Origin: Jiangella gansuensis DSM 44835 | Lineage (GTDB): Bacteria > Actinomycetota > Actinomycetes > Jiangellales > Jiangellaceae | NCBI RefSeq assembly: GCF_000515395.1 | Contig: NZ_KI911782.1 | Coordinates: forward strand, 124,001 to 188,000 | Reading direction: 5' to 3' | DNA: 64,000 nt | Notes under the pieces: generated by a model | The model's input: only the letters and a program-made list of their open reading frames with translations | What the model was told of the DNA's origin: nothing | Databases searched by the model: none | Made by a program: the position numbers and the translations under genes | Shown here: one piece after another, positions 1-64,000 of the stretch | How positions within the stretch are numbered: the first letter of the stretch is position 1 | How the letters are laid out: every line of letters starts with the position of its first letter

Positions 1-943
1 CACCCGACGGCCCCTGGAACAGCGGCAGGATGGTGGTGCGGTCCACCAACCACTGCTGGTCGTTCGCGCACTCGGCACAGGTCAGCGGGGTGTCCGGGAA
101 CAGCCCGGCCAGCTCGTCCAGCAAGTGCGGCGACCACGACGTCATGGCGGCCCGCCCGGCCAGGTAGTTCGCCCGGGTGGTGTCGACGTCACCGGCACCG
201 GTCGGCGCGAACTCGTTGAGGTCGACGTAGAACTGGATCGCCTCGACGCACTCCGGGCTGTCGAGGGTGACCTCGCCCTCGTCGTCCACCAGCTGGCAGC
301 CGTTGGCCAGGGCGACGTGCTCGAACACCTGCATGGTGAAGCCGTCGCCGCCGGAGCTGCCCAAGGCGAACCCGGCCGTGCCGTCCTGGCCGTTCAGCTG
401 TTCTGCGGCGGCGAGCGCGTTCTCGTACGTGCTCGGCTCCTCCAGGCCCGCGGCATCGAACAGGTCGGAACGGTAGAAGATCATCTGGCCCCAGCCGTCG
501 GACGGGACCGTGGCGTACTCGCCCTCGGCGTCCTCGACCCGGATGAGATCCAGTGCGCTCTCGTTGAACGTGTCGGTGCCCAGCTCGTCGATGAGTTCGC
601 TGGCGGCGGCAGCATCGAGGATGCCCTCGTTGACCCAGCCGGCGGCCAGCTCGACGCCGTGCACGACGACGTCCGGCAGATCGCCCGCGGCGGCCGCGGA
701 CACCATCGCCTGGGACAGGTCCGGAGCGCTGACGCCGACGAGCTCGACGTCGATGCCGCTCTGTTCGGTGAAGGTTTCCAACACCGGCTGCATGGTCGCG
801 ATGCGATCCGCGGTGTCGTACACGGTCCACAGGGTGATGCTGCCGTCCCCGCCGCCGCCGGCGGAGTCGCCGTCATCGTCGTTCGAGCAACCCACCGCGA
901 CGAGCGCGATCGCCGCCACGGCGCACAGAGGCCGTCGCCACAT
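1..943 (-). CDS. ABC transporter sugar-type substrate-binding lipoprotein (3' end outside window)
   Basis: This is the N-terminal 314 residues of an extracellular solute-binding protein that runs off the left edge. The start is an ATG with a good upstream GAGGAGG. A short signal peptide ends in a lipobox (A-V-G-C, Cys19), followed by an acidic and Gly-rich linker, so the protein is expected to be lipid-anchored outside the membrane. The mature part begins with ITLWTVYD and later has YATVPSDGWGQMIFYRSDLF, the layout of family-1 carbohydrate-binding proteins. The substrate cannot be read from sequence. It is divergent from a double AsnC-type regulator, which may control it; its permease genes would lie outside the window. 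Confidence 0.85.
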   Translation of the reverse strand, partial: MWRRPLCAVAAIALVAVGCSNDDDGDSAGGGGDGSITLWTVYDTADRIATMQPVLETFTEQSGIDVELVGVSAPDLSQAMVSAAAAGDLPDVVVHGVELAAGWVNEGILDAAAASELIDELGTDTFNESALDLIRVEDAEGEYATVPSDGWGQMIFYRSDLFDAAGLEEPSTYENALAAAEQLNGQDGTAGFALGSSGGDGFTMQVFEHVALANGCQLVDDEGEVTLDSPECVEAIQFYVDLNEFAPTGAGDVDTTRANYLAGRAAMTSWSPHLLDELAGLFPDTPLTCAECANDQQWLVDRTTILPLFQGPSG

Positions 944-1042
944 GAAGCAGTCCTCCTCGGGTGGTCCGGACCGTCGCGCGCCGACCACTGGGCAGCAGCG
1001 CGGACGTCCTGCGAATGTGGGGCACCATGGTTCGGCGTGTGA

Positions 1043-1071
1043 TTCAACCTGTCAACGAGTGTGCGTAGAAT
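1043..1071 (+). promoter_or_regulatory. Putative promoter of the AsnC-type gene
   Basis: TTCAAC (1043-1048) and TAGAAT (1066-1071) are separated by 17 bp, 5' of the AsnC-type regulator. On the opposite strand TTGACA (complement of 1050-1055) could be the -35 of the divergent substrate-binding lipoprotein gene. The two promoters would overlap, which suits coordinated control. This rests on consensus matching only. Confidence 0.35.
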
Positions 1072-1103
1072 GCAAGAAACCCACATGCATGGCGGGTGAT
1101 CTG

Positions 1104-2114
1104 ATGGAATCGGCAACAGCCGATGAACTCGACAGGCTCGTCATCGCGGCCCTGCTGGCACACCCGCGGGCCACCAACGCCACCATCGGCCAGGCGGTGC
1201 GCAGCTCCGAGGCCACGGTGTCGCGGCGCATCGCCCGGCTGCGCCGTCAGGGTGCCGTCCGGGTGGTCGGCGCACTGGACTCGCAGCTCAGCCACCGGGC
1301 CCGGTCGGTCTTCGTGCGGCTGCGCTGCGCGCCCGGCGCCGCCGACGAGCTCGCCCGGCCGCTGGCGTTGTGGGACGAGACAGGATCGGTCAAGGTGCTC
1401 ACCGGCAGCGTCGACTGCGTGGCCGAACTCGCCTACACGTCCAACGAGCACCTCTACCGGCTCATGATGCACCGGCTGCCGCAGTTCGACGGCGTCATGT
1501 CGACCTTCAGCAACCAGGTGATCCGGCGCTTCTCCACGCCGCACGGCTGGAACCCCGGCATCCTGCCGGACGACGTCGTCGCCGCGCTGCGGGCCGAGCG
1601 GCACGACCGCTGGGACGAGCAGCCCGAACCGGCCGAGGTCTCACCGATGTCCCGGCTCGACGAGCGGATCATGCGGGAACTCGTCGTCGACGGGCGGATG
1701 AGCTGGCAGGACCTCGCGCACCGCTGCGAGGTCACGCCGAGTACCGCGCGCCGCCGGGCCGAGTCCCTGATGTCCAGGGGCTTCCTGCGGATGCGTACCG
1801 TCGTCGAACCCGAGATCCTGGGTCTCACGGTGAACGCCTTCGTCTGGCTGACCATCAACCCCACCAAGATCGGGCTGGCCGGCGAGATGCTCGCCAAGCA
1901 CCGCAACGTGCTGATGATCGCCGCGACCACCGGAGACCGGAACCTGTGCGGCGAGATCGCCGTCGACAACGACAGTGCCCTCTACGACTTTCTCTCCGAG
2001 ACCATCGGCCACCTGCCCGGGCTGCTCCACGCCGACGTCGCCGTCGCCCTGCGCACCGTCAAGCGTGCCGGCAAGGTGGTGCCCGACCTCCAGCCCGCCG
2101 AGACCGCCACCTGA
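1104..2114 (+). CDS. Double-module Lrp/AsnC family transcriptional regulator
   Basis: The protein has 336 residues and two successive AsnC-like units. The first winged HTH (about residues 25-55, ATIGQAVRSSEATVSRRIAR) is followed by a RAM-like ligand domain. A second HTH (about 181-225, RLDERIMRELVVDGRMSWQD) is followed by another effector-like region. Ordinary Lrp proteins are about 150 residues, so this is a tandem fusion, a known actinobacterial type. ATG 1104 was chosen because it has a weak GGCGGGTGAT upstream and begins just before the HTH; ATG 1089 is in frame and possible. It is divergent from the solute-binding lipoprotein, so local control of that transporter is a reasonable inference. 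Confidence 0.85.
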   Translation: MESATADELDRLVIAALLAHPRATNATIGQAVRSSEATVSRRIARLRRQGAVRVVGALDSQLSHRARSVFVRLRCAPGAADELARPLALWDETGSVKVLTGSVDCVAELAYTSNEHLYRLMMHRLPQFDGVMSTFSNQVIRRFSTPHGWNPGILPDDVVAALRAERHDRWDEQPEPAEVSPMSRLDERIMRELVVDGRMSWQDLAHRCEVTPSTARRRAESLMSRGFLRMRTVVEPEILGLTVNAFVWLTINPTKIGLAGEMLAKHRNVLMIAATTGDRNLCGEIAVDNDSALYDFLSETIGHLPGLLHADVAVALRTVKRAGKVVPDLQPAETAT

Positions 2115-2237
2115 CACCCGCCATCGAGCTGGCTCGCCGGTCCGGATGGTACGTACGGTTGAACACAGCCGGAACTCCGGCCGGATCCTGCGTATCTCGC
2201 GCGCCGATAGGGGCTGGCGAGGACTAATCTCGAGTCC

Positions 2238-2792
2238 ATGCACGAAAGCAATGCTGCGCACGATGCCGTGCGCCGCGATCCCATAACCATCGTTCCGTAC
2301 GACCACACGTGGGCCGAGTCCTTCGAGCAGCAGCGTCAGGCCGTCGAGCCGGCGCTGCGGCCCTGGCTGATCGGCGCCGTCGAGCACGTCGGCAGCACGG
2401 CCGTGCCGGGCCTGCCCGCGAAGCCGATCATCGACATGATGGCCATGGTGGCCGACTACGAGCAGGCCCGCGACGCCATTCCCGCCATGGAGGCCATCGG
2501 CTGGACCTTCGTGTGGGAGGACGGCGACCACGAGCTGCGGCGCTGGTCGTTCTGCCATCCCGACCCGGCGTGGCGGACCCATCACCTGCACGTCGTCGAG
2601 TACGTGTCGCAGTTGGGCCGCGACTGCCTGGCCTTCCGTGACCACCTGCGCCACCACCCCGACGACGCCGCCTCCTACGCGGCGGTGAAGCGGGACCTGG
2701 CGGCGCTGCACCATGACGACCGGCCGGCATACCGGGCGGGCAAGGCGCCGTTCATCGAGGACATCATGCGCCGCGCCTCCGTGCAGCACTGA
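2238..2792 (+). CDS. GrpB/UPF0157 family protein (nucleotidyltransferase fold)
   Basis: The 184-residue protein carries the family signature HVGSTAVPGLPAKPIID near residues 48-64, with the Gly-Ser and Asp of a nucleotidyltransferase-like active site. GrpB proteins are found alone or fused to dephospho-CoA kinase, but their biochemical role is not settled. It is a single gene with a 13-bp inverted repeat 25 nt behind its stop that could end transcription. Identification of the family is firm; the function is unknown. Confidence 0.85.
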   Translation: MHESNAAHDAVRRDPITIVPYDHTWAESFEQQRQAVEPALRPWLIGAVEHVGSTAVPGLPAKPIIDMMAMVADYEQARDAIPAMEAIGWTFVWEDGDHELRRWSFCHPDPAWRTHHLHVVEYVSQLGRDCLAFRDHLRHHPDDAASYAAVKRDLAALHHDDRPAYRAGKAPFIEDIMRRASVQH

Positions 2793-2817
2793 CCCGCCGC
2801 AACCGCTCACCCCCCCG

Positions 2818-2867
2818 TGATCATCAACCGCTGGGTGCGCCATGACGCCGCCAACGGTTGATGATCA
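2818..2867. terminator. 13-bp perfect inverted repeat, likely terminator
   Basis: TGATCATCAACCG (2818-2830) and its exact reverse complement (2855-2867) enclose a 24-nt spacer. It lies between the GrpB gene and the dehydrogenase. There is no clear T-run. The TGATCATCAAC half recurs at 19629 and 20090, so this may be a repeat as well as a terminator. Confidence 0.5.
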
Positions 2868-2896
2868 AGGGAATGCGGCCCGATACTCTGGCGGGC

Positions 2897-3862
2897 GTGA
2901 TGGCGACGAGCTCGGCACGGGCGGCGAACGGTGTGCTCCAGGTCGGTCCACTACATCCCACCGTCGAGCGTGAACTGACGACGCTCGGGGCGCGGCGGCT
3001 GCCTGACGGCCCCGATGCGGCGCAGTTCCTGGCCGCGCAGGGCGAGCACGTCACGGTCGTCGTCACCAGTGGCGGCACCGGGGTGGACGCCGGACTGATG
3101 GCGGCGCTGCCGAAGCTGGCCGCGATCATCAACTTCGGGGTGGGCTATGACGCCACCGACGTCGACGCGGCCAGGGCCCGCGGGGTCGCGCTCAGCAACA
3201 CCCCGGACGTGCTCACCGACTGCGTCGCCGATATCGCCGTCGGCGGCCTGATCGACGCGGTGCGCGGGCTGTCGGCCGCCGACCGGTTCGTACGCCGCGG
3301 TGAGTGGGCCGATGGCGGCCGGTTCCCGCTGATGACGCGGGTGACCGGAATGCGGGTCGGGATCCTGGGCCTGGGCCGCATCGGCCTGGCCGTGGCCCGG
3401 CGGCTGGAAGGCTTCGACGCGCGGATCTCGTATCACAGCCGCAACCAGGTGGCCGGGGTCTCGTACGCCTACGCCGCCACCCCGGCCGAGCTGGCCCGCG
3501 ACGCTGACGCCGTCATCGTGACGACGCCGGGCGGGGCAGCCACCCGCGGGCTGGTGTCGGCGGAGGTGCTCGACGCGCTCGGCCCGCGCGGCTACCTGGT
3601 GAACGTGGCCCGCGGCAGCGTCGTCGACGAGCAGGCTCTGGTCGCAGCGCTCTCCGCGGGCCGCATCGCGGGGGCGGCGCTGGACGTCTTCGAGGCCGAG
3701 CCACAGGTGCCGGCCGCGCTGATGGATTTCGACTCCGTCGTGCTGCTGCCCCACATCGGCAGCGGAACGCACGAGACGCGCGAGGCGATGGCACAGCTGG
3801 TGCTGCGCAACCTCCAGCAGTTCCTGACCGACGGCACACTGGTGACGCCGGTGCGGCTTTAA
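2897..3862 (+). CDS. D-isomer specific 2-hydroxyacid dehydrogenase
   Basis: The 321-residue NAD(P)-dependent oxidoreductase has a Rossmann motif GILGLGRIG (about residue 157). The catalytic set of the family is visible: Arg in NVARGSVVDE, Glu in FEAEP and His in LLPHIGSGTHE. The substrate may be glyoxylate/hydroxypyruvate or another 2-ketoacid; the sequence does not decide. TACTCT (2884-2889) sits 7 nt before GTG 2897, which suggests a leaderless transcript; ATG 2900 is the alternative start. The amidohydrolase follows after 7 nt, so the two are probably cotranscribed. Confidence 0.88.
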   Translation: MMATSSARAANGVLQVGPLHPTVERELTTLGARRLPDGPDAAQFLAAQGEHVTVVVTSGGTGVDAGLMAALPKLAAIINFGVGYDATDVDAARARGVALSNTPDVLTDCVADIAVGGLIDAVRGLSAADRFVRRGEWADGGRFPLMTRVTGMRVGILGLGRIGLAVARRLEGFDARISYHSRNQVAGVSYAYAATPAELARDADAVIVTTPGGAATRGLVSAEVLDALGPRGYLVNVARGSVVDEQALVAALSAGRIAGAALDVFEAEPQVPAALMDFDSVVLLPHIGSGTHETREAMAQLVLRNLQQFLTDGTLVTPVRL

Positions 3863-3869
3863 TGGCGGA

Positions 3870-4652
3870 ATGCGGGTAGCACTGGTCCAGCTCGCCGCCG
3901 GAACCGACGTCGCGGAGAACGTGGCGGCCGTCCGGCGGCTGACGAAGGACGTCGCGGCCGACCTGATCGTCCTGCCGGAAGCCGTCATGCACGACTTCGG
4001 CAAGCCCGACCTGCCGCTGGGTCCGGTCGCCCAGTCGCTGGACGGGCCGTTCGCTGCCGCCCTCGCCGAGCTGGCGCGCGAGCACCGGGCCACCGTCATC
4101 GGTGGCATGTTCGAGCGCTCCGACGATCCCGACCGGCCCTACAACACGCTGCTCGCGGTGGGGCCGGACGGCGCACTGCTCGGCAGCTACCGCAAGGTGC
4201 AGCTGTACGACTCCTTCGGCTACCGCGAGTCGGAGCGGCTGCGCGCCGGCGAGCCGGTCCCGTCCGTCGTCGACGTCCAGGGTGTCCGACTGGGCCTGCT
4301 GACCTGCTACGACCTGCGCTTCCCAGAGCAGAGCAGGGCACTGGTCGATGCCGGTGCCGATGCGTTGGTGGTCCCAGCGGCGTGGCTGCGCGGCCCGCTC
4401 AAGGAGGACCACTGGCAGACGCTCCTGCGCGCCCGGGCCATCGAGAACACCGCCTACGTGGTGGCGGCGGCGCAGACCGGCCGGGCCTACTGCGGCCTGA
4501 GCATGCTGGTCGACCCGCTCGGCGTGGTGGTGGCGTCCCTCGGCGACGACGAAGGCCACCTGACGGCCGAGCTCGACCCGGCCCGCATCGAATCCGCCCG
4601 TGATCGCAACCCGGCGTTGCGGCATCGGCGCCCGTGGCGGTCCGCGCCGTGA
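3870..4652 (+). CDS. Carbon-nitrogen hydrolase (nitrilase superfamily amidase)
   Basis: The protein has 260 residues, usual for omega-amidase and related amidohydrolases. The Glu-Lys-Cys triad is visible: Glu37 in LIVLPEAVMHD, Lys109 in GSYRKVQLYD and Cys in LLTCYDLRFPE near residue 146. It should hydrolyse a small amide. It follows the 2-hydroxyacid dehydrogenase by 7 nt and overlaps the mobA start by 19 nt. The pairing would suit disposal of 2-oxo-acid amides, but that is inference from context only. Confidence 0.85.
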   Translation: MRVALVQLAAGTDVAENVAAVRRLTKDVAADLIVLPEAVMHDFGKPDLPLGPVAQSLDGPFAAALAELAREHRATVIGGMFERSDDPDRPYNTLLAVGPDGALLGSYRKVQLYDSFGYRESERLRAGEPVPSVVDVQGVRLGLLTCYDLRFPEQSRALVDAGADALVVPAAWLRGPLKEDHWQTLLRARAIENTAYVVAAAQTGRAYCGLSMLVDPLGVVVASLGDDEGHLTAELDPARIESARDRNPALRHRRPWRSAP

Positions 4653-5284
4653 CACCGTGGGCGGCGGTCGTACTCGCCGGCGGCGCCGGGCGGCGGCTGG
4701 GCGGGACCGACAAGCCCGCCCTCGTCATCGGCGGGCGGACGCTGCTCGACCGAGCCGTCGCCGCTTGTGCCGGCGCCGAGCGCGTCGTCGTAGTCGGGCC
4801 GCGGCGCCCGACGTCGTCCCCCGTCACATGGACCCGGGAGGAACCGCCCGGAAGTGGGCCGCTGGCCGCACTCGCGGCCGGGCTGGCCGCTCTCGGCCCG
4901 CCGGGTGCGCGATCCGGCGTCCTGGTCGTGCTGGCCGCGGACCTGCCGGAGGTGTCGCCGGGCCTGGTCGGCAGACTCATCGGCGCCCTCGAACCGCCGG
5001 CCGACGGTGCCGTCGTGGATCCGCTGCCCGACGGTGCCGCCGTCGTCGACCCGGATGGTTGGGTACAGCCGCTGGTGGCGGTCTACAGAGCCGCGCCCCT
5101 CGCGGCCGCTCTGGACGCCGTCGGCGACCCGCGGAACCGGCCGCTGCGAGACCTGCTGCCGCACCTGGTACTGCGTACCGTCCCGGACGCGGCCGGCGCA
5201 TCGGACATCGACACGCCGGACGACCTGGCCCGATGGCAGACGGGCCCGGTAGAGGATGTGGGAACTGCCGCGAAGGAAGGGTGA
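4634..5284 (+). CDS. mobA: Molybdenum cofactor guanylyltransferase
   Basis: The 216-residue protein starts at GTG with VVLAGGAGRRLGGTDKP, the GTP-binding signature of MobA-type nucleotidyltransferases that attach GMP to molybdopterin in the cytosol. VVLAADLPEVSP matches the later metal-binding Asp region. It overlaps the end of the amidohydrolase by 19 nt and precedes a small DUF6457-like gene, a pairing I recall from other actinobacteria. No molybdoenzyme or other Moco gene is visible here. Confidence 0.85.
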   Translation: MAVRAVTPWAAVVLAGGAGRRLGGTDKPALVIGGRTLLDRAVAACAGAERVVVVGPRRPTSSPVTWTREEPPGSGPLAALAAGLAALGPPGARSGVLVVLAADLPEVSPGLVGRLIGALEPPADGAVVDPLPDGAAVVDPDGWVQPLVAVYRAAPLAAALDAVGDPRNRPLRDLLPHLVLRTVPDAAGASDIDTPDDLARWQTGPVEDVGTAAKEG

Positions 5285-5291
5285 GCGCGAG

Positions 5292-5555
5292 ATGGACCGC
5301 TGGGTGAGCGAGCTGTGCGACCAGCTCGGGGTTCCCGTCGACGACGTCGACGTCGGCGCGATCCTCGACGTCGCCAGGGACGCGGCGCACAACGTCGAAC
5401 GGCCCGCGGCGCCGGTGACGGCGTTCGTCGCCGGGTACGCCGCGGCCATCAAGGGCGGTGGCGCCGCCCAGGTCGCCGCGGCCCTCGATACTGCGGGCGA
5501 CCTCGCCCGCGACTGGACCGAGGGCCCCGACGTCACTACGCCGGCGCTGCAGTGA
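5292..5555 (+). CDS. Small DUF6457-like protein next to mobA
   Basis: This is an 87-residue, mostly helical protein (MDRWVSELCDQLGV...) resembling the DUF6457 family that accompanies MobA in actinobacteria. ATG 5292 lies behind GAAGGAAGGG and 7 nt after the mobA stop, so the two are cotranscribed. Its function is unknown; a helper role in molybdenum cofactor metabolism is inferred from context only. Confidence 0.7.
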   Translation: MDRWVSELCDQLGVPVDDVDVGAILDVARDAAHNVERPAAPVTAFVAGYAAAIKGGGAAQVAAALDTAGDLARDWTEGPDVTTPALQ

Positions 5556-5590
5556 GCCCGGCCCAGCAAGTCGTGGCCGCCCGGGTCCGC

Positions 5591-5596
5591 TAGCGT
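5591..5596 (+). promoter_or_regulatory. -10 element (TAGCGT) for a leaderless K+ channel transcript
   Basis: TAGCGT lies 7 nt before the GTG start of the channel gene and no Shine-Dalgarno sequence is present. Transcription would start at or next to the start codon. The same layout recurs across the window. Confidence 0.4.
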
Positions 5597-5603
5597 CGGC
5601 GCT

Positions 5604-6704
5604 GTGCAGACCAAGAGCGCTGTCCACCTGCCCGCGCCGGCGGAGGTCGTCGACCCGCTGCGGCAGTTCCTGACCCGCGTCGCGCTGGCCTTCGGCATTC
5701 TGCTGGCTACGGCGTTCATCGTCTGGCTCGACCGGGACGGCTACACCGACAACACCGACGGCAGCGTCAACCTGCTCGACGCGTTGTACTACACAACCGT
5801 CACGCTCTCCACCACCGGCTATGGCGACATCGCGCCGGTCACCGACAGCGCCCGGTTGCTCAACGTCATCCTGATCACGCCGATGCGGGTGATGTTCCTG
5901 ATCATCCTGATCGGCACCACGCTGGAGACCCTGACCGCGCGGAGCCGCGAGCAGGTGCGGCTCAACCGCTGGAGGAAGAAGTTGCGCGACCACACCGTCG
6001 TCATCGGCTACGGCGTCAAGGGCCGCAGCGCGGTGGCCACCATGCTTGCGAACGAGGTGTCGCCGGACTCCCTCGTGGTGGTCGACCCCGACCCCGCCGC
6101 CATCGCCGAGGCGAACGAGACCGGCTTGGTGGCTGTCATGGGCGACGCGACCCGCACCGAGGTACTGCGCCGGGCCGGAGTGCCCACCGCCAGCCGCGTC
6201 ATCATCACCACCGCACGCGACGATGCCACCGTGCTGGCCACGCTCACCTGCCGCCAGCTCAACAAGGACGCGAACATCGTGGTCGCGGTCCGTGAGGCCG
6301 ACAACGTCGCGCTGGTGAGGCAGGGCGGCGCGAACGAGGTGGTCACGTCGTCCGACGCGGTGGGGCGCATCCTGGGCCTGGCCACCGTGAGCCCGGCGCT
6401 CGGCCACGTCCTGGAGGACCTCACGACCTCCGGTACCGGACTGGAGGTCGCCGAGCGGATGGTGACGCCGCGGGAGGAGGGCAAACAGCCCAAGCTGCTG
6501 TCCGACCTGGTCGTGGCGATCGTCCGCGACGGCGTCGAGTTGCCGTTCCACTCGCCGGCCATCGGGCACCTGGTCCGCGGTGACCGGCTCATCGTCGTCC
6601 GTGCCTCGGAAGAGCTCCCATGGGCCCGGCGCGAAGACATCCACCAGACCCCGGTGGAGGACGAAGCGGAGGACCCGGCGGACCGTCCGCCCGGCGGCGT
6701 GTGA
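5604..6704 (+). CDS. Two-TM potassium channel with RCK (TrkA-N) domain
   Basis: The 366-residue membrane protein has a first helix at about residues 23-45, a pore loop with the K+ selectivity filter TTGYGD near residue 69, a second helix at about 90-108, and a cytosolic RCK domain starting VVIGYGVKG (about 131). A TrkA-C-like region follows at about 270-345. The order TM1-pore-TM2-RCK is that of MthK-type channels gated by ligand or nucleotide binding. It begins at GTG with no SD. Confidence 0.9.
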   Translation: MQTKSAVHLPAPAEVVDPLRQFLTRVALAFGILLATAFIVWLDRDGYTDNTDGSVNLLDALYYTTVTLSTTGYGDIAPVTDSARLLNVILITPMRVMFLIILIGTTLETLTARSREQVRLNRWRKKLRDHTVVIGYGVKGRSAVATMLANEVSPDSLVVVDPDPAAIAEANETGLVAVMGDATRTEVLRRAGVPTASRVIITTARDDATVLATLTCRQLNKDANIVVAVREADNVALVRQGGANEVVTSSDAVGRILGLATVSPALGHVLEDLTTSGTGLEVAERMVTPREEGKQPKLLSDLVVAIVRDGVELPFHSPAIGHLVRGDRLIVVRASEELPWARREDIHQTPVEDEAEDPADRPPGGV

Positions 6705-6716
6705 TCGGAGGATCGA

Positions 6717-7694
6717 GTGCGTGCGATGGTCATCACGGAAGCCGGCGGCCCTGACGTCTTGTCGTGGGCGGATGTGCCCGACCCGGTCTGCGGGCCCGGC
6801 GAGGTCGTCGTCGACATCACCGCGTCCGCCGTCAACCGCGCCGACATCCTGCAGCGCCAGGGGCACTACGCGCCGCCGCCGGGTGTACCGGCCTGGCCTG
6901 GCTTGGAGTGCAGCGGCGTCATCAGGGAGGTCGGTGCCGGCGTCTCCGGCTGGCGGGCCGGCGACGAGGTGTGCGCTCTGCTGGGTGGCGGCGGCTACGC
7001 CGAACGTGTCGCGGTGCCGGCCGGACAGCTGCTGCCGGTGCCGAGCGGGGTCGACCTGGTGACGGCGGCGGCGCTGCCGGAGGTCGTCTGCACGGTCTGG
7101 TCCAACCTGGTGATGGCCGCGGGACTCGGCCGGGACGACGTCCTGCTCGTGCACGGCGGCGCCAGCGGCATCGGCACGGCCGCCATCCAGATCGGTGTGG
7201 CACGGGGCGCCCGGGTGGCCGTGACCGCCGGGTCGGCCGACAAGCTGGCCAGGTGCGCTGAGCTCGGCGCGTCCATCCTGGTGAACTACCGCGAGGACGA
7301 CTTCGTCGACGCCGTGCGCGCGGCCACCGGCGGCCGCGGCGCCGACATCGTGCTCGACATCGTCGGCGCGAAGTACCTGGCGCGGAATCTCGACGTGCTG
7401 GCCCCGGACGGCCGGCTGGTCGTCATCGGGCTGCAGGGCGGCCGGACCGCCGAGCTGGACCTGTCCGCGATGATGGCCAAGCGGCTGCAGGTCACCGGTT
7501 CCTTGCTGCGAAGCCGGTCGCCGGCCGGCAAGGCGGGCATCGTCGCCGAGGTGTGTGAGCACGTGTGGCCGCTGGTGGAGTCCGGCGCGGTGAAGCCGGT
7601 GGTCGACCGGGTGCTGCCGATGCCGGAAGCGGCGGCCGCGCACCGTGCGATCGAGGCCGGCGAGCATGTGGGGAAGGTTGTGCTCACCACCTGA
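6717..7694 (+). CDS. NAD(P)H-quinone oxidoreductase, zeta-crystallin type
   Basis: The 325-residue MDR-superfamily enzyme begins MRAMVITEAGGPDVL, with the nucleotide-binding GGASGIGTAAIQIG near residue 146. It lacks the zinc-ligand cysteines of alcohol dehydrogenases, so it belongs to the zinc-free quinone oxidoreductase branch. It would reduce quinones or enones with NADPH in the cytosol. It starts at GTG behind GGAGGATCGA, 12 nt after the channel gene, and is likely cotranscribed with it. Confidence 0.88.
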   Translation: MRAMVITEAGGPDVLSWADVPDPVCGPGEVVVDITASAVNRADILQRQGHYAPPPGVPAWPGLECSGVIREVGAGVSGWRAGDEVCALLGGGGYAERVAVPAGQLLPVPSGVDLVTAAALPEVVCTVWSNLVMAAGLGRDDVLLVHGGASGIGTAAIQIGVARGARVAVTAGSADKLARCAELGASILVNYREDDFVDAVRAATGGRGADIVLDIVGAKYLARNLDVLAPDGRLVVIGLQGGRTAELDLSAMMAKRLQVTGSLLRSRSPAGKAGIVAEVCEHVWPLVESGAVKPVVDRVLPMPEAAAAHRAIEAGEHVGKVVLTT

Positions 7695-7773
7695 GACGCC
7701 GTATTGACAGCCCCTTGCTGACTCAATGCGACGGAGATGGTCACAGGCCGGGCGGGAGCGTACCCTGACGAAT

Positions 7774-8325
7774 GTGGTCATGTCGCTGGAGTCCGAAGTC
7801 GACCGTCCGGTCGTCCACCGCCGCACCGCGCGGGTCCTGCTCATCGAGCCCGGCGGCCGCGTGTTGCTGATCGAGGACAGCGATCCCTCCGCACCCGGCG
7901 CACCGACGTTCTGGATCACCCCTGGCGGCGGTGTCGACCCGGGCGAGACACTGCTGGCCGCGGCCATCCGTGAAGTGGCCGAGGAGACCGGGCTGCGGCT
8001 CGACTCGTCGGCGTTCCGCGGGCCGCTGGCCGAGCGCACCGTCGTGCACGCCTATTCCGACAAGGTCGCCGTCCAGTCCGAGACGTTCTTCATGGCGGCG
8101 GCGCCCGGGTCGCAGATCGATCCGGCCGGGCTCACCGAGGACGAGCGGCTGACGGTCGTCGGGCACCGCTGGTGGAGCCTGGAGGAACTGCGCCTCACCG
8201 ACCGTCCGGTGTGGCCGGTCGGCCTGGTCGACCTCGTGGCGGCGGCCGAGACCCCCGCCGCCTGGCCGGTCGTGCTGAGCGTCGCCGAGGAGTCGACCGT
8301 CCCCACCAACCATTTCGCCCGCTGA
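7774..8325 (+). CDS. Nudix hydrolase
   Basis: The 183-residue protein has a complete Nudix box (GGGVDPGETLLAAAIREVAE, continuing with ETGL) at about residues 46-70, giving the Mg2+-binding helix with the EE pair. It should hydrolyse a nucleoside diphosphate linked to another group; the substrate is not predictable. TACCCT (7761-7766) lies 7 nt before GTG 7774, pointing to a leaderless start; ATG 7780 is the alternative. It is a single gene, with repeat copy A downstream. Confidence 0.82.
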   Translation: MVMSLESEVDRPVVHRRTARVLLIEPGGRVLLIEDSDPSAPGAPTFWITPGGGVDPGETLLAAAIREVAEETGLRLDSSAFRGPLAERTVVHAYSDKVAVQSETFFMAAAPGSQIDPAGLTEDERLTVVGHRWWSLEELRLTDRPVWPVGLVDLVAAAETPAAWPVVLSVAEESTVPTNHFAR

Positions 8326-8342
8326 CCGTTCGCCGCCTCGAA

Positions 8343-8414
8343 AATGATCACGTTCGGCATGGGTCTTCCCGCCTCACCAGGGATGCTTGCCTGCTGACGC
8401 GGGAGGACGCCTGG
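8343..8414 (+). repeat. Dispersed hairpin repeat, copy A
   Basis: The 72-bp segment begins AATGATCACGTTCGGCATGG and contains an imperfect stem (TCCCGCCTCA paired with TGACGCGGGA) around GATGCTTGCCTGC. Near-identical copies lie at 16172-16244 and 31169-31242 (reverse orientation) and 37200-37272, with a shortened copy at 37617-37690. All are intergenic. Confidence 0.8.
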
Positions 8415-8449
8415 GGGTGTGCGTCCGGCCCCGCACAGGACGCCTCCGG

Positions 8450-8483
8450 TTGACAGACCATACTGAGTATGCATACTTAGTAT
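8450..8483 (+). promoter_or_regulatory. PadR promoter with overlapping palindromic operator
   Basis: TTGACA (8450-8455), a 16-bp spacer and CATACT (8472-8477) form the promoter. ATACTGAGTATGCATACT followed by TAGTAT (8460-8483) is a 24-bp palindrome with one mismatched pair that covers the -10. The ATG follows the -10 by 8 nt, so the transcript is probably leaderless and autorepressed by the PadR product. Confidence 0.7.
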
Positions 8484-8485
8484 CC

Positions 8486-9091
8486 ATGTCGATCCGTCAC
8501 GGCCTCCTGGCCCTGCTCGAACGTTCCCCGATGTACGGCTACCAGCTACGGCACGAGTTCGAGCGGTCCACCGGGACGACGTGGCCATTGAACATCGGGC
8601 AGGTGTACACCACCCTCGCCCGGCTCGAACGCGACGGCATGGTCGAGCAGACCGGCGAGTCCGACGAGGACGGCAAGGTCGTCTACCGGCTCACCGACGC
8701 CGGCCACGCCGAGCTCACCGGCTGGTTCGCCACGCCCATCGCCGGCTCCGACCGGCCGCGGGACGAACTGGCCATCAAGGTGGCGCTCGCCGTCACCACG
8801 CCAGGCGTCGACGTCCGCGCCGTCTTGCAGACCCAGCGCACCGCGACCCTGCGGCACCTGCAGGAGCTGACCCGGCTCAAGGCCATGGCCGACGACACCG
8901 ACGACACGGTCTGGTTGCTCGTGCTCGACTCCATGGTGTTCCGCGCGGAGGCCGAGGTGCGCTGGCTCGATCACTCCGAGACCCGGCTGGCCCGGCTCGC
9001 TCCCCGCCCGGCCAGCTCGGCGCCGTCGCACCCGCTGCCGCGGGACGTCGCCGGCCCCGTCTCCGTCGACGACGAGTCGGTGTCCCGGTGA
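8486..9091 (+). CDS. PadR family transcriptional regulator
   Basis: The 201-residue protein opens with the PadR winged-HTH pattern (MSIRHGLLALLERSPMYGYQ then LNIGQVYTTLARLERDGMV), followed by a helical dimerisation part (about 100-175) and a Pro/Ser-rich tail. ATG 8486 was chosen because it follows the operator directly and fits the family N-terminus. Its stop overlaps the GTG of the ABC ATPase gene, so it heads an operon with the ATPase and FtsX permease. PadR proteins next to ABC exporters often respond to toxic compounds; that is inference here. Confidence 0.9.
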   Translation: MSIRHGLLALLERSPMYGYQLRHEFERSTGTTWPLNIGQVYTTLARLERDGMVEQTGESDEDGKVVYRLTDAGHAELTGWFATPIAGSDRPRDELAIKVALAVTTPGVDVRAVLQTQRTATLRHLQELTRLKAMADDTDDTVWLLVLDSMVFRAEAEVRWLDHSETRLARLAPRPASSAPSHPLPRDVAGPVSVDDESVSR

Positions 9092-9819
9092 GCGCCGACG
9101 TCGTGCTCGAACTGCGAGCAGTGAGCCGATCGCACGGCGACGGCGCCACCGAGGTGCACGCGTTGCGAGCCGTCAGTCTCCAACTGCGCGCCGGTGAGCT
9201 GGTGGCCGTCATGGGCCCGTCCGGATCGGGCAAGAGCACGCTGCTGCTCCTGGCCGGCGGACTCGACCAGCCGACCGACGGCGCCGTGCTGGTCGAGGGA
9301 ACCGACCTGTCCACGCTGAACCGCACGCAGCAGGCCGCCATCCGCCGCACCAGCCTCGGCTACGTCTTCCAGGACCTCAACCTCATCCCGGCGCTGACGG
9401 CGGCCGAGAACGTCGCACTGCCCCGTGAACTCGACGGCGTGCGCACCCGGACCGCCCGTGCCGAGGCGTTGGCGGCGCTCGACGAGATCGGTGTCGGCGA
9501 GCTCGCCGACCGGTTCCCCGACGAGATGTCCGGTGGTCAGCAGCAACGGGTCGCCATCGCCCGCGCGCTGGTCGGACCCCGCCGGCTGGTGCTGGCCGAC
9601 GAGCCCACCGGAGCGCTCGACTCGCACACCGGCGACGAGGTCCTACGCGTCCTACGCAGTCGATGCGACGGCGGCGCCTCCGGTCTGCTGGTGACGCACG
9701 AGGCCCGGCACGCCGCGTGGGCCGACCGCGTGGTCTTCCTCCGTGACGGCGCCATGGTCGACGACACCGGCGTCGCACCTCAGCCCGAGGTCCTGCTCGG
9801 CTCGGACGGTGGGGCATGA
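9088..9819 (+). CDS. ABC transporter ATP-binding protein (MacB/LolD type)
   Basis: The 243-residue ATPase has Walker A GPSGSGKST (about residue 40), Q-loop in YVFQDLNLIP, signature MSGGQQQRVAIARAL, Walker B LVLADEPTGALD and the switch His in VTHEARH. This subclass powers FtsX-fold transporters that drive mechanical work or export. GTGA overlaps the PadR stop and ATGA overlaps the permease start, so the three proteins are translationally coupled. Confidence 0.92.
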   Translation: MSADVVLELRAVSRSHGDGATEVHALRAVSLQLRAGELVAVMGPSGSGKSTLLLLAGGLDQPTDGAVLVEGTDLSTLNRTQQAAIRRTSLGYVFQDLNLIPALTAAENVALPRELDGVRTRTARAEALAALDEIGVGELADRFPDEMSGGQQQRVAIARALVGPRRLVLADEPTGALDSHTGDEVLRVLRSRCDGGASGLLVTHEARHAAWADRVVFLRDGAMVDDTGVAPQPEVLLGSDGGA

Positions 9820-12533
9820 GCGTGCGGGGACGCGGGTGGCGACCCGCGCTGCGCATCGCCCGTCGCCAGGTCCGTCGCAACCTGGGCCGGTCGGTGCTCG
9901 TCGCCGCCCTGGTGGGTCTCCCGGTAGCGGGCGCGACCATCGTCGAGGTCCTGGTCCGCACCGTCGATGCGCCGGAGCGTTGGACGCATCAGCAGATCGG
10001 CGACGCCGACGCGGCCATCGAGGTCTCCGCCTGGTTCGAACTACCCATGCAAACCGAGCGCGACGTGCTGGTCGGCTGGGTGCCGGGGGTCACGGAGGAG
10101 ATCGATCCGCAGCGCGACCCGCGCGCCGTCGATGTCGCGGAGCTGCTGCCGGCCGGCACGGTGCTCGTGCCTCAGGCCCAGACCTACAGCACCGGGGTCA
10201 GCTACGACGATCTCACTGTCCGCAGTGAGCTCCAGGTCGCGGTCTTCGATGCGGACCTCACCGACCACGTGGTCCGGCTGGAAGGTGGGCGGTGGCCCGA
10301 GTCCGGCGACGAGGTCATGGTGTCGACGGCGCTCGCCGAACGGCTGGACCTGACCGACGACGACGGCGTCCTGCCCGCCGCCACCCTGACGTTCCCGGAC
10401 GGGCCCGAGGTCCGGGTGACCGGGACCGCGATCGACCCGTTCGGGCTCGACGAGGAGAAGGTCGTGGCCGCGCCTGGGTCACAGGCCGCGACCTTCGCCC
10501 AGGCCACGCTCGATGGCTCGCAGGAGTCGCGCGGCACGATGCCCGGTAACGTCACCTACCTGGCCGACCTGCCGGCGGGCGTCGACGCGATGGACCTGGT
10601 GATGCCGCTGGCCGGCGAGGGTGTCCGGGTGGCTCCGCGCGACGTCCTGCTCAACCCGGATGACTACATGCCGGACAGCTATACCGTGACGTCGGCCTCG
10701 TCGGCCAGCACTGCCGCACTGGTGGCGCTGGTGGTAGGGCTCGGGCTGCTGGAGGTGGTGCTGCTCGCCGGGGCGGCGTTCGCCGTCGGTGCCCGGCGCC
10801 AGGTCCGCGACCTGGGGCTGATGGCCGCCGCCGGCGCCACCGCGAACCAGGTCCGCAGGACGGTCCTCGCCCAGGGCATCGTGCTGGGTGGTCTGGGTGC
10901 GGCCATGGGCGTCGTGGCGGGCGCGGCCATCGTGGTCGGAGGCCGGCCCGTCTGGGAACGGATCGTCGGTGAGTTCATCGAGAGCTGGCACTTCAACTGG
11001 GTGGTGATCGCAGTCGCCGCCGGCGTCGGCGTACTGTCCGGTCTCGCCGCGGCCGTCGTTCCCGCCCGGGGCGCCGCTCGGATGAGGCCGGTCGACGCGC
11101 TGGCCCGGCGCTTCCGCACCTCCCGCATCGCGGCCAGGTTGCCCGTGGTCGGTCTTGTGCTGATCCTGGTCGGCGGAAGTGGTGCGCTCCTGGCCAGCCG
11201 GATGCTGGCCGGCGGGCTGAGGGAGTACGGCGAAGCCCTGCAACGGCTGGCCGGTACCGGCGTGTCCGTCGAGGCGCCGAACTCGGCGGCCTACGTCATC
11301 GCGCAGCTCGCCGGTGCCGTGCTCGTCATCACCGGCCTGCTGATCAGCCTGCCCGGCCTGATCTCGGTGCTGGCCCGCGGCGCGCACCGCTTGGGCATCT
11401 CGCCGCGGATGGCGTTGCGCGACGCGGCTCGGCACCGGCACCGCACCGCGCCCGCAGTGGCCGCCATCGTCATCGTGGTGGCCGGTTCGACGGGGATGGC
11501 GTTCGGCCTGGGCGGTACCCAGCGAGCCGACGAGCTTCGTTACGTCCCGGCGGTTCCCGACGACGTCATGTACGTCGAGCCCAACGGGTTGAGCGACGCT
11601 GACATCGAACGGACGACCGAGGCGGCGGTACAGATCGCACTCGATGTCCTGCCGGATGCCCGGACCGTCGAGTCGCGCGACACCGCGCACGGTGTCGTCT
11701 ACCCAGGGCCGGCCGATGCCTCGGCGGCCGGCTGTCCGGAGTGTGTGGTCCACGGGTCACTGGGTCTGGCGGTCGCCGACGCCGACGTCATGGAACTGGC
11801 GGCCGGGCGGGCTCCGTCGCAGGCAGAACTGGATGCCGTCGCCGCCGGCCAGGTGGTGGTCTACAACGAGTCGTACGTGGACGCCGACGGCAACGCCGTG
11901 ATCGAGGTGTACAGCGACGACCTGGAGCCCACACGCCTCGTACTGCCCGGTCATGCGGTCACCGGTGGCGGCACCTACGAGCGGCTACCCGGCGCGTTCG
12001 CATCCGCCGAAACACTGGCGGCGGCGGACATCCTCGTCGAGGGGACATCGACGTATGTGGTGCACGGCGACGCCGGCCAGGACCAAGTCGACGAGACCAT
12101 GATCGCGGCGGAGGCGGCGGGCGCACGGCTCGTCGTCGCGGAACCGCCGGAGCAGGGTGGCCACCCCGCCGCGCTGGGGCTGACGGTGGCCTCCGGGTTC
12201 GTCACCCTGGTCGGCGTGGCCATCGCCGTGTCGCTGGCGGCGGCCGAGGGTCGCGCCGACCTGGCAACGCTCGCCGCGGTCGGTGCCCCGCCCCGCCGCC
12301 GTCGCAGCCTGGCCGGCGCGCAGGCGTTCGTCGTCGGCGGCATCGGGGTGGTGCTCGGCTCGGGGCTGGGGGTCTATTTCGCGTACCTGGCGTGGCCGGC
12401 CCTGGGTCTACCCCATTTCGTCTGGTCCTGGGAGACGCTCGTGGTCACCGGGGTCGTGGTGCCGGTCCTGGCCGTGCTCGTCGCGGTGGCCTGCACCCCG
12501 AGCCGGTTGCCGATGGCGCGGAGGCTGGAATGA
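9816..12533 (+). CDS. FtsX-like ABC transporter permease
   Basis: The 905-residue membrane protein has an N-terminal helix (about 28-50), a long extracellular segment (about 55-290), a first FtsX domain with three helices (about 296-430), two central helices, a second extracellular segment (about 560-785) and a second FtsX domain (about 790-900). That is the two-domain MacB/FtsX-like architecture of actinobacterial exporters. It works with the ATPase encoded just upstream. The substrate cannot be inferred. Confidence 0.9.
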   Translation: MSVRGRGWRPALRIARRQVRRNLGRSVLVAALVGLPVAGATIVEVLVRTVDAPERWTHQQIGDADAAIEVSAWFELPMQTERDVLVGWVPGVTEEIDPQRDPRAVDVAELLPAGTVLVPQAQTYSTGVSYDDLTVRSELQVAVFDADLTDHVVRLEGGRWPESGDEVMVSTALAERLDLTDDDGVLPAATLTFPDGPEVRVTGTAIDPFGLDEEKVVAAPGSQAATFAQATLDGSQESRGTMPGNVTYLADLPAGVDAMDLVMPLAGEGVRVAPRDVLLNPDDYMPDSYTVTSASSASTAALVALVVGLGLLEVVLLAGAAFAVGARRQVRDLGLMAAAGATANQVRRTVLAQGIVLGGLGAAMGVVAGAAIVVGGRPVWERIVGEFIESWHFNWVVIAVAAGVGVLSGLAAAVVPARGAARMRPVDALARRFRTSRIAARLPVVGLVLILVGGSGALLASRMLAGGLREYGEALQRLAGTGVSVEAPNSAAYVIAQLAGAVLVITGLLISLPGLISVLARGAHRLGISPRMALRDAARHRHRTAPAVAAIVIVVAGSTGMAFGLGGTQRADELRYVPAVPDDVMYVEPNGLSDADIERTTEAAVQIALDVLPDARTVESRDTAHGVVYPGPADASAAGCPECVVHGSLGLAVADADVMELAAGRAPSQAELDAVAAGQVVVYNESYVDADGNAVIEVYSDDLEPTRLVLPGHAVTGGGTYERLPGAFASAETLAAADILVEGTSTYVVHGDAGQDQVDETMIAAEAAGARLVVAEPPEQGGHPAALGLTVASGFVTLVGVAIAVSLAAAEGRADLATLAAVGAPPRRRRSLAGAQAFVVGGIGVVLGSGLGVYFAYLAWPALGLPHFVWSWETLVVTGVVVPVLAVLVAVACTPSRLPMARRLE

Positions 12534-12676
12534 GCGACATCGTTGTGCGCCGCGCCCGGCAGGTAGCGCGGCGGCGGACCCTGCAGGTCTTGGCGCTGCG
12601 ACGCGCGGAAGCCGCCTCCCGGCCCGAGGGGCGGCGACCACCACGACGGCCGTCCGGACGGTCCGGCGGAGGCTGA
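12530..12676 (+). CDS. Possible 48-residue Arg-rich protein
   Basis: An ATG overlaps the stop of the FtsX permease (ATGA), the same arrangement used twice upstream in this operon, and opens a 48-codon frame beginning MSDIVVRRARQVARRR and ending in an Arg/Pro/Gly-rich tail. About a third of its residues are Arg, so it would be strongly basic. I recognise no family. Chance open frames of this length are common in GC-rich DNA, so it may not be real. Confidence 0.3.
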   Translation: MSDIVVRRARQVARRRTLQVLALRRAEAASRPEGRRPPRRPSGRSGGG

Positions 12677-12725
12677 TCTCGACCCGGGTGCCGTGAGACG
12701 GGCTCCGAGGGGTGAAGATGGTCCC

Positions 12726-13310
12726 ATGACAGAGCCGAACGAGAACACCGAACGCCGAGAGTCCGCCAACGGTGGCGAGCAGCGCGTCGTGGTGGTCGGG
12801 CCTGAGGGCATGGCTGTCGAGGGTCCCACGGGCGACCAGGACGAACAACGCTCGCTCACCGACCTGGTCGAGCAGCCCGCGAAAGTCATGCGCATCGGCA
12901 GCATGATCAAGCAGCTGCTGGACGAGGTGAAGGCCGCTCCGTTGGACGAGGCGAGCCGGCGCCGGCTGGGCGAGATCCACCGCGCCTCGCTCGACGAGCT
13001 GGAGGACGGGCTGGCGCCGGAGCTCGTCGACGAGCTCGAGCGTCTCGCGTTGCCGTTCGGCGACGACACCGTCCCCACCGACGCGGAACTGCGGGTGGCG
13101 CAGGCGCAGCTGGTCGGCTGGCTGGAGGGCCTGTTCCACGGCATCCAGACCACGCTGTTCGCTCAGCAGATGGCGGCGCGGGCACAGCTGGAGCAGATGC
13201 GCCGGGCACTCCCGCCGGGGGTGCAGATGGCTCCGGGCCAGATGCCCGGTGCTGGTGGGCCGGCCGAGCAGCCGGACGACCGCGAGCGCGGCAGCGGCAT
13301 GTACCTCTGA
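12726..13310 (+). CDS. bpa: Bacterial proteasome activator (Bpa/PafE family)
   Basis: The 194-residue protein has a disordered acidic N-terminus (1-40), a helical core (about 45-165; LTDLVEQPAKVMRIGSMIKQ is typical) and a disordered tail ending GSGMYL. Bpa of mycobacteria forms a dodecameric ring that opens the 20S proteasome through a C-terminal GQYL motif; here the last four residues are GMYL, keeping the penultimate Tyr. It should deliver unfolded proteins to the proteasome without ATP. ATG 12726 was chosen over an upstream start because the family begins at the acidic tail. Confidence 0.85.
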   Translation: MTEPNENTERRESANGGEQRVVVVGPEGMAVEGPTGDQDEQRSLTDLVEQPAKVMRIGSMIKQLLDEVKAAPLDEASRRRLGEIHRASLDELEDGLAPELVDELERLALPFGDDTVPTDAELRVAQAQLVGWLEGLFHGIQTTLFAQQMAARAQLEQMRRALPPGVQMAPGQMPGAGGPAEQPDDRERGSGMYL

Positions 13311-13331
13311 CAGTCGCGGCCGGGTGGCGCG

Positions 13332-13379
13332 CCTGACCGAGCGGCTCGGCGACGACGGTCGCGAGCCGGCTCGGTCAGG
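13332..13379. terminator. Bidirectional terminator between bpa and the DUF6918-like gene
   Basis: CCTGACCGAGC (13332-13342) pairs with GCTCGGTCAGG (13369-13379), and the stem continues inward with GGCTCG/CGAGCC after a one-base bulge. It lies between two convergent genes. There is no T-run on either side. Confidence 0.65.
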
Positions 13380-13404
13380 TGGCTGAGATCATCCGGGGTG
13401 ACCG

Positions 13405-13860
13405 TCAGGCGGTGGCGCGGGCGTGGCTCTCGATGACGGTGGCCAGCCGCGGCAGCGCCTCCTCGACGTGCTTCTGCCCTTGCGGGCGCAGCTTGCTGTA
13501 GACCTTCTTGACGCTGTCGCGCTGCGACGCCGCGGCGCGGGCGTCGGTAACACCGAGCAGCGCGTCGGCGACCTCGGCGCGCCGGCCCTCGAAGTAGTCG
13601 GCCAGCGAACCGCCGCCGGTGGCCTGGAAGTCGGCGTAGAACGGCTCGGCGCGCTCGACGAAGGAGTCGAGCATGCTGTCGATGGCCTCGGGGACGAAGC
13701 TCGCGTTGATCTTCTTCAGGACCGCGTAACCCCCCTTGACCGCCATACCGGAGACGCCGCTCTTGTCCGAGACCTCGGCGTCGACGAGCTGGTGGAGGTC
13801 CTTCACGACGGCCGGCCGGCGGCTGGGGTCGAGGAGGATCTCGCGGAGAGTGTCAGCCAT
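13405..13860 (-). CDS. Conserved actinobacterial protein, DUF6918-like
   Basis: The 151-residue soluble helical protein begins MADTLREILLDPSRRPAVVK and has a central ALLGVTDARAAASQRDSVKK segment. It resembles a small actinobacterial family that I recall as DUF6918; no catalytic motif is visible. ATG 13860 has GAAGGGC upstream. It is convergent with bpa across a strong hairpin. The function is unknown. Confidence 0.65.
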   Translation of the reverse strand: MADTLREILLDPSRRPAVVKDLHQLVDAEVSDKSGVSGMAVKGGYAVLKKINASFVPEAIDSMLDSFVERAEPFYADFQATGGGSLADYFEGRRAEVADALLGVTDARAAASQRDSVKKVYSKLRPQGQKHVEEALPRLATVIESHARATA

Positions 13861-13883
13861 GTGGATGTGCCCTTCACTATTGA

Positions 13884-14047
13884 AATGATCATGCTCTGGT
13901 GCCGTGCTCCGCCACTGTAGAACACGAAGATCGAGCGAGCGAAAAGCGGCTTTGGTCGCGCTTGTCGGTGCACGCTACGGGCGGTCGAAGAGACAACGCC
14001 CGGCCGTCGGCCACCGGTTCCGCCGAGCGCCACGCGGCATGATCATT
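13884..14047. repeat. 11-bp inverted repeat bounding a gene-free gap
   Basis: AATGATCATGC (13884-13894) and its exact reverse complement (14037-14047) bracket the gap between the DUF6918-like gene and the HAD gene. The left arm continues with a 12-nt spacer and GTGCTCC, the same spacing as in the dispersed TGATCAC repeats, so it may be a decayed copy. The right arm overlaps the HAD stop codon. Confidence 0.35.
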
Positions 14048-14858
14048 CCGATGCGGCGAAGTGGGTGTCCAGGAGGGCGGCGAGGCCGTCGTCCTCGACA
14101 TCGCCGCAGACCTCGTCGGCCGCAGCCTTGACGTCGTCGGGAGCCTGGCCCATCGCCACGCCGAGCCGGGCCCAGCGCAGCATCTCGAGGTCGTTGTGGC
14201 CGTCGCCGACCGCCATGGCGTCGGCAGCGGACAGGCCCAGGTGCGACGCCACCAGGCTCAGTCCGGACGCCTTCGAGACACCTTCGGGCATGATGTCCAG
14301 CCAGGCGGTGTAGCCGATGGCGTAGTCGACACTGGGCAGGCCGGAGTCGCGGGCGATCTCGCGCAGCCGCTCGCGGTCGCCGTTGGGCCACCTCACCACC
14401 AGGCGGGTGACCGGCCGGGCGATCAGTTCGTCGTGCTCGACCACGACGACCTCACCGTCGAGGTCGCCGGTGGGGAACTCACCGGTGACGCGGTATCCGC
14501 GGCCGAGTTCCTCGACCGCCAGGACGGCGTCCGGGATCTGCTCGGTGAAGTACCGCACCGGGTCGCTGACGTCGAACGTGACGACGTCGGCCGGCGTGCG
14601 GGTGGCGACGTCGACCACCACGGCACCGTTCGAACAGACCGCGTATCCGTCCTTCAACCCGAGGTGGTCGAAGAGCGCCACCGTGGAGTGCAGCGACCGG
14701 CCGGTTGCGATGACGATGTGCGAGCCGGCGTCGCGGACCCGCCGCACCGCGTCGGCCACCGCCGGGCGCGGCGGGTCGTGGAACTCCGCGTACGTGACCA
14801 GGGTGCCGTCGACGTCCAGCGCGACGAGTCCTGGCCGCCAGCCGTTTCCGGCCGTCAC
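14043..14858 (-). CDS. HAD superfamily hydrolase, Cof/IIB subfamily
   Basis: The 271-residue phosphatase has motif [10 protein letters not shown] (about residues 13-21), motif [10 protein letters not shown] and motif [13 protein letters not shown], with the large C2-type cap of Cof-like sugar phosphatases or phosphoglycolate-type enzymes. GTG 14858 overlaps the serS stop (GTGA), so it is translationally coupled to serS; this pairing is common in actinobacteria. The substrate is unknown. Confidence 0.85.
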
Positions 14859-16117
14859 CGGGTGACCGGTTCGAGGACGTCGCGGCCACCGAGGTAAGGA
14901 CGCAGGGCGGCGGGAACACGCACCGAGCCGTCGGGCTGCTGGTGGTTCTCGAGGATGGCCACGATCCACCGGGTGGTACCGAGGGTGCCGTTCAGGGTGG
15001 CCACCGGGCGGGTGCCGGTGTCGGTGCGTTCCCGTACCCCCAGCCGGCGGGCCTGGAACGTCGTGCAGTTGGACGTGGACGACAGCTCCAGCCAGCGCGA
15101 CTGCGACGGCAGCCAGGCCTCGCAGTCGAACTTGCGCGCGGCGCTGGACCCGAGGTCGCCGGCGGCGACGTCGATCACGCGGTACGGAACCTCGATGGCG
15201 GCCAGCATCTGCTCCTCCCAACCCAGCAGACGCGCGTGCTCGTCGGCCGCGTCCTCCTGCCGGCAATAGGAGAACATCTCCACCTTCTGGAACTGGTGAA
15301 CGCGGATGATCCCGCGGGTGTCCTTTCCGTAAGAACCCGCCTCGCGCCGGTAGCAGGCCGACCAGCCGGCGTAACGCAGCGGCCCGTCGGACAGATCGAC
15401 GATCTCGTCCGAGTGGTATCCGGCCAACGCGACCTCGCTGGTGCCGACGAGGTAGAGGTCGTCGGCCTCCAGGCGGTAGACCTCGTCGGCGTGCGCGCCG
15501 AGGAAGCCGGTACCGCGCATGACCTCGGGCCGGACCAGCGTCGGCGTGATGACCGGCGTGAACCCGGCCGCGGCCGCCGTGCTCATGGCCAGGTTGAGGA
15601 TGCCGAGTTCCAGCTGCGCGCCGACGCCGGTGAGGAAGTAGAACCGGGCACCGGACACCTTCGCGCCGCGCTCGGTGTCGATGGCGCGCAGCCCCTCCCC
15701 CAATTCCAGGTGGTCGCGGACGGTCTCCAGCGACGGCTTCTCACCGACCTCGCGCAGCACGACGTAGTCGTCCTCGCCGCCGGCGGGCACACCGTCGAGA
15801 ACGAGGTTGGACGGCACCAGCGACAGCTCGTCGAGCTGCTGCTGCGCCGCGGCGGCTGCGGCCTCGGCGGCCTTCACGGCGGCGGACAGCTCGCGGGTTT
15901 TGGCCAGCAGTGCCTGCTTCTCGTCACCGGACGCCTGCGGGATCAGCTTGCCGAGGCTCTTCTGCTCCGCACGCAGCCGCTCGAACTCGCTCAGCGAGGA
16001 GCGCCGGGACTCGTCGGCGGCGAACAGCTGGTCGACGACGTCGACGCTTTCGCCGCGGGCGCGTTGCGAGGCACGGACACGGTCGGGATCCTCACGGATC
16101 AGGCGCAGATCTAGCAC
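14855..16117 (-). CDS. serS: Seryl-tRNA synthetase
   Basis: The 420-residue class II synthetase has an N-terminal coiled-coil tRNA-binding arm (about 1-110, starting [20 protein letters not shown]). The catalytic core carries [10 protein letters not shown], motif 2 ([20 protein letters not shown]) and motif 3 near the C-terminus ([19 protein letters not shown]). It charges tRNA-Ser in the cytosol. TACCCT lies 7 nt before the GTG, so the transcript looks leaderless, leaving no room for a T-box leader. Confidence 0.95.
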
Positions 16118-16124
16118 GCCCCTG

Positions 16125-16130
16125 AGGGTA
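16125..16130 (-). promoter_or_regulatory. -10 element (TACCCT) for a leaderless serS transcript
   Basis: On the minus strand TACCCT is followed by 7 nt and the GTG start of serS, with no SD sequence between. A leaderless start is inferred from spacing alone. Confidence 0.4.
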
Positions 16131-16171
16131 TCCGCCGGGCAGCTGCGAGCGCTCGCCGGTTTCCGCCACTA

Positions 16172-16244
16172 CCAGGCGTCCTCCCGCTTCAGCAGGCAAG
16201 CATTCCTGGTGGAGCGGGAACACCCATGCCGAGCGTGATCATTT
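16172..16244 (-). repeat. Dispersed hairpin repeat, copy B
   Basis: This is the reverse-oriented copy between serS and pheA. On the minus strand it reads AATGATCACGCTCGGCATGG followed by the TCCCGC...GCGGGA stem around the conserved AATGCTTGCCTG loop and ends GGACGCCTGG. It differs from copy A at only a few positions and lies 6 nt from the pheA stop. Confidence 0.8.
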
Positions 16245-16250
16245 CCGGGG

Positions 16251-17186
16251 TCAGCCGCGCAGGTGGTCCAGCCAGGATGCGGCGTCGGCGAAGTCCGCGT
16301 TGGAGGTTCCGGGCCGGACCGGCGGCCGGATACCGTCGGCGCGCGGGTACGACCCGAGGAAGCGCACCGTGCCACAGACCCGCTTCAGCCCCATCATCGC
16401 CTCACCGACCCGGGCGTCGGCCACGTGACCCTCGACGTCGATGGCGAAGCAGTAGCGGCCCATGCCGTTGCCGGTGGGCCGTGACTCGATGCGGGTGAGG
16501 TTGACGCCCCGGGTGGCGAACTGCTCGAGGATCTCCAGCAGCGCGCCGGGGTGGTCGTCGCGGATGAAGGCCACCAGTGTGGTCTTGTCCGAGCCGGTCG
16601 GGCGGGCCGGCTTGCCCGGCGCTGTGACGAGCACGAAGCGGGTGACCGCGTCGGAATCCTCGCCGATGTCGGATGCCAGCGCGGTGAGGCCGTAACGTTC
16701 ACCCGCCAGCGGCGCGGCGATGGCGGCGTCGTAGGGCGCTCCGTCCGGGCCGGGGGTGCGTGCGGCGACCGCCGAGGCGGCGGCGGCCGTGGACGGGCCT
16801 AGCGAGATCGTGGCCTCCGGCAGCTTGGCGCTGACCCATGCCCGGCACTGTGCCTCGGCCACCGGGTGGGTGAGGATGCGGCGGACCTCGGCGAGGTCGA
16901 GGCCGGGCCGTGCCAGCAGGGTGAACGTCACCGGCAGCAGGACCTCGGCGGTGATGGAGACCGGCTCACCGCGGATCAGCTCGTCCAGGGTGGCGTTGAC
17001 CGAGCCCTCCACCGAGTTCTCGACCGGGACGACGGCCCCGGTGACCTCGCCGGCGCGGGCGGCGTTGATGGCCGCGTGCACGCTCGGGAAGGGCTCGAGC
17101 TCCGCACCGGCCAGCGCGGGGAAACGCAGCGCGGCTGCCTCGGTGAACGTCGCCTCCGGCCCCAGGTAGGCGTAGCGGTGGGTCAT
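16251..17186 (-). CDS. pheA: Prephenate dehydratase
   Basis: The 311-residue enzyme converts prephenate to phenylpyruvate in phenylalanine synthesis. The N-terminus RYAYLGPEATFTEAAAL, the VPVENSVEGSVNATLDEL segment and the catalytic Thr in the DAVTRF motif are all present. A C-terminal ACT domain (about 205-285) contains ESRPTG, the usual phenylalanine-binding signature, so feedback control is expected. There is no chorismate mutase domain, as usual for actinobacterial PheA. TAGGCT 6 nt before the ATG suggests a leaderless message. Confidence 0.93.
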   Translation of the reverse strand: MTHRYAYLGPEATFTEAAALRFPALAGAELEPFPSVHAAINAARAGEVTGAVVPVENSVEGSVNATLDELIRGEPVSITAEVLLPVTFTLLARPGLDLAEVRRILTHPVAEAQCRAWVSAKLPEATISLGPSTAAAASAVAARTPGPDGAPYDAAIAAPLAGERYGLTALASDIGEDSDAVTRFVLVTAPGKPARPTGSDKTTLVAFIRDDHPGALLEILEQFATRGVNLTRIESRPTGNGMGRYCFAIDVEGHVADARVGEAMMGLKRVCGTVRFLGSYPRADGIRPPVRPGTSNADFADAASWLDHLRG

Positions 17187-17192
17187 TCCAGC

Positions 17193-17198
17193 AGCCTA
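17193..17198 (-). promoter_or_regulatory. -10 element (TAGGCT) for a leaderless pheA transcript
   Basis: TAGGCT on the minus strand is separated from the pheA ATG by 6 nt and no SD is present. The inference rests on spacing only. Confidence 0.4.
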
Positions 17199-17270
17199 GT
17201 GTGTCGACCTGGCCACAATTCATGCCGTCGGCGCTTGTCGATCCGGCCGGTGCGGATACGGTCAACCTTG

Positions 17271-19631
17271 ATGGACGCAGATCACACCGGCCGCATTGCA
17301 ACGCTCGGCGCCACCAGCCGGCGCGGAGCGCTCGCGGTTCGGGCTCGTCTGGTCGGCGCCTTGGTCGCCGGGCTGGCGGTGCTGCCGCTGCTGCTGGCCG
17401 GCGCGGCCGCACCGGCCACGGCCTCGATGGCGCCGGAGACCCCGGCAGCCACGCCCGCGTCCACGCCAGGTGACCCAACGCCGGCCGCCGCGGTCGACCA
17501 GCCGAACGTCGTGTTCCTCGGCATCGCAGGACTGTCCTGGCCCGATGTCACCGCCGCAGACACCCCCACGCTCTACGAGATGGCCGGATCCGACGCCGCC
17601 GGCTCGCTCACCGTGCGCACTGTCCGCCCGCGCACCTGCGTCATCGACGGCTGGCTGACGGTCAACTCCGGCCGGCGCTCCACCGACCTCATGGACACCG
17701 ACGCCGACGGCGAGGGCGACCGGTTCTGCCGGCAGGTCCCCGACCCGCAGCCCGACGGAGCCGGCGGCGCCACGGTGCCGGGATGGGAGGCCCTGGCCCA
17801 GCAGCAGGACGACAACTCCTACAACGCGCAGATCGGGCTGCTGGGCGACCGGCTCGCCGAGGCCGGCATCTGCGCCACCGCCATCGGCCCCGGCGCCGGC
17901 ATGGCGCTGGCCACCTCGACCGGCCATCTCGCGTCGTACCTGCCGTTCTCCAGCGAGATCGACCGCCAGCTGCTGAGCCGGTGTCCGGTCACCGTCATCG
18001 ACCTGGGCGGCCTGCCGCCCCCGGCTCCGGCCGGCAGCGACGAGGCCACCGTCGAGGCCGCGTTGGAGACCCGTCGGCAGGTCGCGGCCGGCGTCGACCA
18101 GCTGGTGGCGCGCGTCCTCGACGAACTCCCTCCCGACACCGCGCTGATGATCGCCGGGCTGTCCGACAGCGCGCCGACGGCCGTCCCGCTGCCCGACGAG
18201 CCGACCCCCGTCCCGCCGGCCGGCCTGCGCGCGGCGTTCGCCACCGGGCCGGTGCCCGAAGGCGACGGTACATTCGGCGCGAACTGGCTGACGTCGTCGT
18301 CGACGCGGTGGTCCGGGCTGGTGCAGCTGACCGACGTCGCGCCCACCCTGCTCACGTACGCCGGCGTGGAGGATCCTGCCCGCGACGTCGCCGGCCGGCA
18401 CTGGGGCCCAGGGGACCCGCATCCCGGCACGGCGGCGGGCACGGTCTCCGAACTGAACGGCGTCGACCGGGCCGCGCAGATCTACCGGGTGCAGTCCGGA
18501 CCGTTCTTCCAGGTGCTGGGCATCGTGCAGGTCATCGTGTTCGCCGCCGCGATGCTGGCGCTGCGCCGGCGCTCCTCCTATGGGTCGACGGTCCTGCGGG
18601 TGGTGCAGGTGGTCGCGGTCGCTGCCGCGGCCGCTCCCGTGGCGTCCTACCTGGCCAACATCACCCGCTGGTGGAAGTACGACCAGCCGAACCTCGTGCT
18701 GTGGACGGCCATCGTGGTGTCCACGATGGCCCTGACCGTCGTGGCTCTCGCCGGGCCGTGGCGGAAGCGCGCCTACGGTCCCCCGGGCGTCGTCGCCGGT
18801 GTCACCGCCACCGTGCTGGCCGCTGACGTCGCCAGCGGGTCGACCCTGCAACAGTCCAGCCTGCTGGGGCTGTCGCCGCTCGTGGCTGGGCGCTTCTACG
18901 GCTTCGGCAATATCCCGTTCGCCATCTTCGTGGTGGCCAGCCTGGTCGCCGCCGCCGCACTGGGCCAGTACCTCATCGACAGCGGGCGGTCGCGCCGGTT
19001 CGCCGCCACCGCCGTCGGCCTCATCGGACTGATCGCGGTGGTCGTCGACGGCGCCCCGCAGGCCGGCGCCGACGTCGGCGGCATCCTGGCGGCCATCCCC
19101 GGGTTCGCCGTGCTCGTACTGGGCACGCTGGGCGCCCGGGTCACGGTGGCCCGGGTAGCGCTGGCCGGGCTCGGCGCGGCGGTGCTGTTCGGGCTGTTCG
19201 CGTTCGCCGACTGGTTGCGGCCGGCCGGTTCCCGCACCCACTTCGGCACGTTCTTCGACGACGTGCTGACCGGCGACGCGCTCACCGTCATCCTGCGTAA
19301 GGCCGAGGCGTCCATCGGCACGCTGGAGCGCTGGCCGATCTACGGCCTGCTGGTGCCGTTGGCGTACGTCCTCATTCTGTGGCTGACCCGCCCCGGCGGG
19401 GTGGCCGCCATGACGGCGACGCTGCGGCACTTCTCGCTGATGCGGTACATGGTGTGGTCGGCGCTGCTCGCCGGGGCGGCCGGCTTCGCGGCCAACGACT
19501 CCGGCATCATCATCCCGGCGCTCCTGCTGACGGCCGGCGTCCCGCTGGGGGTGGCCGCGGTGGCGGCGGCGCAGCGACTGTCTCCGGTGCCGGCGCGCGA
19601 CGACGCCGACCTGGTCGCCCCGACCCGCTGA
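17271..19631 (+). CDS. Large membrane protein with alkaline-phosphatase-like ectodomain
   Basis: The 786-residue protein has a first hydrophobic helix (about 28-50), a Pro/Ala/Thr-rich linker, an extracytoplasmic domain (about 75-400) beginning PNVVFLGIAGLSWPDV and containing LTDVAPTLLTYAG, a pattern seen in alkaline phosphatase/sulfatase folds, and then about ten membrane helices (from about 411 to the end). I know it as a conserved actinobacterial membrane protein of unknown role, perhaps in the cell envelope. TACGGT 8 nt before ATG 17271 and no SD suggest a leaderless start. The stop codon is the TGA of TGATCATCAACG. Confidence 0.7.
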   Translation: MDADHTGRIATLGATSRRGALAVRARLVGALVAGLAVLPLLLAGAAAPATASMAPETPAATPASTPGDPTPAAAVDQPNVVFLGIAGLSWPDVTAADTPTLYEMAGSDAAGSLTVRTVRPRTCVIDGWLTVNSGRRSTDLMDTDADGEGDRFCRQVPDPQPDGAGGATVPGWEALAQQQDDNSYNAQIGLLGDRLAEAGICATAIGPGAGMALATSTGHLASYLPFSSEIDRQLLSRCPVTVIDLGGLPPPAPAGSDEATVEAALETRRQVAAGVDQLVARVLDELPPDTALMIAGLSDSAPTAVPLPDEPTPVPPAGLRAAFATGPVPEGDGTFGANWLTSSSTRWSGLVQLTDVAPTLLTYAGVEDPARDVAGRHWGPGDPHPGTAAGTVSELNGVDRAAQIYRVQSGPFFQVLGIVQVIVFAAAMLALRRRSSYGSTVLRVVQVVAVAAAAAPVASYLANITRWWKYDQPNLVLWTAIVVSTMALTVVALAGPWRKRAYGPPGVVAGVTATVLAADVASGSTLQQSSLLGLSPLVAGRFYGFGNIPFAIFVVASLVAAAALGQYLIDSGRSRRFAATAVGLIGLIAVVVDGAPQAGADVGGILAAIPGFAVLVLGTLGARVTVARVALAGLGAAVLFGLFAFADWLRPAGSRTHFGTFFDDVLTGDALTVILRKAEASIGTLERWPIYGLLVPLAYVLILWLTRPGGVAAMTATLRHFSLMRYMVWSALLAGAAGFAANDSGIIIPALLLTAGVPLGVAAVAAAQRLSPVPARDDADLVAPTR

Positions 19632-19640
19632 TCATCAACG
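19629..19640 (+). repeat. TGATCATCAACG motif overlapping a stop codon
   Basis: This 12-mer includes the TGA stop of the membrane-protein gene. The 11-mer TGATCATCAAC recurs at 2818 (as half of an inverted repeat) and at 20090. It is a short motif, of interest mainly because it recurs near gene ends. Confidence 0.45.
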
Positions 19641-19763
19641 ATTCCCGAGCCGGTGGACAGGCTCTCGTGGGCTTGCAACGAGCAGCTGGTTGAGCCGCTG
19701 GACTGGAGACCGGGTGGTGTTCTCGTAGTGGCCGCGCGGCCACGGGCTGTGGGGTCGCGGCGG

Positions 19764-20065
19764 GCCTTTGCAATGCACACCTATACGCAACACCGCTGGC
19801 TCAGCCTGGCACGGCCGCTCTGCCGGCAACACTCCGCCCGTGAGCCGGGGCGTCGGCGTGCGCCGGTTGGGCGATCCACCGGGCCCGGCGGTCCGACCCT
19901 CGACGGGCGCGGCTTTGGCGGGTGGTTTGGTGGCGTTCTGGGCCCACCAGACCACCCGCCATCGTCATCGGAAGGTCGCCGCGCGCCTTGCCCAGGCTGG
20001 GCGCGAATCGGCCGGACGGTGTGCCGGGCCCGCAGGTGTTGCGTATAGGTGTGCATTGCAAAGGC
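19764..20065. mobile_element. MITE-like element with 31-bp perfect terminal inverted repeats
   Basis: The 31 bp at 19764-19794 (starting GCCTTTGCAATGCACACCTA) are exactly inverted at 20035-20065, giving a 302-bp unit. Inside, TGGCGGGTGGTTTGGTGG (19916-19933) pairs with 19944-19961 with one G-T mismatch around a 10-nt loop. No transposase is encoded and I see no target-site duplication. The gap between the membrane protein and glycosyltransferase genes (19632-20150) is otherwise gene-free. Whether it moves cannot be told from one copy. Confidence 0.6.
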
Positions 20066-20089
20066 GCCGGCACCGAACGGAAGACCCGG

Positions 20090-20102
20090 TGATCATCAAC
20101 GG
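20090..20102 (+). repeat. TGATCATCAACGG motif
   Basis: This is the third occurrence of TGATCATCAAC, 25 nt outside the right end of the MITE-like element. With 19629 it flanks the element on both sides in the same orientation. Confidence 0.4.
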
Positions 20103-20150
20103 TGTCCGGCGCCATACAAGCCCCCGAACCGTTTATGCTCACGGCTGCGC

Positions 20151-20906
20151 TCAGCGGGTGCGGAACCGCGCCGGCGCCGCCGGCCGGATCCCTCGCGTCA
20201 CCAGCGCCCTCATGACGTGCGCATACTGCTTGCCACGGTGGACCTGAGCCTTGAGGTCGGTGCCGGTGACGCGGTGATGGAACTCCACGTCCACCTCGGT
20301 CACCCGGAAGCCCTGCCGCAGCAGGTCGATGGTGAGGCCCGTTTCGACGCCGAACCCCTGCGCCAGCGGGAGTGCCGCCTCGAACGCGGCGCGGGTGAGG
20401 CAGCGCTGGCCGGACAGCGGCTGGGTGGCGGTCCAGCCGGTGGCGCGCTCGATGCCCGTGCGCGCGAGGTCGACCACCAGCCCGCGGCCGCCACCCTCGG
20501 TGCGCTGTGCCGGCAGGATGCCGATGGTCATGTCGGCCTCGTCGGCGAGGATCGGCTCGACCAGGGGCTGCGCGCCGGCGGCCGTGTCCTCCAGGTCGGC
20601 GTCCAGGAACAGCAGCGCCCGGGGTCCAGTGCGGGACGACTCCCTCGACTCGATGGCGCTCAGCGCGGTAGCGCCGGTTTCCATCGCGGCCGCCTTGCCC
20701 CGGTTGCGCGCGTGCCCGACGACGACGGCGCCGGCGGCCTGTGCCGTCGCCGTCGTGCGGTCGGTGGAGCCGTCGTCGACCACGATGACGACGTCGACGC
20801 CCGGGATCCCGCGGGTGGCCTGCACCGTGGCCGCGATCCGGTCCTGTTCGTCCTTGGCGGGGATGATCGCGGCGACACCGTCCACGCGACGCTCCAGGTT
20901 CGTCAT
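20151..20906 (-). CDS. GT-A family 2 glycosyltransferase
   Basis: The 251-residue soluble enzyme has the GT2 start VAAIIPAKDEQDRIAATV, the nucleotide-sugar Asp pair in VVDDGSTDRT, and the metal-binding LLFLDADLEDT. It has no membrane helices. It resembles glucosyl-3-phosphoglycerate synthase-like and dolichyl-phosphate-type transferases but is shorter than the former; the acceptor is unknown. TAAGCT lies 7 nt before the ATG, and the divergent arginine deiminase starts 83 nt away. Confidence 0.8.
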   Translation of the reverse strand: MTNLERRVDGVAAIIPAKDEQDRIAATVQATRGIPGVDVVIVVDDGSTDRTTATAQAAGAVVVGHARNRGKAAAMETGATALSAIESRESSRTGPRALLFLDADLEDTAAGAQPLVEPILADEADMTIGILPAQRTEGGGRGLVVDLARTGIERATGWTATQPLSGQRCLTRAAFEAALPLAQGFGVETGLTIDLLRQGFRVTEVDVEFHHRVTGTDLKAQVHRGKQYAHVMRALVTRGIRPAAPARFRTR

Positions 20907-20913
20907 GCCCGCC

Positions 20914-20979
20914 AGCTTAGAGACCACGCGGCGGGTCGGCGTCCCGTACCGCCCGACCGCCCCGCCGGACGCGTAGCCT
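20914..20979. promoter_or_regulatory. Divergent -10 elements for the glycosyltransferase and arcA
   Basis: On the minus strand TAAGCT (20919-20914) lies 7 nt from the glycosyltransferase ATG. On the plus strand TAGCCT (20974-20979) lies 9 nt from the arcA ATG. Neither gene has an SD sequence, so both may be leaderless. Confidence 0.35.
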
Positions 20980-20988
20980 CTGCTCTCG

Positions 20989-22215
20989 ATGACTGCGTCC
21001 ACACTGCCCGCCGACGGCGCCGACTCCGAGGTCGGCCGGCTGCGCTCGGTCCTGCTGCACCGGCCGGGACCGGAGCTGAAGCGGCTCACGCCGCGCAACA
21101 ACGACACGCTGCTGTTCGACGGCATCCCCTGGGTCGGCCGGGCGCAGGACGAGCACGACGCGTTCGCCGACACGCTGCGCGCGCACGACGTCGAGGTCGT
21201 GTACCTGGCCGAGCTGCTGACGGCCACGCTGGAGATCGAGGAAGCCCGCCAGGAGTGCATCGAGTCGGTGCTGGCCGACCCGCGGCACGGCGACACGCTC
21301 CGCGGCGTCCTGCGCGCCCAGCTGGCCGGTCTGCACCCCGACGACCTCGCGCAGGTGCTGATCGCCGGCCTCGCGCACGAGGAGGTGCGGTCCGGTCGCG
21401 GGCTGCCCTACCGGCTCATGGACCGGCACGGCTTCGTCATCGACCCGCTGCCCAACCTGCTGTTCACCCGCGACTCCAGCGTGTGGATCGGCGACCGCGT
21501 CGCGATCACGAGCCTGGCCATGACCGCCCGGCGCCGCGAGACCAGCCTGACCGCGGCGATCTACCGCTACCACCCCCGGTTCGCCGGCGTCGGCACCGTC
21601 TACGGGCCGCAACTCGAGGACCTCGAGGGTGGCGACGTGCTGCTCCTGGCACCCGGTGTGGTGGCGGTGGGCACCGGCGAGCGCACCACCCCGGCCGGCG
21701 TCGAGCGGCTGGCCCGCAACATCCTGGAACCGGGCCTCGCGCACACCGTGCTGGCGGTCCCCATCGCCCAGGATCGCGCCACCATGCACCTCGACACCGT
21801 CTGCACCATGGTCGACGAGGATTCCGTGGTCATGTACCCGAACGTCGCCGACGAGCTGACGGCGGTGACGTTGCGCTGGGTGGACGGCGACATCGTCGTC
21901 GACGACGACCAGGCGCCGTTCGTCGAGGCAGCCGCCCGCGCCATGGGCATCGACGCGCTGCGCACCATCGAGACCGGCCTGGACCCCGTCACCGCGGAGC
22001 GTGAGCAGTGGGACGACGGCAACAACACGCTGGCCGTCGGGCCGCGGTTGGCGGTGGCCTATGAGCGCAACATCGAGACCAACGCCCGGCTCGAGGAAGC
22101 CGGCATCGAGGTGCTCCGCATCGCGGGCAGCGAGCTGGGCTCCGGCCGGGGTGGGCCTCGGTGCATGTCATGCCCGCTGCGCCGTGACCCGTTGCCGGCC
22201 ACGTCCGGCCACTGA
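20989..22215 (+). CDS. arcA: Arginine deiminase
   Basis: The 408-residue enzyme converts L-arginine to citrulline and ammonia. It begins [21 protein letters not shown] and contains [10 protein letters not shown], the [10 protein letters not shown] segment with the catalytic His, and the catalytic cysteine in [10 protein letters not shown] near the C-terminus. The length is usual for ArcA. No arcB or arcC lies next to it, so a full ATP-yielding deiminase pathway is not shown here; it may serve arginine use or acid protection. Confidence 0.93.
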
Positions 22216-22275
22216 CGCCGGCTGGCCTGACAGGGGCGCAGACCGGTCGAGACCTGGCCGTAACGGTATGAATAT

Positions 22276-22305
22276 GAAGAAGTTCTCATTCATTCGAACT
22301 TCTTC
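22276..22305. promoter_or_regulatory. 10-bp perfect inverted repeat behind arcA
   Basis: GAAGAAGTTC (22276-22285) and GAACTTCTTC (22296-22305) enclose a 10-nt AT-rich loop, 60 nt after the arcA stop and 26 nt before the main terminator. It could be a first hairpin of a tandem terminator or an operator. Confidence 0.4.
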
Positions 22306-22331
22306 GCCCAGAACACGGTACTCTGAGTAGA

Positions 22332-22378
22332 GACCCCGATCGCTCGTGTTCCCCCGTCGTGAGCGGTCGGGGTCTTTT
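22332..22378 (+). terminator. Rho-independent terminator of arcA
   Basis: GACCCCGATCGCTC (22332-22345) pairs with GAGCGGTCGGGGTC (22361-22374) through 14 positions with one G-U, followed by TTTT. It also faces the end of the convergent SEC-C gene. Confidence 0.85.
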
Positions 22379-22408
22379 CATGCCCCGCCAGGGCGACACC
22401 GAACGCCG

Positions 22409-23329
22409 TCAGCGAATGGTCACCTGGCGATTCGCGAGACCGGCTCGGGCGCGACGCTGGTCGTGGTCGAGCGGCGTCTTGTCGGCGACGGCGTCGGTCA
22501 GGCGTGCGGCGAACGTAGCGGCCGGCTCTTCGACTTCGTCCGCGGTGGTGCCGTCGACGAGATCCCACACCGGAACCAGCAATCCACTGGCCCGGAAGGT
22601 GCCGAGCAGCCGCGTGCCCTCCCCCAGGGTGTCCGCGCCGGCGGCGTGCAGACGCGCCAATCCGTCCAGCAGCGGCTCTTCGTCGTACGGGAGCACCCAC
22701 CGAACCTGGTCGCGGTCGCCCAGGCTGCACCAATAGGCGGCGGAGACGGAGGTGAGGCGGGCGGCCGGAACGATCGCGGAATTCGCCTCCTCGAGGGCGG
22801 CTCGGGCCTCGGAGCCGGCGTCCGACTCGGGGTCCAACCAGTAGTCGAATCCGTCGTGAACCGTCACCGGGAATTCCGCGTCGGCGTCGACGAGGTCCTG
22901 CAGCCGTGGCGCGTCGGCCGGTCGTGGTCCGGGGTTCACGGTGCTGCCGGGCTCGGCGTCGAGGGCCGCGGCGAGGGTGTGGCCGAGATCGGCCGCGGGG
23001 TCGCCGGTGGACGTGACGGTCTGCAGCGCCAGCATGATCTCGCCGTTCTGCCGGACCAGGGCAGGCAGCGCGCCGGGCAGCAGCGTGCAGACGACGACGG
23101 TGCGGTCGGCGGCGTCGCCGGTGAGTCGTAGCGGCGCCGTGGCCGCGGAGACGATCTCGCGCATGGCGACCCAGTCGCATTCGCCGGGCAGGCCGGCGAA
23201 CGGCCGGGCGATGTACTGACGTTCGGCCTCGCGGGCGCGTTTGCCGTGGCACGCCTTGTAGCGCTTGCCCGAACCGCAGGGGCATGGCTGGCGTGGGCCG
23301 ACGGCGGGGATCTCAGTTGTTGCGCTCAC
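22409..23329 (-). CDS. SEC-C motif protein, DUF5926-like
   Basis: The 306-residue protein opens with a SEC-C zinc motif (PCPCGSGKRYKACHGKRA, about residues 15-32), a short Cys-X-Cys...Cys-His knuckle also found at the SecA tail. The remaining domain resembles actinobacterial DUF5926 proteins of unknown role. It starts at GTG. No enzymatic motif is visible; the zinc knuckle suggests protein or ribosome contact, as known for SEC-C in SecA. Confidence 0.78.
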   Translation of the reverse strand: MSATTEIPAVGPRQPCPCGSGKRYKACHGKRAREAERQYIARPFAGLPGECDWVAMREIVSAATAPLRLTGDAADRTVVVCTLLPGALPALVRQNGEIMLALQTVTSTGDPAADLGHTLAAALDAEPGSTVNPGPRPADAPRLQDLVDADAEFPVTVHDGFDYWLDPESDAGSEARAALEEANSAIVPAARLTSVSAAYWCSLGDRDQVRWVLPYDEEPLLDGLARLHAAGADTLGEGTRLLGTFRASGLLVPVWDLVDGTTADEVEEPAATFAARLTDAVADKTPLDHDQRRARAGLANRQVTIR

Positions 23330-23407
23330 GACAGCCGAGGGTAGCCGGTCCGGGCGGCCGGGTGTGAGCCGGACGGGTGGTGGCGTGAACGGCGGGTCTG
23401 GAGCGGG

Positions 23408-23890
23408 TCAGGCCGACTTCCACGGGCCGACGATGGCATGGACGGTGACCCGGCCCGGTTCGGCTCGCACCCGCCACTCGCGCGCGATGGCGTCGACGAT
23501 GGACAGCCCGCGGCCCTGGTCCTCGGTCCACGTGGGCTGGCGGATCTGCGGCCGGTCGGCGCCGCCGCCGTCGGTGACCTCGATCAGGACGTCATCGCCG
23601 AAAACCGACCACTGCAGCAGGACGCCGTTGCGGGTGCCGCTCAGGGTCAGCGGCTGGGCATGCAGGACGGCGTTCGTCACCAGCTCGGTGACGACGATGA
23701 GGACGTTCTCGACCACGGACGGGGGGACATTGGAGGTGCGGAGGTCTTCGGCAACCAGGTGGCGGGCATGTGGGACGTTGCTGACCTCGCCGGTCAACTC
23801 CACGACGCGAGCGCTGTCGGATCGGGCCTCACGCCTCGTGGCCACGACTCGGCCCACAGGTTGCTCTCCCTTCACCAGACCCCTGTCCAC
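23408..23890 (-). CDS. Anti-sigma-type ATP-binding protein (HATPase_c, RsbW-like)
   Basis: The 160-residue protein is a single GHKL ATPase domain: N-box VTELVTNAVLHA (about residues 67-78), G1 box VTDGGGADRP and G2-like GRGLSIVDAIA. This is the layout of actinobacterial serine kinase/anti-sigma factors of the SpoIIAB/RsbW group. The cognate sigma factor and anti-anti-sigma factor are not adjacent, as is common in this phylum. It starts at GTG 23890 and is divergent from the flavohaemoglobin gene. Confidence 0.85.
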   Translation of the reverse strand: MDRGLVKGEQPVGRVVATRREARSDSARVVELTGEVSNVPHARHLVAEDLRTSNVPPSVVENVLIVVTELVTNAVLHAQPLTLSGTRNGVLLQWSVFGDDVLIEVTDGGGADRPQIRQPTWTEDQGRGLSIVDAIAREWRVRAEPGRVTVHAIVGPWKSA

Positions 23891-24200
23891 ACCCGCATCC
23901 AGTGGTGCCCACTCCGCGACACTGTCAAACCTCTCGACAGTGAACCATTCACCATTGGATCATGTCCATATGTTGAGATGAGAGTTTGCGAGATCTCCGT
24001 CTCCACGCACGGCGGCCGCGCGCTCGGGGCTCGTCTCCGTCCACCATTGGTCACCAGCGGATTTGCGTGATTTCCGGTGGCAGGGGCGGTGCCGGGCGTA
24101 GCGTGTGCGATGCCCTCATCGCACACGTATGTCCGACCGTGACTTTTCCTTCCGTGCCGAAGTGGCGGGCGGACCGCTAGGTTAGAGCGGGGCGGAGAGG
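23891..24200. other. 310-bp divergent intergenic region
   Basis: This gap separates the anti-sigma-type gene and the flavohaemoglobin gene. Its left half (about 23915-23985) is clearly less GC-rich than the surroundings and holds ACTGTC/GACAGT around a 9-nt loop; on the minus strand TTGACA lies there. Its right half holds the 10-bp inverted repeat at 24102-24127. I see no small gene with a plausible start. Confidence 0.5.
24102..24127. promoter_or_regulatory. 10-bp perfect inverted repeat upstream of the flavohaemoglobin gene
   Basis: CGTGTGCGAT (24102-24111) and ATCGCACACG (24118-24127) are separated by 6 nt, 74 nt before the start of the globin gene. It may be an operator for that gene; no regulator is identified. 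Confidence 0.45.
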
Positions 24201-25670
24201 ATGACGATGTGGACTCACTCCCGGTCGTCGGGACGACGCGGGGCGGAAGGCGGTCGAGCCGGGGGCGCGGCGAGCGATGCTGTCATCGACGCCGCCGGTG
24301 TCGACGCTCCTGCCGGAGCCGACGCTGATGCGCATGACGGTGGTTCGTGGTTCGAGACCGGCCGTCGTGACGGTGGCGTGGACCCGGCGCCGATGCGGCG
24401 CAACGGCAATTCAGCTAACCTGCCGACGGTCACCGACGACGGAGTGAACGGGCAGCTGTCGGGTCGCGTGGCCGACGGCGCGTCAGGAGCGCACGCGGGG
24501 GCACGACACGAGGTAGAGCCGGAGCCAGCACTGGAACCTCAGCCGCGCAACACGACCGGCCTCGACAGCGAAGCCCTGCGACAGAGCATGGAGCTGGTCG
24601 AGGAGCGCCTGGACGCTATCGGTACGGACTTCTACTCCCAGCTCTTCATGATGGCGCCCGAGACGCGCGAGCTCTTCGGCGCCGGCATGGAGGTGCAACG
24701 CTCCCGCTTGGTCGGGGCGCTCGTGCGCATCGTGGGCTGCGCCGACGACCGCGAAGCGCTCGAGCCCTACCTCGAGGGGCTCGGCCGCGACCACCGCAAG
24801 TTCGGGGTCATCGACCAGCACTACGCGCCGGTGGGTACCGCGCTCATCCTGGCCATCCGGCGGGCCCTCGGCGAGCGTTGGACCCCGCGATACGAGAAGG
24901 CGTGGGTCGAGGCGTACGACCACATCGCCCAGATCATGGTGAGCGCGGCCCGGCGCGACTCCGTCATCTCGCCGCCGTGGTGGGACGCCGAGGTCGTGTA
25001 CCACCGGCGCATCCTCGACGATCTCGCGATCATCCAGGTGCGCCCGCACACCGACTACCCGTACCGGCCAGGTCAGTACGCCTACCTGACGACGCCGCGC
25101 CGGCCGAAGATCTGGCGTGCCTACTCCATGGCGTCGGCCCCGCGTGACGACGGCCTGCTCGAGTTCCACGTGCGCACCGTCGGTGCCGGCTGGGTGAGCA
25201 GCGCGCTGGTCTGGCGTACCGAGCCCGGCGATGTGCTGCACCTCGGCGCGCCGCAGGGTCACGACGTCGCCACGCCGCGCTCCGAGCACGACCTGCTGTG
25301 CATCACCGGCGGCACCGGTATCGCCCCGGTGCTGGCGACGCTGCAGGAGCTCGAGCAGCGGCAGGACGGCCGCCGGGTGCACGTGTTCTACGCCGGACGC
25401 GACCGCGACCACCTGTACGCACTGCCGCATCTGGAGTCCATCGGGGTGCGGTACCGCCGGCTGACGGTGGTCCCGGTGGTCTCGCCCGACGGCCCCACCG
25501 ACCGCAGCCCCGACCTGATGGGCAACATCGTCTCGGCCTATGGCGACTGGCGCAAACACCGCGTCTACGTGGCCGGCCCGACGTCCATGGTGTCCACGAG
25601 CCTCGAGCGGCTCCGCGAGCAGGGTGTCCCGGACGAGCAGGTCGTCGTCGACGATTACGGTCTCTGGTGA
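24201..25670 (+). CDS. Flavohaemoglobin-type protein with long disordered N-terminus
   Basis: The 489-residue protein has a low-complexity Ala/Gly/Asp-rich N-terminus (about 1-115), a globin domain (about 118-255) with FYSQLF in helix B and the proximal His in FGVIDQHYAPVG, an FAD-binding domain with RAYSMAS (about 305) and an NAD domain with GGTGIAP (about 369). Flavohaemoglobins oxidise nitric oxide to nitrate using NADH. The usual length is about 400, so the extension is extra. ATG 24201 follows GGCGGAGAGG; internal Met65 is an alternative start. Confidence 0.85.
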   Translation: MTMWTHSRSSGRRGAEGGRAGGAASDAVIDAAGVDAPAGADADAHDGGSWFETGRRDGGVDPAPMRRNGNSANLPTVTDDGVNGQLSGRVADGASGAHAGARHEVEPEPALEPQPRNTTGLDSEALRQSMELVEERLDAIGTDFYSQLFMMAPETRELFGAGMEVQRSRLVGALVRIVGCADDREALEPYLEGLGRDHRKFGVIDQHYAPVGTALILAIRRALGERWTPRYEKAWVEAYDHIAQIMVSAARRDSVISPPWWDAEVVYHRRILDDLAIIQVRPHTDYPYRPGQYAYLTTPRRPKIWRAYSMASAPRDDGLLEFHVRTVGAGWVSSALVWRTEPGDVLHLGAPQGHDVATPRSEHDLLCITGGTGIAPVLATLQELEQRQDGRRVHVFYAGRDRDHLYALPHLESIGVRYRRLTVVPVVSPDGPTDRSPDLMGNIVSAYGDWRKHRVYVAGPTSMVSTSLERLREQGVPDEQVVVDDYGLW

Positions 25671-25736
25671 CCTCTAGCGTTGTCTAGCGCTGGACCTAGA
25701 AATCCGTAGACGGCCCGATGCTCCACTAGCGGCGGC

Positions 25737-26933
25737 TCAGACGGTGGCGTGCTGGCGCAGGTAGATGCCGAAGTGCGGGACGGTGAAGGCGATCGTGCCG
25801 CGTTCGGCGGAGTACACCAGGCCCTTCTTGATCAGTGAGTCGCGCGCCGGCGACAGGGACGACGGTTTCCGGCCTAGATAGGTGGCGACGTCCGAGGTGG
25901 GGACGGCGCCGTGGGTGTCGTCGGACAGTGCGGCCATGGCCCGGAGGTATTCGCGTTCGGCGGGGGTGGCCCGCTCGTAGCGGGAGCCGAAGAAGCCGAC
26001 GGCCAGTTCGGCCTGCGCCTCGGGCGCGGCCATCCGCACGTCGTCGGCGCCGATGGGGTCGGTCGGGGCGTTGTCCCATGTCACCTTGCCGTAGGCCTGG
26101 ACGAAGTAGGGGTAGCCCTCCGTGGCCGCGTACAGCGCGTCGAGTGCCGCCGCGTCGTAGGTGACACCCTCCTCAGCGGCCGGCGCGGCCAGCGCCCGGT
26201 CGGCGGCGTCTCGGTCGAGGCGGTCGATTCGCACGTACCGGAACAGCCGCTCGGAGTAGGACTTCGACGCCGACAGCACCGCCGGCAGGTGCGGGAGACC
26301 CGCCCCGACCACCACGAGCGGCAGGCCCTGCTGCGACAGTTCGTGACACGCCGCGCACAACGCCGACACGTCCGGCGCCGGGATGTCCTGCATCTCGTCG
26401 ACGAACAGTGCGATCCCGACGCCGACGTCGCGGGCGACCCCGGCCGCGTCGACGAGCAGCTCCACGAGATCGACCTCGATGTCGCCGGTGTCGGCGCGCC
26501 CGGTGGCCGTGGGCACGTCGATGCCCGGCTGCCAGCGGTCGCGCAGCTTGGCGTCGTCGCCGGCGGCGCGCAGCGCGAACGCCTTGAGCACGCCGAGGAA
26601 CCCGTCGACCCGGTCGGGGTCGCGATGCCGCGGCGACAGTTCCCGCACGGCCATGTGCAGGGCACTGGCCAGCGGCCGGCGCAGCGACTGGTCCGGGCGT
26701 GCCTCGATCTTGCCGGTGCCCCACATCCGGCTGATCGCCTGCGAGCGCAGCGCGTTCAGCAGAACGGTCTTGCCGACCCCACGCAGGCCGGTCAGTACGA
26801 GAGAACGTTCCGGGCGGCCACGCGCGATGCGTTCGAGCACGACGTCGAACTGCTGGAGCTCCCGGTCGCGGCCGGCCAGCTCGGGCGGGCGCTGACCGGC
26901 GCCGGGGGCGTACGGGTTGCGGACCGGGTCCAT
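25737..26933 (-). CDS. AAA/ORC-type ATPase with C-terminal winged helix
   Basis: The 398-residue protein has Walker A GLRGVGKT (about residues 49-56), Walker B ALFVDEMQD and sensor-like VVVGAGLPHLPAVL, followed by a winged-helix segment (about 325-390, VATYLGRKPSSLSPARDSLI). The domain order matches orphan Orc1/Cdc6-like or STAND ATPases widespread in actinobacteria, with no known role. TAGAGT 6 nt before the ATG and a flanking inverted repeat suggest an autoregulated, leaderless gene. Confidence 0.75.
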   Translation of the reverse strand: MDPVRNPYAPGAGQRPPELAGRDRELQQFDVVLERIARGRPERSLVLTGLRGVGKTVLLNALRSQAISRMWGTGKIEARPDQSLRRPLASALHMAVRELSPRHRDPDRVDGFLGVLKAFALRAAGDDAKLRDRWQPGIDVPTATGRADTGDIEVDLVELLVDAAGVARDVGVGIALFVDEMQDIPAPDVSALCAACHELSQQGLPLVVVGAGLPHLPAVLSASKSYSERLFRYVRIDRLDRDAADRALAAPAAEEGVTYDAAALDALYAATEGYPYFVQAYGKVTWDNAPTDPIGADDVRMAAPEAQAELAVGFFGSRYERATPAEREYLRAMAALSDDTHGAVPTSDVATYLGRKPSSLSPARDSLIKKGLVYSAERGTIAFTVPHFGIYLRQHATV

Positions 26934-26939
26934 GATCGG

Positions 26940-26992
26940 ACTCTATGGTGTCGTATAGGCGGAACCGTAGATTTCGCTAGACGACGCCATAG
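26940..26992 (-). promoter_or_regulatory. Promoter and inverted repeat of the AAA ATPase gene
   Basis: The minus-strand -10 TAGAGT (26945-26940) overlaps CTATGGTGTCGT (26943-26954), whose reverse complement ACGACGCCATAG occurs at 26981-26992 with one mismatch. The encoded ATPase carries a winged helix, so self-binding is possible but unproven. Confidence 0.4.
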
Positions 26993-27055
26993 GCGTGTCG
27001 CGCCCACGCCGCGGTCCGGGACGAGGCTGTCGGTGGCCGGTCCTAGGCTGAACAC

Positions 27056-27898
27056 ATGTCCTGGTATCGGCCGGTGGCGGTGGCGCCGGAGCTGCGCACA
27101 GCGTTGGTGTGCGGCTGGACGGCGCGGGTGGGCGGCGGCCACGTGCTCGTCCCCGACGGCTGTGTCGATGTCATGTGGCTGGCCGACGGCCGGGTGGTCG
27201 TGTGCGGGCCCGAGACGGCGGCCTGGCCGGTCGCAACGCCGCCGGGTACCGAATGCGTCGGCGTCCGGTTCCGGCCGGGCGTTGCCCCGGACGTGCTGGC
27301 GACGCCGGCGCACGTCATGGTCGACCTCCGGGTGGGTCTCGACGACGTGCTGGGCGCTGCGCCCGCACGTGCGCTCGCCGGTCGCATTGCCGACGCCGCG
27401 TCGCCGGCGCGGCGGCTCGCGGTGCTGATGGGCGCGGCTCGCCGCTGGCTCGGCGACCGCGGCGGTATCGATCCTCTTGTCACCTGGACTGCGCGGGAGC
27501 TGAGCCGGCGGTCCTGGACCATCGGCGAGCTGGCCGACGTCGCCGGCCTCACCGACCGCCACCTGCAGCGGCGCTGCCGCACGGCGTTCGGCTACCCGCC
27601 GTCCACCCTGCGCGGCATCCTGCGGCTGCAGCGGTTCATGGCACTGGCGCGCGCGCCACACAACGCCGCGCTCGGGCTGGCCGAGCTGGCGCACCTGGCC
27701 GGGTATGCCGACCAAGCGCATCTCTCGCACGATTGCCGGCGCATCGCCACCATGACACCGAGCGAACTCCTGGCCGGCCAGGCGCCCGACTGGCACGGCC
27801 CGGCCACCGTCGTCGAGGTCGACGACGGTACGTCGCGCGGGTGGTGTCGCATTCGTACAAGCGCCACCGGCACCGGTGCCGCGACCCTGGTCGCATGA
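27056..27898 (+). CDS. AraC family transcriptional regulator
   Basis: The 280-residue protein has an N-terminal sensor domain (about 1-130, LVPDGCVDVMWLADGR is typical of the DUF6597 type) and two C-terminal HTH motifs (about 155-255; IGELADVAGLTDRHLQRRCR and LAELAHLAGYADQAHLSHDC). TAGGCT 6 nt before the ATG suggests a leaderless transcript. Its stop overlaps the start of the DinB-like gene, which is probably a cotranscribed target or partner. Confidence 0.88.
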   Translation: MSWYRPVAVAPELRTALVCGWTARVGGGHVLVPDGCVDVMWLADGRVVVCGPETAAWPVATPPGTECVGVRFRPGVAPDVLATPAHVMVDLRVGLDDVLGAAPARALAGRIADAASPARRLAVLMGAARRWLGDRGGIDPLVTWTARELSRRSWTIGELADVAGLTDRHLQRRCRTAFGYPPSTLRGILRLQRFMALARAPHNAALGLAELAHLAGYADQAHLSHDCRRIATMTPSELLAGQAPDWHGPATVVEVDDGTSRGWCRIRTSATGTGAATLVA

Positions 27899-28443
27899 CC
27901 GACATCACTCACCGTTACCGGCAGCTCGCTGCCGCGTTGACCGGCCGCATCGAGGCTGTACCTGCGAACCGCTGGGATTCGCCGTCGCCGTGCGAGGGCT
28001 GGAGCGCTCGCGACGTCGTGCGGCACCTGATCCAGGTGCGCCACGACATGCCCGCGATGGTGGGTCTCACCCTGCCGGCCGGGCCATCTCCCGACGACGA
28101 CCCGGCGGCCGCGTGGGCGGCCGCGCGCGACGCGATGCAGGAGATCCTCGACGACCCCGCACGGGCCGGGCTCGAGTACGACGGCATGTCCGGCCGCACC
28201 ACTCTCGCCGCCACCATCGGCAGCTTCGTCTGCTTCGACCTCGTCGTCCACGGCTGGGACATCGCTCGTGCCACCGGCACCGACGAAACCCTCTCGGCGC
28301 AGGAGCTGCAGGTGGGATGGGAACTTGCCCGGGCGGTGGGAGACAACCTGCGCCGGCCCGGCGTCTGCGGCCCGGAGGTTCCAGCACCGGCCGACGCCGA
28401 CGAGCAGACCCGGCTGCTCGCCTTCTTGGGTAGAACCGCCTGA
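27895..28443 (+). CDS. TIGR03086-type DinB/mycothiol-maleylpyruvate-isomerase-fold protein
   Basis: The 182-residue four-helix-bundle protein contains WDSPSPCEGWSARDVVRHLI, which supplies the first metal-ligand His, and VHGWDIARATG, which supplies the later one. This is the layout of metal-dependent DinB-like proteins that often use mycothiol. No substrate is known for TIGR03086 members. ATGA couples it to the AraC regulator. Confidence 0.83.
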   Translation: MTDITHRYRQLAAALTGRIEAVPANRWDSPSPCEGWSARDVVRHLIQVRHDMPAMVGLTLPAGPSPDDDPAAAWAAARDAMQEILDDPARAGLEYDGMSGRTTLAATIGSFVCFDLVVHGWDIARATGTDETLSAQELQVGWELARAVGDNLRRPGVCGPEVPAPADADEQTRLLAFLGRTA

Positions 28444-28468
28444 AACCGGACGGGGTCACAATGGAGGG

Positions 28469-28870
28469 GTGATCTCCGTCGAGCTGGCCCGCAAACTCCG
28501 TGAGGCCGGTCTGCGCTGGGAGCCGCAGCCCGGCGACCGGTTCGTCATCCCGGACCGCGGTATGGACGACGACGTCTTCGTCGTCAGCCAGATGGTGGTC
28601 GACGTGCACGAGTTCCCCACCGGCGGCCGGGTGCTCGGGTTCAACGGCACCGTCGAGTGGGCACTCGACAGCGTCGAGCAGGACTCCGCGCTGTGGCTGC
28701 CGGGCGAGAGCAAGCTGCGTGAGCTGCTCGGTGGCACGTTCGTCCGGCTGGACCGGGTGAACGACGGCTACCAGGTGACGTTGGACGTCTCCGGCCGTAC
28801 GGTCGAGATCCGTGACGAACAGGCCGAGGAGGCGTACGGCAAGGCGCTGCTGTACCTCGCGACCGGCTGA
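28469..28870 (+). CDS. Conserved hypothetical protein
   Basis: The 133-residue protein begins at GTG 28469 behind GGAGGG (MISVELARKLREAGLRWEPQ). It is acidic, without signal peptide, membrane helix or catalytic motif. Similar actinobacterial proteins have, as far as I recall, been given pilus-assembly labels, for which I see no support. It has no overlap with its neighbours and the function is unknown. Confidence 0.65.
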   Translation: MISVELARKLREAGLRWEPQPGDRFVIPDRGMDDDVFVVSQMVVDVHEFPTGGRVLGFNGTVEWALDSVEQDSALWLPGESKLRELLGGTFVRLDRVNDGYQVTLDVSGRTVEIRDEQAEEAYGKALLYLATG

Positions 28871-28883
28871 CGCGGCGCGCCGC

Positions 28884-28912
28884 TTGTCGGCATTGGTCTG
28901 GACCAGTACCCT
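28884..28912 (+). promoter_or_regulatory. ula promoter with DasR-like operator in the spacer
   Basis: TTGTCG (28884-28889) and TACCCT (28907-28912) are 17 bp apart, and ATTGGTCTGGACCAGT (28892-28907) fills the spacer. The core TGGTCTNGACCA matches the DasR-responsive element of Streptomyces (GntR family, HutC subfamily). Binding there would block polymerase, so repression relieved by a sugar phosphate is expected. The regulator is not in the window. Confidence 0.65.
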
Positions 28913-28964
28913 CCCGGACAACTGACCAGGGAGACCGCGCAGCCGACCACGAGGAGCCACCGCC

Positions 28965-30401
28965 GTGGACGCTCTCGAGTTCATCGCACTGAACCTCTTC
29001 AACGAGGTGTCGATCCTCATCGGGCTCATCACGGCCATCGGCTTGATCCTGCAGCGCAAGCCGGTCGAGGACGTCGTCGGCGGGGCCATCCGGGCCACCG
29101 TCGGCATCATCATCCTGTTCATCGGCGTCGAGGTGTTCACCGGCGGGCTGGCGTCGTTCCAGGCCATCGTCGCCAGCGCCGTCGGTCTCGACCCACCGGA
29201 GTCGACCAACAGTCTCGACGGCTTCCTCGGCGAGCGCGGCAGCGACGTCGCGCTGGTCATCACGCTGGGGTTCGTCGCGCACCTGCTGCTCGTCCGGCTG
29301 CTGCGCACCCGGTACGTGTACCTCACCGGCCACCTGCTGTTCTGGATGGCGCTGGTCATCACGGCCAGCCTGGTGCAGGTGTTCGGCGACCTCGAGCGCT
29401 GGCAGCTGGTGCTCGTCGGCTCGGTGGTGGCCGCCTGCTACTGGACCGTGCAGCCGCTGTTCATCGCGCCGATGATGCGCAAGGTCATCAAGTCCGACGA
29501 CTGGGGCTACGCGCACACCAGCTCGTCCGTGGCGTGGCTCGGCGGGAAGCTCGCACCGCTGGTCGGAGACCCGGCGCGGCACGACGTCGAACAGGTCCGG
29601 ATGCCGCGCCGGCTGTCGTTCTTCAAAGACGTCACGGTGTCGACGGCGCTGGTCATCGGGCTCATCATGGTGGTGGGCGTCGCGTTCGCCGACTCGCAGG
29701 TGGCCGAGGCACAGGCCGACGCCTACAACCCGGACGTGAACCCGTGGGTCTGGGCGGTCATCGCGGCGCTGCGGTTCGCGGCCGGTATCGCGATCCTGCT
29801 GTACGGCGTGCGGATGTTCCTGGCCGAGATCGTGCCCGCGTTCACGGGCATCAGTGAGAAGGCGATTCCCGGTTCCCGGCCGGCACTCGACGCACCCACC
29901 GTCTTCCCGGTCGCGCCCAGCGCCGTCATGCTCGGCTTCGTCTCGACCACGGCGACGTTCCTGATCCTCATGGGCGTGTTCGCCGCGGCGGGGTGGTTCG
30001 TCCTGGTGCCACCGATGATCATGCTGTTCTTCGTCGGCGGTGGCGCGGCCGTCTTCGGCAACGCGTTCGGTGGCTGGCGCGGCGCGGTGCTGGCGGGCGC
30101 CATCACCGGGGTCACGCTGGCGTTCGGGCAGTGGCTGGGTTGGAACCTGCTGTCCGACACGGCGCCCGAGCTGGCCACGCTCGCCGACCCGGACTGGTAC
30201 CTCATGATCCTGCTGCTGCTCGGCCTGGGCGAGCTGTTCTCCGGGCTGGGCGACAACGCGGTGCTGCTGACCGGTGCCGTCGTGGTCGCGATCTTCGGTG
30301 TCTGGGTGTGGCTGTTGAAGCGGCTACAGGGCAGGGCCGGCGACGGCATGGCAGAGTCGGAGACGGATGAGTCCGCATCCGATGCGCCGAGAGAACGGTG
30401 A
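28965..30401 (+). CDS. ulaA: PTS ascorbate-type permease subunit IIC
   Basis: The 478-residue polytopic membrane protein has about eleven helices and resembles UlaA, the IIC component that moves L-ascorbate (or a similar acid sugar) during phosphorylation. ATSSSVAWLGG-like and FGNAFGGWRGAVLAG segments fit the family. It starts at GTG behind GAGGAG and is the first gene of the ulaABC operon; the C-terminal 30 residues are hydrophilic. Distantly related UlaA homologues may carry other substrates. Confidence 0.85.
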   Translation: MDALEFIALNLFNEVSILIGLITAIGLILQRKPVEDVVGGAIRATVGIIILFIGVEVFTGGLASFQAIVASAVGLDPPESTNSLDGFLGERGSDVALVITLGFVAHLLLVRLLRTRYVYLTGHLLFWMALVITASLVQVFGDLERWQLVLVGSVVAACYWTVQPLFIAPMMRKVIKSDDWGYAHTSSSVAWLGGKLAPLVGDPARHDVEQVRMPRRLSFFKDVTVSTALVIGLIMVVGVAFADSQVAEAQADAYNPDVNPWVWAVIAALRFAAGIAILLYGVRMFLAEIVPAFTGISEKAIPGSRPALDAPTVFPVAPSAVMLGFVSTTATFLILMGVFAAAGWFVLVPPMIMLFFVGGGAAVFGNAFGGWRGAVLAGAITGVTLAFGQWLGWNLLSDTAPELATLADPDWYLMILLLLGLGELFSGLGDNAVLLTGAVVVAIFGVWVWLLKRLQGRAGDGMAESETDESASDAPRER

Positions 30402-30408
30402 GTGACCG

Positions 30409-30717
30409 ATGTCGCCAGCTCCGAACCGCCCGCTGACCGTGCTGACGGTGTGCGGCGTGGGCATGGGCAGCAGCCTGATCCTGAAGATGAACGCCGAGAA
30501 GGCCCTGAAATCCCTGGGCGTGGACGCATCGGTGGAGCACACCGACGTGTCGTCGGCCCGGGGGATGAAAGCCGACGTCGCCATCGCACAGGGCCTGCAC
30601 ACCGACGAGCTCGGCAGCGTCGCGCCCGTCGTGCTGTCCATCTCGAACTTCATGGACGTCGACGGGCTGCGGCGCCAGCTCGACGAGGCATTGCGCGCCC
30701 AGGGCTGGTTGGAGTGA
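30409..30717 (+). CDS. ulaB: PTS ascorbate-type subunit IIB
   Basis: The 102-residue cytosolic protein has the phospho-acceptor Cys in VLTVCGVGMGSSLILKMN. It would take phosphate from IIA and pass it to the sugar entering through IIC. It starts 7 nt after the IIC gene and its stop overlaps the IIA start (GTGA). Confidence 0.87.
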   Translation: MSPAPNRPLTVLTVCGVGMGSSLILKMNAEKALKSLGVDASVEHTDVSSARGMKADVAIAQGLHTDELGSVAPVVLSISNFMDVDGLRRQLDEALRAQGWLE

Positions 30718-31148
30718 GCAAGCCGGTCGTCGACGCCGTGGTCGGTGCGGTCGCGACCGACTGGCGCGGAGCCGTGCACGCGGCGTGTGCTCCGCTGGTC
30801 ACGGCCGGTGCCGTGGAGGCTCGGTACCCGGACCGTTGCATTGGGATCGCCGAGGAGCACGGGCCCTACATGGTGCTCGCCCCCGGCATCGCGCTGGCGC
30901 ATGCCCGCCCGGAGGACGGCGCCGTCCGGCTCTGTCTGTCCGCGGCGGTGCTGAGCCGGCCGGTCGAGTTCGGCCACGACCAGAACGACCCCGTCGACCT
31001 CGTGCTGGCCTTCGGTTCACCCGACGACGCCAGCCACCTGGAACTGCTGCAGTCGCTGGCCGAGCACCTCGTGGACGGTATCGCCGACGAGCTGCGGCTG
31101 GCCCCGAACCGCGCGGCCGCGGTCCAGGTGCTGCAACGAGTCCGCTGA
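30714..31148 (+). CDS. ulaC: PTS subunit IIA (mannitol/fructose/ascorbate type)
   Basis: The 144-residue protein has the phosphorylated His in LAPGIALAHARPEDGA and belongs to the PTS_EIIA_2 family. It receives phosphate from HPr and passes it to IIB. GTG 30714 overlaps the IIB stop. None of the ascorbate degradation genes (ulaG, ulaD, ulaE) is adjacent; the araD gene 2.5 kb away belongs to the arabinose operon. Confidence 0.87.
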   Translation: MSKPVVDAVVGAVATDWRGAVHAACAPLVTAGAVEARYPDRCIGIAEEHGPYMVLAPGIALAHARPEDGAVRLCLSAAVLSRPVEFGHDQNDPVDLVLAFGSPDDASHLELLQSLAEHLVDGIADELRLAPNRAAAVQVLQRVR

Positions 31149-31168
31149 CGCTGGAGTCCGGGCCCCCA

Positions 31169-31242
31169 CCTAGGCGTTCTCCCGCTTCACCAGGCAAGCA
31201 TTCATGGTGAAGCGGGAGCACCCATGCCGAACGTGATCACTT
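31169..31242 (-). repeat. Dispersed hairpin repeat, copy C
   Basis: This is the best-formed copy. On the minus strand TGATCACGTTCGGCATGGG leads into TCCCGCTTCACCA, which pairs perfectly over 13 bp with TGGTGAAGCGGGA around a 12-nt loop. It lies between ulaC and the convergent HepT gene. Confidence 0.8.
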
Positions 31243-31286
31243 GTGGCTCTCCGACCCGATCGGTGGGCGGTCATCGGCCGGGGATA

Positions 31287-31308
31287 GCCGGCCGGTTCTC
31301 CGGCCGGC
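31287..31308. terminator. GC-rich hairpin between ulaC and hepT
   Basis: GCCGGCCGG (31287-31295), a TTCT loop and CCGGCCGGC (31300-31308) form a perfect 9-bp stem between convergent genes. There is no T-run. Confidence 0.5.
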
Positions 31309-31322
31309 CCGACGACCGGTGA

Positions 31323-31697
31323 CTACGTCCCGCCGTCGTCAGCCAGCCCGAGCCGACTGAGCAGGTCGGGAATCCGCGACCCGAGCGCGGAGAAGACGAG
31401 ACGATCGTCGACCTTGTCGTAGTGGCGGGCGATCAGATTGCGCATGCGGGCGATCGCCACCCATTCGATGTCGCCGTGGGCGTCTTTGAACGAGTCCGGC
31501 AACTTCTCGACCACCGTGGCCACCTGAATCAGGATGTGCCTGCCGTTGTTGCGCAGAACCCTGCCCTGCGGGCCGTCGTCCAGGTAGGCCTTGATGCCCA
31601 AACTCACCGTGTATGCAGCGTCGGCGCCCATGTCGGCAAGATCCTGCAGCCGACGTCTGACCCGCTCACCGTCCGACCGTGCGTCGGCTGGCGTCAT
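31323..31697 (-). CDS. hepT: HepT-like toxin with altered RX4HXY motif
   Basis: The 124-residue helical protein has the HepT layout, with RNLIARHYDKVD near the C-terminus. HepT RNase toxins carry R-X4-H-X-Y; here the residues are R-NLIA-R-H-Y, so Arg stands at the His position and His follows it. The reading is clear in the DNA (CGC CAC TAC). Activity may be lost or the His shifted. ATG 31697 overlaps the stop of the nucleotidyltransferase gene (ATGA), the usual order for MntA/HepT pairs. Confidence 0.78.
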   Translation of the reverse strand: MTPADARSDGERVRRRLQDLADMGADAAYTVSLGIKAYLDDGPQGRVLRNNGRHILIQVATVVEKLPDSFKDAHGDIEWVAIARMRNLIARHYDKVDDRLVFSALGSRIPDLLSRLGLADDGGT

Positions 31698-32152
31698 AGC
31701 CCCACTGCCTCCGCCCGCGCCTGCAGTGTGACTCGGCTGTCAGCTCGCGCGTCGACGACGTCCACGCCAACGGTCAGCAGCTCCTCCAGTTCGTGCACCA
31801 GAGCGAGCAGATCCACGATGTCGTGCCGATCGGTGAACTCGACGATCAGGTCCAGATCCGACGACGCATCGTCATCACCACGCGCTACTGAACCGAAGAC
31901 CCGCGGCTGAGGCAGACCAGCCTGGACGAACAGCTCCCGCACCTGCTCGCGACGTGCCGCCAGCGCCGCCGACGGCCGGATCGCCAACGCCTTGTCCAGA
32001 GCAGCGCGAGCGGCCCTCGACGGCTGGCGCCGCCCGCTTTCGATCACCGCGACGAGGGGCTGCTTCACCCCGGCCCGCTCCGCGAGCTCGCGCTGCGAGA
32101 ACCTCAGGAGGTTTCGGCGAGCCCGAACGAAGTCACCGTATGCTCCAGCCAT
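31694..32152 (-). CDS. XRE-fused MntA-type nucleotidyltransferase antitoxin
   Basis: The 152-residue protein joins an N-terminal XRE HTH (about 8-60, RFSQRELAERAGVKQPLVAV) to a minimal nucleotidyltransferase domain with GSVARGDDDASSDLDLIVEF, the G-S-X10-D-X-D motif. MntA antitoxins AMPylate HepT to silence it. The fused HTH lacks a separate regulator gene and would allow autorepression. It is coupled to hepT by ATGA. Confidence 0.82.
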   Translation of the reverse strand: MAGAYGDFVRARRNLLRFSQRELAERAGVKQPLVAVIESGRRQPSRAARAALDKALAIRPSAALAARREQVRELFVQAGLPQPRVFGSVARGDDDASSDLDLIVEFTDRHDIVDLLALVHELEELLTVGVDVVDARADSRVTLQARAEAVGL

Positions 32153-32188
32153 ACCTCAATGATAACGAAAGATGTTATCGACCGACGG

Positions 32189-33688
32189 TCAGAAGCCCTG
32201 GGCGAGGCGGTGGTACGCCTGGTTCCAGCGCAGCTCCTTGGTGAACTGCCGGGTGGTGGTGTCGGCGTCGATGACCACCAGCTCGGTGTGGACCATGTCG
32301 GCGAAGTCGCCGAGCACCTCGGCGCCGATCGCCTGCGACAGCACGGTGTGGTGCGGGCCGCCGGCGGTCAGCCAGGCCTCCGCCGACGTCGACAGGCTCG
32401 GCCGCGGCTTCCAGACGGCGCGCGCCACCGGCAGCCGAGGTAGCGGCTCGTCCGGCGGCACGACGTCGATCTCGTTGGCCACCAGGCGGAAGCGGTCACC
32501 GACGTCGGCCATGCCGATCACCACGGCCGGGCCGGATGCGGCGTCGAACACCAGCCGCACCGGGTCCTCGCGGTCGCCGATGCCCAGCGGGTGGATCTCG
32601 CACGACGGCGTGCCGGCCGCGATGGTGGGGCACACCTCGAGCATGTGAGCGCCGAGGATCTTCGGCTCGCCGGGCCCGAAGTGGTACGTGTAGTCCTCCA
32701 TGAACGACGTGCCGCCGGGCAGTCCGGCCGCCATCGTCTTCAGGGTGCGCAGCAGCACCGACGTCTTCCAGTCGCCCTCGCCGCCGAAGCCGTAGCCGTC
32801 GGCCATCAGCCGCTGCACGGCCAGGCCGGGCAGCTGACGCAGGCCGCCGAGATCCTCGAAGTTCGTGGTGAACGCGCGGAAGCCGCCGTCGTCGAGGAAG
32901 GTGCGCAGTCCCGCCTCGATGCGGGCGGCGTAGCGCAGCGACTCGCGCCGGTCGCCGTCCTTGCGCAGCTCCGGGACCAGGTCGTAGGTGTCGTCGTACT
33001 GCGCGACCAGCTCGTCCACCGCGGCGTCGCTGGCCGCGTCGACCACCGCGACCAGGTCGTTGACGCCGTAGGTGTTGACCGACACGCCGAAGCGCAGCTG
33101 TGCCTCGACCTTGTCGCCCTCGGTGACCGCGACGTCGCGCATGTTGTCGCCGAACCGGGCCAGCTTCAGCGCGCGGATCTCCGCGAACCCGACGGCAGCG
33201 CGCACCCACGCGCCGACGCGGGCCGTGACCGCGGGGTCGCTGACATGACCGGCGACGGTGGTGCGCGCGACACCCAGCCGGGACTGGATGTACCCGAACT
33301 CCCGGTCGCCGTGGGCGGCCTGGTTGAGGTTCATGAAGTCCATGTCGAGCTCGGCCCACGGCAGAGACCGGTTCGCCTGCGTGTGCAGGTGCAGGAGCGG
33401 AGTGTCCAGCGCTGTCAGTCCACGGATCCACATCTTGGCCGGCGAGAACGTGTGCATCCACGCGATCAGACCGACGCAGGAGTCGTCGGCGTTGGCCTCC
33501 AGCGCCACCCGCCGGATGGCGTCGGCGTCGGTGAGGACCGGCTTCCAGACCACCCGCACCGGGATGTCTCCGGCCGCGTCGAGCGCCCGGGCGATCTCCT
33601 GTGACTGCTGCGCGACCTGGCGCAGGGTGTCGTCTCCGTAGAGTCCCTGGCTCCCGGTCAGGAACCAGACCTCACGCTCCTCGAACAT
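32189..33688 (-). CDS. araA: L-arabinose isomerase
   Basis: The 499-residue enzyme begins [20 protein letters not shown] and converts L-arabinose to L-ribulose with Mn2+. The size and N-terminus are those of AraA. ATG 33688 was chosen because GAGGAG stands 7 nt before it; a GTG 21 nt upstream overlaps the araD stop but has no such site. It is the last gene of the lacI-araBDA operon. Confidence 0.93.
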
Positions 33689-33705
33689 GCTGCTCTCCTC
33701 GGTGG

Positions 33706-34371
33706 TCACTGGCCGTAGGCGTTCTGGTACCGGTCGTACAGGCGGTCGATGTCGTCGGCCGGGATCGGCTTCGGCTCACCGAGCTGCCGAGCGATGTGCA
33801 CCGTCCGGGCGACGTCCTCGCACATCACCGCGGCCTTCACCGCGGCCCGGGCGTCCTTGCCGATGCTGAAGACACCGTGGTTCTTCATGATCACCGCGGG
33901 TGACCGATGCCCGGCCAGCGTCTCGACGATGCCGCGGCCGATGGAGTCGTCGCCGATCAGCGCGAACGGGCCGACCGGGATCTCACCGCCGAACTCGTCG
34001 GCCATGGCGGTCAGCACGCACGGGATCGGTTCGTCGCGGGCCGCCCATGCGGTGGCGTAGGTCGAGTGAGTGTGCACGACGCCGCCGACATCCGCCCGGT
34101 GCCGGTACACGTAGGCGTGCGCGTCGGTGTCGCTGGACGGGGAGAGGTCGCCCGCGACGAGCTTGCCGTCCAGGTCGCAGACGACGATGGACTCCGCGGT
34201 GAGGTCGTCGTAGGAGACGCCGCTGGGCTTGATGACGAACAGGTCCTCGCCCGGCACCCGGCCGGAGACGTTACCGGAGGTCCAGGTGACCAGGTTGTAC
34301 CGGGTCAGTTCGGCGTGCAGATCGCACACCGTGCGCTGCAGCTCGCGGATGGCGTCGGTCAGGATGGTCAT
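33706..34371 (-). CDS. araD: L-ribulose-5-phosphate 4-epimerase
   Basis: The 221-residue class II aldolase-fold enzyme has [18 protein letters not shown], the metal-binding [10 protein letters not shown] pair and later [10 protein letters not shown]. It produces D-xylulose-5-phosphate, which enters the pentose phosphate pathway. Its start overlaps the araB stop (ATGA). UlaF is a homologue, but araA and araB alongside favour arabinose. Confidence 0.92.
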
Positions 34372-36038
34372 CGGCTCACCGCCGTCCGCTTGATGGCCCG
34401 CAGCCGCCGCATGACGTCGTTGCCGCCGCGGCCGAAATAGTCGTGCAGGGTGACGTACTCGGCGTAGAGCGCGTCGTAGGCCTTGGCCCGGTCAGGATCG
34501 GGCTGGTAGACGGCGCGTTCGACGTTGCCCATGGCGGCCGCCGCGGCGCGCACGTCCGGGTACGCACCCGCGGCGACCGCGGCGTGGACGGCCGAGCCCA
34601 GTGCCGGGCCCTGGTCGGAGCCGATGATGCTCAACGGCAACCCGGTGACGTCGGCATAGATCTGCATGATCAGCGGGTTCTTGAGCAGTCCGCCGGCGAT
34701 GATCAGCTCGGTGACTTCGACACCGGAGGTGTTGAACGTCTCGATGATGGTGCGGGTGCCGAACGCAGTGGCCTCCAGCAGCGCCCGGTAGGTGTCCTCG
34801 GGTTTGGTGGCGAGCGTCTGGCCGACGATGACGCCGGACAGCTCGTGATCGACCAGCACCGACCGGTTGCCGCTGTGCCAGTCCAGCGCGATCAGCCCGT
34901 GTTCGCCGACCTCCTGCGCCGCGGCCAGCTCGGTGAGGTAGGCGTGCACGGAGATGCCGCGGCGGGCGGCCTCCTCGGTGTAGGACGGCGGCACCGAGGA
35001 GTCGACGAACCAGCCGAAGATGTCACCGACGCCGCTCTGCCCGGCCTCGTAACCCCAGGTGCCGGCCACGATGCCCCCGTCGACCACGCCGCACATGCCG
35101 GGCACCTCGCGCAGCACGTCGCCGTTCATGACGTGACAGGTGGAGGTGCCCATGATCGCGACCATCTGGCCGGGCTCCACGGCCTGCGCGGCGGGCGCGG
35201 TGACATGGGCGTCGACGTTCCCGACGGCGACGGCGATCCCCTCGGGCAGGCCGGTCCAGGCAGCGGCCTGGGCGGTCAGCCCGCCGGCCCGATCGCCCAG
35301 CTGGCCGATCGGCTGCTCGAGCTTGTCGGTGACGAAGTCGGCGAAGCCGGGGTTCAGCGCCGCGAGGTAATCGCGCGACGGGTAGGCGCCGTCCTGGCGG
35401 ATGCCCTTGTAGCCGGCGGTGCAGGCGTTGCGGACGTAGCTGCCGCAGAGGCGCCAGACGATCCAGTCGGCGGCCTCGACCCAGCGATCCATGGCGGCGT
35501 AGAGCTCGGGATCCTCCTCCAGGATCTGCAGGCCCTTGGCGAACTCCCACTCCGACGAGATCAGCCCGCCGTAACGTGGCAGCCATGGCTCCGCGCGTTC
35601 GGCGGCGAGGGCGTTGATGCGGTCGGCATGCGGCTGAGCGGCGTGGTGCTTCCACAGCTTCACATAGGCGTGCTTGCGGCCCGCGTACTCCGGCACGTCA
35701 CACAGCGGGGTGCCGTCGGCCAGGGTCGGCACCATGGTGCAGGCGGTGAAGTCGGTGGCTACGCCGATGACGTCGTCCGGGTCGACACCGGCGGCGGCGA
35801 CGGCCCGCGGTACGGCGTTCTTGAGCACGTCGATGTAGTCCGACGGCACCTGCAAGGCCCAGTCCGGCGGCAGCCGCTCACCGGTGCCGGGCAGCTCATG
35901 GTCGACGACGCCGTGCGAGAACTCGTGGACGGCGCTGCCGAGCTCGGTGCCGTCGGCGACCCGGACCACCACCGCCCGGCCGGACAGTGTCCCGAAGTCG
36001 ATACCGACGACGACCGCGTCGCGGGTGTTATCGCTCAC
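34368..36038 (-). CDS. araB: Ribulokinase
   Basis: The 556-residue FGGY-family kinase begins VVGIDFGTLSGRAVVVRVAD, with ATDFTACTMVP and the C-terminal nucleotide-binding AGGLLKNPLIMQIYADVTG. It phosphorylates L-ribulose. It starts at GTG behind GGGAGAGATT, 54 nt after the LacI-type gene, with no separate promoter evident; the operon therefore probably runs from the regulator. Confidence 0.92.
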   Translation of the reverse strand: MSDNTRDAVVVGIDFGTLSGRAVVVRVADGTELGSAVHEFSHGVVDHELPGTGERLPPDWALQVPSDYIDVLKNAVPRAVAAAGVDPDDVIGVATDFTACTMVPTLADGTPLCDVPEYAGRKHAYVKLWKHHAAQPHADRINALAAERAEPWLPRYGGLISSEWEFAKGLQILEEDPELYAAMDRWVEAADWIVWRLCGSYVRNACTAGYKGIRQDGAYPSRDYLAALNPGFADFVTDKLEQPIGQLGDRAGGLTAQAAAWTGLPEGIAVAVGNVDAHVTAPAAQAVEPGQMVAIMGTSTCHVMNGDVLREVPGMCGVVDGGIVAGTWGYEAGQSGVGDIFGWFVDSSVPPSYTEEAARRGISVHAYLTELAAAQEVGEHGLIALDWHSGNRSVLVDHELSGVIVGQTLATKPEDTYRALLEATAFGTRTIIETFNTSGVEVTELIIAGGLLKNPLIMQIYADVTGLPLSIIGSDQGPALGSAVHAAVAAGAYPDVRAAAAAMGNVERAVYQPDPDRAKAYDALYAEYVTLHDYFGRGGNDVMRRLRAIKRTAVSR

Positions 36039-36092
36039 AATCTCTCCCTGGGCTGCTCTCTGCCTGCGTGCCTCGGCGTGGGCTCGATGGCG

Positions 36093-37124
36093 TCACGCCG
36101 TAGCCGGTGGTGCGGTGCTCTGCCTGGTGACGAGCGTGGGTGGGACGACGATGCGCTGCGGGTGGTCGCGTCCGTTGGAACCGGACTCGATGAGCTGCAG
36201 CACCAGGCCGATGCTCTTGCGGCCGACCTCGGCGAAATCCTGCCGGACGGTGGTGAGCGGCGGGCCGAAGAACTCGGCCTCGGGGATGTCGTCGAAGCCG
36301 ACGACGCTGATGTCGCCGGGCACCCGGATCCCGGCCTCGGCGAACGCGCGCAGCAGGCCCAGGGCCATCTGGTCGTTGCCGACGAACACGGCGGTGGCGT
36401 CGCGGTCGGCCGCGATGGCCCGGCCGGCCTCGTACCCGGACAGCGGGCTCCAGTCGCCGCGGATCAGCTGCGGGGCGGCGACACCGGCTCGCTCGAGCGT
36501 GGCCCGCCAGCCCTTGGCGCGTCCGTCGGCTTCCAGCCAGTCGGCCGGCCCGGCGACGTGCCAGACCGTCCGGTGCCCCAGGTCGAGCAGGTGCTGGGTG
36601 GCCAGCTCCGCTCCCGCGACCTGATCGACGGCGACGACGGGGGTGGCACCGGCCTCGCCGCCCTCGACCGCGACCACCGGGACGTGTGAGGGTAGCCGGG
36701 AAACCGCGGCTGCGGCCTCCACCTGGGGCGCGATGGCGATCATGCCGTCGACCGCCTGGGCGGTCAGGTAGTCCAGTGCCTCGTCGACGGACGTGCGGGT
36801 GATGGTCTTCAGGCTGACGATGCTGACGAAGTACCCGGCGTCGCGGGCGGCCTGCTCGATGCCGAAGAGGGTGCTGGCCGGGCCGTACAGCGTGGTGTCG
36901 AATGCGACCACGCCGAGGGTGTTGGTGCGCCGCGTGACCAGGGCCCGAGCCGACAGGTTGCGGCGGTAGCCCAGTTGGTCGATGGCGGCCAGCACGCGCT
37001 CACGGGTGGCGGTGCGGACGTTCGGGTGGTCGTTGAGCACCCGCGAGACGGTCTGGTGCGACACGCCCGCCACCCGGGCGACGTCGGCCATCACCGGACT
37101 GCGGTTGGCCGTGCCCTCCGTCAT
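36093..37124 (-). CDS. LacI family regulator of the ara operon
   Basis: The 343-residue repressor has an N-terminal LacI HTH (MADVARVAGVSHQTVSRVLN) and a periplasmic-binding-protein-like sensor (about 65-335) that ends in the usual LTTVRQDF segment. TACGGT lies 6 nt before ATG 37124, so this start is preferred; GTG 37130 is in frame. An operator-like sequence is 32 nt upstream. As the first gene of the operon it should repress its own and araBDA transcription until L-arabinose or a derivative binds. Confidence 0.88.
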   Translation of the reverse strand: MTEGTANRSPVMADVARVAGVSHQTVSRVLNDHPNVRTATRERVLAAIDQLGYRRNLSARALVTRRTNTLGVVAFDTTLYGPASTLFGIEQAARDAGYFVSIVSLKTITRTSVDEALDYLTAQAVDGMIAIAPQVEAAAAVSRLPSHVPVVAVEGGEAGATPVVAVDQVAGAELATQHLLDLGHRTVWHVAGPADWLEADGRAKGWRATLERAGVAAPQLIRGDWSPLSGYEAGRAIAADRDATAVFVGNDQMALGLLRAFAEAGIRVPGDISVVGFDDIPEAEFFGPPLTTVRQDFAEVGRKSIGLVLQLIESGSNGRDHPQRIVVPPTLVTRQSTAPPATA

Positions 37125-37130
37125 GCTCAC

Positions 37131-37136
37131 ACCGTA
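37131..37136 (-). promoter_or_regulatory. -10 element (TACGGT) of the lacI-ara operon
   Basis: On the minus strand TACGGT lies 6 nt before ATG 37124. It is consistent with leaderless transcription of the regulator gene. Confidence 0.4.
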
Positions 37137-37155
37137 CCCCCGTCACTGTGTCGAG

Positions 37156-37169
37156 TGTGAACGCTAACA
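37156..37169. promoter_or_regulatory. LacI-type operator upstream of the ara operon
   Basis: TGTGAACGCTAACA (TGTTAGCGTTCACA on the other strand) is a LacI-family operator with central CG and imperfect symmetry. It lies at about -20 to -35 relative to the inferred start, where a bound repressor would block transcription. Confidence 0.65.
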
Positions 37170-37199
37170 AAGTGTTCCGATCCGCGCCAGATGGGGTCC

Positions 37200-37272
37200 A
37201 AATGATCACGTCCACCATGGGTCCTCCCGCCTCACCATGGATGCTTGCCTGCTGGAGCGGGAGTTCGCCTGC
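37200..37272 (+). repeat. Dispersed hairpin repeat, copy D
   Basis: It begins AATGATCACGTCCACCATGG and has TCCCGCCTCACCA against TGGAGCGGGA around the ATGCTTGCCTGC core. It is followed by CTGCCGTTGGCCGC, shared with copy E. Confidence 0.75.
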
Positions 37273-37538
37273 CGTTGGCCGCCTGCGACGGTTGCCCGGC
37301 TGGAGTGTTGCCGTTGGGGGACCGATCGCGCGGCTTGCGCCTTGGTGCGCAATATCGCTCTCCGAACCGGCTCAAACCGGACTCTCGAGCGGTGAGTTCG
37401 CGTGCCAAGGCGCCGATATCGCGTGCCAAGGTGCGCGAGCGACTCCACCCCAGTGCATGGAGGACGCCTGCAGGAGTCCCCGGCCAGCCAGCCACCCCGC
37501 CCACCTGCGTTGTCGCCGGGTCACGTAGCGGCCCTTCA

Positions 37539-37613
37539 GGTCACGTCACTCGCCTCGGAGGCCGTACCGGACGGTGAAATCGCCAGAGTTCGACCGCGTG
37601 GCGAGTGACGTGA
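37539..37613. repeat. 16-bp perfect inverted repeat
   Basis: GGTCACGTCACTCGCC and its exact reverse complement are separated by about 43 bp. A partial extra copy (GGTCACGTAGC) lies about 20 bp to the left. It is far from any start codon and the role is unknown. Confidence 0.6.
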
Positions 37614-37616
37614 CCC

Positions 37617-37690
37617 GAAACGTTGGGGTGCTCCCGCCGCACCATGGACGCTTGCCTGCCGGAGCGGGAGAACCCCTGCCGTTGGCCGCA
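37617..37690 (+). repeat. Dispersed hairpin repeat, copy E (shortened)
   Basis: It retains GTGCTCCCGC, ACCATGGACGCTTGCCTGCC and GGAGCGGGAGAAC but has lost the TGATCAC end. It is 415 bp from copy D in the same orientation and shares its downstream 14 bp. Confidence 0.7.
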
Positions 37691-37710
37691 GTGGTCGAGC
37701 TCGCGGCGGC

Positions 37711-38373
37711 TCACGCGGACAGCGCGGTGACGGCACGAACGGCCTCGCGGGTGCGCTCCGGGCCGACCTCGTCCACCATGGCGCGCAGGTGCTCGGCGGC
37801 CAGTGGCGCCAGCAGTGCGTGGGCGAGGGCCACCGGGTCGAGCGCTCGCCCGTCGTCGGTCCGATCCCGATCCGCCGCGAGCAGAAGCGTGACGTGCCGG
37901 TGCCAGAAGCGGTAGGCCCCGATCCGGTACCGCGCGCCCGGTGCTGCGGTTTCCGACAGACGCACGAGGTCCAGGTGGGCGAGCGCATAGCCGAGGTACG
38001 CGTCCACGAAAGCGGCCAGGCGTTCGCGCGGCGCCACGGCCTCGTCGAAGGGGCCGGGGCCCAGCGGTGCCGGCCCGAACAGGATGGCCTCCTGGAGCCG
38101 CCGCTCCCGCTCGTCCAGCAGGGCTACCGCGAGCCCGGCCTTGTCGCCGAACCGCCGGAACACGGTGCCCTTGCCGACGCCCGCCGCTGCGGCGACGGCG
38201 TCCATGGTCACGTGCTCGACGCCGTCCCGAGCGAACAGCTCGGCGGCCGCGTCGAGGACGGCCGCGCGGTTGCGTGCCGCGTCGGCGCGAACCGCGGGTG
38301 GTGACGAGCGCAGCTCCAGGAGCTCAGCGGGCAGGGAATAACCGGACCGGGGTCCGGTATTGTCATTCGACAT
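37711..38373 (-). CDS. TetR family repressor next to azoreductase
   Basis: The 220-residue protein has a TetR HTH (about 35-80; MDAVAAAAGVGKGTVFRRFG) and a helical ligand domain. ATG 38373 has TACAGT 6 nt upstream, inside a palindrome. It is divergent from the azoreductase gene 42 nt away and should repress both until a quinone-, azo- or drug-like ligand binds. Confidence 0.88.
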   Translation of the reverse strand: MSNDNTGPRSGYSLPAELLELRSSPPAVRADAARNRAAVLDAAAELFARDGVEHVTMDAVAAAAGVGKGTVFRRFGDKAGLAVALLDERERRLQEAILFGPAPLGPGPFDEAVAPRERLAAFVDAYLGYALAHLDLVRLSETAAPGARYRIGAYRFWHRHVTLLLAADRDRTDDGRALDPVALAHALLAPLAAEHLRAMVDEVGPERTREAVRAVTALSA

Positions 38374-38389
38374 AACCGGACTGTAGTCC
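38341..38389. promoter_or_regulatory. Two related TetR operators between TetR and azoR
   Basis: GGACTGTAGTCC (38378-38389) overlaps the TetR -10. ACCGGACCGGGGTCCGGT (38341-38358) lies inside the first codons of the TetR gene. Both fit CCGGAC-N4-GTCC, with centres 34 bp apart (about three helical turns), so cooperative binding by one repressor is plausible. Confidence 0.6.
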
Positions 38390-38415
38390 AGATGCACACG
38401 AAGGGACGCCCACAC

Positions 38416-39051
38416 ATGCCCACACTCCTGCACATCTCGGCCTCGCCGCGCGGCACCGCGTCGGAATCGCTGGCACTCGCCGACGACTTCGTCACCGCCT
38501 ATCGGCAGGCTTACCCGCACCACGAGGTGGCCCGCTGGGACCTCTGGGACGGCTCACTGCCCGAGTTCGGGCCGGTGGCGGCCCATGCCAAGATGGCCGT
38601 CTTCGCCGGGCAGGACCTCGATGAGGACCAGCGCCTGGTCTGGAAGCGGATCACTGCCGCGTTCGCCCGCTTCGACGCGGCCGACCACTACCTGTTCAGC
38701 GTGCCGATGTGGAACGCCGGCGTGCCCTACGTGCTGAAGCAGTTCATCGACGTGGTGAGTCAGCCGGGCATGGTGTTCGAGTTCCATCCGGAACGGGGCT
38801 ACCGCGGCCTGCTCCACGGCAAGAAGGCGGCCGTCATCTACGCCAGCGGTGTCTACGCACCGGGGCGTGGCCCCGCGTTCGGGTCGGACTTCCAGAGCTC
38901 CTACCTGGAGGACTGGTTGCGGTGGGCCGGCATCACGGACCTGCGGACGGTGTCGTCGCGGCCGGACTCGGTGCCGAGCCCGCACGTGGATCCGGAGGCC
39001 GGCCGACGCGCCGCCCGGGCCGCGGCGGCAGCCGCCGCGGCCACGTTCTGA
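38416..39051 (+). CDS. azoR: FMN-dependent NADH-azoreductase
   Basis: The 211-residue flavodoxin-fold protein begins MPTLLHISASPRGTASESLAL (phosphate-binding loop for FMN) and has SVPMWNAGVPYVLKQFIDVV, typical of AzoR-type quinone/azo reductases. ATG 38416 follows AAGGGACG; an upstream in-frame ATG has no SD. It is divergent from a TetR gene. The physiological substrate is probably quinones or electrophiles. Confidence 0.88.
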   Translation: MPTLLHISASPRGTASESLALADDFVTAYRQAYPHHEVARWDLWDGSLPEFGPVAAHAKMAVFAGQDLDEDQRLVWKRITAAFARFDAADHYLFSVPMWNAGVPYVLKQFIDVVSQPGMVFEFHPERGYRGLLHGKKAAVIYASGVYAPGRGPAFGSDFQSSYLEDWLRWAGITDLRTVSSRPDSVPSPHVDPEAGRRAARAAAAAAAATF

Positions 39052-39054
39052 CGG

Positions 39055-39918
39055 CTACTTCAGCAGCTTCGACAGCCGCCGGTCGGCCAGGACCTTTCCA
39101 CCGGTCTGGCAGGTGGCGCAGTACTGCAGGCTGGAGTCCGCGAAGGACACCTCCCGGACGACGTCGCCACAGACCGGGCACGTCTCACCGGTGCGGCCGT
39201 GCACCCGCATGGACGAGCGCTTGGAGTCCTTGAGGTCCTTCGCGGCCAGTCCCTCGGCGCGCGTCAACGCGCTGGTGAGCTCGTCGACGATGACGGCGTG
39301 CAAGCCGGTCAGTTCATCGTCGTCGAGGCTGTTCGCCGGCCGGAACGGCGACAGCTTGGCCGCGTGCAGGACCTCGTCGGAGTACGCGTTGCCGATGCCG
39401 GCGATGACGGCTTGGTCGCGCAGCACACCCTTGATCTGGGCGCGCTTCGCGTCGTCGAGGACGGCACGCAGCCGATCGACGGTGAACTCGTCGGACAGGG
39501 GGTCGACGCCGAGCCGGGCGATCCCGGGTACCTCGTCGACATCGCGGGCGACGTAGACGGCCAGCCGCTTGCGGGTGCCGGCCTCGGTGAGGTCGAAGCC
39601 GGAGCCGTCGTCGAGGTGGAGGCGCAGCGCGAGCGGGCCGCTGCCGGGCTTGGGCGGCTTCGGCGACAGCGCGTCGCTCCAGCGCAGCCAGCCGGCCCGA
39701 GCCAGGTGGATGATCAGGTGCACGCCGTCGCAGTCGAGGTCGAGGAACTTGCCGTGGCGGGAGACGCCGGTGACGGTCAGCCCGCCCAGTGCAGTGACTG
39801 GCGGGTCGAACGTCTTGAGCACGTTGATGGCGGCGACGTCCACGCGCGCCACGACTCGGCCGACCGCCTTCTCACGCAGGAAGGCGGCCAGGGCTTCGAC
39901 CTCCGGTAACTCCGGCAT
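39055..39918 (-). CDS. mutM: Formamidopyrimidine-DNA glycosylase
   Basis: The 287-residue enzyme begins PELPEVEALAAFL with the catalytic Pro after Met removal. It has the H2TH region with DQAVIAGIGNAYSDE and the zinc finger CPVCG...YCATCQ near the C-terminus. It excises oxidised purines. Its stop is 3 nt from the convergent azoR stop. The lineage could be a second Fpg rather than canonical MutM. Confidence 0.88.
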   Translation of the reverse strand: MPELPEVEALAAFLREKAVGRVVARVDVAAINVLKTFDPPVTALGGLTVTGVSRHGKFLDLDCDGVHLIIHLARAGWLRWSDALSPKPPKPGSGPLALRLHLDDGSGFDLTEAGTRKRLAVYVARDVDEVPGIARLGVDPLSDEFTVDRLRAVLDDAKRAQIKGVLRDQAVIAGIGNAYSDEVLHAAKLSPFRPANSLDDDELTGLHAVIVDELTSALTRAEGLAAKDLKDSKRSSMRVHGRTGETCPVCGDVVREVSFADSSLQYCATCQTGGKVLADRRLSKLLK

Positions 39919-39922
39919 GGTG

Positions 39923-40636
39923 TCAGTGTGCCTCGTTCGGGGCTCGCTCGGCGAACACCGCCGGCAGCGGCAGCTCGAGCGCGCGGCGCAGCCTGCTGAG
40001 GTACTCCGCGCGGGGGATCTCGACGACGCCCAGGCTCTCCAGGTGCCGGGTGCCCCACTGCACGTCGAGCAGTCGGCCCACGTGCCCGTCCGCACCCAGC
40101 ATCTCGACCAGGGCGACCAGCGCGACCTTGGAGGCGTCGCGGCCCCAGCGCTGGCGGGCGTGGAACATGGACTCGCCGGCGAACAGCCCGCCGATGGCCA
40201 CGCCGTACAGCCCGCCGGCCAGTCGACCGTCCGGTGTCCAGGCTTCGACGGAGTGCGCCCAGCCCAGCCGGTGCAGCCGCTCATAGGCCCGGCGGATGTC
40301 GGGGGTGATCCAGGCGCCGGGGCGGGACGGGTCGGCGCACGCGTCGATGACTTGGTCGAAGCTGGTGTCGACCCGTACGTCGAACCGCCGGGACGACTGC
40401 CGCAGTGACCGTGACACCCGTAGGCCGCCCAGCGGCAGCACGCCACGCGGGTTCGGCGACCACCAGGCCAGGTCGGTGGCCCGCCCGAGGAGGTGATCGA
40501 CTGGCATCGGGAACAGGCCGTTGCGGTACGCCGCCAGCAGTGTTCCCGGCTCCAGGTCGGCACCGAACGCGACGAGATCGTCGTCGCCGGATGTGCTGGG
40601 CAGGTCCCACCGGGTCGGCGGCGGCTCGACGGGCAC
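39923..40636 (-). CDS. aat: Leucyl/phenylalanyl-tRNA--protein transferase
   Basis: The 237-residue enzyme has YRNGLFPMPV, WWSPNPRGVLPL and GGLYGVAIGGLFAGESMFH, all characteristic of Aat, which adds Leu or Phe to N-terminal Arg/Lys of proteins for N-end-rule degradation. It ends 4 nt before the Fpg start, so the two are cotranscribed. Confidence 0.9.
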   Translation of the reverse strand: MPVEPPPTRWDLPSTSGDDDLVAFGADLEPGTLLAAYRNGLFPMPVDHLLGRATDLAWWSPNPRGVLPLGGLRVSRSLRQSSRRFDVRVDTSFDQVIDACADPSRPGAWITPDIRRAYERLHRLGWAHSVEAWTPDGRLAGGLYGVAIGGLFAGESMFHARQRWGRDASKVALVALVEMLGADGHVGRLLDVQWGTRHLESLGVVEIPRAEYLSRLRRALELPLPAVFAERAPNEAH

Positions 40637-40728
40637 TACGGACTCCCTCCGGCGCGATGCGACGTCTCCGGCCTCATCGACAGGGTAGTCCGCCGGGCGA
40701 CGGATCCCCGGCTACGTGGCGCGGCACG

Positions 40729-40734
40729 TAGCAT
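40729..40734 (+). promoter_or_regulatory. -10 element (TAGCAT) for a leaderless EcsC-like gene
   Basis: TAGCAT lies 6 nt before ATG 40741, with no SD. It is the same layout as at other starts in this window. Confidence 0.4.
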
Positions 40735-40740
40735 GAAGAC

Positions 40741-41433
40741 ATGGGTGTGCGTCGGACTGTAGGCACGTGGGCCGGAACCGTCGCCGCGCGGCGCGCGGCT
40801 CCGGTGATGGCCGCACGCGGTGCACAGCAGTTCATGAACCGGGCCATCGAGGGGTTTCCGGGTTTCCCCGGTGCTCGTGAGGTGGCCCGTCGCCACCTGG
40901 ACAGGCGCGGTGACGTGGAGCGGGCCATCCGCGACGTCATCGAGCAGCACGTCCGGCTCGCCGGAGTCCAGGGCTTCGTCACGAACGTCGGCGGTGTCGT
41001 CACCATGCCGGTGACGGTGCCGGCCAACATGGCCGGAATCGCCGTGCTGCACCTGCGCATGGCGGCCACCATCGCCCACCTGCGTGGGCACGACATCTCG
41101 GATCCGCGGGTGCGTACCGCCGCCCTGATGACGCTGCTGGGCAAGGACGGCGTCGAGGAGGCGCTGCGTGGGCGCGATCTCCCCGCCCGCCCGTTCGATG
41201 TCGCCACCGGCCTGCACGAGCCTGACCCGGCCGTCGTCGAGCGCACCGTCGCGGCGGTCACGTCGCAGCTGGTCGCCCGCATTGGCGGCAAGCACGCCAC
41301 GCTGGCCATGGTGCGCAGGGTGCCGGTCCTGGGCGGTGCGGTCAGCGCCGGCGTCGACGCGTTCTCCACCTATGCGATCGGCCGGTTCGCCGACGGGGAG
41401 TTCCCGGCCAACGTCACCGTCGAGCGGGCCTGA
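40741..41433 (+). CDS. EcsC family protein
   Basis: The 230-residue protein resembles the EcsC family (central AGVQGFVTNVGGVVTMPVTVPA, then alternating amphipathic helices). EcsC homologues are membrane-associated proteins of unknown biochemical role. The last 64 nt overlap the end of the convergent membrane-protein gene. Confidence 0.72.
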   Translation: MGVRRTVGTWAGTVAARRAAPVMAARGAQQFMNRAIEGFPGFPGAREVARRHLDRRGDVERAIRDVIEQHVRLAGVQGFVTNVGGVVTMPVTVPANMAGIAVLHLRMAATIAHLRGHDISDPRVRTAALMTLLGKDGVEEALRGRDLPARPFDVATGLHEPDPAVVERTVAAVTSQLVARIGGKHATLAMVRRVPVLGGAVSAGVDAFSTYAIGRFADGEFPANVTVERA

Positions 41434-42077
41434 GCCGCCCCGTCGCCGGCGGCCCGCCACAGGACGACGGCCAGCCAGAGGCAGCCGGCGGCCAGCACAG
41501 CCCCGTGCGCGATTCGCGCCGGCCCGGGCGTGAAGAACTGCGGGATGAACAGCCCGAACCCGGCGCCGAGGAGTACGCCGGAGTGCCGCGGCAGCACGCC
41601 GGATCGCCGTACGGCCAGCGCCGCCAGCACGCCACCGGCGCCGAGCGCCAGCAGGCCGAGAGCGAACGTGGTGACGGCCACTGCGCCGAACCGGACCGCT
41701 TCGGCGAGGTCGACGATGTCCAGCGGGTGGCCGTCCGCTGCCCGGCCGGCGATCGCGTGCAGCGCGAAGTTCTCCGCGCCGTAGTAGGGCAGGGTCAGCC
41801 CGGCGCCGATCCAGAAGACGACGACGGCCGCGAACGCCCGCGGTTCGGCCGCGGTGTCGCGGACCACGGAGCGCAGGGCGAGCAGCCCGAACGGCACGAG
41901 CACGAAGCCGATCATGGCGAACAGGTGTGAGGCCACCCAGGCGCCGGAGCCCATGGACGCGACGGCGCCTGCCTGCGTGGTCTCGTCGTGCCACGGGCGT
42001 GCGACGGGGTAGAGCAGGAACATCGCGCCGGCGACGGCGAGCGCGGCGGCACCGAGACGGGTACGTCGCTCGGACAT
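41370..42077 (-). CDS. Seven-TM-like membrane protein under TetR control
   Basis: The 235-residue hydrophobic protein has about seven helices (for example SHLFAMIGFVLVPFGLLAL and AFGLFIPQFF-like segments). No family motif is recognised. It starts 25 nt after the TetR gene and is cotranscribed. Its 3' end overlaps the EcsC gene on the other strand. Confidence 0.75.
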   Translation of the reverse strand: MSERRTRLGAAALAVAGAMFLLYPVARPWHDETTQAGAVASMGSGAWVASHLFAMIGFVLVPFGLLALRSVVRDTAAEPRAFAAVVVFWIGAGLTLPYYGAENFALHAIAGRAADGHPLDIVDLAEAVRFGAVAVTTFALGLLALGAGGVLAALAVRRSGVLPRHSGVLLGAGFGLFIPQFFTPGPARIAHGAVLAAGCLWLAVVLWRAAGDGAAQARSTVTLAGNSPSANRPIA

Positions 42078-42102
42078 GGTGGTCTCCTTCGGGGTGCTGG
42101 CG

Positions 42103-42660
42103 TCAGGTGCGGGGGAGGCTGGTGAGGTACAGGTCGATCAGTTGGGCGTAGGTCTCGTCGAGGTTCTCGGGCAGTCCGAACCCGCCGGCCGCTTCCAGCG
42201 AGACGAAGCCGTGGACGATGGTTCGTAGGCGCCGGATGGCGTGAACGGCGTCCGAGCCCTCGAGTCCGTAGCCGCGCATTACGGCGAGAAACACCTCGAG
42301 CAGCGCGGAACCTGCCGCCGCATAGGCAGGGTCGCTGAGTGGGTCGGCCGGCATCGCCGCGTAGCGCTGCGGGTGGTCGCGAACGTAGCCGCGGGCCGCG
42401 TGCATCAGGGCCTTGACGGCGTCGTCACGGCTGCGGCCCATGACCTCGCGGGTGAGCCGCTCGGCGGTCTCCTCCATGGCCCGCACCCCCACCCGCACCC
42501 GCAGCTCGCCGAGGCTGCGGACGTGCTTGTACAGCGACGGGGCGGCGACGCCTGCACGGGCGGCGACGGCGGCCAGGGTCAGCGCGTCCGTGCCCTGCTC
42601 GTCGACGATGGCGACGGCAGTGTCGACGACCGTGTTCGCCGACAGCCCGGCTCTAGGCAT
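42103..42660 (-). CDS. TetR family regulator (WHG-domain type)
   Basis: The 185-residue protein has an N-terminal HTH (about 22-50, LAAVAARAGVAAPSLYKHVR) and a C-terminal domain resembling the WHG group. ATG 42660 was chosen because upstream starts fall inside the operator. It is transcribed with the downstream membrane-protein gene. Confidence 0.87.
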   Translation of the reverse strand: MPRAGLSANTVVDTAVAIVDEQGTDALTLAAVAARAGVAAPSLYKHVRSLGELRVRVGVRAMEETAERLTREVMGRSRDDAVKALMHAARGYVRDHPQRYAAMPADPLSDPAYAAAGSALLEVFLAVMRGYGLEGSDAVHAIRRLRTIVHGFVSLEAAGGFGLPENLDETYAQLIDLYLTSLPRT

Positions 42661-42698
42661 GGTGGAGGCGGCGCGGCGCGCGGATCGGCATAGCCATA

Positions 42699-42717
42699 AA
42701 GCTAATGGCATTAGCTT
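42699..42717. promoter_or_regulatory. 19-bp palindromic TetR operator
   Basis: AAGCTAATGGCATTAGCTT has perfect 9-bp arms around one base, 39 bp before the TetR start. It is AT-rich in a GC-rich setting and very probably the autoregulatory site of this TetR. Confidence 0.75.
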
Positions 42718-42753
42718 CAGCGGGTCCAGGCCCTCAGTGGCCAGCGGCGGCCC

Positions 42754-43545
42754 TCAGGCCGGACGCGGCTGGCAGGTAGGGCACCAGTAGGTGAGCCGCG
42801 CCTGCGGCGGGGCGCCGATCTCCGCGGCTCGGACGGGTGTGCCGCACCGTCGGCATGGCCGCCGGCCGCGCCCGTACACCCAGTGCTGGCGGCCCGGTCT
42901 CGGGTCGCCGGTGGTGACCTGCCGCCCGGTCTCGACGCCCAGCCGCAGCAGCCGGTGGGCGTCGTCGACGATCGCGCGCAGGTCGGGCACGGCGGCGACC
43001 GGTGTCCACGGCGAGACGCCGGCCAGGAAACACAGCTCGGTCATGTACATGTTGCCGATGCCGGCGAGGTTGCGCTGGTCGAGCAGCGCGTCGCCGAGTT
43101 CGCGATCCGGGTCGGCGCGGAGCCGTCGCTCGGCTTCGTCGGCGGACCAGTCGTCACCGAGGAGGTCCGGGCCGAGGTGACCGACCACGCGGGCCTCGTC
43201 GGCGGTGCGCACCAGCTCCACCACCGGCAGCCGGTAGCCGACCGCGTCGTACCGGGCCGTCGACAACACCACCCGGATCTGGAACGCCGGCCCGCCACGC
43301 CACGGCTGGCCCGTGGGAAAGACCCGCCACGCCCCGTCCATGCGCAAGTGCGTGTGGAGCGTGAGCCCGCCGCTGATCCTGGTGAGCAGGTGCTTGCCGC
43401 GAGCGATCGATTCGGTGACGGTGCGACCGGTGAGGTCCGCCGTGGCCAGCCGCGGTACCCGGAAGTCGGAGCGAACCAGTTCGGCGCCGGCCAGGGCATC
43501 GTGCAGACGCTTCGTCGCCAGCCACACGGTGTCGCCTTCGGGCAT
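42754..43545 (-). CDS. nei: Endonuclease VIII-type DNA glycosylase (Nei family)
   Basis: The 263-residue Fpg/Nei enzyme begins PEGDTVWLATKRL, the Nei rather than Fpg N-terminus (Pro1 as nucleophile). DQRNLAGIGNMYMTE is the H2TH part, and the zinc finger CRRCGTPV...YWCPTCQ ends the protein. It would remove oxidised bases. GGAGG stands before the ATG. Confidence 0.88.
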   Translation of the reverse strand: MPEGDTVWLATKRLHDALAGAELVRSDFRVPRLATADLTGRTVTESIARGKHLLTRISGGLTLHTHLRMDGAWRVFPTGQPWRGGPAFQIRVVLSTARYDAVGYRLPVVELVRTADEARVVGHLGPDLLGDDWSADEAERRLRADPDRELGDALLDQRNLAGIGNMYMTELCFLAGVSPWTPVAAVPDLRAIVDDAHRLLRLGVETGRQVTTGDPRPGRQHWVYGRGRRPCRRCGTPVRAAEIGAPPQARLTYWCPTCQPRPA

Positions 43546-43667
43546 GCCCAGTCACCTCCGGCCCCACGCACCAGCAGCCTTGCCCGGCCCAAGCCTTGCA
43601 CACCGGTGCTGGAAAACCCCTCGTCAAGGGCGTCGTGGGTGGCTAGGCTGCTGGTCAGGAGTCCACG

Positions 43668-43991
43668 ATGGAATCGCCTTTCCACGACATCGCGAAGGTC
43701 TTCCGGCGCCGTCGCTCCGGTGGCCGGAATGCTCAGTGCGTCCTGCCCGATCCGTTCGAGGCGCTCAACGTCCAGCTCCGGCTCACCCGGGTGGTCGGCG
43801 AGATCCGCCGCCTCGAATGCGACCAGGGTCGCTGGGCTCGCGCCCACCACCTGGCCGCGGCCACCGGCGCCTACGACGACCTGCTGGTCGACGCCGCGCG
43901 GCTGGCCGGGGTGCCGGTGCCGGACGCGCCGGCGCCGGTCCGCCGGGTGATGCTCGAGAGCGCCCTACGCCACGACGGCTGGAGCTGGTAG
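43668..43991 (+). CDS. Conserved small protein between nei and ogt
   Basis: The 107-residue protein (MESPFHDIAKVFRRRRSGG start) has AGGAG before its ATG and a TAGGCT-type -10 further up. It is helical, charged and without known motif. It is divergent from the Nei gene and overlaps the ogt end by 27 nt in convergent orientation. A link to DNA repair is only positional. Confidence 0.65.
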   Translation: MESPFHDIAKVFRRRRSGGRNAQCVLPDPFEALNVQLRLTRVVGEIRRLECDQGRWARAHHLAAATGAYDDLLVDAARLAGVPVPDAPAPVRRVMLESALRHDGWSW

Positions 43992-44477
43992 CCGTACCTG
44001 GCCCGTGGTGCCGATCTCCAGGTCCAGTAGCGACCGCTTGCGGTCCAGGCCCCAGGCGTACCCCGTCAGGACGCCGGACGTACCGACCACCCGATGGCAC
44101 GGCACGATGATCGAGATGGGGTTGCGTCCGTTCGCCGCACCGACCGCGCGGGACGCTGTGGGGCGGCCGATCTGCTCGGCGATCTCCCGGTACGAGCGCG
44201 TCTCGCCGTACGGAATGGCACGCAGCGCGGCCCACACCTCCAGCTGGAACGGCGTGCCGGCCGGGTTGAGCTCGACGTCGAACTCGCGCAGTTCGCCGGC
44301 GAAGTAGCCGTCCAACTGGTCGCGTGCGGCCGTGAACGGCGAGTCGTCCTCGACCCAGCCGGCGCCGTCCAGCGTCGGCGGCCGGCCCATGTACAGGCCG
44401 GTCAGGCCGGCGTCGCCGGCGGTGAGCCACAGCGGGCCCAGCGGGCTGTCGATGGTGGTCCAGTAGGCGGTGCTCAT
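43965..44477 (-). CDS. ogt: Methylated-DNA--protein-cysteine methyltransferase
   Basis: The 170-residue protein has the alkyl-acceptor Cys in IIVPCHRVVG and the HTH-like YREIAEQIGRPTASRAVG. It removes O6-alkyl groups from guanine in a suicide reaction. ATG 44477 lies behind GAGGGAG. It follows the Ada-AlkA gene by 56 nt on the same strand, so both are probably expressed in the response to alkylation. Confidence 0.92.
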   Translation of the reverse strand: MSTAYWTTIDSPLGPLWLTAGDAGLTGLYMGRPPTLDGAGWVEDDSPFTAARDQLDGYFAGELREFDVELNPAGTPFQLEVWAALRAIPYGETRSYREIAEQIGRPTASRAVGAANGRNPISIIVPCHRVVGTSGVLTGYAWGLDRKRSLLDLEIGTTGQVRLPAPAVVA

Positions 44478-44533
44478 GGTTGCTCCCTCGGTGGTACTCG
44501 TGATTGGGTCATGCAGCTGTCGGCATGCGGGTG

Positions 44534-45973
44534 TCAGAGCGTCGACCAGACGTGCAGCAGCGCGTAGGAGCGCCACGGTCGCCAGTTCTCCGCCAGCTCG
44601 GCGACGGCCCTGGGCGCGGTGGGCAGGCCCAGGGCGGCCAAGGCGTGCTTGACGCCCAGGTCGGTGGGAAGGAAGACGTCGGGGTCGGCCAGCGCGCGCA
44701 TCCGGACGTACCGCGCCGTCCACGGCCCGATACCGGGCACGTCGAGCAGCCGGCGTTCCGCGTCGTCGCGGTCCACGCCCGGATCGAGCCGCAGACTGCC
44801 GTCGGCCAGCCGGGTGGTCAGCTCGTGCAGCGTGCGCCGCCGGCTGCGTGGCATCGGGAACGTCGCGGGGTCGGCCCCGGCCAGCACGGACGCCGCCGGA
44901 AACGTGTGCGTGACGCTACCGACCGGTGCGTCCAGCGGTTTGCCGTGCGCCGCCACCAGCCGGCCGGCGACGGTGCGTGCCGCGGCGACCGAGACCTGCT
45001 GTCCGATCACCGCGCGCACCGCGAGCTCGTCGCCGTCGACGGTGCCGGGCACGCGGCGCCCGGGGTGTGCGGCCACCAGTGGCCCGAGTACCGGGTCCGC
45101 GCCGAGCAGGTCATCCACCGCCTGCGGATCGGCGTCGAGGTCGAGCACGCGGCGGCACCGCGCCACCGCTGCGGTCAGGTCACGCGGGTCAGCCAGCCGG
45201 AGCGTGGCCCGCACCCATCCGTCCCGCGGCGTCAGCTCGGCGACGCCGGTGCCGTGCGGCAGCGACAGGCTGCGCCGGTACGTGCCGCCGACGACCTCCT
45301 CGACGCCGGGGACGGCCCGCATGGCCAGGAACTCGAGCACACCGTCGAGGTCCGCGGGCTGCCGGTACGCCAGCCGCAGCTCGACCGTGCCGGCGACGCG
45401 GTCCCGGCCGGCCCGGCGGGCGCGGCCGCGCAGCTCGCTCGGCGTCATCGCGTAGATCTCACGGACCGTGGCGTTGAACTGGCGGATGCTGGCGAATCCG
45501 GCCGCGAACGCCGCCTCGGTGACGGGCAGGTCCGTGGTCTCCAGCAGCACTCGCGCGGTGTGAGCGCGCTGCGAGCGAGCTAGCCGCAACGGTCCGGCGC
45601 CGACCTCTTCCAGCAGTGTCCGGTGCACCTGGCGCTCGCTGTAACCGAGCTGACCGGCCAGGCCGGCGACGCCGCCGCGGTCCACCACGCCGTCCGCGAT
45701 CAGCCGCATCGCCCGGCCGACGACGTCAGCGCGGACGTTCCACTCGGCGGACCCGGGCGTGGCGTCCGGTCGGCAGCGGCGGCATGCTCGGAAGCCCGCC
45801 GTCTGCGCCTCGGCGGCGGTGCGGTAGAAGCGGATGTTGACCCGCTTCGGCGTCATGGCCGGGCAGCTGGGGCGGCAGTAGATGCCGGTGGATGTGACGC
45901 CGATGTAGAAGACGCCGTCGAACCGGGCGTCCCGGCCCTGAACTGCGCGGTAGCAGGCTTCCTCGTCGAGCAT
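44534..45973 (-). CDS. Ada N-terminal regulator fused to AlkA 3-methyladenine glycosylase
   Basis: The 479-residue protein has an Ada zinc domain (about 5-75) with CRPSC and CRRC, which accepts methyl from phosphotriesters; an AraC-type HTH (about 85-185); and an AlkA N-domain plus HhH-GPD core (about 190-475) with VPGIGPWTARYVRMRALADP and FLPTDLGV for the catalytic Asp. It both senses alkylation and excises methylated bases. GACACT lies 6 nt before the ATG. Confidence 0.9.
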   Translation of the reverse strand: MLDEEACYRAVQGRDARFDGVFYIGVTSTGIYCRPSCPAMTPKRVNIRFYRTAAEAQTAGFRACRRCRPDATPGSAEWNVRADVVGRAMRLIADGVVDRGGVAGLAGQLGYSERQVHRTLLEEVGAGPLRLARSQRAHTARVLLETTDLPVTEAAFAAGFASIRQFNATVREIYAMTPSELRGRARRAGRDRVAGTVELRLAYRQPADLDGVLEFLAMRAVPGVEEVVGGTYRRSLSLPHGTGVAELTPRDGWVRATLRLADPRDLTAAVARCRRVLDLDADPQAVDDLLGADPVLGPLVAAHPGRRVPGTVDGDELAVRAVIGQQVSVAAARTVAGRLVAAHGKPLDAPVGSVTHTFPAASVLAGADPATFPMPRSRRRTLHELTTRLADGSLRLDPGVDRDDAERRLLDVPGIGPWTARYVRMRALADPDVFLPTDLGVKHALAALGLPTAPRAVAELAENWRPWRSYALLHVWSTL

Positions 45974-46061
45974 GCTTCCAGTGTCGCTCGCCGGGCGACC
46001 GCGTACTAGCGGGAATCGGACATCACCGTGGCGCGGCCGGCCGCCGGCTCCTCACGAGTAG

Positions 46062-46082
46062 CCATGGTCCACGTGATCATTT
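46062..46082 (-). repeat. Remnant of the TGATCAC repeat, copy F
   Basis: CCATGGTCCACGTGATCATTT matches the reverse complement of the first 21 bp of copy D with two differences. The hairpin part is missing. It abuts the MurA-like stop codon. Confidence 0.5.
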
Positions 46083-47623
46083 CAGATGTCGCGGAACGGT
46101 TCGATGCGGGCGCCGAGCACGGAAAGCCGGGCCGCGAGGTCCTCGTAGCCGCGGTTGATGACGTAGACGTTGCGCAGCACGGACTCGCCCTTGGCGGCGA
46201 GCATCGCCAGCAGCACCACCACCGCGGGCCGCAGCGCCGGCGGGCAGATGATCTCGGTACCGGACCATCGGGTCGGCCCCTCGACCAGGACCCGGTGCGG
46301 GTCCAGCAGTGTGACGTTGCCGCCGAGCTTCGTCAGCTCGGTCAGGTAGATCGCGCGGTTCTCGTACACCCAGTCGTGGATCATCGTCTGGCCGTTCGCA
46401 CTGGCCGCGATGAGCGCGAAGAACGGCAGGTTGTCGATGTTCAGGCCGGGGAACGGCATCGGGTGGATCTTGTCGTGCGGTGCCTGCAGTGTGGACGGCC
46501 GCACCGTCAGGTCGACCAGCCGGGTCTCGCCGTTCGCCGAGACGTACTCGGTGCTGCGGTCGTAGTCGAGGCCCATCTCCTCCAGCAGCGCCAGCTCGAT
46601 CTCGAGGAACTCGATCGGTGCGCGCTGGACCGTGATCTCCGACGACGTGACGATGGCGGCGGCCAGCAGGCTCATCGCCTCGATGGGGTCCTCGGAGGGC
46701 GCGTAGTCGACGTCGACGTCGATCTCGGACTTGCCGTGGACGGTCAGCGTGGTGGTGCCGATGCCGTCGATGCGCACGCCGAGCCGGGTGAGGAAGAAGC
46801 AGAGGTCCTGCACCATGTAGTTGGAGCTGGCGTTGCGGATGACGGTGACGCCGTCGTTGCGGGCGGCCGCCATCAGCGCGTTCTCGGTGACGGTGTCGCC
46901 GCGTTCGATCAGCACGATCGGGCGGGTCGGTGACGCCTTCCGGTCCACCTCGGCGTGGTAGTAGCCGCCGGTGGCCTTGAGCTCCAGGCCGAACGGGCGC
47001 AGCGCGGACATGTGCGGCTCGACCGTACGGGTGCCGAGGTTGCAGCCACCGGCGTAGGGGAGCTTGAAACGGTCCTCGCGGTGCAGCAGCGGGCCGAGGA
47101 ACATGATGACGCTGCGGGTGCGACGCGCCGCCTCGACGTCCATGCTGTCGAGGTCGAGCCGCTCCGGCTGGACGATCTCGAGGTCACGCCGGTCGCCCAG
47201 CCACCGCGTGCGGATGCCGATGCTCTCGAGCACCTCGATGATGCGGTTGACCTCTTCGATGCGCGCGATGCCGCGCAGCACGGTGCGGCCCTTGTTCAGC
47301 AGGCTGGCGCACAGCAGCGCGACGCTGGCGTTCTTGCTGGACCGGACGTCGATGCTGCCGGAGAGCTGTTGGCCGCCGCTGACCCGCAGGTGCGTGGGTC
47401 CGGGCTGGCCGAGTGAGACGATCTGCTTGTCGAGCGCCTCGCCGATGCGGGCGATCATCTCCAGGCTCAGGTTCTGCTGACCGTGCTCGATGCGGTGGAC
47501 CGCGCTCTGACTGCTGCCGAGGGCGTCGGCGAGCTGACTCTGGGTCCAACCGCGATGTTGTCGCGAGTCACGGATCAAGCGACCGATCCGGCCGCGGTAA
47601 TCGTCTGCCACGAGGCGAACCAT
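46082..47623 (-). CDS. XRE HTH fused to MurA-type UDP-GlcNAc enolpyruvyl transferase
   Basis: The 513-residue protein has an N-terminal XRE domain (about 10-70, RGWTQSQLADALGSSQSAVH) and an EPSP-synthase-fold MurA domain (about 75-510). The loop AGGCNLGTRTVEPHMSAL keeps the Cys that reacts with PEP and fosfomycin in MurA. It may make UDP-GlcNAc-enolpyruvate or a related product; a regulatory role for the HTH is likely. I recall similar fusions in streptomycetes as a second MurA. Confidence 0.82.
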   Translation of the reverse strand: MVRLVADDYRGRIGRLIRDSRQHRGWTQSQLADALGSSQSAVHRIEHGQQNLSLEMIARIGEALDKQIVSLGQPGPTHLRVSGGQQLSGSIDVRSSKNASVALLCASLLNKGRTVLRGIARIEEVNRIIEVLESIGIRTRWLGDRRDLEIVQPERLDLDSMDVEAARRTRSVIMFLGPLLHREDRFKLPYAGGCNLGTRTVEPHMSALRPFGLELKATGGYYHAEVDRKASPTRPIVLIERGDTVTENALMAAARNDGVTVIRNASSNYMVQDLCFFLTRLGVRIDGIGTTTLTVHGKSEIDVDVDYAPSEDPIEAMSLLAAAIVTSSEITVQRAPIEFLEIELALLEEMGLDYDRSTEYVSANGETRLVDLTVRPSTLQAPHDKIHPMPFPGLNIDNLPFFALIAASANGQTMIHDWVYENRAIYLTELTKLGGNVTLLDPHRVLVEGPTRWSGTEIICPPALRPAVVVLLAMLAAKGESVLRNVYVINRGYEDLAARLSVLGARIEPFRDI

Positions 47624-47926
47624 ATCTCAGCTATGAGTTAACTGGCGCCACATTCGTCACATTGGCCTCGGGTGAGTCGCACAGTGGGCGAACTCTCATG
47701 CGCCTCGTGAGGTGCGCACTTGGACGGCCGCGAAGAGGTGCCACATCTCTGACGCCGCTCGCCTGCCCGCCGTTCCCACGACTTCTGGAGACTTATGCAC
47801 TCTTCCGGGCCCGGTCAGCGTGCATAAGTCTCCAGAAGTGTGGACGACGGACCCCGCCGACGGCCGTCCGCACGGGCGCGGGACACTGGGCGCGTCGTGC
47901 GTCCATTCGAGCGACGAGGAGACAGC
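47624..47926. other. 303-bp divergent gap with a long hairpin
   Basis: The gap separates the XRE-MurA gene and the cyclohydrolase gene. CTCATAGCTGAG lies 3 nt before the MurA start and could be an XRE half-site pair. The hairpin at 47781-47839 fills the middle. No small gene is evident. Confidence 0.5.
47781..47839. repeat. 20-bp perfect inverted repeat with nested palindrome
   Basis: ACTTCTGGAGACTTATGCAC (47781-47800) and its exact reverse complement (47820-47839) enclose a 19-nt loop that itself contains CCGGGCCCGG. With one bulge the stem extends by CCAC/GTGG. It lies between divergent genes, so a terminator is not expected. Confidence 0.7.
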
Positions 47927-48547
47927 GTGCGCGATGTGCCGATCGGCGACTTCCTCGACAGCCTGGCCGACCGGGTGCCGGCACCGGGCGGTGGTGCCGT
48001 CGCGGCGTTGCATGCCGCGCAGTCGGCCGCCCTGCTCGGCATGGTCGCCCGCTACAGCACCGGTCCGACATTCGCCGAGCACGCGGATGTGATCGAGCGG
48101 GTGCTGGTGCGCGCCGACGCCCTGCGCGCCGACGCGCTGGAGCTGGCCGAGGACGACGCGGAGGCGTTCCGGGCTGTCACCGAGACGTACGGCCTGCCGA
48201 AGGGCACCGACGAGGAGAAGACGGACCGATCCGCGGCCATCGCGACGGCCCTGGCCGCTGCCGCGGAGCCGCCGGCGGCTGTCATCGTCGCGGCCATGCA
48301 CCTCGTGGCGATGGCCGAGGAACTGCTGCCCGTGGGCAACAGCAACGTCGTCACCGACGTCGCCGCTGCCGCCGACGCCGCGCGCGCGGCCGCCACGACG
48401 GCCCGGCTCAATGTCGAAGTCAACCTGACCGGTGTCACCGACGACGCGGTCCGCGAACGGCTGGAGGCCACGCTCGAAGAGGTGGACGACCTGGCCGCCC
48501 GCGCCGACCGGGTGACCGCCGCCGTCCGCGAGCGGATCGGGTCGTGA
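47927..48547 (+). CDS. Cyclodeaminase/cyclohydrolase family protein (FTCD_C, Fch-like)
   Basis: The 206-residue helical protein begins MRDVPIGDFLDSLADRVPAP with GGGAVAALHAAQSAALLGMV, the FTCD_C signature. The family includes formiminotetrahydrofolate cyclodeaminase and Fch, the methenyl-tetrahydrofolate cyclohydrolase of methylotrophs. GTG 47927 lies behind GAGGAG. Its stop overlaps the folD start, so the two act together; cyclohydrolase activity is the better guess since no histidine-degradation gene is adjacent. Confidence 0.82.
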   Translation: MRDVPIGDFLDSLADRVPAPGGGAVAALHAAQSAALLGMVARYSTGPTFAEHADVIERVLVRADALRADALELAEDDAEAFRAVTETYGLPKGTDEEKTDRSAAIATALAAAAEPPAAVIVAAMHLVAMAEELLPVGNSNVVTDVAAAADAARAAATTARLNVEVNLTGVTDDAVRERLEATLEEVDDLAARADRVTAAVRERIGS

Positions 48548-49386
48548 CGGTGACCGCGACCCGGCTGGGTGGCACCGAGCCGGCCGCACGGGTGCGCGCC
48601 GAAGTCAGCGAGCTGGCCGCCCGGGTCCGGGCCGACGGGCGGCCGCCGCGCCTAACCATCGGCACCGCCACCGACGACGACGCCAGCGCCTGGTACGTCC
48701 GGTCGATCGCGACCGCGGCCGGCAAGGCCGGCATCGACTGCGACATCGTCGACCTCGGTCCGGCGGCCACCGCCGCCGAGATCCGCGGCCGGTTGGCGCA
48801 ACTGAGCGCCGACCCGTCCGTGACCGGCCTGATGATGCAGACGCCGCTGCCCGCCGGAGTGGCGCTGGCCGACGTGGCCGCGGCCATCGACCCGGCCAAG
48901 GATGTCGACGGTGCCAATCCGCTCTCGCTGGGGCGGCTGGCCGTGGGGCTCCCCGCGTTCGCACCGGCGACGGCCGCGGCCGTGGTGGCGCTGCTGGACC
49001 ACCACGGCGTCGAGCTGAGCGGACGCCACGCGGTGGTGGTCGGCCGATCCACGGTGGTCGGCAAGCCGCTGGCTCATCTGCTGCTCGACCGCGACGCCAC
49101 GGTGACCGTCTGCCATTCACGCACCAGCGACCTGGCGGCCGTCACGTCGACGGCGGACGTGCTGGTCGCCGCGGTCGGACGGACTCACCTGATCGGACCG
49201 GCCCACGTGCGGCCTGGTGCCGTCGTCGTCGACGTCGGGACGAACCCGACCGAGGACGGTGGCCTGGCCGGCGATGTCGACCCGGCGGTGGGTGGCGTCG
49301 CGGGCGGGCTCACCCCGGTGCCCGGCGGTGTCGGCCCCGTGACCACGGCGCTGCTGCTGCGCAACGTCGTCCGCGCATCGTCATGA
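48544..49386 (+). CDS. folD: FolD-like methylenetetrahydrofolate dehydrogenase lacking the catalytic Lys
   Basis: The 280-residue protein has FolD landmarks: QTPLPAGV, PAKDVDGANPLSLGRL, VVGRSTVVGKPLAHLL, TVTVCHSRTSDL and GGVGPVTTALL. However, the Y-V-X-X-K active-site motif reads YVRSI (about residues 41-45), and the PCTPXG motif reads APATAA. In FolD/MTHFD enzymes that Lys is required for cyclohydrolysis. It probably retains NADP-dependent dehydrogenase activity only. GTGA couples it to the Fch-like gene. Confidence 0.85.
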   Translation: MTVTATRLGGTEPAARVRAEVSELAARVRADGRPPRLTIGTATDDDASAWYVRSIATAAGKAGIDCDIVDLGPAATAAEIRGRLAQLSADPSVTGLMMQTPLPAGVALADVAAAIDPAKDVDGANPLSLGRLAVGLPAFAPATAAAVVALLDHHGVELSGRHAVVVGRSTVVGKPLAHLLLDRDATVTVCHSRTSDLAAVTSTADVLVAAVGRTHLIGPAHVRPGAVVVDVGTNPTEDGGLAGDVDPAVGGVAGGLTPVPGGVGPVTTALLLRNVVRASS

Positions 49387-50313
49387 CGTCGTCCTGAGGT
49401 CGAGGCGCCAGATCTGGCCGACGAGGTCGTGCCCGAAGCTGTGGTGCCGATTCTCCTCCACCAGCTCGAAGCCGGCCTTCTGGTAGATGCGCCGGGCCGC
49501 CGCGAGCACGTCGTTGGTCCACAGGATCATGGACGTGTAGCCCGCGCCGCGGGCGAAGCGGATGCACTCGTCCACCAGCCGGGTGCCGAGGCCGGAACCG
49601 CGCGCCTCCGGCTCCACCAGCAGCAGTCGCAGCTGTGCGGTCGCGTCGTCCTTGCGCGCACAGAAGACCGCTCCGACGGGCCGCCCGTCCAGTTCGGCGA
49701 CCCAGGCGTTCTCCTTGCCCGGCACGTGATGGTCGACGTAGTCGGCGACGATGCGCGCCACGAGCGCCTCGTATGTCCGGTCCCACCCGTACTCCTGGTG
49801 GTAGAGCGTGCCGTTGCGGCCGACCACCCAGCCGAGGTCGCCCGGGCGGAGGTCGCGGATGACGTACGCCCTGGGCGCCTGCGGCTCGCGCAGCACACTG
49901 CGGATGGTGTCGAACGCGGCGACCAGCCTGCTCCGGTTCTCCTCGGACAGTCGCGTGAGCAGGTGCTCGGCCTGCTGAGCGGAGCGGGTGTCGAGGTCGG
50001 TGAACGCCGCTCGGCCGGCATCGGTGAGCCGGACCGTGAGCCGGCGACCGTCGTCGCCGGACCGGTGCCGCTCGACCAGGCCGGCGGACTCGAAACGGGC
50101 GAGCGTCCGGCTCAGTTGGCCGGCGTCGACGCCGAGCGACCGGCGCAGCTCGCCCACCTCGGTGACCTCGCGCTGCGCCATCTCGAAGACGATGCGGGCC
50201 TCGGTCAGGGAGAACCGGGAGCGCAGCAGGCCTTGGTCCAGGAAGCCCATGACCGTCGTGTAGAAGCGGTTGAACGCTCGCACGGCCGCGATCTGCTCGG
50301 AATGCACGCTCAT
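49381..50313 (-). CDS. MarR-GNAT fusion protein
   Basis: The 310-residue protein joins a MarR winged helix (about 30-140; LRRSLGVDAGQLSRTLARFE) to a GNAT acetyltransferase (about 150-305) with the acetyl-CoA loop EARGSGLGTRLVDECI. Such fusions are known and generally uncharacterised. It overlaps the folD end by 6 nt in convergent orientation. A concentric palindrome upstream is its likely operator. Confidence 0.88.
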   Translation of the reverse strand: MSVHSEQIAAVRAFNRFYTTVMGFLDQGLLRSRFSLTEARIVFEMAQREVTEVGELRRSLGVDAGQLSRTLARFESAGLVERHRSGDDGRRLTVRLTDAGRAAFTDLDTRSAQQAEHLLTRLSEENRSRLVAAFDTIRSVLREPQAPRAYVIRDLRPGDLGWVVGRNGTLYHQEYGWDRTYEALVARIVADYVDHHVPGKENAWVAELDGRPVGAVFCARKDDATAQLRLLLVEPEARGSGLGTRLVDECIRFARGAGYTSMILWTNDVLAAARRIYQKAGFELVEENRHHSFGHDLVGQIWRLDLRTTS

Positions 50314-50315
50314 GA

Positions 50316-50351
50316 GTTGACTGTAGCAAGAAATTCTTTGTCTGAGTCAAC
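50316..50351. promoter_or_regulatory. Concentric inverted repeats upstream of the MarR-GNAT gene
   Basis: GTTGACT (50316-50322) and AGTCAAC (50345-50351) enclose the nearly concentric AAGAAATTCTT (50328-50338). They start 3 nt outside the MarR-GNAT start codon. MarR operators are of this size, so autoregulation is likely; the divergent peptidase could also be affected. Confidence 0.55.
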
Positions 50352-50460
50352 GGTCAAAGACTTCACGGCGGCCGAACGACCTGCGAGCAAACCCTTGTCG
50401 TGGGACTCGACTGTCCGTAATGTCCGGGTCACATGTCACACCGCATCCTTGGAGGACAGC

Positions 50461-51702
50461 GTGAAGACAGTGCCACGATCCCGCCGCATCGCCGCCGGCA
50501 TCCTCACCGCCGGCGCGGTTCTCGCCGGTGCGCTCAGCACCGCGCCATCGTCCGCCGCGCCGCCCGAGGGCCCGGGCCAGGGCACCTGCAAGACGTTCGA
50601 CGATCCGCAGTTCACGGGCTGGACCAGCTATGCCGAGCTCGGCCGGAAGCTCCGGCAGATCGAGCGGACCAGCGGCGGCCGCGTGCAGGTGGACGTGGTC
50701 GGCCGCACGACGCAGGGACGGGAGCTGTACACCGCCCGAGTCGGCACCGGCGACCGCGTGCTGCTGGTCCAGAGCGCCATCCACGGCAACGAGCGCACCG
50801 GCACCGAGGCGCTCCTCGGCATCCTGAAGGACCTCGGCACCGGCAACGACCCGGACACCCGGCGCGCCCTGGAGAACGTCACCCTGGTCGCGATGCCGAT
50901 GGTGAACCCCGATGGCGGCGAGCTCAACCGGCGTGCCAACGTGGTGTCCTGGGACGAGGTCGTCGCCGACTTCCCGCAGCTCGCCGATGCGCCGCGGGCC
51001 TGGTACCACTCGCTGCGCGGTGACGGCATCGAGCTGCCCGGCTTCGATCTCAACCGCGACTTCAACCCCGATCTGGACTACGTGCCCCAGCCGGGCGACC
51101 TGCCCGGGCAGCAGACCGACGCCGGCTTCTTCCTGTCACCGGAGTCCCGCGTGATCCGCGACGTGTACGTGGACCTGCGCGACGAGTTCGGCGCCGTCGA
51201 CGCCGTCGTCGACCTGCACCACATGGGACCGTGCGACCGGATCACCGGTGGCCCACAGGACGGCCGGCACATCTCGGTGTCGCTCGACTACCCGCCGCTC
51301 GGCGTGAACGACGGCGCCGCCTACCAGGACGACTGGCCGCTGCTGGACCAGGACAAGTCGCGCCGGTACGCACTCGCCGTCGCCAACGGCATCGCCGACG
51401 CGTACGGTACGCAGTCGCCGCTGGCCGCGACGGGCCGCTACTTCCATCCGGACGCGCGCGAGTACGCCGGCCAGGGCCGTTCGGCGTTCGCCCTCAACGG
51501 CTCGGCGACGGTGCTGTTCGAGGTGCGCGGCCAGCAGGACGATCTCGGCCAGAAGCTCAAGGGAATGCTGGTCCAGACCGTCCGTACGGGCGTCGAGTCG
51601 CTGATCGACGCGATGGCGACCGGCGAGGTGGACACGCTGGACGGCGACGCCTTCTTCGACCTGCCCGACTACGGCTGGGACGACGAAGGCTCCGCCGACT
51701 GA
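50461..51702 (+). CDS. Secreted M14 zinc carboxypeptidase
   Basis: The 413-residue protein has a Sec signal peptide (about 1-33, Ala-rich, ending SSAA) and an M14 catalytic domain. The zinc ligands are HGNE (H-X-X-E, about residue 110) and His in VVDLHHMGP; the general base Glu is in VLFEVRGQ. GTG 50461 lies behind TTGGAGGACAGC. It would trim peptides outside the cell. Confidence 0.87.
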   Translation: MKTVPRSRRIAAGILTAGAVLAGALSTAPSSAAPPEGPGQGTCKTFDDPQFTGWTSYAELGRKLRQIERTSGGRVQVDVVGRTTQGRELYTARVGTGDRVLLVQSAIHGNERTGTEALLGILKDLGTGNDPDTRRALENVTLVAMPMVNPDGGELNRRANVVSWDEVVADFPQLADAPRAWYHSLRGDGIELPGFDLNRDFNPDLDYVPQPGDLPGQQTDAGFFLSPESRVIRDVYVDLRDEFGAVDAVVDLHHMGPCDRITGGPQDGRHISVSLDYPPLGVNDGAAYQDDWPLLDQDKSRRYALAVANGIADAYGTQSPLAATGRYFHPDAREYAGQGRSAFALNGSATVLFEVRGQQDDLGQKLKGMLVQTVRTGVESLIDAMATGEVDTLDGDAFFDLPDYGWDDEGSAD

Positions 51703-51719
51703 CGCACGCTACGGCAGAG

Positions 51720-51754
51720 CCGGCACGGGCGGCAGCACGCGCCGCCCGTGCCGG
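51720..51754. terminator. Shared terminator of the M14 peptidase and the E2 operon
   Basis: CCGGCACGGGCGGC (51720-51733) and its exact complement (51741-51754) form a 14-bp stem with a 7-nt loop. It touches the E2 stop codon and lies 17 nt behind the peptidase stop. Confidence 0.7.
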
Positions 51755-53023
51755 TCAGGCGACCGCCAGCCAGGGGTTCTCCAGCACCGCGGCCAGGTCA
51801 CGGACGAACTCCGCGGCCTGGGCGCCGTCGATGACCCGGTGGTCCGACGACAACGTCATGGTCATCCGCTGTACCACCGCGACCTCGCCTTCGCGCACCC
51901 CCGGCTCGGACCGCACCGCGCCGACCGCCAGGATGGCCGCCTCCGGCGGGTTGATCACCGCGGTGAAGTGGTCGATGCCGTACATGCCCAGGTTGCTGAC
52001 GGTGAAGGTGCCGCCGCTCATCTCGTCCAGGCCCAGCTTGCGGTCGCGTGCCTTGCCGGCGAGCTCCCGTGTCTCGGCCGAGATGCGGGTCAGGCTCTTG
52101 CCGTCGGTGTCGCGGATGACCGGCACCACCAGCCCGGTCTCCGTGGCCACCGCGATCCCGACGTTGACACGCCCGTGCTGCACGATGCCGTCGTCGGTGA
52201 ACGACGAGTTCACGACCGGGTGATCGCGCAGCACGACCGCGACGGCGCGCACGACGATGTCGTTGACGCTCACCTTGCGCTTGTCCGCCGCGACGAGCCG
52301 TTCGTTCAGCTCGGCGCGCAGTTGCATGAGCGGGCCGGCGTCCACCGTCTTCGTGACATAGAAGTGCGGCGACGACTGCATGCTCTCGGTGAGCCGTCGC
52401 GCGATCGTCTTGCGGATGGACGTCAGCGGGATGAGCTCGTCGGTCTCCTCCAGCGCCGGGGCCGCGGCCGGAGCCGCCGTCGGAGCCGGGGCGGTGGTCG
52501 GCTGGGCGCCCGCCGCGTCGCGCGCCTTCGCGACGTCGGCGCGGATGATGCGCCCGCCCGGGCCGGTGCCCTCGACGGTGGCCAGGTCGATACCGAACTC
52601 GCGGGCGTCCCGGCGGGCCAGCGGTGACGACAGCACCCGGGCGCCGTTGGATCCGTCGGCCGGAGCGGGTGTCCCGGCTGGCTCGGCTGCGGCCGGAGCC
52701 GGCGCCGCCTCGGGTTCGGCAGGCTTCTCCGCCGCGGCGGACTGCTTCGCGGCGGGCTCGGCAGCCGGCGCGGCCACGGCGGGGTCGCCGGCTGTCTGCA
52801 GCCGGGCGATCGGCGCCCCGATCGGAGCGGTGCCGCCGTCGGGCACGACGATCTCCGCGAGCACGCCGGCCTCGTAGGCCTCGTGCTCCATGATCGCCTT
52901 GTCGGTCTCGATCTCGACCAGGATGTCGCCGGCCTTGACCTCGTCACCGACCTGCTTGCGCCACGCGCTGACGACCCCTTCCTCCATCGTGTCCGAAAGG
53001 CGGGGCATCAGGATGTCGACCAT
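51755..53023 (-). CDS. 2-oxoacid dehydrogenase E2 (dihydrolipoamide acyltransferase)
   Basis: The 422-residue protein has one lipoyl domain (about 1-78; Lys in IETDKAIMEHE), an Ala/Pro linker, an E3-binding domain (about 128-165, SPLARRDAREFGIDL) and a catalytic domain with SSDHRVIDGAQ, holding the His-X3-Asp-Gly of acyltransferases. It completes an E1a-E1b-E2 operon; no E3 gene is present. Pyruvate or branched-chain/acetoin substrates are all possible. Confidence 0.9.
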   Translation of the reverse strand: MVDILMPRLSDTMEEGVVSAWRKQVGDEVKAGDILVEIETDKAIMEHEAYEAGVLAEIVVPDGGTAPIGAPIARLQTAGDPAVAAPAAEPAAKQSAAAEKPAEPEAAPAPAAAEPAGTPAPADGSNGARVLSSPLARRDAREFGIDLATVEGTGPGGRIIRADVAKARDAAGAQPTTAPAPTAAPAAAPALEETDELIPLTSIRKTIARRLTESMQSSPHFYVTKTVDAGPLMQLRAELNERLVAADKRKVSVNDIVVRAVAVVLRDHPVVNSSFTDDGIVQHGRVNVGIAVATETGLVVPVIRDTDGKSLTRISAETRELAGKARDRKLGLDEMSGGTFTVSNLGMYGIDHFTAVINPPEAAILAVGAVRSEPGVREGEVAVVQRMTMTLSSDHRVIDGAQAAEFVRDLAAVLENPWLAVA

Positions 53024-53049
53024 GACTTCTCCCTGTGCGTGTCGACGCG

Positions 53050-54057
53050 TCAGTGCGCGCCGACGGACCGGCGCCCGACAGCGTCGAGCGTCTGGTGAAC
53101 GGCGGTGACGACATCGTTGGCGGACGGCAGCGCGGCCAGCTCCAGCGACTTGGCGTACGGCAGCGGCACTTCGGCCATCGCCACCCGCCGCACCGGTGCG
53201 TCCAGCCAGTCGAACGCACCGTCGGAGATCGACGCGGCGACTTCCGCGCCGATGCCGTAGGTGAGCCAGTCGTCCTCGAGGACCACGGCGCAGTTCGTCT
53301 TCTTCACCGACTCGATGACGGTGTCGCGGTCCAGCGGCCGCAGGCTGCGCAGGTCGACCACCTCGGCGGAGATGCCCTCCTCGCTGGCCAGCTTCTCCGC
53401 GACCTGGAGCGCGACGTGTGCCATCCGGGAGTAGGCGACCAGCGTGATGTCGGTGCCCTCGCGGGTCACCGCCGCGCGCCCGATCTCGGCGGGCTCGTCG
53501 CCGTCGGGAACCTCGCCCTTGGTGTTGTAGAGCGCGAGGTTCTCCAGGAACAGCACCGGGTCGTCGTCCCGGATGGACGCGAGCATCAGCGCCTTCGCAT
53601 CGGCCGGCGACGACGGCGCCACCACCTTGAGGCCGGGCGTGAACGCGTAGAACAGCTCGACGTTCTGCGAGTGGGTCGCGGCGAGCTGCTGGCCGCCGCC
53701 CCCGGGGGTGCGGATCACCATCGGCACGCTGCGCTGGCCGCCGAACATGCCGTAGATCTTCGCCGCGTGGTTGACGATCTGGTCCAGTGCGAGCAGCGAG
53801 AAGTTGATCGTCATGATCTCGACGACGGGCCGCAGGCCCAGCATGGCGGCGCCGACGGCCGCGCCGGTGAAGCCTTCCTCGGCGATCGGGGTGTCGCGGA
53901 CCCGGCGCGGGCCGAACTCCTCGAGCATCCCGGCGGTGATCTTGTACGAGCCCTCGAACCGGCCGATCTCCTCGCCCATCAGGAACACGTCCGGGTCGCG
54001 GAGCATCTCGGCGCGCAGCGTGTCGTGCAGCGCCTGGCGGTAACTCATGACGGCCAT
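53050..54057 (-). CDS. 2-oxoacid dehydrogenase E1 beta subunit
   Basis: The 335-residue protein begins MAVMSYRQALHDTLRAEMLR and has GEEIGRFEGSYKITAGMLEE and PIAEEGFTGAAVGAAMLG, typical of transketolase-like E1 beta chains. With the alpha chain it decarboxylates a 2-oxoacid using thiamine diphosphate. It begins 1 nt after the alpha-chain stop. Confidence 0.92.
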   Translation of the reverse strand: MAVMSYRQALHDTLRAEMLRDPDVFLMGEEIGRFEGSYKITAGMLEEFGPRRVRDTPIAEEGFTGAAVGAAMLGLRPVVEIMTINFSLLALDQIVNHAAKIYGMFGGQRSVPMVIRTPGGGGQQLAATHSQNVELFYAFTPGLKVVAPSSPADAKALMLASIRDDDPVLFLENLALYNTKGEVPDGDEPAEIGRAAVTREGTDITLVAYSRMAHVALQVAEKLASEEGISAEVVDLRSLRPLDRDTVIESVKKTNCAVVLEDDWLTYGIGAEVAASISDGAFDWLDAPVRRVAMAEVPLPYAKSLELAALPSANDVVTAVHQTLDAVGRRSVGAH

Positions 54058-54058
54058 G

Positions 54059-55099
54059 TCAGGCTCCTACCGGGAACAGCGGGTCGGACGGCAGACGGCG
54101 CGAGTCGTTTGGCACCGGCGTCGCATAGGTGTAGTCGAACAGCGAGGAGACCTCGGGAGCGGGGCTCTTCTCCGCGAACTCGACGGCGGCCTTGACGATA
54201 CGCGCCACGTCGGCGTCGACCCCGGCCAATTCGTCGACATCGGCAATGCCCTCAGATATCAGCTTGTCGTGCATGCCGGCGACGGGGTCCTGCGCGCGGA
54301 CCGCCTCGACCTCGTCCTTGCTGCGGTAGGCCGCGGGGTCGACGACGGAGTGCCCGCGCAGCCGGCCGCTCACGGTCTCCAGCAGATAGGGCTTCTGCTC
54401 CGTGCGGGCTCGCTCGACGGCGACCTTGGCGGCGTCGCGCACGGCGGTGACGTCGTTGCCGTCGACCCGGGCGGACTCCATCCGGTACGCCGACGCCCGC
54501 TTGTAGAGCTCCGGCTCGGCCGAGGACATTTCGACCGTGGTGCCCATGCCCAGCTGGTTGTTGACGACCACGAACACGACCGGCAGGTCCCACAGCGCCG
54601 CCATGTTCAGGCTCTCGTGGAACGCGCCGATGTTGGTGGTGCCGTCACCCATCTGGCACATGACGACCTCGTCGCCGCCCCGGTAGGAGATGGCGAGGGC
54701 CGCGCCGGCCGCGAGCGGGAGCTGGCCACCGACGATGCCGTAGCCGCCCAGCTGGCGCACGTCGGTGTCGAACAGGTGCATCGAACCGCCCCAGCCCTTG
54801 CTGACGCCGTCCTGCCGGCCATACAGCTCGGCCATGACCCGGCCGGGATCCATGCCGCGGACCAGCGCGTAGCCGTGGTCGCGGTAGTTGGTGAAGAGGT
54901 AGTCGCGCTCCTCGAGTGCGGCCATGAGGCCGACGACAGTGGCCTCCTCGCCGAGGTTCAGGTGGCAGTATCCACCGATCTTGGCCTCGGTGTAGGCCTG
55001 CGCCGTGCGCTCCTCGAACCGCCGGACCAGGAGCATCTGCCGGTAGAAGCCGAGCAGCTCCTCGGGGTCCGGGGCCGATCGCTTACGTCTGGTGGCCAC
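54059..55099 (-). CDS. pdhA: 2-oxoacid (pyruvate-type) dehydrogenase E1 alpha subunit
   Basis: The 346-residue thiamine-diphosphate enzyme has the GDG...N signature in MGDGTTNIGAFHESLN and phosphorylation-loop-like YRSKDEVEAVR. GTG 55099 (MATRRKRSAP) follows AAGGGCGGG; a TTG further upstream is in frame but lacks an SD. It is the first gene of the operon and faces a TetR gene across a palindrome. Confidence 0.88.
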   Translation of the reverse strand: MATRRKRSAPDPEELLGFYRQMLLVRRFEERTAQAYTEAKIGGYCHLNLGEEATVVGLMAALEERDYLFTNYRDHGYALVRGMDPGRVMAELYGRQDGVSKGWGGSMHLFDTDVRQLGGYGIVGGQLPLAAGAALAISYRGGDEVVMCQMGDGTTNIGAFHESLNMAALWDLPVVFVVVNNQLGMGTTVEMSSAEPELYKRASAYRMESARVDGNDVTAVRDAAKVAVERARTEQKPYLLETVSGRLRGHSVVDPAAYRSKDEVEAVRAQDPVAGMHDKLISEGIADVDELAGVDADVARIVKAAVEFAEKSPAPEVSSLFDYTYATPVPNDSRRLPSDPLFPVGA

Positions 55100-55164
55100 T
55101 GTCCACCCGCCCTTCGTTGTCACGGGACGTTTCAAGCCGTAGGGCCCGGCGGTGGCCGGGCAAA

Positions 55165-55188
55165 CAATGAAACGTTAGCGTTTCATTG
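55165..55188. promoter_or_regulatory. 24-bp perfect palindrome between pdhA and TetR
   Basis: CAATGAAACG (55165-55174), TTAG and CGTTTCATTG (55179-55188) form perfect 10-bp arms in an AT-rich stretch. It lies between the divergent E1 alpha and TetR genes, 65 and 25 nt from their starts, and is the probable TetR operator for both. Confidence 0.78.
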
Positions 55189-55213
55189 CACAGAAGACTA
55201 CATCCGGGTCAGG

Positions 55214-55915
55214 ATGGCGACCATGACAGGGCGCTCGGGGACCGCACACTCGTCGGCGGCGCCGTCGGCACCGTCGAAGAGGACGGCGACGACGCAGCGT
55301 GGACGGCCACGCGACGCCGACCGTGCCGCCAGGCGGGATGCACTGCTCGAGACAGCGATGCGCCAGTTCCTCACCCGAGGCTACGGCAGCACCACCATCG
55401 AAGAGCTGGCCGCGCAGGCCCGGGTCGCCAAGCGCACCATCTACACCACCGTCGGCGACAAGGCCGACCTGTTCGTCGCCGTGGTGCGACGGCTGGGCGA
55501 TCGGGTCGTCAAGCCGGTCGTGCCGCACGACGGCGACCCGCTGGCCGACCTGCACGCGTTCGGGGTCCGCCTGGTCCGGCTGATGCTGTCCGACGAGGCC
55601 ATCGGCCTGCACCGGCTGGTCACCGCGGAGGCCGCGAAGTTCCCGGACGTCGCGGCCCGGCACTACGAGAACGGCCCGCGCCGGTACATTGCCGTGCTGG
55701 CCGAACTGCTCGCGGCATTTCCGCCGGAGCGCCTCGGCCCCGCCGCCGACGACCTCGAGGCCCTGGCCGAGCAGCTGTTCACGCTGCTGATGGGCGAGCG
55801 GCATCGGCGCCGGATGTTCGGACTCGACCCAGCGCCGTCGCTCGCCGACGCCGACGCCCACGTGACCCGCACGCTGCGGATGATCGTCAGGGAGCGGGTA
55901 CCCCCAGAGGGGTAG
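55214..55915 (+). CDS. TetR family regulator of the E1-E2 operon
   Basis: The 233-residue protein has a disordered basic N-terminus, a TetR HTH (about 55-100; IEELAAQARVAKRTIYTTVG) and a C-terminal domain of the AefR-like type. ATG 55214 or 55223 may be used. It is divergent from the dehydrogenase operon and probably represses it. Confidence 0.87.
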   Translation: MATMTGRSGTAHSSAAPSAPSKRTATTQRGRPRDADRAARRDALLETAMRQFLTRGYGSTTIEELAAQARVAKRTIYTTVGDKADLFVAVVRRLGDRVVKPVVPHDGDPLADLHAFGVRLVRLMLSDEAIGLHRLVTAEAAKFPDVAARHYENGPRRYIAVLAELLAAFPPERLGPAADDLEALAEQLFTLLMGERHRRRMFGLDPAPSLADADAHVTRTLRMIVRERVPPEG

Positions 55916-55981
55916 CAACGCGCTGGCGATCACCCGCCGGTCATCGGTCCGGTCCTCGGATGACAGTGTCGCGACCGGAAG

Positions 55982-55998
55982 GTCACCGGTACGGTGAC
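55982..55998. promoter_or_regulatory. 7-bp inverted repeat upstream of the SARP gene
   Basis: GTCACCG, GTA and CGGTGAC form a perfect 17-bp inverted repeat, 32 bp before the SARP start. It is a candidate regulator site. Confidence 0.4.
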
Positions 55999-56030
55999 AC
56001 CCGTGCAGGGGGACGGAGGGATGACACAGC

Positions 56031-58880
56031 GTGGCTCGCGCACGACTTGATGTCGCGCTGCTGGGGCCGGTCGAGGTGCACCGCGACGGCGCTCCCCTGC
56101 AGGTGCCGGCCGGCCGACCGACCGTCATTCTCGCAGCTTTGGCCGTGCGGCCCGGCACGATCGTCCCGGTGGACACCCTCGCCGGCTACCTCTGGCCGGA
56201 CGAGGAACCGGTCCGCCCGCGGGCGGCCATCCAGACGCACGTAGCCCGGCTGCGAGCCGCGCTCGGAGACGGCCTCGTCCAAGCGGCGGGCGACGGCTAC
56301 CGGCTCGACGTGCCTCCCGACGCCGTCGACGTCTCCCGGTTCCGGAACCTGGTGAGCGCCTCCCGCGACGCCGGGCCGGCCGGCGAGCTGGAACTGCTGC
56401 GCTCAGCCCTGGCGCTGTGGCGTGGGCAACCGCTCACCGGGCTGGTCCCCGACGACTTCGAGCGGACCGCGGCGCCACTGCTGGTCGAGGAGATGCTCGC
56501 GGCCACGGAACGGCTCAACGAGCTGCGGCTGCAGCTGGACCAGATCGACGACGACGCCGTGCCCGAGCTGCGCCGGCTGGTGGCGGCCCATCCGTGGCGG
56601 GAACGGCTCTGGGCACAGCTGATGCTGACGCTGTACCGCCAGGGCCGGCAGGGCGACGCCGTCGCCGCCTACCACGAGCTGGTCACGGTGCTGGGTGACG
56701 AACTCGGCATCGACCCCGGGCCGGAGCTCGCCGAAGTCCACCGCCGCATCCTCGCCTCCGACCCCACCCTCCTCGGGGGCAGGCAGCAACCACCGCAGGT
56801 GCGCGCACCGTTCCAGCTCCCGCGCACCACGGCGCGGTTCGTCGGCCGCGAGGCCGAGCTCGAGACCCTGACGAGCACGTTGTCCGAGAGCCGGTCGTGG
56901 GCCCGGCTCGCACTGATCTCCGGCCCCGGCGGGTCCGGGAAGACGACCCTGGCCCTGCACGCGGGCCATGCGCTGCGCGACGCGCACCCGGACGGCCAGC
57001 TCTTCGCCGAGCTGCGCGGTTCCAGCGACCCCGCGGACCCCGCCGACGTGCTGGCCGAGTTCCTGCGTGCGCTGGGCACCGACGAGGCGGACATCCCGCT
57101 GCTGGCCGACGAGCGGGCTGCGCTGTTCCGGTCGTTGTGCGCCAACCGCCGCCTGTTGGTGGTGCTCGACGACGCCCGCGACGCTGCCCAGGTCACGCCG
57201 CTGCTGCCCGGCTCGGGCGGGTGCAGCGCGCTGGTGACCAGCCGGCCGCAGCTGAGCGTGCTGCCGGCCGACGTCCAGCTCGACCTGACCCTGTTCTCCG
57301 ACGACGACGCGTACGTGCTGCTGGAATCCATGGTGGGGCGCGACCGGCTGGCCGCGGAGCCCGACGCCACCGCCGTCGTCCTCGGCGCCTGCCAGGGGTC
57401 GCCGCTGGCGCTGCGGATCGCCGGCGGTCGCCTGGTCACCCGGCCGTCGTGGCCCATCGACCACTTCGCCGAGCGGCTCATGGGCAGCCGGCTCGACGAG
57501 CTCGAGATCGGCGACCTGAGCGTGCGAGCCATGCTCACCGCGTCCGTCCAGGGCCTCGACCCCGCCGTCGCCTACCGCTTCCGGCTGCTCGCCGCGCTGC
57601 CCGGGCCGTCCGTCGACGTCGAGGCGGCCGCGGTCGCCTGGGACGTCTCCGCGGGCGACGCCCGGGCCCGGCTCGAGCACCTCGTCGACGTCCGGATCAT
57701 CGACTCCCACGCCCCCGATGAGTACCGCTGGCACGACCTCGTCGACGAGCACCTGCGCGCCATCGCCGACCCCATCCGGGTGGCGGCCGCCCGGCGCCGG
57801 TTGGTTCGCTATTACCTGCGTTCACTGCACGAACTGTGGCCGGTGCTGCGAGCCGACGCCGAGGCCGTCGTCGATGCGGCGTGGTACCCGCACGATGTCA
57901 CCGGCCGGCAGTTCAGCGACCGCGCCGACGTGCACCGCTGGCTGCACCCGCACACGCCGCTCATGACGTCGCTCGGCTTCGGTGGGCTGCGTTCGGAACA
58001 GCAGGAGGTGGTGGACGAGTCCGCCGCGCTGTTGCTCGCCCTTGCGCGGGCCGGCTACGAGTGCTGCCGCGACGTGCGCGGCGAGGAGCTCGCCCGGGCC
58101 GTGCTGGACATCCCCGAGGCGCTCGACGATCCCGCCCTGGAAGGGCGCGCCTGGCACACGCTCGCGCTGACGCTCGGTGCGCAGGGGCGGCGGAGTGAAG
58201 CCCTGGAGGCGGGCACCCGCGGCCTGGAGGTCCGCCGCGAGCTGGGGGACCGGTACGGCGAGATCATCATGCTGCACAACATGGCGGTCTGGCACGAACT
58301 GGACGGCGAATACCAAGAGGCGGCCGACCTGTTCGAGCAGTGCGTCGGGGCCGACGACGTCCTGACCCCGCCGATGCGTCGCCGCTGCCGTCGAAACCTC
58401 GCCCACGTACAGGTCAGCCTGGGCTGCTACGACGAGGCCCGGCGCAACCTGGAGCTGACCGGCACCGGCCTCGACGACCTCGGCACCGAGACCTTCGACC
58501 AGCTCGTCGCGGTCGGGCATCTCGATCTCGCGACGGGCGCGGCCGACCGCGCCGTCGACGGCTTCGAACGAGCCGCGGCGATGGCCGTCGAACTCGGTTC
58601 GGTCGCGCTGGAGGCCACCGCCCTGGTCAAGGCCGCGCAGGCGCGCCGCGCGGCCGGTGTCGACTACGCCGAGGCGGCGGCCCGTGCTGCCGGCCTGGCC
58701 CGTGGCGAGCACTTGGCTGACGTGGAGGCGGAGGCGCTGTGCGAGCTGGGCCGGAACAGCGCCGCCCAGGGCGACGATGCGGCCGCTGCCGTGCACTGGA
58801 CCGCGGCGCTGCGCATCTACGAATCGATGGGGTCGGCGCGCGCCGCGGAGGTGCGGACGCTTCTGATGCCACAGCGCTGA
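56031..58880 (+). CDS. AfsR/SARP family transcriptional regulator with NB-ARC and TPR domains
   Basis: The 949-residue protein has an OmpR-like winged helix (about 1-95, DVALLGPVEVHRDGAPLQVP start), a bacterial transcriptional activation domain (about 96-245), a STAND ATPase domain (Walker A GPGGSGKTT, about 298; Walker B-like LLVVLDDARD) and C-terminal TPR repeats (about 640-940). AfsR-type regulators usually activate secondary metabolism or morphology. No biosynthetic cluster is nearby, so its target is unknown. It starts at GTG behind GGACGGAGGG. Confidence 0.9.
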   Translation: MARARLDVALLGPVEVHRDGAPLQVPAGRPTVILAALAVRPGTIVPVDTLAGYLWPDEEPVRPRAAIQTHVARLRAALGDGLVQAAGDGYRLDVPPDAVDVSRFRNLVSASRDAGPAGELELLRSALALWRGQPLTGLVPDDFERTAAPLLVEEMLAATERLNELRLQLDQIDDDAVPELRRLVAAHPWRERLWAQLMLTLYRQGRQGDAVAAYHELVTVLGDELGIDPGPELAEVHRRILASDPTLLGGRQQPPQVRAPFQLPRTTARFVGREAELETLTSTLSESRSWARLALISGPGGSGKTTLALHAGHALRDAHPDGQLFAELRGSSDPADPADVLAEFLRALGTDEADIPLLADERAALFRSLCANRRLLVVLDDARDAAQVTPLLPGSGGCSALVTSRPQLSVLPADVQLDLTLFSDDDAYVLLESMVGRDRLAAEPDATAVVLGACQGSPLALRIAGGRLVTRPSWPIDHFAERLMGSRLDELEIGDLSVRAMLTASVQGLDPAVAYRFRLLAALPGPSVDVEAAAVAWDVSAGDARARLEHLVDVRIIDSHAPDEYRWHDLVDEHLRAIADPIRVAAARRRLVRYYLRSLHELWPVLRADAEAVVDAAWYPHDVTGRQFSDRADVHRWLHPHTPLMTSLGFGGLRSEQQEVVDESAALLLALARAGYECCRDVRGEELARAVLDIPEALDDPALEGRAWHTLALTLGAQGRRSEALEAGTRGLEVRRELGDRYGEIIMLHNMAVWHELDGEYQEAADLFEQCVGADDVLTPPMRRRCRRNLAHVQVSLGCYDEARRNLELTGTGLDDLGTETFDQLVAVGHLDLATGAADRAVDGFERAAAMAVELGSVALEATALVKAAQARRAAGVDYAEAAARAAGLARGEHLADVEAEALCELGRNSAAQGDDAAAAVHWTAALRIYESMGSARAAEVRTLLMPQR

Positions 58881-58939
58881 CAGCCGCACCGGTGAACAGC
58901 TCACCCATTGAGCATCGGACATCGCGCCACGGTGCGGTC

Positions 58940-58963
58940 TTTGTCCGGTTTTAGCCGGACAAA
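58940..58963 (+). terminator. Terminator behind the SARP gene
   Basis: TTTGTCCGG (58940-58948), TTTTAG and CCGGACAAA (58955-58963) form a perfect 9-bp stem, 59 nt after the SARP stop. Confidence 0.6.
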
Positions 58964-59122
58964 ACATGGCTCATGAATTGTCGCGAGAAATGTCCCGGGA
59001 AAAACTGCATGACCAAATGCAGGTCGGACTGTATTGCGGCAGTCGACTTGTGTAACGTGATCTCGTCCCGGTTTCCGCGTCATATAGGGGGTCAGCCCAG
59101 GTCGCGGTCGCCGGGGAAAATC

Positions 59123-59137
59123 CATGTCAGAATGACA
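59123..59137. promoter_or_regulatory. Short palindrome in the protease 5' region
   Basis: ATGTCAGAATGACAT lies 14 bp before the protease start. With the GC-poor 58940-59150 region, it may take part in regulation; no regulator is known. Confidence 0.3.
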
Positions 59138-59151
59138 TTCTTGGAGAATTT

Positions 59152-61398
59152 GTGAGCACAATGCTGCCGCGTCGGCGAGGCGCGGCACGTGCTGCCGGAA
59201 TGCTCGTGGCGACGGCCGTCGTCGGTGGAGGCGCTCTCGCCTCGACCACCACGGCCGCCCACGCCGAAGAGCAGATCCCCGCAGTGCTGCCGACCTTCGC
59301 CGCCGACGACTTCATCGATCTGGCAGCCGACCTGCCGGCCACGCTGCAGGCGGCCATCGAGCGCGACCTCGGTATCGACCCGGCGCAGTACCTGGCCAAC
59401 GCGGAGGCGGCGCGCGCCGCGTCCGACGTGGCCACGGCGCTGCGGGCCCAGGGGGTCGACGTCCTCGGCACCTCGATCGACGGTCAGGACGTCACCTACA
59501 ACGTCGCCACCGAGGCCGACGCGGCCCTCGCCGAAGCCACCGGCGCTGAGGTCACCGTCGGCCCGATCGGCCTCCTGGAGAGCGAGCGCGAGGTCCAGCC
59601 GGCCGCCGACCACAAGGGCGGGTACGGCTACGCCTACCAGGTCGGCGAGCCCGACAACACCGGCTCGTACCCGCTGAGCCGGTGCTCCGTCGGCTTCAGC
59701 GGTTTCGACACCGACGGCAACGACCGCTACCTCACCGCCGGCCACTGCGGCGTCGACGAGGAAACCGGCGAGCAGTTCACCTACCCGGTGCACCACATCG
59801 AGCTCACCGAGCCGATCTGGGACACCGAGGGGTGGGCGAGCCAGTTCCCCGGCCCGGAGCTGGGCGAGTTCGTGCCCGGATCGATGCACTTCGGGCAGGA
59901 GCACGACGGCGGCCTTGTCGACATCACCAACTCCGACTGGACCGGTGTCCCGCAGGTCGCGGGCTGGGCCGGCGGCTCCGGCGCGCCGGACGCGGACTCC
60001 GTCACCATCCGCGGCCCGATCGAGGCCGTGACCGGTGCCCAGGCCTGCAAGTCCGGCGCCACGTCCGGCTGGACCTGCGGCGAGATCCTGGTCCCGGTGC
60101 AGAGCACCCAGGTCGGCGCGCAGAGCGTGTCCGGCTTCATCTTCAACGCCTGCCTGCTGGGCGGCGACAGCGGCGGCTCGGTCGTCGTCGGCAACTACGC
60201 GCTGGGTGTGAACTCCGGCTCCACCCACGAGGGGCGGACCGAGTGCGACAGCTGGGTGCCGGCGAGCGGCCCGGACGACACGCAGGGCGACTTCAGCATC
60301 GGCTACGCGCTGACCGGCGGTCAGTACAACGCTCTCACCCTGCTCGGTAGCGAGTGGGAGCTGTCCGTCGCAGTGGCCACCCCGCAGGTCACCTCGCCGG
60401 AGGACGGCGGCGAGACCGGCCCGACCCCGACCTTCACCGGCACGGTGCAGGCCGCCCGCTCGACGCACAAGGTGCAGGTCGTCATCGACGGCGAGCAGAC
60501 CTACGAGGGTCGCATCGCCGACGACGGCACCTTCTCCGTGGCCGTCGGCGAGGAGCTGGTTCCGGGCGAGCACACCTACGAGGTCACTGCCTCGTACGGC
60601 AACTTCTCCCGGTCCGAGGTGGCCACCGGCACCTTCACCTCGACCGAGGTCCAGGCCGAGGCGCTCACCGTCGAGTCGCCGACCAACGGCCAGACCACCG
60701 AGAACGCGCGGCCCGGTTTCAGCGGCACCGGCCAGCCCGGCGCCACCGTCACCCTGACGGTCGGCGACGAGGTCCTGGGCGAGGCCACTGTGGCCGAGGA
60801 CGGCACGTGGTCCATCACGCCGACCTCGGACCTGCCGGTCGGCGAGCGGTTCGACGCCGTCGTCACCCAGGACTTCGAGGGTGACGTGCAGTCCGTCACC
60901 GTCGCCGACCTGGGCATCAAGGCTCCGGCCGTGACCATCACCGCTCCGGAGGACGGCTCGACCGTCGCCGGTGACGTGGTCTTCACGGGTACCGCGTTCG
61001 CCGGGGCCACCATCGGCCTGGCGATCGAGGGCACCGTCACCGAGTCGTCGGAGCGGGTGCAGACCGCCGCCGACGAGTGGGAGGGCGACCTCCAGGTCGA
61101 CGAGGACGGCAGCTGGACCTTCACCCCCGCCGAGGCGCTGCAGGACGGCGAGTACACGCTCACCGCCAGCGCCAGCCTCGAGGGCGGCGACCCTGAGCTG
61201 ACCACGTCGGAGACCTCGGTGTCGTTCACCGTCGCCAGCCAGAGCGACGAGGACGGCGGCGACGGCAACGACGACGGCACGGAGCTGCCGGACACCGGTT
61301 CGTCGAACGTCTGGATGATCGTCGTCGGTGTCGGCCTGCTCGCAGCCGGCGGCGCGGCGATCGCCATCCGCGCCCGCCGTAACGGGAGCACCGCGTAA
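59152..61398 (+). CDS. Cell-wall-anchored S1 serine protease with Ig-like repeats and LPXTG
   Basis: The 748-residue protein has a signal peptide (about 1-39), a pro-region, a streptogrisin-like S1 domain (about 150-410; His in TAGHCG about 196, Asp in GGLVDIT about 255, Ser in GGDSGGS about 338), Ig-like repeats (about 405-700), a Gly/Asp linker, the sortase signal LPDTG (about 712), a membrane helix and an RARRNG tail. It is thus exported, anchored by sortase and probably acts on surface or external proteins. GTG 59152 lies behind TTGGAG. Confidence 0.9.
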   Translation: MSTMLPRRRGAARAAGMLVATAVVGGGALASTTTAAHAEEQIPAVLPTFAADDFIDLAADLPATLQAAIERDLGIDPAQYLANAEAARAASDVATALRAQGVDVLGTSIDGQDVTYNVATEADAALAEATGAEVTVGPIGLLESEREVQPAADHKGGYGYAYQVGEPDNTGSYPLSRCSVGFSGFDTDGNDRYLTAGHCGVDEETGEQFTYPVHHIELTEPIWDTEGWASQFPGPELGEFVPGSMHFGQEHDGGLVDITNSDWTGVPQVAGWAGGSGAPDADSVTIRGPIEAVTGAQACKSGATSGWTCGEILVPVQSTQVGAQSVSGFIFNACLLGGDSGGSVVVGNYALGVNSGSTHEGRTECDSWVPASGPDDTQGDFSIGYALTGGQYNALTLLGSEWELSVAVATPQVTSPEDGGETGPTPTFTGTVQAARSTHKVQVVIDGEQTYEGRIADDGTFSVAVGEELVPGEHTYEVTASYGNFSRSEVATGTFTSTEVQAEALTVESPTNGQTTENARPGFSGTGQPGATVTLTVGDEVLGEATVAEDGTWSITPTSDLPVGERFDAVVTQDFEGDVQSVTVADLGIKAPAVTITAPEDGSTVAGDVVFTGTAFAGATIGLAIEGTVTESSERVQTAADEWEGDLQVDEDGSWTFTPAEALQDGEYTLTASASLEGGDPELTTSETSVSFTVASQSDEDGGDGNDDGTELPDTGSSNVWMIVVGVGLLAAGGAAIAIRARRNGSTA

Positions 61399-61414
61399 CA
61401 CCCGAGCATGACCG

Positions 61415-61449
61415 AACGGCCCCGGCCCGCGACGCGGACCGGGGCCGTT
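61415..61449 (+). terminator. Terminator behind the protease gene
   Basis: AACGGCCCCGG (61415-61425) pairs with CCGGGGCCGTT (61439-61449) and is followed by T residues, 17 nt after the protease stop. Confidence 0.8.
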
Positions 61450-61466
61450 TCGCGCCCCTCACCAGG

Positions 61467-61511
61467 GTGAAGGCCGGGTGAAAGCGATCTGAAAGTGGCC
61501 CTGTCTACTGT
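61467..61511 (+). promoter_or_regulatory. Three 11-bp-spaced direct repeats and a -10 element
   Basis: GTGAA at 61467, GTGAA at 61478 and TGAA at 61490 are spaced by exactly 11 bp, followed 12 bp later by TACTGT (61506-61511). OmpR/PhoB-type regulators bind tandem sites at this spacing over the -35 region. The inferred start would be near 61517. Confidence 0.45.
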
Positions 61512-61516
61512 CGGAG

Positions 61517-61635
61517 TCAGCGCGGAAACGGAATGTCCTCCACCGCCGTCCCGCGCTGATACAGGGGGCTTCCACGGGGGAGCCATCCGGTGATATAGAC
61601 CGGCCCCGCAGGTCCGTGCCCGGCCTGCGGGGCCG
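61517..61635 (+). ncRNA. Candidate multi-hairpin small RNA
   Basis: Downstream of the -10, TCAGCGCGG (61517-61525) pairs with CCGCGCTGA (61551-61559) plus an inner ACGG/CCGT, exposing a TCCTCC loop. GGCTTCC/GGGAGCC (61567-61584) forms a second hairpin, CCGGT/ACCGG (61587-61603) a third, and CGGCCCCGCAGG/CCTGCGGGGCCG (61601-61635) a final 12-bp stem. There is no coding potential. It lies between convergent genes, so it is not a leader. No known family is recognised. Confidence 0.4.
61601..61635. terminator. 12-bp hairpin behind the DUF1707 gene
   Basis: CGGCCCCGCAGG (61601-61612) pairs with CCTGCGGGGCCG (61624-61635), 11 nt from the DUF1707 stop. It may end transcription from both directions. 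Confidence 0.6.
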
Positions 61636-61646
61636 CCACCACCCGG

Positions 61647-62342
61647 CTAGTGCGCCTTCTTCGCCACCTGGCGGGCCTGCTTCAGCGGCAGGTCCTTCGC
61701 CTCCTCCGGCAACCGCCAGACGTCGACGCCACCCATCAGGTTGTAGGCCAGGATCCGCACCCGCGGCGCACCGGCCCGGGCCGGCCGGCGGCTGCCGCGC
61801 TCGCCGGTGCCGCCCATCAGCGAGAAACCACCGACGTCGACGTCGATGGTGTCGGGAACGTAGATGTCCATGCCGCCCATGACCGAGACGGCGACGATGG
61901 TGGTGTCGTCGGAGTCCAGTTCGGCATGCCGCAGGTCGATGTCGTGGCCGCCCATGACGGCGACGGCGTTGATGCGCTCCGCCGCTCGCCAACGGCCCCG
62001 CTTCTCGGTACCGCCCATGAAGGCGACGATCCAGCGGGTGGCCTGGCGACGCTTCGCCGGTGGCGCGGGGGCGGCGCCGGACGGCCCTTGGTCCTCGGAT
62101 GGGAGGTCGGCGGTGAGCCGCGCCAGGTCCTCCCGGGTGACGGCCCGGTACGCCAGGCCGATGCGCTCTTCCAGCTCGAGCAGGGTGAGGCGGCCGGTGG
62201 TGGCGTGCTCGGACAGCGCCTGCACGACCAGCTCGCGCTCGGCGTCGGAGGCGCGCACGCCCGGCAGCACGTGCGGGACGGCGGGCTCGGGCGGCGGCGC
62301 GGGCTGCTCGTCCGGGCGTTCGGCGGGATCGGGGGCGGTCAC
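61647..62342 (-). CDS. DUF1707 / LiaF-like domain protein
   Basis: The 231-residue protein has a Pro-rich N-terminus, a DUF1707 segment (about 28-80; VRASDAERELVVQALSEHAT) and a C-terminal cell-wall-active-antibiotics-response-like domain with repeated FMGG/VMGG motifs (about 105-220). There is no membrane helix. Such proteins are common in actinobacteria and are poorly understood; envelope-stress roles have been proposed for LiaF-like domains. TAGCCT lies 6 nt before the GTG. Confidence 0.8.
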   Translation of the reverse strand: MTAPDPAERPDEQPAPPPEPAVPHVLPGVRASDAERELVVQALSEHATTGRLTLLELEERIGLAYRAVTREDLARLTADLPSEDQGPSGAAPAPPAKRRQATRWIVAFMGGTEKRGRWRAAERINAVAVMGGHDIDLRHAELDSDDTTIVAVSVMGGMDIYVPDTIDVDVGGFSLMGGTGERGSRRPARAGAPRVRILAYNLMGGVDVWRLPEEAKDLPLKQARQVAKKAH

Positions 62343-62348
62343 TCTGTC

Positions 62349-62354
62349 AGGCTA
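62349..62354 (-). promoter_or_regulatory. -10 element (TAGCCT) for a leaderless DUF1707 gene
   Basis: On the minus strand TAGCCT is followed by 6 nt and GTG 62342, with no SD. Confidence 0.4.
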
Positions 62355-62404
62355 GCGGCCGGAGCGGCTGCCGTCGTCCACCGCTCAGTGGATCTGGGCG
62401 CAGG

Positions 62405-62857
62405 TCAGCTCGCGTCGTCGTCGGCGCTCACCATGTCGATCAACGCCTTCACCACTTCCACGTCCGCGGGCAACCACGCGACGGCGTCCCACTCGCCCGG
62501 GCCGAGCCACCGCAGCTCGTCGTGCTCCTGCAGTGGCGCGGGAACGCCGTCGGTGAGAACGGCCAGCCACAGTCGCATCGACAACCCGGGGCCGAGCGTC
62601 CAGCGTCCCCGGATCGGGCCGGGCAGTTCGGCTCCGACCCGGACGCCGACGCCGAGTTCCTCGCGCAACTCCCGGTGTAGCGCCTCCAGGGGTTCCTCGC
62701 CCGGCTCGACCTTCCCACCAGGGAATTCCCAGCCACCGGCGAGGGCGGCCGGTGCGCTGCGGCGGGCGGTCAGCAGGGCACGGGGCCGGGTGAGGTCGTC
62801 GACGATGGCCGCGGCTACGACGAGTCGCTCGACCGGCCCCGCCTGCTCTTCGATCAT
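62405..62857 (-). CDS. mutT: MutT-like Nudix hydrolase (8-oxo-dGTP diphosphatase type)
   Basis: The 150-residue protein has WEFPGGKVEPGEEPLEALHR then ELREELGV, a MutT-type Nudix box, and the start IEEQAGPVERLVVAAAIVDD. It is likely to clean oxidised nucleotides such as 8-oxo-dGTP, in keeping with the Fpg and Nei glycosylases elsewhere in the window. ATG 62857 is divergent from the CAP-protein gene. Confidence 0.83.
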   Translation of the reverse strand: MIEEQAGPVERLVVAAAIVDDLTRPRALLTARRSAPAALAGGWEFPGGKVEPGEEPLEALHRELREELGVGVRVGAELPGPIRGRWTLGPGLSMRLWLAVLTDGVPAPLQEHDELRWLGPGEWDAVAWLPADVEVVKALIDMVSADDDAS

Positions 62858-63024
62858 GCGACCATCTTCGCGCGCCGGTGGTGTGACGCATCCGTCGGCC
62901 CGTCGATGTTTGAGAACCCTGACTTGTGGACAAAACTGGGCGATGGCTACGGTATGTACCGTTTCGTCGCAAAGACCGTCAGGGTGAGGGAGGGGCGCCC
63001 GGGGTTGGAAAGGATTCAGCACCC

Positions 63025-63972
63025 GTGACCTCGAACCACCGGCACGCGCGTCTGCGCAGGCTGCCTCCCTTCGTCAAAGTCGGTGCCATCGCGGTCCTGC
63101 CGGTCCTAGGGGTCGGCGGTCTGATCTACGCCGTGACGGACGACGAGCCCGTGCTGCACGCCCGGGTCGAGTCCACCACTCCCGACTTCACCGAGCGCGA
63201 CGACGACTCCGAGACACCGAGCCCGCAGGCCTCCACTCCTGCCGAGACGCCGTCCATGTCTCCGACCGGGACGCCGTCGCCCACCGACGACGCATCCGGC
63301 GAGGCCGAGTCCGACTCCGGTTCGGGCGGATCGAGCGACGGTTCGTCCGGCTCGGGTTCCGATTCCGACGACGAGACGCCGGACGCGGACGAACCGTCCG
63401 AGCGGCCGCTCGCGACGCTGCCGCCGACCCAGCCGATGCCGACCGACGAGCCGACTCCGACCCCCACGGACGACGCGGAGCCGACCGACGAGCCGACACC
63501 CACCCCGTCCGACGAAGCCGAACCCACCGACGAGCCGACACCGGACGAGCCGGACCCCGAGCCCACCCAGCCGGTGCTGCCCGAGCTGCCGTTGAGCGGC
63601 CCGGAAGCGGGCCTGTTGGAGGCGGTTGCCGAGGTCCGTGCCGACGCCGGCTGCCCCGACCTGCGGTTGGATGCGCGGCTGCAGACGGCGGCCCGCGAGC
63701 ACAGTGTCGACATGCGCCAGCGGCACTTCGTCTCGAACGTCAACCCCGACGGCGAAGGACCGGAGGACCGTGCCGCTGACCAGGGCTACCACGCCTCCGT
63801 CGGCGAGAACGTCAACTTCGGGCAGCGGCGGCCGTCCCGGGTCGTGGCCGCGTGGTCCGACCAGCGCCAGGAGCGTGCCCAGATGCTGGACTGCGACTAC
63901 ACCGCGGTCGGTGTCGGGGTCGAGTCCGGCCTGTTCGGCTCGTGGTGGACGCTGACGCTCGGCCGCGACTAG
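63025..63972 (+). CDS. CAP (SCP-like) domain extracellular protein
   Basis: The 315-residue protein has an N-terminal membrane helix (about 15-35), a long Ser/Asp/Glu/Pro/Thr-rich stalk (about 45-190) with a near-repeat EPTDEPTPTP, and a C-terminal CAP domain (about 195-315) with AAREHSVDM and SVGENVNFG. CAP proteins are secreted and of varied function. GTG 63025 was chosen because GGAAAGGATT precedes it and the helix then sits at the N-terminus; GTG 62926 is in frame and would add 33 residues. Confidence 0.8.
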   Translation: MTSNHRHARLRRLPPFVKVGAIAVLPVLGVGGLIYAVTDDEPVLHARVESTTPDFTERDDDSETPSPQASTPAETPSMSPTGTPSPTDDASGEAESDSGSGGSSDGSSGSGSDSDDETPDADEPSERPLATLPPTQPMPTDEPTPTPTDDAEPTDEPTPTPSDEAEPTDEPTPDEPDPEPTQPVLPELPLSGPEAGLLEAVAEVRADAGCPDLRLDARLQTAAREHSVDMRQRHFVSNVNPDGEGPEDRAADQGYHASVGENVNFGQRRPSRVVAAWSDQRQERAQMLDCDYTAVGVGVESGLFGSWWTLTLGRD

Positions 63973-64000
63973 GGGTATCTCGTGGATCCTCGGCGGACCG

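Follow-up and report, generated by a model that had tools for sequence, protein, structure and literature searches.

Sequence element between two genes of Jiangella gansuensis

A 519-bp intergenic stretch of J. gansuensis (19632..20150 of the window, the whole 64,000-nt stretch of DNA analysed) holds two long inverted repeats, and the first-pass annotation left open whether these are the ends of a non-autonomous transposon or a pair of regulatory sites. The left repeat, GCCTTTGCAATGCACACCTATACGCAACACC, was placed by inverted-repeat search and family comparison at 19764..19794 on the forward strand, and its exact inverted copy at 20035..20065 on the reverse strand. They are complementary at 31/31 positions with a spacing of 240 nt (246 bp if measured between 25-bp arms), so the 31-bp perfect ends that had been annotated were recovered. 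We call these repeats T arms. The upstream gene encodes a hypothetical membrane protein (17379..19631, forward strand; start from our in-house gene caller), and the downstream gene a glycosyltransferase-like protein of 251 aa (20151..20906, reverse strand) that is kept in 12/12 Jiangella genomes. No gene was called between the end of the former at 19631 and the stop of the latter at 20151, in agreement with the gene-free gap described before.

Between the T arms we found a single 50-bp palindrome, GATGGCGGGTGGNNNGGTGG-N10-CCACCNNNCCACCCGCCATC (19914..19963, unstranded), that belongs to a dispersed family, H; it accounts for the 18-bp internal hairpin of the earlier annotation (19916-19933 / 19944-19961, 18 nt, 94%, loop of 10). 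The element is also flanked by a direct repeat of 26 nt, 85% identical, with both copies on the forward strand (19622..19647 and 20083..20108). The left copy overlaps the stop codon of the upstream gene and holds TGATCATCAAC, the word that had been noticed on both sides in the same direction and that is half of another palindrome, D (CCATGATCATCAAC..). When the window was scanned with the arm pattern allowing up to 3 mismatches, only the two arm positions matched, and the pattern appeared in 0/100 dinucleotide shuffles, which bears out the claim that the arms are beyond chance. An Rfam scan of 19000-21000 gave no match near any gathering score.

Distribution of the T family

The T arm is not confined to this locus. 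The J. gansuensis genome (G000; the other Jiangella genomes are G001 to G011) is one contig of 5,585,780 bp and contains 21 arms at up to 2 mismatches, so the further copies that the first-pass annotation had proposed to look for do exist. The same threshold recovered 136 arms in G001, 90 in G002 and 59 in G010, 1-5 in each of G004, G006, G007, G009 and G011, and 0 in G003, G005 and G008, while the reversed-pattern control gave 0 in all 12 Jiangella genomes. The family has a 25-bp arm core, TTTGCAATGNNCACCNATACGCANC, and arms of 25-31 bp. Among 393 genomes of the class, from 137 genera, matches were found in 13 genomes of two genera, Jiangella and Phytoactinopolyspora. The arm form of the latter was present in 37 stretches, all from P. 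halotolerans and P. alkaliphila, in a genome-collection scan that possibly left out records of the J. gansuensis genome itself. T is a Jiangellaceae-specific family of inverted 25-31-bp sites that are dispersed, paired, conserved in place and, in Jiangella, located for the most part at the 3' ends of genes. Our searches of the open-access literature listed no paper on it, and literal arm strings appeared only in papers of unrelated subject. The J. gansuensis genome paper (PMC5292007) does not contain "transposase", and has "palindrom" only in the title of a reference and where CRISPR is spelled out.

We retrieved 134 loci (L103-L236), which cover about 100 of the 136 arms of G001 and 50 of the 90 of G002 and, for these two genomes, are weighted to good matches. 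Together with the window they gave 280 arms, corresponding to 120 inverted pairs and 40 singles. Gene positions around them were taken from the in-house gene caller, and relatedness was ignored in the permutation controls throughout.

Spacing of the pairs and position relative to genes

Gaps between the 25-bp arms of the 120 Jiangella pairs fell into classes: 0 in 43 pairs, 10-12 in 42 and 19-22 in 11, with none of 1-9; the remaining gaps were of 14 bp, or of 24 bp and larger, and one pair overlapped. Orthologous loci swapped gaps of 0 and 10, 22 and 11, and 12 and 24, as well as 27/11 and 14/11. We considered helical phasing as proof of binding to double-stranded DNA and retained it only as a hint, since it is clear at 0 and 10-12 alone; Jiangella gaps of 13-34 bp taken by themselves were not significantly phased (p about 0.07), and the classes were absent among the 33 T pairs of Phytoactinopolyspora. 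Two loci (L191, L166) carried arms of the same direction in tandem arrays, with periods of 38 and 57 bp.

Of the 89 non-redundant T loci, 43 were flanked by convergent genes, 34 by tandem genes and 11 by divergent genes, and 1 fell within an ORF; convergent regions account for 15.6% of the intergenic background by length. At the tandem loci, 30/34 lay nearer to the upstream stop. In Phytoactinopolyspora 21/33 loci were tandem and only 5 convergent, so the preference for convergent genes belongs to Jiangella. A recurrent gene family beside T loci was also sought and rejected, the largest group, ABC-transporter ATPases, being the expected background. One T pair lies in frame within an amidohydrolase-like gene (L155, L234; G010, G001), where the base change of G010 described below alters amino acids.

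Conservation in place and a base change in G010

A tree of the glycosyltransferase region placed G010 and G001 as sisters, with G008 as sister to both. We identified 57 orthologous pairs of T loci. Arms of G002 and G001 were 94.5% identical, rising to 99.0% when positions 15-19 and 24 are set aside, and their flanks 68.4%, over 13 simple pairs; for G010 and G001 the values were 89.9% (96.6% outside the same positions) and 75.6%. Position 24 is T in 62/64 arms of G010, and C in 122/131 arms of G001 and 61/61 of G002. It differs in 47/50 orthologous G010-G001 arms, a count in which arms sharing a locus are not independent. The dinucleotide at positions 16-17 was kept in 26/50 of these arms, against a shuffled mean of 12.9 and with 0/5000 shuffles reaching 26; the retention of such locus-specific bases argues against re-insertion, overwriting or simple replacement of the arms. 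The change at position 24 seems, from these sequence comparisons, to be a co-change with a sequence-specific protein that reads the sites.

A linked HTH_3 gene

A gene for an XRE-type protein of 164 aa (HTH_3, PF01381) was intact in 5/22 Jiangellaceae genomes (G001, G002, G006, P. alkaliphila G218 and P. halotolerans G194). In G000 it was broken, and the remaining 16/22 had weaker HTH matches or none. T arms were present at most about 340 bp upstream of all six copies; the intact ones come from two genera and different loci. At the intact genes they form an upstream pair in Jiangella and enclose the gene in both Phytoactinopolyspora, the upstream arm of P. alkaliphila having 3 mismatches, and the broken copy has one arm beside it. 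G006 contains 3 T arms in 7.9 Mb, two of which form an exact pair at the promoter of the XRE gene. Across the 17 genomes from both genera that carry T, an intact gene coincided with many arms in 4/5 genomes, and 10 of the 12 genomes lacking one had few or no arms, the two with many being G000 and G010.

The solved HTHs matched by the XRE protein include those of HipB and HigA. AlphaFold2 gave a confident model for the HTH only; the C-terminal half, modelled with low confidence, is better conserved than the rest of the protein and matches no named family. The T arm is only weakly symmetric for an XRE dimer, a point against this protein as its reader. A search for relatives of the protein in plasmids and phages found none. 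Upstream of the XRE gene and its paralogs, paired NNNTCCACA words, mostly about 29 bp apart, were present in 11/14 cases against 2/1200 background windows; in these pairs (L330-L340) we presume a resemblance to DnaA boxes. Several paralogs (L337, L339, L342, L351, L353, L338) had upstream palindromes or palindrome arrays of their own, of the GCTGGAGNTCTGC type.

Other palindromes in T slots

H is a separate dispersed 50-bp family with compensatory changes in its arms and stands alone or between T arms (in G000, G007 and others); of the 16 H copies of J. gansuensis, 7 (at 6 loci) have a T arm no more than 200 bp away. Two further palindrome families, D and E (GTTGATCTTGGAG..), fill intergenic slots where relatives have T (L253-L257, L365, L367; G008, G005). 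Four T clusters in a 100-kb stretch of G001 correspond in G008 to a D, an E, 10 bp replacing 50, and 19 bp, and the E slot of G008 is occupied in G010 by a D palindrome. A slot beside a PadR gene holds T with the XRE gene in G001, G002 and G006, and a single T arm adjoining the broken XRE gene in G000; D palindromes stand there in G005 and G008 and half of one in G003 and G009, while G007, G010 and G011 have neither T nor D, although the G011 locus ends early.

What the T pairs may be

We consider that the T pairs are operator-like sites which have spread and which the linked XRE protein probably reads, and give this reading a probability of about one half, on the basis of sequence comparison. 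Between the two readings of the first-pass annotation, conservation in place, the genome-wide base change and the linked HTH gene favour regulatory ends. Both arms of a pair would be double-stranded sites for a sequence-specific DNA-binding protein, and the likeliest binder would be the HTH_3 (XRE) protein, beside whose gene T arms stand wherever it is intact. Going further, bound pairs at gene ends might form boundaries or roadblocks, the XRE gene might be autoregulated through the pair at its promoter, and the copies might have spread. Against the XRE protein as binder, G010 has no XRE ortholog, yet its 59 arms are still under constraint, so that a different protein must bind them in that species, unless XRE does not bind T at all; moreover, G006 has the gene but just the 3 arms, and the window arms are perfect though the J. 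gansuensis gene is broken. The missing gap classes and convergent bias in Phytoactinopolyspora also count against the operator-like reading. A more far-reaching version, which we regard as speculative, is that the HTH_3 regulator and its paired operator form a self-spreading unit: the operator would have been copied to dozens of slots at gene ends, where the protein reads it as a boundary mark in species dialects, and D or E could take over these slots once the system is lost. If true, this would be an analogue of REP/RAYT built from regulator and operator and lacking a transposase.

The T pairs may instead be MITE- or REPIN-like miniature mobile elements, with arms that are transposase-recognised ends and copies that are selfish remnants. 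The dispersal of T, its patchiness between close relatives, its occurrence as singlets, pairs and tandem arrays, and its intergenic and 3'-end bias, which PMC3733652 describes for REPs, are all in line with this, as are the inverted arms that enclose the XRE gene in P. alkaliphila and P. halotolerans. As to a possible autonomous parent, the listed loci that were read show this gene between arms in the two Phytoactinopolyspora, and no transposase ORF was noticed between arms. We found no insertion sequence or transposase with the same ends; the Y1 transposase domain (Y1_Tnp, PF01797) was detected in 0/12 Jiangella genomes against 5/14 controls, and target duplications of 2-12 bp showed no excess over permuted flanks at 120 pairs, the 26-bp repeat around the window copy being a single case. 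Together with conservation in place and a base change made genome-wide while locus-specific bases were kept, this renders the mobile-element reading, and with it the transposon of the first-pass annotation, rather doubtful. We also rejected insertion into pre-existing terminator hairpins, as the locus-specific complementarity of the flanks equals that of the permuted control.

Less probable still are RNA hairpins at transcript 3' ends, working as bidirectional terminators or mRNA stabilisers. Their location close to stop codons and in convergent intergenic regions, stems of 25-28 bp with short loops, and the two T slots of G008 that hold other palindromes (D or E) would fit such a role. Yet most of the 123 mismatches between paired arms are not wobble pairs of a single strand: 58 would pair on neither strand, 41 on one and 24 on the opposite one, irrespective of gene direction; they are concentrated at positions 1 and 15-19; the flanks of T pairs contain no T-run; and a base change common to all loci is unexpected for terminators. 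The idea that the change in G010 is mutational, for instance a methylated C decaying to T, at otherwise passive sites, seems to us the least plausible: it is a C to T change in a genome without the XRE gene, but the other C positions of the arm are unchanged and the contact positions are kept in G010, as the identity outside positions 15-19 and 24 relative to the flanks indicates.

If the operator-like reading is right, dispersed palindromes at gene ends can be sites read by a protein, as opposed to junk or RNA elements, and a genome-wide base change in place between sister species is evidence for such sites. A concrete candidate reader, the XRE gene, and relatives with and without the sites make the role of palindromes at gene ends testable.

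Comparison with known systems

DNA uptake sequences of Neisseriaceae form pairs at gene ends, as T does. T is longer and much rarer than these and has no link to uptake. It shows, like their dialects (PMC3630211), a coordinated change of the repeat between related species. With MITEs, T pairs share identical terminal inverted repeats around an unrelated interior or none, without an ORF; they differ in the missing target duplication and parent insertion sequence and in the many copies with zero interior. REP and REPIN elements consist, according to PMC3733652 and PMC3116915, of short palindromic units that are dispersed through intergenic regions as inverted pairs and biased to gene 3' ends and convergent genes, and T resembles them in being dispersed, intergenic, paired and 3'-end biased. 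Unlike them it has arms of 25-31 bp, and the single unit is neither an imperfect palindrome nor itself a hairpin (5/12 positions of the long internal dyad pair in Jiangella); unlike REPIN-RAYT systems it comes with no Y1 transposase, is conserved in place between species and is linked to an HTH regulator. As in operators of autoregulated HTH_3 (XRE/HipB-like) genes, paired inverted sites are found in the promoter of the HTH_3 gene, and a site adjoins the regulator gene at 5/5 intact genes and at the broken one, but T sites are also found at tens of other places, most of them 3' ends. Intrinsic terminators differ from T in their strand-consistent pairing and T-run.

The window copy in relatives

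In G004, the closest relative of J. gansuensis in the tree, the same two genes are separated by 17 bp instead of 519 bp; gain in the window and loss in G004 cannot be told apart from this single relative, as the other 10 Jiangella genomes have a different gene at the site and no T arms there. The first-pass annotation held that a unique copy conserved in all relatives, with no insertion sequence sharing its ends, would speak against its reading; the window copy proved neither unique nor conserved, and still no such insertion sequence was found. The remaining J. gansuensis arms differ from its 24-bp arm core, which is identical to arms of Phytoactinopolyspora. Because the XRE gene is broken and the T family small and degenerate in J. 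gansuensis, the window copy is probably a relic, which holds the second palindrome family, H. Elsewhere in the window, D half-sites (at most 1 mismatch) cluster at 1849-3123, with others at 19629 and 20090, and another palindrome, ACTTCTGGAGACTTATGCAC, with 20-bp arms, lies between divergent genes at 47623-47927.

Follow-up and report, generated by a model that had tools for sequence, protein, structure and literature searches.

Gene pair and flanking sequences

The window analysed here, a stretch of 64,000 nucleotides from the genome of Jiangella gansuensis DSM 44835, carries an fch-like gene followed by a folD-like gene (Table 1). The first-pass annotation had placed a gene of the FTCD_C family upstream of the folD-like gene with an overlap of GTGA, and this description is accurate; the upstream protein matches PF04961 with E=2.3e-51 (Pfam). 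The same GTGA overlap is found at all four of the other Jiangella loci examined, and it suggests that the two genes are translationally coupled. Since the flanking genes are a divergent MurA-like gene and a convergent MarR-GNAT gene, the pair stands alone. No riboswitch or other known RNA was detected upstream of it above the Rfam gathering scores.

The surroundings have some features of their own. The MurA-like protein (EPSP_synthase) is unusual in its fusion to an N-terminal helix-turn-helix, and it scores under the NCBIfam MurA equivalog cut-off. In the downstream gene a MarR-type regulator is fused to a GNAT acetyltransferase. The intergenic region between the MurA-like gene and fch contains a 23-nt inverted repeat, 96% complementary, with a 13-nt loop; its core, GACTTATGCAC, is absent from the fetched locus of every other genome, and the repeat thus looks strain-specific.

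Table 1 Features of the gene pair and its surroundings (positions are those of the window)
Feature	Position	Strand	Remarks
MurA-like gene with N-terminal helix-turn-helix	46082-47623	-	divergent from the pair
Inverted repeat	47781-47839		between the MurA-like gene and fch
fch-like gene, FTCD_C family, predicted methenyl-THF cyclohydrolase	47927..48547	+	206 aa; GTG start; PF04961
GTGA stop/start overlap of the fch-like and folD-like genes	48544..48547	+	sequence
Lysine-less folD-like gene, predicted monofunctional methylene-THF dehydrogenase	48544..49386	+	280 aa; GTG start; PF00763 + PF02882
Y51-V-R-S-I55	codons 48694..48708	+	sequence; Ile for the catalytic Lys of YVxxK
Q99-T-P-L-P103	codons 48838..48852	+	sequence; catalytic Gln kept, Thr for Leu of QLPLP
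A140-P-A-T-A-A145	codons 48961..48978	+	sequence; in place of PCTPxG
MarR-GNAT fusion gene	49381-50313	-	downstream, convergent with the folD-like gene

A FolD homologue that lacks the catalytic lysine

The downstream protein belongs to the FolD family by its PF00763 and PF02882 domains and by its fold: an AlphaFold2 model built from a 10-sequence alignment (pLDDT 92.8) superposes on Acinetobacter baumannii FolD (4b4u) with a TM score of 0.93. The predicted model has the two-domain fold of the bifunctional FolD/MTHFD1 enzymes (E. coli 1b0a, human 1a4i and M. tuberculosis 2c2x; TM about 0.87-0.93), and folate- and nucleotide-binding motifs are common to them; however, those enzymes have the catalytic lysine and PCTPxG, and the window protein is without both. 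The first-pass annotation had read YVRSI in place of Y-V-X-X-K and APATAA in place of PCTPXG while the nucleotide- and folate-binding motifs were kept, and each of these readings holds. The folate-binding residues Y51 and D122 are retained, as are Q99, P101, the D-V-D-G motif and the GRS and HS residues, which we expect to bind the phosphate of NADP. The catalytic lysine of YVxxK is the mark of a bifunctional FolD, and with YVRSI in that position the protein, although a FolD homologue by its sequence, should not be filed as one.

All 12 Jiangella genomes have YVRSI or YVRSL, that is, Ile or Leu for Lys, and the same replacement runs through the actinobacterial clade of such FolDs. Identity among the lysine-less FolDs of Jiangella is 78-87%; the nearest named relative is Jiangella ureilytica (L045), at 78% in FolD. 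Because the motif is shared by 12 of 12 genomes, a sequencing error or a pseudogene was ruled out as the source of YVRSI.

Association of FTCD_C with loss of the lysine

The genome survey covered 60 genomes, comprising the window genome and its relatives, of which one was without a folD match, so that 59 were counted. FTCD_C is present in 18 of the 19 genomes with a lysine-less FolD versus 3 of the 40 without (Fisher p=4e-11, for genomes that share ancestry and with phylogeny uncorrected). In two of these three (G016 and G044) FTCD_C lies at a contig end, on the side where a folD would be expected. Among 80 named related loci, which were picked by similarity to the query and which, like all the counts, share ancestry, linkage to FTCD_C is seen for 43 of 46 lysine-less FolDs versus 0 of 34 lysine-bearing ones. 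The unlinked cases are L042 and L095, with FTCD_C elsewhere in the same genome, and L078, whose genome has another FolD adjoining FTCD_C; of the 34 genomes that supplied the lysine-bearing loci, 5 have FTCD_C at some position. The pairing has a single exception among the surveyed genomes, G058 (L022, L119), which has a lysine-less FolD (YTHII), no FTCD_C and a lysine-bearing FolD (YIGGK) as well. The pairing of FTCD_C with lysine-less FolD is far beyond chance.

Very probably, the pair encodes a monofunctional methylene-THF dehydrogenase and a separate Fch-type cyclohydrolase whose translation is coupled. The two genes would form a bicistron that splits the reactions of FolD, wherein the lysine-less FolD would convert 5,10-methylene-THF to 5,10-methenyl-THF with NAD(P)+ and would be incapable of the cyclohydrolase step, and the FTCD_C protein would hydrolyse methenyl-THF to 10-formyl-THF. 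The requirement for the lysine in the cyclohydrolase step, as claimed in the first-pass annotation, is borne out by E. coli FolD, where K54N leaves about 19% of the dehydrogenase activity and no detectable cyclohydrolase activity, the latter being undetectable also after deletion of K54-R55 (PMC5688156). In human DHCH, Lys56 works together with Gln100 in the dehydrogenase step and may serve in proton transfer during the cyclohydrolase reaction (PMC3368264).

It is improbable that the lysine-less FolD is still bifunctional by means of another residue, with the FTCD_C protein merely boosting the cyclohydrolase step. The Gln, the Asp and the nucleotide-binding motifs are kept, and the changes to QTPLP and PATAA near the active site would allow for a rearranged site, yet neither E. 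coli mutant has detectable cyclohydrolase activity, and the FTCD_C gene closely tracks the loss of the lysine.

Lysine-less FolD as the sole FolD of a genome

In 11 genomes the only FolD above the cut-off is lysine-less. These are G038 and G051, four Nocardia (G064, G066, G068, G076), two Glycomyces (G067, G069), Actinokineospora (G075), Dictyobacter (G077) and a Bipolaricaulota MAG (G080). FTCD_C is present in all 11, unlinked to folD in three, and formate-THF ligase (Fhs) is absent from ten, in none of which FTCD_N was found. As such genomes still need 10-formyl-THF, dehydrogenase activity should be retained by their lysine-less FolD, with the FTCD_C protein as the obvious cyclohydrolase. 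Methenyl-THF also hydrolyses spontaneously, which has been invoked for the slow survival of E. coli K54N (PMC5688156), and a sole lysine-less FolD therefore does not strictly demand a cyclohydrolase. Together, co-occurrence, linkage and the genomes that have a lysine-less FolD as their sole FolD strongly support the split of dehydrogenase and cyclohydrolase that the first-pass annotation had put forward.

Assignment of the FTCD_C protein

The best PDB match of the upstream protein is FchA 7vg4, the FchA of Methylobacterium extorquens, at 110 bits; two cyclodeaminases follow with 72 and 71 bits. The NCBIfam FchA profile matches with E=1.6e-40 and 138.9 bits, which is under the 275-bit equivalog cut-off. 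The FTCD_C family also includes cyclodeaminases, and the window protein matches both the cyclodeaminase 1o5h and the FTCD C-terminal domain with E about 1e-18. These matches speak for the alternative named in the first-pass annotation, whereby the protein would be a cyclodeaminase acting on formimino-THF, and the FolD beside it a paralogue that has decayed or lost its activity. A formimino-THF cyclodeaminase of the FTCD type is recognised by a partner formiminotransferase (FTCD_N), fused to it or encoded elsewhere in the genome, but no FTCD_N was found in the window genome or in 28 of the 29 other genomes checked (29 of 30 altogether). With FTCD_N missing and FchA as the closest match, the cyclodeaminase reading is disfavoured. 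Decay of the FolD is likewise opposed by the 78-87% identity across Jiangella and by the ten genomes where the orthologue is the sole FolD and Fhs is absent, since the FolD cannot be dead there. All told, this alternative is very improbable.

Genomic and pathway context

The J. gansuensis genome (5.59 Mb, one contig) contains a second, canonical folD, which the first-pass annotation had proposed to search for, at G000:C1:1004849-1005697, with YVAGK and PCTPRG. Close to this gene lie an ORF read as purH and, at 1002328, a purN-like gene. The lysine-less pair in Jiangella is consequently an addition and not a replacement, so that the proposal of two proteins stands for the pair itself but not in its wording of two "instead of one".

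Among Arthrobacter and other Micrococcaceae the genes lie in a larger cluster with the order GntR, PurU, DAO-GCV_T oxidase, FTCD_C, FolD, FdhF-like, formaldehyde dehydrogenase and MoeA. Here the oxidase is of the dimethylglycine/sarcosine type (DMGDH/GcvT-like), the FdhF-like protein is a molybdopterin oxidoreductase, and the formaldehyde dehydrogenase is glutathione-independent. The gene order tracks the order of a chemical pathway and suggests that N-methyl carbon would be released by demethylation and oxidised to formate and on to CO2. The cluster is akin to the purU-mabO-folD operon for nicotine on Arthrobacter pAO1, in which FolD accompanies a folate-dependent demethylating oxidase and PurU in the oxidation of methyl carbon (PMC3891541), and to related demethylation operons. 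Whereas the pAO1 operon has purU, the Jiangella pair stands alone and no PurU over the cut-off was found in the genome; the second GCV_T match there is short and weak, and there is no clear demethylating oxidase. The Arthrobacter context thus does not transfer to this genome, a role in a betaine/dimethylglycine C1-oxidation operon was rejected for it, and its pair must serve another role. Tentatively, it may be a second, separately controlled branch of C1 oxidation beside the canonical FolD near the purine genes.

The canonical FolD and the missing catabolic partners could also be taken to mean that the lysine-less FolD has taken on a different substrate or cofactor, such as NAD+ or a one-carbon carrier other than THF, outside ordinary THF chemistry, but this is scarcely credible given that Y51 and D122 are kept, along with GRS and HS, and that the orthologue, as sole FolD without Fhs in ten genomes, should supply 10-formyl-THF.

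A separate observation concerns the Paenarthrobacter conjugative plasmid pYJN5-2 (L264:6001-6882), which carries a lysine-less FolD with YVRSI that is annotated as bifunctional; the roughly 6 kb to each side of it contain no annotated FTCD_C.

Relation to known divided systems

A divided system of this kind was reportedly described by Aluri et al. in 2016 for Clostridium perfringens, where FolD is said to be a monofunctional dehydrogenase and the separate FchA a cyclohydrolase. A Lys-free FolD linked to FTCD_C, the gene arrangement of a split FolD/FchA module, is found in the window and in Clostridia alike: the FolDs that flank clostridial FTCD_C genes have Ala at the Lys position, apart from one with Ile and one unaligned there, and none has Lys. 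The two types differ in that the clostridial FolDs have YExxA and in most cases have also lost the QLPLP Gln (FRPLP or LMPLP), whereas the actinobacterial ones mostly have YVRSI/L and keep the Gln (QTPLP). The actinobacterial lysine-less FolDs form a clade with Ktedonobacterales and a Bipolaricaulota sequence (support 89/82), apart from the clostridial clade. The tree favours two independent losses of the lysine, in Clostridia and in Actinobacteria, with a single clade not rejected (AU p=0.21).

Another separate dehydrogenase and cyclohydrolase are MtdA and Fch of Methylobacterium extorquens. They resemble the arrangement predicted for the window pair, but MtdA is of a different enzyme family, and the dehydrogenase of the window pair is a FolD. 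Operons of the type fhs-fchA-folD are known from acetogens (PMC3584212). Since Clostridia have a split FolD and FchA, the actinobacterial arrangement is not new in kind; by its sequences it is a variant that differs in motif and clade.

As a side observation, the Gln of QLPLP is changed (FRPLP, LRPLP or FRPMP) in the clostridial FTCD_C-linked FolDs L234, L240, L245, L247, L252, L253, L260 and L263, and this Gln is required by E. coli FolD for full activity.

Implications

The lysine is also the anchor for carolacton, a myxobacterial FolD inhibitor to which E. coli FolD K54N is insensitive (PMC5688156), and its loss predicts insensitivity to inhibitors of FolD that are anchored in this way. The pair could then sustain the synthesis of 10-formyl-THF when the canonical FolD is blocked, although it is unlikely that lysine-less FolD and Fch serve soil actinobacteria with a canonical FolD as an inhibitor-insensitive bypass. 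For a conserved actinobacterial clade the database label 'bifunctional FolD', given for example to the Paenarthrobacter plasmid copy, is probably wrong. If the division of dehydrogenase and cyclohydrolase between the two proteins is true, the FTCD_C gene would provide the folate cycle with its cyclohydrolase, and might be essential, in organisms with a lysine-less FolD as sole FolD (for example several Nocardia and Glycomyces), and metabolic models of such organisms would need correction.
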